DNA from: Microcaldota archaeon
Lineage (GTDB): Archaea > Micrarchaeota > Micrarchaeia > Anstonellales > Bilamarchaeaceae
Reading direction: 5' to 3'
DNA length: 33,071 nucleotides
Assembly (NCBI GenBank): GCA_018813505.1
Contig: JAHJBM010000023.1
Coordinates: forward strand, 1-33,071
Shown here: piece after piece, positions 1-33,071 of the stretch
Layout: every line of letters begins with the position of its first letter
How positions within the stretch are numbered: the first letter of the stretch is position 1
Position numbers and translations under genes: made by a program
Notes under the pieces: generated by a model
Told to the model about the DNA's origin: nothing
Databases searched by the model: none
What the model saw: only the letters and a program-made list of their open reading frames with translations

Positions 1-633
1 CTGTGGATGAGAATAGCTCGAGTCGAGTTTTTTAACTTGACTCGGGATAAGGAAGTATAGTACCAAAAATACAACCGGTGCTATTACATAGAGCCATTTG
101 GTTAGAATGATAAGACCAAGAAAAAATGCACCATAAACAGGTTTTCCCTTTAGATACATGTAGATGCTTGCAGTAATAAAAAATATGGCAAGAGCCTCAA
201 GCATTGTAATTGAAGATTAAAACAGAAGTGAAGGAGTGCTCATGAATAAGAATGCAGTTATGATTGCAGTTTTTCTATCATATAGTTTTTCCGCTATCAG
301 ATATAAGAAAGAAACTGACAATGCAGAAAAAACAGCAGAAGGAATTCTGAATATCGACTCTGGAGAAATTGGTAGCCAATTCAAGAGAATATAAAATATT
401 GAATATGCCCATGCAAATAACGGTGGTTTCCATTCCACTGCAATCCCAGTAAGAGTCGGAATTATCATTGATGGATCTTTGCTAAATTCGCTGATCATTA
501 ATGCATAAAATCCTTCATCATAAATGAAACCAAAACGAGCATAAAGGATTACAAAAAGATAAAACAAAAATGAGATAATGAAAAAGAATGATGCTGTTTT
601 TTGTGATGAGAATTTAGAAAGATTGAATTTCAT
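1..633 (-). pseudogene. GT39/ArnT-like membrane glycosyltransferase, interrupted by an in-frame TAA; truncated at the window edge
   Basis: ORF 217..633 (YDEGFYA...EWKPPLFAW...FRIPSAVF) is paralogous to the downstream-numbered GT39 ORF. After the TAA at 217-219 the same frame stays open for 72 codons to the window edge (SSITMLEALAIFFITASIYMYLKGKPVYGAFFLGLIILTKWLYVIAPVVFLVLYFLIPS...). Confidence 0.75.
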
Positions 634-666
634 ATTGTTTGCACCATAACAAAAGCAATTGGAAGA

Positions 667-2190
667 TTACTCTATATCATAAATGATTATATTGCTTTGG
701 TTAAAAACTATCGAACCATAAGTATTGTTTGTTTCCTCGCTTATAATTACAATATAATCAAATTTTGTGATATTTGTATCTTTTCTGAATATTGTCTTAT
801 TTGTAAATATACTACTAAAAGAACCGTTTTTAGTTTCGTATTTATCCGTGTGATAATCCTCAATGAAATCTGGAATGGCAGCTGAATCATGATTCAGAAT
901 TAAAATCCACCCAAAATCTTTCCATTTACCATCTGTTCTGTATTCACCAAGTATTTTGTAAGCAACAACACTTGAAGCATACTCACCGATTATCAATACA
1001 TTCTCTTTACCTGAAAGAAAGTTACCTGCTTCTTTTTCAGGATTATATGAATAATATAAACCAAAATAGACGAAAGATGAGAGAACAATCGTGGCAATTA
1101 TTGCCATACTGATAAATGCAGTAAACAGTGCATCCATTTTTTCTTTGCCATCCCATTTCAAAAGTAATATTACTGCAAAATAGGATATTGCAGGCATAAC
1201 TGGCAAGTAATACCATGGCATGTAAAACCCAGTTAGAATGGGAAATATGATCATAGCATACCATACAGTCATGAAACGGTTGCTTTTCCAGTGTTTCCAT
1301 AATCCGAATAATGAAAGAGCAAACCATATGCCAAAGCTCATGATAAGCATGTTAAACGAACCTAAAGCGATCCAAATGCTATTCCCAATATCATCGGCAA
1401 TGGCAAGGCGTTTGCTTATATCAAGAATATAGTTTTCCTCAGCCAATCCAACTGCATCAAGCATAAGGTAATGTAGTGCAAAAGCTAAAGGAATCGCAAG
1501 CAGTGATAATAGAAAGATCTGATTTTTGAAAATTTTCTTATCACCGTAGTAGTAATAAGCAATTGCAAGCAAAGGCACCATTATAGGAATTACTGGTTTT
1601 ACAAAAAATGCAGCAAAAGAAAAGAACGAAGCTGCTGTAAACTTCCAACCACTGGGATTTTTATCTGTATAAAAATAAAGACCGCACATCATGAAAAAGA
1701 ACATTAATGAATCTGCAAGCACAGTTGTGTGTGGATAAACAGTGATAAATGAAAAAAGAAAAACAATTAATGTGAAGAATGAAACATTTCTGCTTGCACC
1801 GATGTTCCTTAGTAAATAATATAAAGGAATTAGAGTAGCAAAACCAAAGAGAAATGATGGAAACCGGTATGCTATTTCCAAAGGCAGTGGCAATTGTGCA
1901 AACATGGAATATATCCAATAGAATAATTGGGGTTTCCACCCTATTGAATAGCTAAGAAAAGTAGGGATCAGAGTAGGGTTTAGGATTTGTTCTGTAATTA
2001 CAATTGAATATATTGCCTCATCCCTTACCAAAGGATACAGAAAAATTGCAGGCAGTCTTGTTATTCCGTATATTACCGCTAATAACAAAAACATCAAAAA
2101 ATCTGGATTCTTTGATTGTATTGTAAATACTATTAAATTTTCAAACAGAACAAATTTTTTGCAAATTTGTTCTTTCAGAGAAAAAGACAT
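667..2190 (-). CDS. GT39/ArnT-like polytopic membrane glycosyltransferase
   Basis: 507 aa, many TM segments, N-terminal VRDEAIYS and GWKPQLFYW/YRFPSFLFG motifs typical of dolichyl-phosphate-mannose-type glycosyltransferases; TATA-like tatttaaaaag just upstream. Confidence 0.75.
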   Translation of the reverse strand: MSFSLKEQICKKFVLFENLIVFTIQSKNPDFLMFLLLAVIYGITRLPAIFLYPLVRDEAIYSIVITEQILNPTLIPTFLSYSIGWKPQLFYWIYSMFAQLPLPLEIAYRFPSFLFGFATLIPLYYLLRNIGASRNVSFFTLIVFLFSFITVYPHTTVLADSLMFFFMMCGLYFYTDKNPSGWKFTAASFFSFAAFFVKPVIPIMVPLLAIAYYYYGDKKIFKNQIFLLSLLAIPLAFALHYLMLDAVGLAEENYILDISKRLAIADDIGNSIWIALGSFNMLIMSFGIWFALSLFGLWKHWKSNRFMTVWYAMIIFPILTGFYMPWYYLPVMPAISYFAVILLLKWDGKEKMDALFTAFISMAIIATIVLSSFVYFGLYYSYNPEKEAGNFLSGKENVLIIGEYASSVVAYKILGEYRTDGKWKDFGWILILNHDSAAIPDFIEDYHTDKYETKNGSFSSIFTNKTIFRKDTNITKFDYIVIISEETNNTYGSIVFNQSNIIIYDIE

Positions 2191-2537
2191 TGGATTAGAG
2201 TTGGGATAAATCTTTTTAAATAGTGAACTGCCAACTGCCGAAATTCAGCAGAGCATGCCCATATTTTTTGGATGATATAACAGGTTCACCAACGCCAGCG
2301 AACTTTTTTTATTGTACGATTTATTTGTTGCCGCACACGTGAGACAGGTAAACTAGTGCGATACACAGAGATTGCATTGAAATTCATGAACGCATGCAAT
2401 TTAGATTGAGGATATACAAACAGAAATATAGTCGATACGCTCTATCCAATATTGCTTTTCATGTTTATATGTGAGAGTTCAGGAAGGCTTTTAAATATTA
2501 ACATACACATCCAAGACAAAAGAAAGGTGACTGTTAA

Positions 2538-2933
2538 ATGAATATTATTGATTATCTCAACAAGATTAACGCTATAGGCAAATACTTGGTAATTGCAGTA
2601 ATTGCAATGAACTTGTTTTCAGTGTCATTTGCATCCTCGAATATCTGTTCTGCTTTGCAGACATTGTGCAAAACATCGCAAGTATTTCTGGGTGCGGCCA
2701 TTATGGTTATGATTCTGATGGCCGGTGCAACATATGCAATTGGGCAGCTTCTTGGTGCTGAAACCAGAGCAAGAGCCAGTGTTTGGGCAACTGCAATGAT
2801 GACTGGTGCACTTATTGGCGCTTTGATTTACCTAATAACACCTGCAATTATAGCGGTTTTATTGCCAGCTGATACTGGAGTGAGTACTGTAGTCGTAGGG
2901 TCAACAGATCCATGCTCATTTACGTGTGCTTAA
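2538..2933 (+). CDS. small secreted/membrane protein, possibly VirB2/TrbC pilin-like
   Basis: 131 aa with N-terminal signal-like helix, two hydrophobic helices separated by a short charged loop (GAETRARAS), and Cys residues in the N-terminal and C-terminal flanks. Topology only. Confidence 0.45.
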   Translation: MNIIDYLNKINAIGKYLVIAVIAMNLFSVSFASSNICSALQTLCKTSQVFLGAAIMVMILMAGATYAIGQLLGAETRARASVWATAMMTGALIGALIYLITPAIIAVLLPADTGVSTVVVGSTDPCSFTCA

Positions 2934-3050
2934 TTTTCTTTTTTTTATAGTTTTTTCTTCTTATAATTTTTCGATATTTTGTTTAACTATTCTTTAAACT
3001 TTCCAGACAGTCCAGTTAACTATTTAAGCATTTATACCTAATTCATCCAT

Positions 3051-3761
3051 ATGGAAACAGGTGTAGACGAGAAGATGCCAATCCTAAAGAAAAACAGGAT
3101 GGCAACCGGAATTTCTGATCTTGATATAATGCTGGAAGGAGGATACACAAATCCTGCAAATATCATCCTTATAGGGCCAAACGGCACAGAAAAGGCCGCT
3201 CTGGCATATCATTTTATTTCAGCAGTGGCAGCAAATGAAAACGCATATATCGTATGTGGAAACTCATCTCCCAATGACATAGCCCATAAAGCTTCAGGAT
3301 TAGGCATAAACCTCAACAAAGACAATGTAAGATTCATAGACTGCTATACGGCCACCCTTGGAAAAGGAGAACAGGCGGACGCCAAAAAAGTAAGGGTTGT
3401 TGATGGTCCAAGTGCGCTTAACGATATCTCCCTTGCAATAAATGAAGCATTGAAAGAAAGCGAAGGAAAAAGGATAAAGATGGTCTTTGATACACTTTCC
3501 ACATTTGTTTTATACAATCAAAAGGATTCCATACGAAAATTCCTAGGTGTAATAGGCGGAAGATTAAAAAGCGCCCAGGCAACGACTTTGTATCTTGTTG
3601 ATGACGGAGTTCATGATAAACAGCTTATAAGCCTTATAGAACATGGCATGGATGAAACATATACAATAAATGAAAATGGTGGAAAATACTCAATGACACT
3701 ACCAAACATCAGCTCAGAAATACCTATAAAAATAGGACCAACAGGAATTGTGATAGTATGA
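3051..3761 (+). CDS. KaiC/RecA-superfamily ATPase-like protein with a degenerate P-loop
   Basis: TGISDLDIMLEGGYTNPANIILIGPNGTEKAALAYHF resembles the KaiC-like TGI..LD.ll.GG....n..li.GPpGTGKT pattern; MVFDTLSTF as Walker B. Confidence 0.75.
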   Translation: METGVDEKMPILKKNRMATGISDLDIMLEGGYTNPANIILIGPNGTEKAALAYHFISAVAANENAYIVCGNSSPNDIAHKASGLGINLNKDNVRFIDCYTATLGKGEQADAKKVRVVDGPSALNDISLAINEALKESEGKRIKMVFDTLSTFVLYNQKDSIRKFLGVIGGRLKSAQATTLYLVDDGVHDKQLISLIEHGMDETYTINENGGKYSMTLPNISSEIPIKIGPTGIVIV

Positions 3762-4081
3762 GCGCAGAACTTGAAACACTCCTAAACGAGATGAAAGACA
3801 ATGGGATAGGCGGTGCAGTACTAAAAAATGATGGTACAACGGTGTTTACCACCATAGCACTGAATGATGTAAGTTCTGGATTGCTGGCATCTGTTGTCAA
3901 TGTCTCCGATGCAATGCACAAGAAGATGGAGGATACCCAAAAAGAGATGGAAGTTTCTTTTGGCGGACTCATTCTGGTTATGGTCCCTATGAAAAACCAC
4001 ATATTTTGTGGCATGGTCAAAAGCCGAGATGAGAAGAAGATAGTACTTGAATACGCGAAAAAGGCAGTAAATTTCATTTAA
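3758..4081 (+). CDS. roadblock/LC7-like domain protein
   Basis: 107 aa, GAVLKNDGTTVFTTI...GGLILVMVPMKNHIFCGMV pattern; overlaps the KaiC-like gene by ATGA. Confidence 0.6.
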   Translation: MSAELETLLNEMKDNGIGGAVLKNDGTTVFTTIALNDVSSGLLASVVNVSDAMHKKMEDTQKEMEVSFGGLILVMVPMKNHIFCGMVKSRDEKKIVLEYAKKAVNFI

Positions 4082-4084
4082 ATA

Positions 4085-4124
4085 TGATTGATTGAAAATT
4101 CAATCATATGATTGAATAATCAAT
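4085..4124. promoter_or_regulatory. clustered inverted/direct repeats TGATTGA/TCAATCA upstream of the MNT-HEPN operon (candidate operator)
   Basis: TGATTGA(4089-4095)-AAAT-TCAATCA(4100-4106), then TGATTGA(4109-4115)-ATAA-TCAAT(4120-4124); followed by a tttaaaaata TATA-like box and the ATG at 4157. Confidence 0.6.
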
Positions 4125-4156
4125 ATGTTTAAAAATAGGATTGTTCATTAGATATT

Positions 4157-4807
4157 ATGATTTCGTTTGATAATGCAAAGGCAATCCTAAAACCATTTTT
4201 ATTTAGTCCAACCAAACCTAAGTACATAAGAGAAATAGAAAAAGATTGTGAACTTTCATATGAACGAGTTCAGCACTACCTTAACGAATTAGAAAAAAAT
4301 ACAGTAGTTCGATCCGCGATAAGAGGCAAAATAAAAGAATATTCAATAAATATAAATAACGAATTAGTATTGAAACTATTCTCAGTTTTGGAGATGGAAC
4401 GAAGGCATGAATTTTATAGAGATAGTAAAACTGCCGTAGTTTGGCTTCGCCGTATGACCAACGAACTTTTATCAGAAGATTCAAATAAAAAAAGTAAAAC
4501 TAATATAAAATTCATTCTGCTTTTTGGTTCTGCTGCAAGAATGGATACTAATGAAGAAAGCGATTTTGACATTCTAATTGTTGTGAAGAACAAGGATAGG
4601 TATTTTGAGAGCCATACCGGGTCTATTGGTAAACAAATGGAAAATTTAAGTGGTAAAAAATTTTCGATACAGACTATTGAACTGGATATGATGAGAAAAT
4701 TATGGAAAAATGAACCAGTATATCATAATATCTGGATTGACCGTATTCTGCTTTATGGTGAAGAAAAATTCTGGATGGAAGTTTTGAAGATTGGTGAACC
4801 GATATGA
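4157..4807 (+). CDS. winged-helix + MNT-type nucleotidyltransferase
   Basis: FGSAARMDTNEESDFDILIVV matches the GS-x(n)-DxD nucleotidyltransferase motif; N-terminal HTH-like segment. Confidence 0.8.
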   Translation: MISFDNAKAILKPFLFSPTKPKYIREIEKDCELSYERVQHYLNELEKNTVVRSAIRGKIKEYSININNELVLKLFSVLEMERRHEFYRDSKTAVVWLRRMTNELLSEDSNKKSKTNIKFILLFGSAARMDTNEESDFDILIVVKNKDRYFESHTGSIGKQMENLSGKKFSIQTIELDMMRKLWKNEPVYHNIWIDRILLYGEEKFWMEVLKIGEPI

Positions 4808-5301
4808 ATTTACTCGAAAAATGTTTTGAAGGTGCGCCCAACGTACCAAAAAGATTGATTAAAGTACCAGAAAATCTGGAAAAGGCAAAAGAACATTTAG
4901 AAAAATCAAACCATAACATATTTGCCGCCAAGATTATGCACGACAATAAGTTCTTTGACTGGACAATAACTTGTGCATACTATTCCATGTATCATGCAAC
5001 TATGGCAAGCCTTTGGTTGATTGGACTCGACGCGCGATCCCATGAATGTGCCATTGCTGCGTTTGAAGCTTTTTATGTTAAAAAGATGATAGTAGATAAG
5101 GATTATACCGAATATATAAGAAAAGCAAAGACGCTTAGTAAGAAATATTCAGAGACATTGGAATATGCCAAAAGCGAAAGAATCAAAGCATCTTATGGAG
5201 TTGGAGAGATAACATCGCAAGAAGCGACACGCGTACTGAATGATGCACGCAATTTCTTAGCAGAAATAACAAAAATTGTTTCTGAAGTAGAAGGAATTTG
5301 A
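4804..5301 (+). CDS. HEPN domain protein
   Basis: CAYYSMYHATMASL is typical of HEPN helices; ATGA overlap with the MNT gene. Confidence 0.75.
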   Translation: MNLLEKCFEGAPNVPKRLIKVPENLEKAKEHLEKSNHNIFAAKIMHDNKFFDWTITCAYYSMYHATMASLWLIGLDARSHECAIAAFEAFYVKKMIVDKDYTEYIRKAKTLSKKYSETLEYAKSERIKASYGVGEITSQEATRVLNDARNFLAEITKIVSEVEGI

Positions 5302-5345
5302 ATGGAGTTGATTGGATCGGCTGGACAAAGATATTTATAGCAGTC

Positions 5346-5366
5346 ATATGATAAAGTTTATCGTAT
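5346..5366. promoter_or_regulatory. 10-1-10 inverted repeat in the tldD leader
   Basis: ATATGATAAA-G-TTTATCGTAT, 9/10 paired; 34 nt before the tldD start and downstream of a gatatttatagc TATA-like box. Confidence 0.4.
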
Positions 5367-5399
5367 CTAAAAATATATTTTTGTTCTAGTGCGAGAACT

Positions 5400-6719
5400 A
5401 TGGGTGTCTATTATATGGAATATGAACGAATTCTTTCGAAATACCAGTATGCAGAACTTAGGATTGATAATAGTGCAAACTCAGTCATCAGTATGCGTGA
5501 TGACGAATTAACCCATTCGATAGGAACTTCGTATGGAGTCAGTGCCAGAGTTTTTGAAAATGGATCCTGGGGATTTGCTTCAGGCAACAATGAACCTATT
5601 GAAGAACTGCTTAAAAGAGCACAAAAACTTGCATTACTTGGAAAAGGAAAGATAAAATTTGATATACCAAAACAGGAGAAAAACACTATAGAGGATAAGA
5701 TAAAAATTACAGATCCTGAAGAACAGGTTTCAATAATCCTTAAATCATCAAAACAAATGAAAGCAGAAAAAATATCGTCAAGAAACATAACATGTATTGA
5801 TTCAACAAACAAAGGAGAATTTTATAATTCACATGGAACAGAAATCCTGCAAAAAACAGGATATAGTTATCTGTCATGTACATGCATTGCAAAAGAAGGA
5901 AATAACATACAACGCGGAGGAGCAAGATCTTCCTCAAGAAATGGTTTTGACCATCTTAAGATAGATAGTACAATGACAGAATCCAAAGAAAAAGCAATAC
6001 GACTTCTTGGAGCAGATGCACCATTAAAGGGCAGGTTTATGGTAGTCCTTGATCCTGAAATGACAGGAGTACTATGTCATGAGGCTATTGGACATGCATG
6101 TGAAGCTGATGCCATAGTAGATAAGGAATCCATACTCAGAGATAGGATAGGGCATCAGATAGGAAATGAGATGGTAACTATAACAGATGACCCAACTGCT
6201 AAGGATTTTGGCAATTATCATTATGATGATGAGGGGATTAAAGCCAAAAAAGCGACACTTGTACAAAATGGCATATTGAAAGAGTATATCAATTCAATGG
6301 AAACTGCACATGAGCTTGGAATAGCGACAAATGGACATGCAAGGGCAGATGGCTATGATTCCTCACCAATAGTAAGAATGAGCAATACATATTTCAAACC
6401 AGGAAAATCATCAATTGAGGATGTTTTTGAGGTCAGGCATGGTATTTACCTTAAGGGCATGCGCGGTGGGAGTGTGGATATTTTCTCTGGCGGTTTTATG
6501 TTCAAGGCAGAAGAAGCCTATGAAATCAAAAATAGCGAAAAAGGAAAGTTGATGCATGATGTTACCATCACAGGAAACATACTCGAGACTTTGAAAAATG
6601 TCGAATGTGTTGGAAAGGATTTTGGAACAAGCCCAGGCATTTGTGGAAAAGGCGGGCAGGAAGCGCCTGTAAGCGATGGTGGGCCACATATAAGACTGAA
6701 AGACGTGGCAGTGGGTTAG
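5400..6719 (+). CDS. tldD: TldD/PmbA family zinc metalloprotease
   Basis: CHEAIGHACEAD (HExxxH) and ...GGSVDIFSGGFMFKAEEAYEI... motifs; ATG may be 5400 or 5415. Confidence 0.85.
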   Translation: MGVYYMEYERILSKYQYAELRIDNSANSVISMRDDELTHSIGTSYGVSARVFENGSWGFASGNNEPIEELLKRAQKLALLGKGKIKFDIPKQEKNTIEDKIKITDPEEQVSIILKSSKQMKAEKISSRNITCIDSTNKGEFYNSHGTEILQKTGYSYLSCTCIAKEGNNIQRGGARSSSRNGFDHLKIDSTMTESKEKAIRLLGADAPLKGRFMVVLDPEMTGVLCHEAIGHACEADAIVDKESILRDRIGHQIGNEMVTITDDPTAKDFGNYHYDDEGIKAKKATLVQNGILKEYINSMETAHELGIATNGHARADGYDSSPIVRMSNTYFKPGKSSIEDVFEVRHGIYLKGMRGGSVDIFSGGFMFKAEEAYEIKNSEKGKLMHDVTITGNILETLKNVECVGKDFGTSPGICGKGGQEAPVSDGGPHIRLKDVAVG

Positions 6720-6723
6720 AACA

Positions 6724-6796
6724 GTTTCCCGTTTTCAGTTTCCAGTCTAGTAGGTTGTACCGTGTATCGCAAAACTGGATGCTGAAAACACGAAAC
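6724..6796. repeat. imperfect 23-nt inverted repeat (19/23) with 27-nt spacer after tldD
   Basis: GTTTCCCGTTTTCAGTTTCCAGT (6724-6746) versus ACTGGATGCTGAAAACACGAAAC (6774-6796). Confidence 0.6.
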
Positions 6797-6851
6797 CGGA
6801 AACCGCTTCTAATTACAGCAGAATTTAATTACTTAAGTATGTAATACCGCT

Positions 6852-8006
6852 ATGCCTTGGGGGATGGCAGGTTGGTTTATTATTGGAATAATTCTCGGAT
6901 GCCTAACAGGTATGCTGCCTGGCTTGCACTCAAATACCCTGATTTCCATACTCTCTGAAATAGGAATTGATGAAACTTCTTTTGCGATTCTGATAATCGC
7001 ACTTTATCCTGCAAATCTCATCGTATCGTTTATACCTAGTATATTCTTTGGAATCCCGGAGGATTCTACAGTAATAGCAGTATTGCCAGGGCAGCGGATG
7101 GTGCTGAGAGGAAAGGGATTGATGGCACTCAAGACTGTGCTACTTTCGTCAGTTTTCGCTGCTCTTGTGTCTATGGTGCTTTTTTATCCATCGCTCGGTT
7201 TTTTTCCAATTCTTTATGGGTTTATGAGACCTAATATGAAATATATTCTTTTACTGCTCTCGATTATCTTGCTTGCAAAAACCAAAAAACCGCATTTGTC
7301 TTTGTTGATTTTCCTGCTTGCCGGTGCATTAGGATATCTGTCTTTGAACAGCGAAATGAAAGATCCGTTTCTTCCAATGTTTTCAGGAATGTTTGCGATA
7401 ACCGCGATGATAAACTACGGCAAGCGCAGGATACCAGAACAAAAAGACACGAATATTGATTTTGGATTCCTGAAATTCAGCTTTTTGGGAGTTTTACTTG
7501 GATTTTTCTCTGATCTGATTCCTGGAATCGGATCTCCTTCACAGGTTGCTGTTTTTGCAACAATATTCATGCCAATGAATACACTAGGGTATCTTGCAAC
7601 AATTAGTTCTATATCCATAAGCCAGGCAATATTCTCGCTTTCATCTGTTGCATCCATAAACAAGGCAAGGGTTGGTGCCATAATCTGGCTATCTGATTAT
7701 ATTGATATTGAAAAAAATCTTGCTCTTTTGTTGCCTTTGTTTTTGATTGGTATTACAGTTTCTGTGTTCATCGTCTATCTTCTGCGCAGAAAAATAGGTG
7801 CAATGGCATCTTTGGATTTGAAAGAAATTAATTGGGTTTTGGCTGCTTATTTGATAATAATTACATTTCTCCTTAACGGGGTGTTTGGTGTTGTTATTCT
7901 TGTGTTGGGAAGCATACTCGGGTTAGTAACAACAAAAATGAAGATTGAAAGAACGAATTTGATGGGTGCAATAATAGTGCCGACACTGATATTGTTGTTC
8001 AGATAA
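6852..8006 (+). CDS. TctA-family (tripartite tricarboxylate transporter-like) membrane protein
   Basis: GMAGWFIIGIILGCLTGMLPGLHSNTL and LIPGIGSPSQVAVFAT resemble repeated PG-containing motifs of the TctA family. Confidence 0.65.
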   Translation: MPWGMAGWFIIGIILGCLTGMLPGLHSNTLISILSEIGIDETSFAILIIALYPANLIVSFIPSIFFGIPEDSTVIAVLPGQRMVLRGKGLMALKTVLLSSVFAALVSMVLFYPSLGFFPILYGFMRPNMKYILLLLSIILLAKTKKPHLSLLIFLLAGALGYLSLNSEMKDPFLPMFSGMFAITAMINYGKRRIPEQKDTNIDFGFLKFSFLGVLLGFFSDLIPGIGSPSQVAVFATIFMPMNTLGYLATISSISISQAIFSLSSVASINKARVGAIIWLSDYIDIEKNLALLLPLFLIGITVSVFIVYLLRRKIGAMASLDLKEINWVLAAYLIIITFLLNGVFGVVILVLGSILGLVTTKMKIERTNLMGAIIVPTLILLFR

Positions 8007-8174
8007 ATTATATGACAGACCTCACGTGTAGAATGATCAAGAATATTCTATATAATATACCGTACAGAAGTGAAAATATGAAACCGTAGTGTAATTATAA
8101 AGATACCCCAAAACAGACAGTCCACTGGAAAAAATTATGATTTTAAAAATGTCCTGAGTAATAAATATTTTGGT

Positions 8175-8396
8175 GTGAATATGAAAAAATATAATTTCAC
8201 AGTACTTATTGAAAAAGACGAAGATGGAATGTTTGTGGCCGAAGTTCCTGATTTGAAGGGATGTTACACGCAAGGTAAAACCGTACAGGAAGTCCTTGAA
8301 AATATAAGAGAGGTCATCAACCTTTGTTTGGAAGAACATAAGGAAGTCCATGCGCATGAATTTATCGGTGTTCAGAAGATCGAGGTTTCTGTATGA
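8175..8396 (+). CDS. hicB: HicB-like antitoxin
   Basis: YNFTVLIEKDEDGMFVAEVPDLKGCYTQGKTVQEVLENIREVI; no separate C-terminal DNA-binding domain in 73 aa. Confidence 0.85.
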   Translation: MNMKKYNFTVLIEKDEDGMFVAEVPDLKGCYTQGKTVQEVLENIREVINLCLEEHKEVHAHEFIGVQKIEVSV

Positions 8397-8623
8397 AACT
8401 TCCCATCGTGGATGCTAAGACATTGATAAAAGTATTAACTCTCAAAGGGTACACAAAAATACGACAAAGCGGAAGCCATGTGCAGTTCAAGAATAAGACG
8501 GACATTCTTATTACAGTTCCTGTGCATCCAGGTCAGGATATTGGAAGAGGTTTGTTGAGAAAAATAATAAGAGATATGGAACTTACCAGAGAAGAATTTA
8601 TAGAAATCCTTAAACAGGTATAG
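8393..8623 (+). CDS. hicA: HicA-like mRNA interferase toxin
   Basis: LTLKGYTKIRQSGSHVQFKN...VPVHPGQDIGRGLLRKIIRDMEL; ATGA-type overlap with hicB. Confidence 0.88.
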   Translation: MKLPIVDAKTLIKVLTLKGYTKIRQSGSHVQFKNKTDILITVPVHPGQDIGRGLLRKIIRDMELTREEFIEILKQV

Positions 8624-8717
8624 GAATAGAAGAAGACCGAGATTATGCTCAGATATTTGAGAAGATGGTCAAGAGTTATGATTAGATTTCACAACTTTCT
8701 AGAGATCAATTCATAAA

Positions 8718-11700
8718 TCATTTTGAATGCGAATTCCACTCAGAAATAGTCGATACTTCTAAATCGTGTTTACTGAGTTTTTTCAATGCTTTTGCAAGTT
8801 CAAACGCAGTACTAATATTCGTAATGCAGGTCGTACCTTTTTCTATTGCCGCACGCCGTATCTTGAAACCATCAGTATGTGAACTACCACCTTTTCTAGG
8901 GGTGTTTATCACGAGGCCAATTTTACCTGATTTTATTAGTTCGAGAATGTCTGATTGTTTTGTATTCCCTTCACCTATTTTCGGCACAATGATAGAACTT
9001 TTGATTTTTTCTGCTGTGCCTTTTGTCGCGTAGATTTTGAATCCAAGCTCAGATAGCAGTTTTGATAGTTGAACAGCATTTTCCTTGTCTTCATCCCTGA
9101 CACTAAGCAAAACAGATTTCTTTTTTGGATCAACAAACGAACCTGCTGCAAGCAGTGCCTTGTAATATGCGATCTCAAATGAATCGCCAATGCCCATGGT
9201 TTCACCAGTGCTGCGCATTTCAGGACCAAGACCAATATCTGTTCCTGCAAGCTTAAGGAATGGAAATACAACTGATTTGACTGCAAAATAAGAGGGAGAT
9301 GGCATTTGCAAATTAGGCAAAATATCGTCCAATTTCTCGCCAAGCATAACAGCAGTCGCAAGTTTTACCATAGGAATACCTATTGCCTTGCTCACAAATG
9401 GCACAGTACGGCTTGCACGGGGATTTGCTTCAAGCATATATACCGTGCCTTCGCGTACTGCATACTGGATATTTATAAGTCCAATATTTCCAAGCGATTT
9501 TGCGATCTTTTCGCTATATTCGGTTATTGTTTGTTTTTCTTTATCGCTTAAGCGTATTGACGGAAGAACTATGTTGGCATCTCCTGAGTGAATTCCTGCA
9601 GGCTCGATATGCTCCATTATAGCACCGATGAAAAGTGTCCCACCATCTGAAACAGCATCAACTTCTGTTTCAATTGCATTGTCAAGATATTTGTCAATAA
9701 GCACAGGTTTCTTTTCACTAACATCAACTGCTTCTGTGATAAATGCAGTAAGTTCATTTCTATCACGCACAATTGCCATGCCCCTGCCAGCAATCACATA
9801 ACTTGGCCGAACAACAATTGGGTAACCGATTTTTTCCGCAATCCCAAATGCCTCGTGCTCTTTTGTTGCAGTACCGTTTGGTGGCTGTGGAATTCCCAGT
9901 TTGTTGCATAGTTCCCTGAAACGCTCGCGATCTTCTGCAAGGTCAATGCCATCAAATTGTGTTCCAAGTATTCTTACTCCATTTTCTGAGAGTTTTTTTG
10001 CAAGATTTATACTCGTCTGACCTCCGAGTTGAAGTATGACCCCATATGGCTGCTCGTTTTCGATTATGTTCATTACATCCTCAAATGTGAGTGGTTCAAA
10101 ATAAAGCCTGTCTGAAGAATCAAAATCAGTACTAACTGTTTCTGGATTGTTGTTTACAATAATGCTTCTGAAACCAAGATCACGAAGTGCAAAGGCCGCA
10201 TGAGTACAACAATAATCAAACTCGATACCTTGCCCTATTCGTATCGGACCTGAACCGATGACGATTACGCTTTTCGCTTTCTCATCCAGGTGTGACTGGT
10301 TTTTCGCTTTCGAACGATGCAATTGGATTGTGATTGCTTCGTTCTCGTATTCGTATGTTGAGTAGTAGTATGGGGTTAGAGCCTCAAACTCACCAGCACA
10401 GCTATCCACCACCTTGTAAGTTGGCAAAATGGAATATTCTCTGCGCAAAGAACGGATTTGTGATTCTGTAATTCCATTGCCAAACAGGTCTGCGATTGCA
10501 ACATCAGAAAACCCATTTCTTTTTGCCTCAAGTAGGATATGTTTTGACAGCTGGACGCCATCCCCACTACTTGATTGGATTTCTCTTTCAAGTGAAACTA
10601 ATCGGTGAATCCGCCCAAGAAACCATTTGCTGATCTTTGTTTCTTTGTAAAGCTCATCAACAGACATGCACCTCCTAAATGCCTCAAAAATCGCATATAT
10701 ACGCTGATCGGTTGCTGGATTAAGGTGCATTGCAGGTCTGATTGCCTTAGGAATCTTGATGTCAAGGCTTCTGATGGCTTTCATAAGAGCTTCTTCAAAC
10801 GTTCGTCCTATGGCCATTGCTTCGCCAGTGCTTTTCATCATTGTTCCGAGTTTTCGATTGCTTCTGGAAAATTTGTCAAAGGGCCATCTTGGAATTTTTA
10901 GAACAACATAATCTAGTGCAGGCTCAAATGCAGCAGATGTGCCGGTAATTGGATTTTTAATTTCATGGAGTTTTTTTCCCAGTGCAATTTTCGCTGCAAC
11001 ACGCGCAATTGGATAGCCAGTTGCTTTTGACGCAAGGGCCGATGATCTTGAAAGCCGAGGGTTTATTTCTATGACAACATATTCACCAGTTTCCTGATTC
11101 AAAGAAAATTGAACATTGCAACTGCCTTTTACGCCAACTGCATTGACAATTCTTAATGCGGCATTTCTAAGCATTTGATTTTCACGATCTGAAAGGGTTT
11201 GTATAGGTGCAGCAACAATTGACTCACCAGTATGTATACCCATTGGATCAAAGTTTTCCATGGTGCAGATGATTACTGAGTTGCCATCACCATCACGAAT
11301 AACTTCGTATTCGAATTCGCCCCAACCAATGCCTGATTTTTCCAAAAGAACCTCATTGGTTGCCGAAAGTCTGAAACCAAGATCAAGTATTTCTTTTAGC
11401 TGGCTTTCATTATTTGCAGTGCCACCCCCAGTTCCACCAAGAGTAAACGAAGGTCTTATGATAACCGGGTAGCCAATTTCATTAGCGAATTTTTTTGCAG
11501 TTTCAAAATCTTTCACAATTTTACCTTGGAGCATTGGCACTTGTAATTTCTTCATGAGTCCATTGAATTGCTCGCGCGATTCCGCAAGATCAATAGAATG
11601 TGCATCAGTACCAAGGAAATTAACTTTGTATTTTTCAAGAACTCCATTGCGATGAAGTTCCATAGCAAGATTAAGACCAGTCTGACCACCCACTGTGGCA

Positions 11701-11981
11701 AGAATACCTTCAGGATTTTCCTTTTTGATTATTTTTTCCAAGATTTCTGAATTGAGCGGTTCGAGGTATATTTTATCTGCAATGTCGCTATCAGTTTGGA
11801 TAGTGGCAGGATTTGAATTTACCAATATCACTTCGATGCCATCCTCACGCAATGCCTTGCATGCCTGAGTACCGGAATAATCGAATTCTGCAGATTGACC
11901 TATAACAATTGGCCCACTACCAATTACAAGGACCTTTGATACTTTTCGGTTTTGTGTCTTGTGTCCAGTGTCTCGAGTCAT
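8718..11981 (-). CDS. carB: carbamoyl-phosphate synthase large subunit
   Basis: Two ATP-grasp halves (VLVIGSGPIVIGQSAEFDYSGTQA; VIVIGSGPIRIGQGIEFDYCCTHA), 1087 aa. Confidence 0.98.
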   Translation of the reverse strand: MTRDTGHKTQNRKVSKVLVIGSGPIVIGQSAEFDYSGTQACKALREDGIEVILVNSNPATIQTDSDIADKIYLEPLNSEILEKIIKKENPEGILATVGGQTGLNLAMELHRNGVLEKYKVNFLGTDAHSIDLAESREQFNGLMKKLQVPMLQGKIVKDFETAKKFANEIGYPVIIRPSFTLGGTGGGTANNESQLKEILDLGFRLSATNEVLLEKSGIGWGEFEYEVIRDGDGNSVIICTMENFDPMGIHTGESIVAAPIQTLSDRENQMLRNAALRIVNAVGVKGSCNVQFSLNQETGEYVVIEINPRLSRSSALASKATGYPIARVAAKIALGKKLHEIKNPITGTSAAFEPALDYVVLKIPRWPFDKFSRSNRKLGTMMKSTGEAMAIGRTFEEALMKAIRSLDIKIPKAIRPAMHLNPATDQRIYAIFEAFRRCMSVDELYKETKISKWFLGRIHRLVSLEREIQSSSGDGVQLSKHILLEAKRNGFSDVAIADLFGNGITESQIRSLRREYSILPTYKVVDSCAGEFEALTPYYYSTYEYENEAITIQLHRSKAKNQSHLDEKAKSVIVIGSGPIRIGQGIEFDYCCTHAAFALRDLGFRSIIVNNNPETVSTDFDSSDRLYFEPLTFEDVMNIIENEQPYGVILQLGGQTSINLAKKLSENGVRILGTQFDGIDLAEDRERFRELCNKLGIPQPPNGTATKEHEAFGIAEKIGYPIVVRPSYVIAGRGMAIVRDRNELTAFITEAVDVSEKKPVLIDKYLDNAIETEVDAVSDGGTLFIGAIMEHIEPAGIHSGDANIVLPSIRLSDKEKQTITEYSEKIAKSLGNIGLINIQYAVREGTVYMLEANPRASRTVPFVSKAIGIPMVKLATAVMLGEKLDDILPNLQMPSPSYFAVKSVVFPFLKLAGTDIGLGPEMRSTGETMGIGDSFEIAYYKALLAAGSFVDPKKKSVLLSVRDEDKENAVQLSKLLSELGFKIYATKGTAEKIKSSIIVPKIGEGNTKQSDILELIKSGKIGLVINTPRKGGSSHTDGFKIRRAAIEKGTTCITNISTAFELAKALKKLSKHDLEVSTISEWNSHSK

Positions 11982-13060
11982 CTGCCTTTGCCCCCCATCA
12001 ATTTTACAAATTCATCAAACAGATGTTTGGAATCATGTGGACCAGGATTTGCTTCAGGATGATATTGGACTGAAAAGATAGATTTGGATTTGTGTTTCAT
12101 TCCTTCAACAGTATTGTCATTTAAATTGAGATGGGTGATGTCAAAATCTTGTGATATGCTTTTTGCATCAACTGCAAATCCATGATTTTGTGTTGTGATC
12201 GAAACTTTTTTTGTTTCCATATGAATGACCGGATGGTTAGAACCATGATGACCGAATTTCATCTTGAAAGTTTTGCCCCCAAACGCATGTGCAAGAAGCT
12301 GGTGGCCAAGACAGATGCCAAACATCGGATAGCCGTGATTTGAAAGTGCCGGGATTGTTTTATGCGCTTGTGTAAGTATTGACGGATCCCCAGGACCGTT
12401 TGAAAGAAGAATTCCATCTGGTTCGTGTGAACGGATTTCATCAGCACTGCTGAAACTTGGAACAACAACCGTTTCGATACCACGGGCAACAAGCTCGTTC
12501 AATATACCGCGCTTTACACCATAGTCAACGAGCACAACACGGATTTTACCGTTGCCGAATTTTTGCGGTTTTTTAGTTGTAACCTCTTGGACAAAATCGT
12601 GATCTGAATAATTGAAATCAACATTTAACTTGCTTATGTCAAGATCACCTTCATAGGTTGCAAGCAATGCAGGCATGACACCGGCATTTCTTATCTTCCT
12701 TACAAGAAATCTTGTATCTATTCCGGTAATTCCCGGAACCCCATAATCAGCAAGGAATTCATTGACACTGCAATCTGCCTCGCGATGTGAATAATCAGGA
12801 CTTAGATTGCGCACTGCAAAACCTGCGACCTGCACTTTGTTACTTTCAAAATCCTTTTTATTGATTCCATAATTTCCAATCAAAGGATTTGACATAAGAA
12901 GTATCTGACCGCCGTAACTTGGATCTGTAAGTGCTTCTTGATAGCCAGTCATTGAGGTATTGAAAACCAATTCTCCTTGAGAACTGGCTTTCGCTCCAAA
13001 CCCCTGACCACATATGGCTGTGCCATCCTGTAATAATAGTACTGATTTTATATTTTTCAT
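11978..13060 (-). CDS. carA: carbamoyl-phosphate synthase small subunit
   Basis: GILLSNGPGDPS, FGICLGHQLLAHAFGG, QYHPEANPGPHDS; 4-nt overlap with carB. Confidence 0.97.
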   Translation of the reverse strand: MKNIKSVLLLQDGTAICGQGFGAKASSQGELVFNTSMTGYQEALTDPSYGGQILLMSNPLIGNYGINKKDFESNKVQVAGFAVRNLSPDYSHREADCSVNEFLADYGVPGITGIDTRFLVRKIRNAGVMPALLATYEGDLDISKLNVDFNYSDHDFVQEVTTKKPQKFGNGKIRVVLVDYGVKRGILNELVARGIETVVVPSFSSADEIRSHEPDGILLSNGPGDPSILTQAHKTIPALSNHGYPMFGICLGHQLLAHAFGGKTFKMKFGHHGSNHPVIHMETKKVSITTQNHGFAVDAKSISQDFDITHLNLNDNTVEGMKHKSKSIFSVQYHPEANPGPHDSKHLFDEFVKLMGGKGR

Positions 13061-13130
13061 AGAGAACTAGGACCTCTTATCTCAAGCAGAATTTATAATA
13101 CTAACTTATGAAACAAAAGTAGGTAGTGTA

Positions 13131-14024
13131 ATGGTTTTGGATTTGAAAAAAGAACAATTCGTACCAGTTCTGATTATTCTGATGTTTTTTTGGGCATTGA
13201 TGCACCCATTCTCAAAAATGATAGTGTCTGATGTTTCCCCAGCACTTATCGCATTTTTAAGAAATGCCATTGGAGCTGTGGTTATTCTTGGAATGATTTA
13301 TTTTAGCAAAACAAAGTTAACGATTGATAAAAAAGACATTGTACCATTGGTAGTTCTTGGAATTATAGGAACCGCATTGAGTTCTTTGTTGTTATTTAAC
13401 GGAATCGGACTTTCAACTGCCACAAATGCATCAATACTTGTAAACATAAACCCGATATTTATTGCAGTACTTGCACCATTGATTATACATGAAAAACTGG
13501 ATAAAAAACAAATAATTGGAGTAGTGATTGCATTCTTAGGAATGGTTTTAGTTACTACAAACGGTATGAACCTAAACCAGATGATTAATGATGGGTATTT
13601 CATTGGTAATGTCATATTGATAGGTTCTGCAGTATGTATTACTATATATACTATTTATGGAAAGAAATATGTTGAAAAATATGGGGGGATAGTTGCAACA
13701 TTTTACACTGTTCTTGCAGGTGCAGCATTTCTTCTTTTTTACACCAGTGCAAGTGGTGAAATCGGAAACATAGCGAAAATAACAATAGATGAATGGCCGA
13801 TCATATTGTACATAGGTGCTGTGATAACGGGTTTCATATATGTGATATGGTACAAAAGCATACCATTTATAGGAGCTTCAAGGGCAAGCTCGTTTAAACT
13901 TCTGATCCCGGTTTTTGCAGTGATTGCTTCGATAATTTTATTAGGTGAAGTGCCCAGTATATTTACAATAGTTGGCGGAGCGATGGTTGTAGCTGGTTTA
14001 GCATTGAATCAAAAGCTCCTCTAG
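13131..14024 (+). CDS. EamA/DMT-family transporter
   Basis: Ten predicted TM-like segments with tandem EamA-like halves (FWALMHPFSKMIV...; GFIYVIWYKSIPFIGASRASS). Confidence 0.85.
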   Translation: MVLDLKKEQFVPVLIILMFFWALMHPFSKMIVSDVSPALIAFLRNAIGAVVILGMIYFSKTKLTIDKKDIVPLVVLGIIGTALSSLLLFNGIGLSTATNASILVNINPIFIAVLAPLIIHEKLDKKQIIGVVIAFLGMVLVTTNGMNLNQMINDGYFIGNVILIGSAVCITIYTIYGKKYVEKYGGIVATFYTVLAGAAFLLFYTSASGEIGNIAKITIDEWPIILYIGAVITGFIYVIWYKSIPFIGASRASSFKLLIPVFAVIASIILLGEVPSIFTIVGGAMVVAGLALNQKLL

Positions 14025-14037
14025 TTTGGTGATATAT

Positions 14038-14724
14038 ATGACAGAATTTAATCAGGAAGAATTCAACAAATTTGTTTTGGATAATAATGTCGTCGGCTTT
14101 TTCAAAGAACCAATAAAACTGAAATCGGGAAGAATGTCTAATTGGTATGTAAATTGGAGAACTCCAACAAGTGATGTTTTTCTTATTGACAAATTAACTG
14201 AATATGTTCTTGCATTTACAAAAGATAACGGCTTGCAACCCGATTGCTTTTATGGAGTGCCTGAAGGTGCTACTAAACTTGGTGTGCTTACACAATACAA
14301 ATGGGCCAAGAAGGCAGAAAATTATGGGAATGGAAGTCACGTACTGCCAATGGGGAGAGGAAAACCAAAAGAACATGGAGCACCAAAAGACAAGTATTTT
14401 GTAGGCCAACCACAGGGAAAAACTATTGTAATCGAAGATGTAACAACAACCGGAGGTTCATTGCTCACAACAATAGATGCGCTTAAAGAAGCAGGAATTG
14501 AAGTGATTGCAGCTTTTGGTCTTACAAATAGGATGGAACTCCGAGATGATGGTAAAAGTGTGAAACAAGCAGTGGAAGAGAAGGAAGTTCCTTACCTTGC
14601 GTTAAGTAGCGGACTCAAACTCCTTCCAAAAGCATATGAAAAACTGAAACCAGGAAAAGAGATCGCAAAAGCGATTGAAGAAGAATTTGAAAAATACGGA
14701 GTCGAGAAATTAAAACTTCTTTAG
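14038..14724 (+). CDS. pyrE: orotate phosphoribosyltransferase
   Basis: PRPP-binding motif TIVIEDVTTTGGSLL and LKSGRMSNWYVNWR; ATG at 14038 preceded by GGTGA. Confidence 0.85.
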   Translation: MTEFNQEEFNKFVLDNNVVGFFKEPIKLKSGRMSNWYVNWRTPTSDVFLIDKLTEYVLAFTKDNGLQPDCFYGVPEGATKLGVLTQYKWAKKAENYGNGSHVLPMGRGKPKEHGAPKDKYFVGQPQGKTIVIEDVTTTGGSLLTTIDALKEAGIEVIAAFGLTNRMELRDDGKSVKQAVEEKEVPYLALSSGLKLLPKAYEKLKPGKEIAKAIEEEFEKYGVEKLKLL

Positions 14725-14763
14725 ATTTTTTTTGATATTACTGTTATTAATCTGGTGAATTGC

Positions 14764-15540
14764 ATGGAAGATGTGAAAAAAATTATTGAACTTGATAGGA
14801 GCATAATACCAGCGTGTGATGTTACTTTTGACACATATAAGAAAATTGTCGAGGCTACGAAAGATGTAGAAAAAATTGGTGCGTACAAAGTTGGCATTTC
14901 ATTTCTTGATGTTGGATTAAAAGCAGTTGTTGATTTTACAAGAGAGCATACTCACAAGCCAGTCATATATGATCACCAGAAAGCAGGAACTGACATACCT
15001 GATACACCGAATCATTTCATGGATTCTATGGTTCGTGCAGGTGTTGATGCAGTGATATTGTTTCCGCAGGCAGGACCAGTCACAGAATATGAATGGATAA
15101 AATCCGCACAGGAAAAAAATCTAGGAGTGATTGTCGGCGGTGAAATGACCCACCCAAGATATCTTGATGGAGATCTGAGCAATGGGAAGAAAAAAGATTA
15201 CAACAAACTTTTCAGCGAACTGGGAATCGAACGCGAACTGGGTGGGTATTTACGAAAAGATGCACCAGATGATATGTATGAGCTCGCTGCAAGAATTGGA
15301 GTAACTGATTTTGTAGTTCCTGGGAACAAGCCCGATAGAATATCATATTACAAAGGATTGGTTGAAAAATGCGGAGTGAAAAATCCAGTATTCTATTCAC
15401 CCGGACTGGTTGCGCAGGGTGGTGAAGTCAGCGAAGGCGCAAAAGCCGCTGGAAAACGATTTCATGCAATTGTCGGTAGAGGAATTTACAGTGCAACAGA
15501 TATGAAGAAAGCTGCTGAAGAGCTGTGTTCCAAGCTATAG
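14764..15540 (+). CDS. pyrF: divergent orotidine-5'-phosphate decarboxylase
   Basis: VIYDHQKAGTDIPDTP and GVTDFVVPGNKPDRI plus GGEVSEGAKAAGKRFHAIVGRGIY; follows pyrE. ATG at 14764 preceded by GGTGA. Confidence 0.75.
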   Translation: MEDVKKIIELDRSIIPACDVTFDTYKKIVEATKDVEKIGAYKVGISFLDVGLKAVVDFTREHTHKPVIYDHQKAGTDIPDTPNHFMDSMVRAGVDAVILFPQAGPVTEYEWIKSAQEKNLGVIVGGEMTHPRYLDGDLSNGKKKDYNKLFSELGIERELGGYLRKDAPDDMYELAARIGVTDFVVPGNKPDRISYYKGLVEKCGVKNPVFYSPGLVAQGGEVSEGAKAAGKRFHAIVGRGIYSATDMKKAAEELCSKL

Positions 15541-15604
15541 GTTTATTAACCCACATACGAACTTTTAAACAAACAATAAAAAACTACCTAAACAAAAGAG
15601 GATT

Positions 15605-16294
15605 ATGATAGTTAAACGAAAAAAAGACCAACGTGCGAACTCACCAGTTGTTCAAACACCAACTATTTTTATAGGTTCAGAAAATGAAGGAGGGAGAATA
15701 ACGAGAGCAATGCAAAGAATACTCCCACTACTACAGAAAGTACGTGGAATAAGAACGATTCTTGACCCAACATCAGAACATTTTGAAAACGATGTTAAAA
15801 AGAGGAAACGAATTATTGATACGATTAGAGCTAAAATGTATCAGGGAGCAAGACCAGATAAAGACGAAGTAAACATTGAAAAGATGAATGAGGATATATC
15901 TGTACTTGGTATGACACTGACGTCAGATCCAGCAGCAGAAGTACGTATATATGCAGCAAAACATCTTGCAGATATTGGAACAGATGATGAAATAACAATG
16001 CCACTTAAAAGTGAAATTGTTACTCAGCTTGCAGATGCATTGAAAACTGAAACTAACGAAGACACACATTATACAATTGTTGAAACGCTTGTAGCAATAG
16101 CAATACAAATAAGGAGAAACCGATCAGGCAAATCACCATTATGGTACAGAGCAAGAGCAATACTATTAGATGCAAAACGAAGATGCGACGATGAAAGCTT
16201 TAGAGAACAACTGGGATATGGACTAGGATTAATGAACGGAGATTTACAAGTTGACGAACACCCCCCAATACAAATTGATGAAGGACAAGAATGA
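15605..16294 (+). CDS. hypothetical protein, possible HEAT-like helical repeats
   Basis: Long ORF with SDPAAEVRIYAAKHLADIGTDDE... resembling a HEAT repeat; own TATA-like region and ATG. Confidence 0.5.
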   Translation: MIVKRKKDQRANSPVVQTPTIFIGSENEGGRITRAMQRILPLLQKVRGIRTILDPTSEHFENDVKKRKRIIDTIRAKMYQGARPDKDEVNIEKMNEDISVLGMTLTSDPAAEVRIYAAKHLADIGTDDEITMPLKSEIVTQLADALKTETNEDTHYTIVETLVAIAIQIRRNRSGKSPLWYRARAILLDAKRRCDDESFREQLGYGLGLMNGDLQVDEHPPIQIDEGQE

Positions 16295-16342
16295 GAATAA
16301 CAAAAAGAATGAAAACAAGAAAAAAAGAGAATTGAATGAAGT

Positions 16343-17242
16343 TCATTCTTTCTTTAATAATTTCAGCAACAGAGCTTCCTGTGCCCACATACGGTTTTCG
16401 GCCTGGTCCCATACTGCCGCCTGTTTTCCATCCATAACATCATCAGTTATCTCATCACCCCGATGTGCTGGAAGGCAGTGCATCACTATCGCATCTGATT
16501 TTGCGTGTTTTAGAAGTTCTGAATTTATTTGATAGGGCCTTAGATCGTTCACTCGCTTTTCCTTTTGGGCTTCGTCACCCATTGAAACCCAGACATCAGT
16601 GTATATGACATCTGCATCCTTTACTGCATATATGGGATCTGCAGTAACTTCAACTTTTGCACCAGTCTTTTTTGCTTCCTCCAGATATTCCGAACTTGGA
16701 TGATAACCATCAGGACCGCACAATACAACGTGCATCCCATATCTTGCTGCAATAAGCATCAGAGAATAGGCGACATTGTTTGCAGTATCACCGATATAAA
16801 CGAGTTTTCCTTTTTCCTTCTTGTACTCGATGATAGTCTGCATATCCGCAAGCGCCTGGCAGGGGTGTTCCCTGTCAGTGAGTGCATTGATTACTGGTAC
16901 TGATGCATGTTTTGCGATTTCCTCGAGATCAGTGTGTTTGAACAGCCTTGCGCTTATTACATTGCAATAACGTGATAGAACACGCGCAGTATCTGCCATG
17001 GTCTCCCCCCTAGACATTTGCGAACCTTTGAAATCCATCACAATCGTGTGGCCACCAACGTTTTTCATTGCAGTTTCAAAAGATAGCCGGGTTCTTGTTG
17101 ATGGTTTTTCATATAACGAGATTAGAACTTTTCCATTTAGATCGGTTCTTGAACGATTCCCTTCTTTTTTAAGTTCAATTGCCGAGTGTACAACTTCCTT
17201 CATTAAATCTTCAGGCATTTCTTTTATAGTCATCAAATTCAT
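16343..17242 (-). CDS. argF: ornithine carbamoyltransferase
   Basis: EKPSTRTRLSFETAM, DREHPCQALADMQTI, MHCLPAHRGDEI. Start chosen at MNLMTIKEM (17242) with upstream GGTGA rather than the longer ORF start at 17371. Confidence 0.93.
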   Translation of the reverse strand: MNLMTIKEMPEDLMKEVVHSAIELKKEGNRSRTDLNGKVLISLYEKPSTRTRLSFETAMKNVGGHTIVMDFKGSQMSRGETMADTARVLSRYCNVISARLFKHTDLEEIAKHASVPVINALTDREHPCQALADMQTIIEYKKEKGKLVYIGDTANNVAYSLMLIAARYGMHVVLCGPDGYHPSSEYLEEAKKTGAKVEVTADPIYAVKDADVIYTDVWVSMGDEAQKEKRVNDLRPYQINSELLKHAKSDAIVMHCLPAHRGDEITDDVMDGKQAAVWDQAENRMWAQEALLLKLLKKE

Positions 17243-17351
17243 AGATTTCACCAGCATAAAATAGAAAATCAGAACAACCTTTCTCATCGATAGTTTATAA
17301 AGTTTAGGACGAAAATAAAGAAACAAATGATACTGAAGCCAAGACACCAAT

Positions 17352-17362
17352 ACTTTATATAC
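17352..17362 (+). promoter_or_regulatory. TATA-like box for the rps10 leader
   Basis: actttatatacc about 30 nt upstream of the structured leader. Confidence 0.55.
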
Positions 17363-17390
17363 CTTTGTCAACTACATTAATCTCACAAGC

Positions 17391-17506
17391 TTGGAACGAC
17401 CAATAGAACGGCTTTCCGTTCTATGGTCCATTGATCGTTGCAACGATCAATTGGACAAATCGTTCCAGATTGTCGCACAATAAATTTTGGATTTATAGTA
17501 CGACAA
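17391..17506 (+). promoter_or_regulatory. structured 5' leader of rps10: three-way junction plus a further hairpin
   Basis: Outer stem TGGAACGA(17392-17399)/TCGTTCCA(17460-17467); H1 17400-17426 CC-a-ATAGAACGG-CTTT-CCGTTCTAT-GG; H2 17427-17455; linker CAAA; then TTGTCGCACAATAAAT/ATTTATAGTACGACAA (17470-17506, 14/16 paired). Confidence 0.8.
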
Positions 17507-17534
17507 ATTTTATTATATTGTTTAGAGGTATTAC

Positions 17535-17840
17535 ATGACAATGGTAAGAATCAGACTAAGCGGAGAGGATCCAAATGCACTTGACAACGTAGTGTCACAA
17601 ATAAAAAATCTCGCAGACGCTCTTAATATGACGTTCATGGGCCCAGTGAGACTCCCGAGAGAAAAGAGGGAGATAGCGTGCAGAAGAACCCCATGCGGTG
17701 ATGGTACTGATACTTACGAGCACTGGGAAAAAAGAATTCATAAAAGACTTTGTAATGTCGAAGGCGATGAAAAATACATCAAACAGATCCTGAAGGTAAA
17801 GGTACCTGCAAATGTATTTGTAAAACTATCCATCAGCTGA
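17535..17840 (+). CDS. rps10: 30S ribosomal protein S10
   Basis: MTMVRIRLSGEDPNALDNVVSQIKNLADALN...MGPVRLP...RRTPCGDGTDTYEHWEKRIHKRL; GAGGT upstream. Confidence 0.95.
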   Translation: MTMVRIRLSGEDPNALDNVVSQIKNLADALNMTFMGPVRLPREKREIACRRTPCGDGTDTYEHWEKRIHKRLCNVEGDEKYIKQILKVKVPANVFVKLSIS

Positions 17841-17904
17841 GATACACCAAAGCAAATCATAACTATTTCTAGTATTTTTTATTGTGCTATAAAGAGTTAG
17901 TAGT

Positions 17905-18009
17905 TTTCATTGTACTATACAAAGTGCAATGAAATTTTTGAAAGCTATGACGCTTTCAATTCTTTTCACTGCAAACTCCAAACATTTTGAAATTCACAAA
18001 GAATTTCAA
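17905..18009. repeat. three consecutive hairpins between convergent rps10 and a minus-strand membrane gene
   Basis: TTTCATTGTACT/AGTGCAATGAAA (17905-17934), TTGAAAGC-TATGAC-GCTTTCAA (17938-17959), TTGAAATTC-ACAAA-GAATTTCAA (17987-18009). Confidence 0.65.
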
Positions 18010-18042
18010 TTCTTTTTATTATTGACATTAGTGGCAACCAGA

Positions 18043-18336
18043 TTATGATTTCTTTATTCTTTTAAGTGTAAAGTTCCCACAACGGGGTTTTGCACGATCA
18101 TTTTTTGAAACGCATGACTTAAGGAATGAATATGCGATATACCAAAGACCAACAAAAGACAGGATTATACCTATGATTAATGGTATGGCTATGGCACCTA
18201 AGCCAAGCAATAATGTCAGTAGCGCCAGATGTATGCCAAAAACAAACATCAGTGCGATTGCAACTATTCCAATGAACAGAATGATGACAAGTGAAACCAA
18301 TGCAATGGGGGGATCTTCGAGTTTAATATCTTCCAT
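18043..18336 (-). CDS. small membrane protein
   Basis: 97 aa, three hydrophobic helices; immediately downstream of the AIM24-like gene on the same strand. Confidence 0.55.
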   Translation of the reverse strand: MEDIKLEDPPIALVSLVIILFIGIVAIALMFVFGIHLALLTLLLGLGAIAIPLIIGIILSFVGLWYIAYSFLKSCVSKNDRAKPRCGNFTLKRIKKS

Positions 18337-18339
18337 ATG

Positions 18340-19023
18340 TTAGCCACCTCTCGGGAGATACGGTAGAAGTTTTCTTACAAGACTGCTTGCGGGCATTGTC
18401 TGAAGCCATACTTTTCCAGGACCTTCGAGCGTTGCAAGGAAAAGACCTTCGCCACCGAAAATGATATTCTTAACGCCTTTGACCATTTCTATGTCGTATT
18501 TTACAGTAGTTTCAAACATGGCAATAGAACCAGTGTCAACCTTTAGTTTTTCACCGGCTTTTAAATCCATCTCGAATACTTCTCCATCTATTTCAACAAA
18601 CGCATTGCCAGTACCAGTTAGTTTCTGAAGAAGAAATCCTTCGCCACCAAATAAACCAATACCTAGCTTTTTCCTGAATATTGTTTCCAGATTAACGCTC
18701 ATTTCTGCAGCAAGAAACGCATCTTTTTGACATATGATTTCTTTTCCTGGACCGATTTTAAGTGGAAGTATTTTACCTGGAAATGATGGGGTAAATGACA
18801 CCATACCCTTACCTGATTCGCTTTTGAACCTGACCATGAAAAGTGACTCACCAGTAAATACCCTTCCAATACCTGCACCAAGACCGCCACGCATATACGA
18901 TTCCATTTTAACATTATCACTCATCCAGGACATGGCACCTGCTTCGGCATATATTTCGTCACTGCCATCTAGCTCAAAACTAAGCAATTGCATTATTTCT
19001 CCTTCGATTTTGGATTTCATCAT
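18340..19023 (-). CDS. AIM24/TIGR00266-like protein
   Basis: AGAMSWMSDNVKMES, GLGAGIGRVFTGESLFMVRF, LEGPGKVWLQTMPASSLVRKLLPYLP motifs; start at MMKSKIEGE with upstream GGTGG. Confidence 0.85.
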   Translation of the reverse strand: MMKSKIEGEIMQLLSFELDGSDEIYAEAGAMSWMSDNVKMESYMRGGLGAGIGRVFTGESLFMVRFKSESGKGMVSFTPSFPGKILPLKIGPGKEIICQKDAFLAAEMSVNLETIFRKKLGIGLFGGEGFLLQKLTGTGNAFVEIDGEVFEMDLKAGEKLKVDTGSIAMFETTVKYDIEMVKGVKNIIFGGEGLFLATLEGPGKVWLQTMPASSLVRKLLPYLPRGG

Positions 19024-19230
19024 ATACCACCTGAAAATTATATCACATAAAATAAAATACAGAATGAACACACGTGCATATGATAAAAAGCTTTTGTATT
19101 TGATATTTTTCGTTTCATATAACAAATGAATTCCGATTTCGAAACATATTTAAGCCCAACGTCCAAATAATATTTCTACGAATTATAAATTCGAAAGTAT
19201 TATGTTTAGATTTATTCATGAGGTATTAAT

Positions 19231-19344
19231 ATGGGTGCGAAACCAAGAAAATGGAAGAAAAAGAACCGCATGCGCTGGAAATGGGTAAAGAAAAAGCGCA
19301 AAAGATTGAGAAAAAGAATCAAAAGAAGAGTCGGCGAACTTTAA
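19231..19344 (+). CDS. ribosomal protein L41e-like (37 aa, or 24 aa from an internal ATG at 19270)
   Basis: MGAKPRKWKKKNRMRWKWVKKKRKRLRKRIKRRVGEL; MRWKWVKKKRKRLRKR matches the tiny L41e type; GAGGT SD upstream. Absent from the supplied ORF track because of length. Confidence 0.75.
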   Translation: MGAKPRKWKKKNRMRWKWVKKKRKRLRKRIKRRVGEL

Positions 19345-19460
19345 CGGTGAATTAGAGAGATTTATAAGGATAACTAATCATAAATCTTTTACCCGTAATT
19401 ACTACTTTCAATGTAATGGGCATCCAAAACCGGAAACTGGAAGTAGGAGGGCTGATTTAT

Positions 19461-20096
19461 ATGGATAAAAACAAATTACTTAATGCCATAAACAAGGCTT
19501 TGGAAGAAAAAGGAAAGAGAAAATTCAAGCAAAGCGTGGAGATAATCATAAGTATGAAAGGTATTGATTTCTCCAAGAGCGAGAACAGGCTTAACCTAGA
19601 TATAATACTGCCAAAAGGAAAAGGTGGAAAGGAACTCAAGTGTGCAGTATTTGCAGAACAGGAAATAGCTGAAAAGGCAAAGAAAGCAGGTGCTGATCTA
19701 ATAATTACCCCGGCAGAGATACCTTCATATGCAGACAAAACAAAGGCAGGAGAACTTGCAGAAAATTATTTTACACTTGCGCAACCAAACCTGATGGGTG
19801 CGGTCGCAAAGTCTTTGGGTCAGTACCTTGGTAAAAGAGGTAAACTACCAAAACCAATTATTGGCGGAGATATCAAAGATATAATAGCGAAATCAAAGAA
19901 TTCTGTAAGAATTGTATCAAAAGGAAAATATCTTCCTGTTGCACAGGCACTTATAGGCACAGAGGTAATGACGGCAGATGATTTGCTCGATAATGCAGAA
20001 ATTGTTTATGATGCAGTGAAGAGCAAGGTGCATGAGAGCAACATAAGATCGGTTTACGTAAAGCTTACTATGGGTAAGCCTGCAAAGGTAGGGTGA
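19461..20096 (+). CDS. rpl1: 50S ribosomal protein L1
   Basis: LNLDIILPKGKGGKELKCAVFAE, AVAKSLGQYLGKRGKLPKP, RSVYVKLTMGKPAKVG; ATG at 19461 after GGAGGG rather than the ORF start at 19416. Confidence 0.93.
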   Translation: MDKNKLLNAINKALEEKGKRKFKQSVEIIISMKGIDFSKSENRLNLDIILPKGKGGKELKCAVFAEQEIAEKAKKAGADLIITPAEIPSYADKTKAGELAENYFTLAQPNLMGAVAKSLGQYLGKRGKLPKPIIGGDIKDIIAKSKNSVRIVSKGKYLPVAQALIGTEVMTADDLLDNAEIVYDAVKSKVHESNIRSVYVKLTMGKPAKVG

Positions 20097-20100
20097 TCAT

Positions 20101-20985
20101 ATGGTTTACATTGTAGATACTAACAAAAAAGCAGTGAAAAAGAAAATAGAACAGGTAACCAGTACAATCAAAGATATAGAAAATTACAAGACGGTTGCAT
20201 TGCTCAGATTGCGCAAATTACCAGATGCATTACTCCAATCACTGAGAAAAAAGATACGATCAGATGGAGGCAAATTACTGGTATTAAAAAAACCAGTGAT
20301 AAGCAGAGTACTCCTGTCAAATAAGAAACTTGCAGAAAAGGTTTCGGAATGTGACAGTCCAGTGGCTTTGATACTTACAAACACGTCCCCGTATGAACTA
20401 AATCAGTTCTTTAAACAACACAAGAAAAAGAGAGCAGCAAAGATCGGAGACGTGGCAAACGCAGATATCGTAGTACCTGAGGGTGAAACAGACCTTGCAC
20501 CAGGACCCGCATTGTCAGAACTTAAGGCAGGCGGACTCAATGTCCAGATAAAAGGCGGAAAAATAGTGGTTGCAAGAGAGAGCACAGTTGCTAAGAAAGG
20601 CGAAGCAATAACTGAACCAAAGGTAAAGGCACTGAAAACCCTAGGAGTTATGCCATTTGAGATAGCCGCAAGTATGATATTTGGATTTGATGGCGAATAT
20701 ATCTATAGCAGTGAACTATTAGATATGGGCGATACGATCGACTCTGATCTTACGGCCAGTATATCTCAGGCAATGAATATTTCAATAAACGCAGGATATC
20801 CATGCGAGCAGAACATAAATATGCTCCTTGGCAAAGCAGCCATGCAATCATTGAATCTTGCCTTGAACGCTGATATTTATTCCTCAAGCTCGATAGAGCA
20901 GCTTCTCTCCTCTGCATTAAGGCAGGGGTTGGCTCTTGAAAGCATTGCACCGAAAGGGCAAACTGAGGAAGAGAAAAAAGAATAG
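20101..20985 (+). CDS. rplP0: 50S ribosomal protein L10 (P0)
   Basis: Position after L1; YKTVALLRLRKLPDALLQSLRKKIRSDGGKLLVLKK, TDLAPGPALSELKAGGLNVQIKGGKIVV. Confidence 0.93.
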   Translation: MVYIVDTNKKAVKKKIEQVTSTIKDIENYKTVALLRLRKLPDALLQSLRKKIRSDGGKLLVLKKPVISRVLLSNKKLAEKVSECDSPVALILTNTSPYELNQFFKQHKKKRAAKIGDVANADIVVPEGETDLAPGPALSELKAGGLNVQIKGGKIVVARESTVAKKGEAITEPKVKALKTLGVMPFEIAASMIFGFDGEYIYSSELLDMGDTIDSDLTASISQAMNISINAGYPCEQNINMLLGKAAMQSLNLALNADIYSSSSIEQLLSSALRQGLALESIAPKGQTEEEKKE

Positions 20986-21006
20986 AATGATATTGAGGTG
21001 AAAATT

Positions 21007-21312
21007 ATGACTAAGGTAGACCCATATTTGCACGCTGTGCTTCTTTTGCACGGAGCTGGTAAGGAAGTTAGTAAGGAAAATATTATTGCTGTAATAAAGG
21101 CAAGTGGCGCAGAGGCAGACGATGCCAAAGCAAAAGTACTTGCTGAAGCAGTAAAAGGAGCAAACTTTGATGATCTGTTAAAACAGGCAGTAGCAGCTCC
21201 AGTCGCAGCAGCACCTGCAGCAAGCGCTCCAAAGAAAGAGGAAGTTAAGGAAGAAGATACCGGAAAGAAAGAAGAGCAGGCCGCTGAAGGTCTTGCAAGC
21301 TTATTCGGTTGA
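21007..21312 (+). CDS. rpl12: 50S ribosomal protein L12 (P1-like)
   Basis: YLHAVLLLHGAGKEVSKENIIAVIKASGAEADDAKAKVLAEAVKG...Ala-rich hinge, acidic tail ending EGLASLFG; GAGGTG upstream of the ATG at 21007. Confidence 0.95.
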   Translation: MTKVDPYLHAVLLLHGAGKEVSKENIIAVIKASGAEADDAKAKVLAEAVKGANFDDLLKQAVAAPVAAAPAASAPKKEEVKEEDTGKKEEQAAEGLASLFG

Positions 21313-21415
21313 ATTTTATAGCTTTATTTATTTTTTATTATTTTATTTTCACAATGTGCTTTTTATAATTACATAAATTGAAAACTCACCTAATTGAAGA
21401 TCAGGTTCTGACATT

Positions 21416-21447
21416 ATATGTTTCTGATATTTCAATCTGAAACATAT
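21416..21447. promoter_or_regulatory. 9-14-9 inverted repeat upstream of a TATA-like box
   Basis: ATATGTTTC (21416-21424)/GAAACATAT (21439-21447), abutting atatttatatata before the 21482 ORF. Confidence 0.5.
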
Positions 21448-21481
21448 ATTTATATATAGTACCACACACATTTATTGATAT

Positions 21482-21784
21482 ATGGGTAACAGAGAAAGAG
21501 GTAAAGTACCAAAAGGCAGACATAGAAAACTGCACGAACTACATAGGAACGGGAGTTGTGGTAGTGAAACATCTAAACCACATAGAACAATGCAAACGCC
21601 AATGAACAGGAACAAAACTCAGGCTAAACAATATGCACCATTAACAGAAAATCTGAGAAGAATACACCACAATCCAACAGACGCACGTAAATTTGACCCG
21701 AGTGGAAATGAACGCATTACAAGGGTTTTAATGGCAAAAATGAATTATATACGAGCAACTAGAGACCTGCCTTTATTGGATTGA
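21482..21784 (+). CDS. hypothetical basic 100-aa protein
   Basis: MGNRERGKVPKGRHRKLHELHRNGSCGSETSKPHRTMQTP...; strong TATA-like box about 30 nt upstream; no family recognised. Confidence 0.5.
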   Translation: MGNRERGKVPKGRHRKLHELHRNGSCGSETSKPHRTMQTPMNRNKTQAKQYAPLTENLRRIHHNPTDARKFDPSGNERITRVLMAKMNYIRATRDLPLLD

Positions 21785-21829
21785 GAGTATAATGATAAGC
21801 TATTTATTTCTACTATTGTTTACTACAGT

Positions 21830-22759
21830 ATGCACAAAGATGTAAAAAAGATAATCAAAGATATAAAATCGCTTAAAGTACAGGGCGCACGCAACGTTGC
21901 CAGGATTGCTATAGACTGCTTATCAATAACAGTAAAAAATTCAAAAACCAAAAATCCACGCGCGCTTTATAGGGAACTGAGAGAAACGTCAGACAAACTC
22001 ATAGCCAGCAGACCGACAGAACCAATGATGCGAAACATGATTGAAAAGGCCAATCACTATGCTTTTGACAGAAAGACAAGTGCAAAAAATATTGTACAGT
22101 TGAAAAAGACCCTTGTTACTTATTACGCAACCATGAACAAGAGAACTGATGAGGATGCAAAAAAACTTGCTGAATATGGTGCAAGATTAATCCCCCAAAA
22201 TGCACTTGTACTTACCCATTGCCATTCTTCATCAGTGACAAAGATACTGATAAAAGCAAAAAAAATGCACAAAAAATTCAGCGTAGTGTGTTTTGAGACC
22301 CGTCCAAGATATCAGGGAAGAAAAACTGCTACCGAGCTTGCTAAAGCAGGAATAGATGTGACACTGTCTGTTGATGGCGGCATGAATCTGTATATGAAAA
22401 AAGCCGATATTGTACTCGTTGGTGCAGATTCAATAACCTCGAGAGGAGATTTGATTAATAAAATAGGCACATCCACCCTTGCACACATAGCAAGAATGAA
22501 CGATGTATCTGTATACTGCGCAGCCGAGTTATCAAAATATAGTCCGATGACGATATACGGAACACGGGAAAAAATCGAAGAACGGGATTCAAAAGAGGTC
22601 TGGGAAAATCCACCAAAAGGAGTGAAGATAAGGAATCCGGCATTTGAGGCCACTGCCGCCAAATACATCAATGGATATGTTACAGAACTTGGTGTGATAC
22701 CATGCCAATCGTTTTTTGCAATGGCAACACAGAAACTCGGAATAAAATTATACGAATAA
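21830..22759 (+). CDS. ribose-1,5-bisphosphate isomerase (eIF2B-alpha-like fold)
   Basis: VLTHCHSSSVTKIL, VCFETRPRYQGRKTATELAKAGIDVTLSVDGGMNLYMKKADIVLVGADSI; adjacent to AMP phosphorylase. Confidence 0.88.
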   Translation: MHKDVKKIIKDIKSLKVQGARNVARIAIDCLSITVKNSKTKNPRALYRELRETSDKLIASRPTEPMMRNMIEKANHYAFDRKTSAKNIVQLKKTLVTYYATMNKRTDEDAKKLAEYGARLIPQNALVLTHCHSSSVTKILIKAKKMHKKFSVVCFETRPRYQGRKTATELAKAGIDVTLSVDGGMNLYMKKADIVLVGADSITSRGDLINKIGTSTLAHIARMNDVSVYCAAELSKYSPMTIYGTREKIEERDSKEVWENPPKGVKIRNPAFEATAAKYINGYVTELGVIPCQSFFAMATQKLGIKLYE

Positions 22760-22766
22760 AATTAGT

Positions 22767-24359
22767 ATGAATAATACTTATAAGAACGGTGTTTTTATGG
22801 AAGATTATGTAGAAAAACAAACGAAAGAAGTAGATGTATGGAAACTCAAAAAGTACGCGTGCAAAGTGAAACCAATCGATATATACACTGGAAAAAATAT
22901 TATAGTGTTGAATCAGGATGAAGCAAAAGAACACGATATTTACTCGGGTTACAGAACCACTGTAACAATAGACGGAAGACATATGATAGCGCTTGTTGAT
23001 GTGAGTAGAGACCTGGTTAAACCGGGAGAAGTCGGGGTTTTCCTTGACATGATGGAAGCGTTCAAACTTAGGAAAGGTCAGATCGTAAGTGTAATACACA
23101 TGAACAGGCCGGAATCAATAACTTATATAAAGAAAAAACTTGATAAGGGCACACTAAACAACCACGAAGTAAAAATGATTGTTGATGACATAATGCAGAA
23201 TAGATTAAGTGAAGGAGAGATAGCTGCATGGATAAGTGCTGCATATATAAACGGATTTTCAGATGATGAGGTCATCTCACTTGCTCAGGCAACTGTTGAA
23301 TCCGGAGATCAACTCAATCTAGGCAAAAATCCAATACTTGACAAACATTGTATTGGCGGGGTTGCAGGAAACAGAACTACGATGCTAGTTGTACCAATAA
23401 TTGCAGCGGCAGGATTGTACATACCTAAAACATCATCACGATCAATAACCTCTGCATCAGGAACTGCTGATACTATGGAAGTATTGGCAGATGTTACACT
23501 TGGCATGGAAGAACTCCGAGATATTGTAAAAAAAGCAAAGGGCGCTATAGTGTGGGGCGGAGGGATGAAACTCGCACCAGTAGATGACAAATTAATAAAG
23601 ATAAGACATCCACTCAGCCTTGACCCAGAGGGAATGCTACTTGCAAGCATATTGGGCAAGAAAAAGAGCGTTGGAGCCAAATATGTAATAATAGATATAC
23701 CAGTAGGACGTGGAGTTAAAGTACCCTATATAGAACGAGGAAACCAACTTGCCAAGCATTTTATCAAAGTCGGTAGTATGTTAGGTATGAAAGTTGAAGC
23801 TCTCATAACAGATGGATCTGAACCAGTAGGATATGGGATAGGACCTGTGCTTGAGTGTGTAGACGTACTAGATGTTCTTCAGGGGAAAGGACCCGAAGAC
23901 CTCAGACACAAGAGCTTGCTTATGACAGGTAAACTACTCGAACTATGCGGAAAAGTACGCAAGGATGCAGGTTATGATGCGGCACGCAAACTTATTGACA
24001 GTGGTAAAGCTATGGCTAAATTCAGGCAAATAATAGAATTGCAAGGTGGAAATCCAAAAATAAAACAATCAGATTTAGAAATAGGAAAATACACGCACAT
24101 AGTAAGATCTGAACTGAATGGCAGTATTTTCCATATAGATAATAAAGTGATGGCAAAAATAGCAAGGATAGCTGGTGCACCAAGAGATAAAGGTGCAGGA
24201 ATTAAAATAGAGAAATTCCGTGGAGATAGGATCGAGAAAGGAGACGCGTTATTTACCATATATGCCGAAAGTGAAGCAAAACTAGATTATGCACTTAAGG
24301 CACTGAAAGACCTTGAACCGATTGAACTAAGGAAGATGCTACTCGGAACCATGAGATGA
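22767..24359 (+). CDS. deoA: AMP phosphorylase (thymidine phosphorylase-like)
   Basis: LDKHCIGGVAGNRTTMLVVPIIAAAG, KTSSRSITSASGTADTMEVLADV, WGGGMKLAPVDDKLIKIRHPLSLDPEGMLLASILGKK. Start may be 22797. Confidence 0.93.
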   Translation: MNNTYKNGVFMEDYVEKQTKEVDVWKLKKYACKVKPIDIYTGKNIIVLNQDEAKEHDIYSGYRTTVTIDGRHMIALVDVSRDLVKPGEVGVFLDMMEAFKLRKGQIVSVIHMNRPESITYIKKKLDKGTLNNHEVKMIVDDIMQNRLSEGEIAAWISAAYINGFSDDEVISLAQATVESGDQLNLGKNPILDKHCIGGVAGNRTTMLVVPIIAAAGLYIPKTSSRSITSASGTADTMEVLADVTLGMEELRDIVKKAKGAIVWGGGMKLAPVDDKLIKIRHPLSLDPEGMLLASILGKKKSVGAKYVIIDIPVGRGVKVPYIERGNQLAKHFIKVGSMLGMKVEALITDGSEPVGYGIGPVLECVDVLDVLQGKGPEDLRHKSLLMTGKLLELCGKVRKDAGYDAARKLIDSGKAMAKFRQIIELQGGNPKIKQSDLEIGKYTHIVRSELNGSIFHIDNKVMAKIARIAGAPRDKGAGIKIEKFRGDRIEKGDALFTIYAESEAKLDYALKALKDLEPIELRKMLLGTMR

Positions 24360-24401
24360 TATCGGGCAGAATGTTGAATGCTGTAAGTAAGTTGATCAGT
24401 A

Positions 24402-24812
24402 TTACCAGTGTTTAAGCACGATATATGTTTTTGTGTCTGACACTGTTTTTTGTTTTCTTATTTCATCTATTTTTTTATCGATTTCTCCGACAGACGAACC
24501 TGAAACGATGATGCAACAGTCATATTCACCTGCGACTTCATATGCATCATCATGTAATTTCAGCCTCGACAGATCAGCCATCATCTTCTTTGTATCAGAC
24601 TTTGATTTTACCATTATAACTGCGGAATTATAAGAGGAATGTGAAAACTGGATGGTAAACCGCTTTATAGTACCATCCTTGACAAGCCGTTTAATGCGTG
24701 AACGCACCGCCCCCTCAGTTAGACCAAGCGTTTTTGCAATTTCCACATTTGACATGCGTGAGTTTTCTTGAAGGATGCTTAGAAGTTGCTCATCTTTATT
24801 CTTTTTTTTCAT
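24402..24812 (-). CDS. Lrp/AsnC-family transcriptional regulator
   Basis: LLSILQENSRMSNVEIAKTLGLTEGAVRSRIKRLVKDGTIKRFTIQ followed by a RAM-like domain. Confidence 0.92.
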   Translation of the reverse strand: MKKKNKDEQLLSILQENSRMSNVEIAKTLGLTEGAVRSRIKRLVKDGTIKRFTIQFSHSSYNSAVIMVKSKSDTKKMMADLSRLKLHDDAYEVAGEYDCCIIVSGSSVGEIDKKIDEIRKQKTVSDTKTYIVLKHW

Positions 24813-24841
24813 AGGATCACCATAGATATGAAAGATAATAT

Positions 24842-24858
24842 ATTACGAATATCGTAAT
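24842..24858. promoter_or_regulatory. perfect 7-3-7 inverted repeat, candidate Lrp operator
   Basis: ATTACGA-ATA-TCGTAAT; second, looser site TTACGA...TTGTAA at about 24894-24919. Confidence 0.55.
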
Positions 24859-24933
24859 TATTTGTAAGAATTTATAAAGATTTCGGAAAATTGTTACGAA
24901 TATTTATAAATAGTTGTAATCATAAATGAAGTT

Positions 24934-24993
24934 ATGTGTGTTAGAGATATTGTTGATATTGTAGCAAGGAAAGCTTTTTCTAAGAAGGCCTGA
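24934..24993 (+). CDS. possible 19-aa leader peptide
   Basis: ATG at 24934 encodes MCVRDIVDIVARKAFSKKA*, about 25-30 nt after TATA-like atatttataaat; its end overlaps the left arm of a structured leader. Confidence 0.35.
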   Translation: MCVRDIVDIVARKAFSKKA

Positions 24994-25078
24994 CGGCCAC
25001 TAACATAATTTATATCGGAACTGTTTCCGGACAGAAAAACCGGAAGAACAAATTTCGCAAAATTTGTCCTTAGAAAAA
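24975..25078 (+). promoter_or_regulatory. multibranched leader upstream of the GNAT-M20 genes
   Basis: Outer perfect 10-bp stem TTTTTCTAAG(24975-24984)/CTTAGAAAAA(25069-25078) enclosing GGCC-TGAC-GGCC, TTCCGG(25025-25030)/CCGGAA(25040-25045), and ACAAATTT-CGCA-AAATTTGT(25048-25067). Confidence 0.65.
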
Positions 25079-25115
25079 TTTAGAAAAAAATTCAAGAAAT
25101 GAGAGGTGAAAGATT

Positions 25116-25166
25116 ATGACTATTAGAAACATGAGAGAGAATTCGGGATTGGGGTGGCGGCAATGA
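25116..25166 (+). CDS. possible 16-aa upstream ORF overlapping the GNAT-like gene
   Basis: GAGGTGA SD at about 25102 then MTIRNMRENSGLGWRQ*; TGA at 25164 overlaps ATG at 25163. Confidence 0.35.
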   Translation: MTIRNMRENSGLGWRQ

Positions 25167-26257
25167 CGCTTCAGGCACGTGCAGCCACAGGAATACAAAG
25201 AGAAGCTGGGAGCGTAGGTGCAACCTGGCCTGCAAGATTCGAACCTGAAAACGGAAGAACAAAAGGATTCTTTCCGGAATTTGTTAGAATGAAAGAACAG
25301 GCATATGGAATGCTTGGTACAGCAAAAGGAGTTCAGATTGAACATCCTGAATCCACAAGAAGCACTGTCAGGGCATTTGTAAGAAGGGGACTTACAGAGG
25401 GTTTGAGAGTAGACGAAAGATTAGCCCCGTATAAAATTGAGGCGGTTGTTCCTGTGGATCATGTGATTCCAGATTATGATATGGTCTATTTTGCATGGAA
25501 TGAACCAGCAAGAAGACCAGATGAGAGGGTATGTGCCCTGGAAAGGAGGATTGTTGTTAGAATGGCAGATGTGCAACCAACAACACATGAAAATGCAATG
25601 CAACGCATAAGAAAATGGAATCGTAATAATTGCGATTATACAATAGAAAGAATAACCTCACTTAATCCCATACAAGAGATTCCAAATCAACATCGAAGAG
25701 GATATGTCCACGTAGAGGTCAGTCCTGAAGCAAGAAGAGATACCGCGGATGTGGATGATCTGGAAACATTGTACGCAGAGGCATATCAGGAGTATACCTT
25801 CCAGATAACGCGGGAGAGCATCCAGGCCATGGCAAAACCAGAGAACATATTTCTGGTAGCAAGAGAAAATGACCATACCATTCCTGGAGTCCGCAACCGT
25901 ATAGTATCTGCAATGATAGCAGAATGCTGTGAGCTTGAAATTGACGGACGGCAGATAAGGCTTATCGAGTTTAGTGATTTTGCAACCAGGATTGCACATG
26001 AGGGAAATGGAATCATGACTGCACTGCAAATGGAAGCCATAAGGATAGTTCGTGAAGAAATGGCCGGTGGATCCGTTGTATATACAGAAACGCGCGCACC
26101 ATGGACACCGGTAAATGTGTCTGTGGCCAGGGTGGGATTTGTCTATGCAGGTACTGTTGAAACCCATTGCAGGCTTGAAGCCCGAAGAGACGCGGAATTC
26201 GAAGGGTTGCATTATGGCAGGTTTGAAAACCTGAATGTCTGCTATCTTTCATGGTGA
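25154..26257 (+). CDS. GNAT-like acetyltransferase (C-terminal domain) with uncharacterised N-terminal region
   Basis: C-terminal ENIFLVAREN...SAMIAECCELEIDGRQIRLIEFSDFATRIAHEGNGIMTALQMEAIRIVREE...VYTETRAPWTPVNVSVARVGFVYAGT...FENLNVCY resembles AblB-type GNATs. Start GTG 25154 or ATG 25163. Confidence 0.65.
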   Translation: MAAMTLQARAATGIQREAGSVGATWPARFEPENGRTKGFFPEFVRMKEQAYGMLGTAKGVQIEHPESTRSTVRAFVRRGLTEGLRVDERLAPYKIEAVVPVDHVIPDYDMVYFAWNEPARRPDERVCALERRIVVRMADVQPTTHENAMQRIRKWNRNNCDYTIERITSLNPIQEIPNQHRRGYVHVEVSPEARRDTADVDDLETLYAEAYQEYTFQITRESIQAMAKPENIFLVARENDHTIPGVRNRIVSAMIAECCELEIDGRQIRLIEFSDFATRIAHEGNGIMTALQMEAIRIVREEMAGGSVVYTETRAPWTPVNVSVARVGFVYAGTVETHCRLEARRDAEFEGLHYGRFENLNVCYLSW

Positions 26258-26261
26258 ATAT

Positions 26262-27401
26262 ATGGAATCGATAGATTTGCTTCGGAAGATTGTTGCGATA
26301 CCATCCACATTCCCAAACGAAGAGGGGTTGGGATGCTTCTTGGAAGAGAGACTGAAGGAACTGGGATTCAAAACATCCAGAATCCCAATTTCCGACGGTC
26401 GTTTTAATGTAGTTGGTGAACAGGGTAACTCAGGCAAACCGATTCTGTTTTACGGGCACATGGACACCGTACCATTGTATGGAAAATGGGACTCTGACCC
26501 ATACGAACTGACGAGGGATGGAGATATATTATATGGTTTGGGCACTTTTGATATGAAAGCAGGAATCGCCAGCATATTGCAGGCATGTGAAGTAAAAAAC
26601 AATAGGAGAATAAAAGTTGCTTTTGGAGTTGATGAGGAAAACGACTCTGAAGGAAGCACTGCAATAGTAAACAGCGGATTTGTTAGTGATGTAGAAATTG
26701 GTATTTGTACTGAGATTGCAAGCAATGACAATAATTGCCTTGGACCACAGGCCATAACGCTTGGAAGGCGAGGCAGATGCATGCTCGAGATAGAGGTTCC
26801 CGGGAGATCTGCGCATGGTGCATACATGGACATGGGAATAAATGCGATAACCGAAGCATCAAAACTTGCGATTGAACTAGAAAATATGAATGTGTGTTTC
26901 AAAGAACATGATTTACTTCCACGGGCAACCCAACAAGTGAGAACATTTACTGCCGGCAGCGGATCGCTTTCAGTTCCTGAAAAGGCAGTATTGGAAGTTG
27001 ATAGACACATGGTGACGCCTGAAACTGTAGAAAGCGTTGTTATCAGCACACAGAAATATATTGATGAAATGTATCAGAAAGGAATGTTCAAAGAAATAGA
27101 TGGAAAACGAATAGTAGTAAGAGCCAAACCAAGAAAGGTCCCATATCTGATGCCATACGTAACTTCAAAAGACAATGAGTATGCCAGAAAAATTTCAGAT
27201 ATTGTAAGGCGACGGGTTGGCGAACCGAGAGATAATTATGGAATGTCGGTTGCTGATGAAAACGTATTTGCCAATGCAGGAGTACCGATGATTTCCATCG
27301 GACCGAAAGGCGGGAATGAACATATGGCCAATGAATGGATTTCAGAAAGCGGCTATCTTAAGCTTATCGAAATTTTAAAGGAATTTATAATATCAGCATA
27401 A
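26262..27401 (+). CDS. M20 family metallopeptidase/deacylase (ArgE/DapE-like)
   Basis: ILFYGHMDTVPLYGKW, LYGLGTFDMKAGIASIL, FGVDEENDSEGS; ATG at 26262. Confidence 0.9.
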   Translation: MESIDLLRKIVAIPSTFPNEEGLGCFLEERLKELGFKTSRIPISDGRFNVVGEQGNSGKPILFYGHMDTVPLYGKWDSDPYELTRDGDILYGLGTFDMKAGIASILQACEVKNNRRIKVAFGVDEENDSEGSTAIVNSGFVSDVEIGICTEIASNDNNCLGPQAITLGRRGRCMLEIEVPGRSAHGAYMDMGINAITEASKLAIELENMNVCFKEHDLLPRATQQVRTFTAGSGSLSVPEKAVLEVDRHMVTPETVESVVISTQKYIDEMYQKGMFKEIDGKRIVVRAKPRKVPYLMPYVTSKDNEYARKISDIVRRRVGEPRDNYGMSVADENVFANAGVPMISIGPKGGNEHMANEWISESGYLKLIEILKEFIISA

Positions 27402-28475
27402 TGCACCGAGTCTTTTCATTGCATTTCTTTTTTCATTGCTTTCGATTTCCGCGCCTTCAACAATTTCTGCAAGGAATCGTATGCTATGATCGTATGAGGA
27501 TTTGTCCACCGGATAGGGAATTCCGTCCTTGCCGCCATGTGCAAATGAAAATTTTACAGGATCTTTCCAATCAAGCGCGTTGCCGTAAATCAAGCGGCTG
27601 ACAAGCGCCAGAGCACGTAATTTCTTTTTGCCCATTCCTTGCAAAGAGATTAGTTCTTTGTAATTTTTTGGCTGTAGTTCATAGGCTTTTTGCAACAGTT
27701 CCCAGTCTTTTTTACTTAGATCGCATTTTAGGATTTCGTGACGTTCTGGTAAATGATGCATTTCACAATCAAACAATGTGGTCTGCCCATTCAAATATTT
27801 GCGCAAACGATTTGGATTATCCTTGACCAAATCAACACTATGCTCACGCATTTCCTGCGAATCGCTACTCGCAAGATTCAATGTCTCACCTTCATTGGAT
27901 TTGATCCCTGCAATATTTTGAGGTGGCCCATCAACAAAATTATCTGTTCTTAGCCAATGATAACGACGAGCATACTTTGTTGCAGAATTCATACCCTGTT
28001 GAACCACGGCCCAATTTCCTTTTTCATCCATGAAAAAAGAATGGTGATAAAGATTGTGATGATCCTGCACACATGAGGAATCCACTTTTGCAGAAAGAAT
28101 ACTTGCTTCAAGAAGCATATTGCGCTTTGATTCTGAAAGCGAGAATTGATCTGAAACTATTGCGATTTCAGCTGGAGCTGCACGACTTAGTTTTCCCTTG
28201 CCACCACAAGCTACAATGCCCATTTCAGCAGATAAAGCTTCTTTCAATGCACCGCAAGTCGTAGTTGTGGTACCCGAGCTATGCCAATCAAACCCTATAA
28301 TACAAGATAAGGACTGGAAGAACATAGGATCAGAAAGCCTCAAAAGAAGCTCGGCAGTCCCATGCTCTTCCACAACCAGTTGGGTGATGGCTCTGGTCAG
28401 AGGGCGCATCCTTTTGAAAAGCCAGGCAGGACATTTCCCGGGGTGTAAAGGAAGATCCACAACGCCTGTTTTCAT
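27393..28475 (-). CDS. DUF763 family protein
   Basis: MKTGVVDLPLHPGKCPAWLFKRM... GFDWHSSGTTTTTCGALKEAL; HHN-rich QDHHNLYHHSFF; helix-hairpin-like LISLQGMGKKKLRALALVS. Confidence 0.88.
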   Translation of the reverse strand: MKTGVVDLPLHPGKCPAWLFKRMRPLTRAITQLVVEEHGTAELLLRLSDPMFFQSLSCIIGFDWHSSGTTTTTCGALKEALSAEMGIVACGGKGKLSRAAPAEIAIVSDQFSLSESKRNMLLEASILSAKVDSSCVQDHHNLYHHSFFMDEKGNWAVVQQGMNSATKYARRYHWLRTDNFVDGPPQNIAGIKSNEGETLNLASSDSQEMREHSVDLVKDNPNRLRKYLNGQTTLFDCEMHHLPERHEILKCDLSKKDWELLQKAYELQPKNYKELISLQGMGKKKLRALALVSRLIYGNALDWKDPVKFSFAHGGKDGIPYPVDKSSYDHSIRFLAEIVEGAEIESNEKRNAMKRLGALC

Positions 28476-28539
28476 GATAAATAGAGTTTTTTGTTATTTA
28501 TATACTTAGAGACAGTTCATTTCCTAGGTAATAAGATAA

Positions 28540-29121
28540 TTATAGAAATTCTGTTTGATATGCAACAACCTGTATTGCAGTTAAAAAAGCATTAAAGGTG
28601 TGATTATATGGATCAACAGAGTGCATTAGTGTAACAGTAGTAGAAGTTGCCAGGTGATCATGATTTACAAAAGTACAATGAACTGCACCAGCATCACCGG
28701 GCATTCTTTCTGCAGCAAAATACCATCCGGAAATAAGGAAACTAAGATCAACTATATCATGAGTGCTTGGTAGATTATCGGGAAGGTGTGAGCCTGGATC
28801 ACAATATTCAACTGCAACGAGATGGTTATCACCCTGGGTAAGTCTTAACCTAACTTCATCAGGAAAATGGAGTCTGGCCAAATTGTCAATATGAGGACGG
28901 TTTGGTGTAATTACACCCTCACCAGGAAGAAGCAAATCAAGCCATTTTATAGCAAATAACTTGCTAACTGGATGATTTGATGGATCGTGAATAGAGGGTA
29001 AACCAGACGAAGGACAATGAGTTCTACGATATCTGTTTCTGCAAAAATCAGGGTGTCTGAATAACTGAACAACTACTTCGTTGCCATCTGTATTTTTGCC
29101 ACGGATAACACTCATAACCAC
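28540..29121 (-). CDS. hypothetical protein
   Basis: 193-aa ORF with own TATA-like box (ctatttaaac) about 20-30 nt upstream; no family recognised. Confidence 0.5.
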   Translation of the reverse strand: MVMSVIRGKNTDGNEVVVQLFRHPDFCRNRYRRTHCPSSGLPSIHDPSNHPVSKLFAIKWLDLLLPGEGVITPNRPHIDNLARLHFPDEVRLRLTQGDNHLVAVEYCDPGSHLPDNLPSTHDIVDLSFLISGWYFAAERMPGDAGAVHCTFVNHDHLATSTTVTLMHSVDPYNHTFNAFLTAIQVVAYQTEFL

Positions 29122-29251
29122 TTTTTATAATTAAAGGTTTAAATAGCTTTGTACAAAACGCTAGAAACCAAAATTAGCCACAAAAAACACACAAAAGAGA
29201 AGTAACATTTATATAACTTCGTTGTTTTAATTGTTACACCATGCTTATTTT

Positions 29252-29313
29252 GTAATGGGAGGATAACTGGTCGCCTTGCCAGCGCAGCGATGCGCTGGCC
29301 TAATCCTAATTAC
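29252..29313 (+). ncRNA. candidate structured RNA or extended leader upstream of rtcA
   Basis: GTAAT/ATTAC, AGGAT/ATCCT and GCCAGCGCA-GCGA-TGCGCTGGC nested stems (29252-29313), about 15 nt after an expected start from TATA-like tttatataa (29208-29216). No ORF. Confidence 0.5.
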
Positions 29314-29514
29314 CGACGTGTTTTGTATTACATGAGTTCAACAATAGGAATGTAAGGAATTTTTAGCTAACCCGTGTTTTCTCTCGTAACTTAAGTATTC
29401 TTAGTGTCAACACTGAAGATTGTTTTTAACCCACTGCACCGAGAGTAGTTCAAATTTTATTCAGTAGGAGGGTTATCTTTAGCGATTTATAAAACATTGT
29501 ACCTAAAACCCAAA

Positions 29515-29550
29515 TATGATTGAAATAGATGGTTCTCACGGCGAGGGTGG
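29515..29550 (+). repeat. first copy of a 36-nt direct repeat (duplicated rtcA start)
   Basis: TATGATTGAAATAGATGGTTCTCACGGCGAGGGTGG, identical to 29658-29693. Confidence 0.97.
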
Positions 29551-29662
29551 TCAGATTGAACGGCCGATAAATCGACGTATCGATTTATGGCCCACAAAAC
29601 GATTCGTCGTTTTGTTGGCGAACCGTTCAAAACCCACCCTCGAACTAGAGGTTTTATTATGA
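29516..29662 (+). CDS. 48-aa upstream ORF starting with the RtcA N-terminus
   Basis: [51 protein letters not shown] at 29660 overlaps the rtcA ATG at 29659. Confidence 0.5.
   Translation: MIEIDGSHGEGGQIERPINRRIDLWPTKRFVVLLANRSKPTLELEVLL
29542..29642 (+). promoter_or_regulatory. rtcA structured leader: three-way junction closed by an extra 9-bp stem
   Basis: CGAGGGTGG(29542-29550)/CCACCCTCG(29634-29642); TTGAACGG(29556-29563)/CCGTTCAA(29623-29630); H1 29564-29590 CC-g-ATAAATCGA-CGTA-TCGATTTAT-GG; H2 29591-29618 CCc-ACAAAACGA-TTCG-TCGTTTTGT-tGG; linker CGAA. Confidence 0.85.
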
Positions 29663-29693
29663 TTGAAATAGATGGTTCTCACGGCGAGGGTGG
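29658..29693 (+). repeat. second copy of the 36-nt direct repeat (true rtcA start)
   Basis: Identical to 29515-29550. Confidence 0.97.
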
Positions 29694-30630
29694 AGGACAG
29701 ATAATAAGAACATCACTCACTCTTTCTGCGATAACCCAAAAACCAGTAACAATCTCAAATATTCGAGCAAAAAGACCAAATCCAGGACTTCAAATGCAAC
29801 ATCTCACATGTGCAAAAGCAGTAAGAAGCATATGCCGGGGAACACTTGAAGATGCTGAACTAAAAAGCACAAAACTAATCTTTCACCCAGGCGAGATAGT
29901 GGGCGGGAAATACGAATTCAACATAGGAACAGCAGGATCAGTAACACTCGTAGCACAAACAATTATTCCAATACTTCTGCAATCTGAAAAAAAGAGCAAC
30001 GTGAGGATAATAGGCGGTACGCATGTAATGAAATCCCCAGGTTATGATTATTTTGAAAAGGTTTTTGTACCTGCAATACACAAGTTCGGGGTAAAAATCG
30101 AAACTAGAATGCTTAAGACAGGATACTACCCTAAAGGCGGAGGGATGATTGAATTTGAGATTGAACCTTCAGAGTTGTATGGGTGCACTGATTGGCCGCA
30201 GGAAGATAAGATAAAGGCGATAATAAGAATAGCTGGTCTTCCGATGGACATTACAGTAAGGGAGAAAAAAATATTCGTACAAGAAGATATATGCGATGTT
30301 TTTATCAGACAGGATGAAACACTCTCGGTTGGTAATGCCGTAACTGCATGGAACGGCTACCGTGGATCTTATGTACTTGGAGAAAAAGGCAAACGCGCAG
30401 AAGTAGTTGCCCAAGAATCGCTGGATGAACTGAAAAAAGAAACAAAAGACGTTGATAAACACCTCGCAGACCAGCTTTTGATTTATGCCGCATTGGCAAA
30501 AGGAGAGAGCAGATTTGAAACATATGAAATAACAGAACATTTCAGGACAAACACTGCGATTATCGGAAAATTTGTCGAGAGAAAGATAAACTACGAAGAA
30601 GGAAGAGTTATAATTAATGATCGAAGCTAA
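29659..30630 (+). CDS. rtcA: RNA 3'-terminal phosphate cyclase
   Basis: [48 protein letters not shown]...GYYPKGGG...[23 protein letters not shown] upstream of the ATG at 29659. Track ORF start at 29587 is judged too early. Confidence 0.94.
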
Positions 30631-30643
30631 ATGATATAGTGAA

Positions 30644-31861
30644 TTAGAATATCTCCCACCATTGTTTTTCTTTCACGGGATTCTCAGGATCAATTTTATG
30701 GATCTCTCTGATAGTTTCACCGTCAAAAAGATACAACAGTTTTCCATCCTGAGACCAGGCAAAATGCGCATAATTAGCCCCGCTAAGGCTGCCTCCGTCA
30801 TCCCTAAATACTATCTTTTCAGTTTGGGTATCAACAACAACTACGTATCCAAGACCGGATATCTGTCCCCAGGCAGGGCCATACGAAATACTATATGTTC
30901 CGCTTATTGCAATATACCTGTCATCTGGCGAGAATTCAATTTTGTTTATCGAATCTCCACTATACCCTATTTCATCTATATCAATCTTTTTAGTTTTGAC
31001 AAGTGTTGGTATTTGGTTTTTTTCTTCTATCGAATAAATGGTTATGCCACTAGATTTGCTATATTTTGATTCTTCTAACGAGTAAATAGTTATATAATCA
31101 AAATAATCGTCATAACTATTTCCATGTCTATAATTCCATAATCTACTAGTTGCTATAATTGCTATATTCTTTCTGTCATGCGATATCGCCGGATCGCCAT
31201 AACCATATAATCCGTATCCATCCAAAGAAAAAATATAACTGTTACACTGATCAATATCTGTTCCTGAACAGTTTATCTGTTTTACCTCTTTATCAAAAAC
31301 TGATTCATTCATCGTATCTAAAATCACAGCATTTTCAATGTCAATAACCGTAGAATACCAATCGTATTCTCTTTCATCCCATATCGGTATTTTAGTTCCT
31401 GGTTGGTAATATGTTAATGTGGGGTTGTATGCGAAATTAACCAACAAGTGGCGTCTATCATAAGACGGTCTAAACACTATTTGTTGTAGGCTCTCATTAA
31501 TTGGTAAATCTATTATTTTATCTGGGGTTGATTTGTCTATATCCTGAATCCAGAGACAATATTGACTGTTTAGACAATTTTTGCTTCCGTTCATATCTAT
31601 GACAAAAGTTGTATCGTTGATCCATAAGAAATTTTTATAAGCGGTTATATTTTTGACTAAATTAAGGTCTTCATCAAAAACACATGTCACTAGTTTTGAG
31701 TACGAATAGCTATGTTGAGTTATAATATATCTTCCATCGGGTGAAGAAGTCATTGATTTGTGGCCATGATAATCATAACACTCATTAGCATCAAAAAAAC
31801 TGGTACATCCAAAAACTAGCACAAGCGCAAATAACAGACATATCAGTTTTACATTCATCAT
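30644..31861 (-). CDS. lipoprotein-like beta-propeller (WD40/PD40-like) protein
   Basis: Signal peptide with lipobox-like VFGCTS; repeated SPDGRYI / SPDDRYIAISG / SQDGKLLYLFDG motifs. Confidence 0.65.
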   Translation of the reverse strand: MMNVKLICLLFALVLVFGCTSFFDANECYDYHGHKSMTSSPDGRYIITQHSYSYSKLVTCVFDEDLNLVKNITAYKNFLWINDTTFVIDMNGSKNCLNSQYCLWIQDIDKSTPDKIIDLPINESLQQIVFRPSYDRRHLLVNFAYNPTLTYYQPGTKIPIWDEREYDWYSTVIDIENAVILDTMNESVFDKEVKQINCSGTDIDQCNSYIFSLDGYGLYGYGDPAISHDRKNIAIIATSRLWNYRHGNSYDDYFDYITIYSLEESKYSKSSGITIYSIEEKNQIPTLVKTKKIDIDEIGYSGDSINKIEFSPDDRYIAISGTYSISYGPAWGQISGLGYVVVVDTQTEKIVFRDDGGSLSGANYAHFAWSQDGKLLYLFDGETIREIHKIDPENPVKEKQWWEIF

Positions 31862-31867
31862 GAAACC

Positions 31868-33071
31868 TCAGAAATTTATCCTGTTCTTTATCGAATATAA
31901 CGATTTCGATCCAGTGCTGTCTAAAAGCGATTCGTAGGTAAATAATACAAACCCTTCTGCATACCAAGTTGCCAATATATCTGATCTTAAATCTTGGAAT
32001 AGACTTACGGCATTAGCATTTTTGTCTGTTGTGTCTGGTATCGGCCATGCCCTGAGGTCTGCCATTATCGGTACAGCAGGATAATTCCTTTGAAGGGCAG
32101 CTATCTCTAACTCAATACTGGTCCATGCACCAGCTCCGAAACGAGTATATGTCATAGGCATTATCATTTCAAGATATTGGAGTGTATTCTCCTGTCCAAG
32201 TTTGATTCTATATATATCTTGAGGCATTGCATTTCCGGATATTACAAATTCTGGATATCTTTCAACAACCTGCTTAACAAAATTTGCTGGTGCGTCTTGA
32301 TCTACTATCCATTCGTAAACGTTTGGAGGAGCGTTTTCATCATATCCTCTACATACAGCAGGTCCTACATCATTGTATCTAATATAATCAAGGCTGATAC
32401 CATAAAGTCTTGAGCCATATCTTCTTGTAATCTCATCAAGAACCTTAAGCTCATGTTGAACCACTCTTTCGTTCGTTGGTTCTGCAAATACAATGCTCTC
32501 ACAATCTGGTTCAACCCTGCCAAATACTCCTCTTATTCCGTTCCAGGCTTGTTCTCCCCATCCACCAATATAACCTTTTTGTCCTTCAATCTTTGCAGCT
32601 TCCCTATCCTGAAATATCGGAACCCAAGCATGTACCTTTAGGGTTTTGCGTCCTCTTTTATATACTACTCTGCAGGTGTTGATAATGGCCCCTACTGGGT
32701 CAAACGTTGTATTCGGATTATTTTGTTCGCTGGAATATAATGGATAACCGGCTGGATCGGCACACTGCTTTTCATCATCCACCCTAAACCCAACAAAAAT
32801 ATCAGTAACCCCACTATCACGAAGGTCTTTGCAAGCCGCTGCTATGCTACGATTGCCTACGACAATAACTGGGGCGTTAGTACTTAAATCGGATTTGTAG
32901 AACTGACCCTTACATGGCCGTATAAATACCCCTTTTCTTTGTTTATTTCGCATTTCTTTAAGTGTTTTATTCATCTCTTCTATGCTTGGCCCACGTGGTT
33001 CATTATCAGATATTTCGGTGTCAGAGTTTTTTACACAATCATAGACAAATCCATATCCGAGTCGTTCATCA
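31868..33071 (-). CDS. glycoside-hydrolase-like TIM-barrel protein, partial at the window edge
   Basis: GISLDYIRYND, MIMPMTYTRFG, LYSSEQNNP... like GHL10-type putative glycosidases. The frame is open for 32 more codons upstream of the track ATG (32974) to the window end. Confidence 0.65.
   Translation of the reverse strand, partial: DERLGYGFVYDCVKNSDTEISDNEPRGPSIEEMNKTLKEMRNKQRKGVFIRPCKGQFYKSDLSTNAPVIVVGNRSIAAACKDLRDSGVTDIFVGFRVDDEKQCADPAGYPLYSSEQNNPNTTFDPVGAIINTCRVVYKRGRKTLKVHAWVPIFQDREAAKIEGQKGYIGGWGEQAWNGIRGVFGRVEPDCESIVFAEPTNERVVQHELKVLDEITRRYGSRLYGISLDYIRYNDVGPAVCRGYDENAPPNVYEWIVDQDAPANFVKQVVERYPEFVISGNAMPQDIYRIKLGQENTLQYLEMIMPMTYTRFGAGAWTSIELEIAALQRNYPAVPIMADLRAWPIPDTTDKNANAVSLFQDLRSDILATWYAEGFVLFTYESLLDSTGSKSLYSIKNRINF

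Follow-up and report, generated by a model that had tools for sequence, protein, structure and literature searches.

The window, i.e. the whole stretch of 33,071 nucleotides that was analysed, belongs to a genome of 1.54 Mb in 95 contigs and carries on its plus strand the genes of ribosomal protein S10 (rps10, 17535..17840; PF00338 Ribosomal_S10, E 3.6e-21) and RNA 3'-terminal phosphate cyclase (rtcA, 29659..30630; PF01137 RTC, E 1.4e-79). The relatives of this organism, placed through RtcA, are Candidatus Micrarchaeota MAGs, which are DPANN archaea. Each of the two genes is preceded on the same strand by a palindromic element (17391..17467 and 29556..29630) that was delimited by folding and matched by a covariance model with 99.2 and 89.2 bits, respectively. 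Sequence and folding bore out the three-way junction drawn for both copies in an earlier note on this DNA, in which an outer 8-bp stem encloses two directly adjoining hairpins and a 4-nt linker, as well as the location of both copies 3' of a TATA-like box and 5' of a GAGGT site.

In the rps10 copy, the outer stem (5' arm TGGAACGA, 17392..17399; 3' arm TCGTTCCA, 17460..17467) carries in its tip the first hairpin (H1; 17400-17426, 27 nt, bulged A17402) and the second hairpin (H2; 17427-17455, 29 nt, bulged T17452), followed by the linker CAAA (17456-17459). The core of 55 nt (17400..17454, CC-A-H1-GG-T-CC-H2-T-GG), flanked by A17399 and A17455, corresponds to the repeated unit described below. 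The rtcA copy is built alike, with an outer stem pairing 29556-29563 with 29623-29630, an H1 at 29564-29590, an H2 starting at 29591, a linker that ends in CGAA, and a core that is likewise 55 nt long (29564..29618, CC-G-H1-GG-C-CC-H2-T-GG). As described previously, H1 measures 27 nt in both copies and has a single purine bulge at the like place (A17402 and G29566), and its 9-bp stems (ATAGAACGG in rps10, ATAAATCGA in rtcA) differ at three pairs that are all compensated; the outer stems, however, differ at two pairs and not at the single pair claimed. The minimum free energy z-scores are -8.1 for the rps10 copy folded as RNA and -6.0 for the rtcA copy folded as DNA, and no shuffle of either folded equally well.

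The rps10 copy lies downstream of a TATA-box-like sequence (TTTATATA, 17354..17361, plus strand) assigned to the rps10 promoter by sequence and by-eye alignment with 14 leaders of the same genus, and hence within the presumed 5' leader. These 14 leaders are short, with the TATA box 50–60 nt ahead of the ATG, and compared with them approximately 115 nt are inserted (placed by eye) in the leader of the window's genome. The element is absent from all 14.

The rtcA copy is flanked by two exact copies of the first 36 bp of the gene, a direct repeat missing from the earlier note, of which the first (29515..29550, plus strand) opens a short upstream ORF and the second (29658..29693, plus strand) contains the real start (ATG 29659). 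This duplicated start (29515-29693; also in L083, L084, and L085) has the layout [ATG..GEGG]-hairpin-complement of the GEGG codons (CCCACCCTC)-SD-[ATG..GEGGGQ] and, in a test of 4646 ORF starts, occurred at rtcA alone. The relative G008 has three good copies of the rtcA start, each encoding MIEIDG(S/A)YGEGG; between the real start and the two upstream versions there is a total of 13 differing sites, of which 12 are third codon positions. The complement segment of G008 matches the downstream copy. In both the window and G008 the upstream ORF stops on the TGA of the ATGA at the next start. The duplicated start is possibly a translated leader whose alternative pairing can mask the start. Furthermore, a conserved sequence of approximately 85 nt precedes rtcA in most relatives and reaches other families of the order (L121, L122, L126, L128, L091, L094, and others); it consists of a TATA box followed by CTTACGCTC...GTGCATGGGAGGATAACTGGTCGCCTTGCCAGC...GCTGGCCTA, matched no Rfam family even at a permissive E of 1, and is a candidate non-coding RNA or leader.

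Distribution, grammar, and covariation of the repeated unit

Searches with a covariance model that spans the entire element (R2, built on four copies), a step suggested in the earlier note, retrieved matches at E≤0.1 in 21 of 40 relatives, chiefly of the same family; at the stricter E≤1e-5, 21 of the 197 phylum members searched had matches, with a patchy spread across families. A copy 96% identical to the rps10 element, overlooked before, adjoins an LSm gene on contig C76 of the same genome, which also contains several more distant copies. A model of the single hairpin detected dozens of hairpins in this genome, most of them arranged as adjacent inverted pairs. The copies occur in unrelated non-coding contexts, namely leaders, tRNA introns, 3' flanks of genes, and hairpin arrays. 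The author of the earlier note knew of no described family with this layout; in the Rfam searches, no family other than tRNA gave a match.

It is the inner double hairpin, about 55–60 nt in length and of the form A-[CC-R-hairpin-GG-T-CC-hairpin-Y-GG]-A, that is repeated. This grammar is shared by 74 distinct units, with the left A present in 69 and the right A in 67 of them and a length of 55–56 nt in 47 and up to 59 nt in others. The geometry is typically one of 9-bp stems and 4-nt loops (88 of 138 single hairpins); the first hairpin has a bulged purine close to its base, which is mirrored by a bulged pyrimidine of the second hairpin. Across the 138 single hairpins the bulged base was G (n = 62), A (n = 61), or T (n = 15), but never C.

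The stem sequences vary at nearly all inner positions and yet stay perfectly paired. In 20 aligned units (440 cells), 99.8% of the cells were paired, and 102 two-sided changes were counted as against no one-sided (wobble) change (shuffled controls, 0/500). Mismatches in the 138 hairpins comprised three G-T and seven A-C; an apparent excess of G-T or A-C was an artefact of one reverse-strand hairpin scan that allowed wobble and disappeared with symmetric scoring. A helix under selection at the RNA level normally displays G-U intermediates. The absence of one-sided changes from the 440 cells therefore suggests that the pairing of the stems is a property of the DNA rather than of an RNA.

Filled and empty sites, nesting, and hairpin tips as targets

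Empty sites, defined by joined flanks matching at least 26 of 32 positions, were found elsewhere for 16 of the 74 units and for none of 220 shifted or random controls; only one of them is an exact filled/empty pair within the same genome, and for most others the empty site is a similar one at a different locus or in a different species. The exact pair stems from two near-identical loci of G155, of which L218 carries two double hairpins and L220 is without them. For one of the two double hairpins, the joined flanks agree with the empty site at 32/32 positions (GGTCG^AAATATTGCC vs GGTCG[ACCGACAAATCG...CTTGTCGG]AAATATTGCC), and the insert reads ACCG..57 nt..CGG. At the aligned empty sites no target duplication beyond 0–1 nt was seen; the insertion is precise, contrary to the target duplications that the earlier note expected of a MITE. 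Case by case, precise excision rather than insertion is a possible cause of filled/empty pairs. G155 also contains a second class of double hairpin (L218, L219, L220, L221, and L222; GGCGCAA-hairpin-TGCGCA-hairpin-TCGCGCC, 68 nt), which is 100% identical at several places of that one genome and probably represents a recently active mobile unit.

Many insertions have another hairpin as host and lie in its tip, where the 5' arm meets the loop (stem-CGA^CGNN-TCG-stem), and several empty sites are hairpins similar in kind to those of the unit itself, as seen in CATGGAACGA^CGTATCGTTCCATG (L144, filled in L045), TCAAGGTCGA^CGAATCGACCTTGA (L149, filled in L049), and ATTGTTCGA^CGCATCGAACAAT (L179, filled in L046). 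These hairpin-shaped empty sites imply that the unit enters at the loop's 5' edge and that the old loop has become the linker of the three-way junction. The linkers (CGCA, CGAA, CAAA, and others) agree with the loops of H1 (CGAA, CGCA, CGAT). The same applies to the window: without its unit, the rtcA leader retains a simple hairpin, as do the corresponding positions in G005, G008, and G015 (in G015, for example, TTTGAACGA-CGTT-TCGTTCAAA), and among the examined rtcA leaders of the genus the three-way junction was present in the window's genome only. The unit thus seems to have entered an existing hairpin, of which the outer stem is what is left. By analogy with the empty sites of the relatives, the outer stem of the rps10 copy is likely the remnant of an older hairpin and the linker CAAA its former loop.

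One insertion into an older hairpin's tip gives rise to a three-way junction, and repeated insertion would lead to tree-like arrays. A complete unit lies inside the H2 tip of another unit in L048, and a double hairpin of another class occupies the centre of a unit in L163, L164, and L167. An identical multi-hairpin array of at least 120 nt is found at the ends of contigs C17, C68, C83, and C86 (L022, L023, L025, and L026), and a variant of it inside C71 of the window's genome; such arrays probably break the assembly.

In five genomes, copies in tRNA introns have the same flanks (TTTTTGATGA^..AACTTTTT) and unrelated stems, which fits recurrent insertion into one hairpin loop as well as replacement in place; the shared flanks might reflect a retained function. 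Some sequences look by eye like tRNA genes, with D-loop, anticodon, and T-arm, that are interrupted by large hairpin-bearing introns (L002, 1300-1440; L005/L030, ~1250-1440; L040 on C36; L054 in G005). At the scanned loci of this kind ARAGORN called no tRNA, and Infernal did so in some only.

The dispersed copies, the empty and filled sites, and the nesting of unit within unit support one of the two interpretations offered in the earlier note, that of a small mobile palindromic element, at the expense of the cis-regulatory RNA family that its author preferred. Micrarchaeota probably (roughly 0.78) harbour a small, non-autonomous type of mobile DNA, of which the palindromic element described here is a copy. 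Those in front of rps10 and rtcA would then be two insertions into transcribed leaders, and any effect of theirs on expression would be incidental or secondarily acquired.

Modes of spread and comparison with known systems

A gene for the mobilising enzyme was not found, and the occurrence of Y1, Y2/IS91, and reverse-transcriptase genes does not follow that of the elements. A REPIN with a resident Y1 transposase was rejected, as PF01797 is absent from G000, G008, G017, G018, G020, and G022 and shows no correlation; Y1 genes are lacking in most element-rich genomes and in the window's genome. The IS91/Helitron-type Y2 domain (PF04986) was detected in two genomes only and among the carriers of elements only in G000. 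The Y2 idea had been prompted by contig C12 of G000 (L038/L238/L247), where a unit directly follows the 3' terminus of what by eye is a fragment of an IS1595-like transposase; the only Y2 (IS91-type) transposase of this genome lies downstream of the unit. Group-II-like reverse transcriptases do not correlate with the elements either and were not found in the element-rich G005, G008, G020, G022, and others. A bulge-helix-bulge intron was dismissed upon inspection of the unit ends, which have no such motif, and a DDE-transposon MITE because of the missing target site duplication of several bp. Beyond ordinary orthologues, no gene family recurs beside the copies, and approximately 1 Mb of element loci contained no autonomous longer version with a gene or cargo between half-elements.

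Given the fixed ends, the lack of target duplication, and the preference for hairpin tips, a trans-acting or host enzyme for single-stranded DNA fits best. The unit may move in single-stranded form, with its two hairpins folding on lagging strands, for instance, and an enzyme supplied in trans could recognise the bulge together with the CC/GG ends, which it would join into the single-stranded tips of other hairpins. A more specific version, which we put forward only tentatively, is self-targeting transposition, in which an archaeal enzyme would recognise a single-stranded double hairpin by its bulged purine and CC/GG ends and insert it at the tip of a like hairpin, so that trees grow; several classes of units (A, CC-R/GGWCC; B, TGTCG...CGARCATGYTCG...GACA; C, GGCGC...TGCGC...GCGCC) would share this mechanism.

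Spread without a dedicated enzyme, by replication errors such as fold-back and template switching at microhomologies, with copying from arm to arm keeping the stems perfect, would explain perfect arms without wobble intermediates, arrays with chimeric hairpin halves (L029), and the fruitless search for an enzyme. It is nevertheless unlikely in view of the near-constant ends A-CC...GG-A, the length of mostly 55–60 nt, and the conserved bulge and 9-bp/4-nt geometry; moreover, correction of the arms by itself should remove the bulge, and entry into hairpin tips occurs at specific points. Distinctly unlikely is a spread through RNA, in which units would be cut out of tRNA introns or leaders to be reinserted by reverse splicing or reverse transcription. 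Many copies do reside in transcribed regions such as tRNA introns, and the lack of target duplication is the argument once used for Allomyces (PMC2800124), but the unit ends are devoid of a bulge-helix-bulge splice motif, wobble pairs are missing, and the element-rich genomes named above lack a detectable reverse transcriptase. A leader RNA that controls rps10, rtcA, and other genes in cis through a conserved three-way junction would agree with the strong structure and covariation, the position of both window copies between TATA-like box and GAGGT site, and the flanks of the tRNA-intron copies that recur in five genomes, but is very improbable given its absence from 14/14 orthologous rps10 leaders and its presence in only one examined rtcA leader of the genus, the unrelated contexts and nested arrays, the stems without G-U intermediates, and the lack of an Rfam match. 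Upstream of a ribosomal gene, a three-way junction can look convincing and covary and yet be a DNA parasite, for which missing wobble intermediates and absence from orthologous leaders are quick tests.

In archaea with small genomes, the mobile element would account for tree-like arrays in non-coding DNA and for some of the large tRNA introns, and the findings make the search for its enzyme concrete. Mitochondria and plastids are already known to contain mobile double-hairpin elements, and bacteria to contain REPINs; among the open-access papers searched, none described a mobile double-hairpin element of DPANN archaea or one that has its own hairpin tips as a defined target. MITEs derived from IS200/IS605 have subterminal hairpins with an unpaired base and cause no target duplication, whereas the archaeal unit has CC/GG inverted ends and the window's genome no Y1 transposase. 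REPINs (REP-BIMEs) resemble the unit in form, as two inverted, extragenic hairpins are the replicative unit and folding as single-stranded DNA is predicted, and REPs have a GTAG-type tag, conserved stems, and an associated RAYT (Y1) transposase (PMC3116915; PMC2817692). The archaeal unit, in contrast, starts with A-CC-R instead of such a tag, its stems vary freely, and Y1 is mostly absent.

The short palindromic repeats in the organelles of Volvox carteri are about 50 nt long, with 3–5-nt loops of often fixed sequence, and are inserted in intergenic and intron DNA and into one another, forming larger structures that were deemed selfish (PMC2670323). They thereby resemble the archaeal unit in size, small-loop hairpins, non-coding sites, and nesting, but belong to green-algal organelles, have loops of TAAA/TTTA instead of CGNN, and are not reported to have A-CC/GG-A ends or a bulged purine (PMC2670323). 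The double-hairpin elements of Allomyces mtDNA, which lack flanking duplications and for which an RNA intermediate was once suggested, and the repetitive hairpin-forming elements of sponge mtDNA (PMC2800124) are similar in that two adjacent hairpins are mobile, larger clusters are copied as well, and the distribution is scattered. These elements are mitochondrial, and the likeness noted here concerns their form (PMC2800124); the archaeal unit differs from them in its near-invariant ends and its preference for hairpin tips as target.
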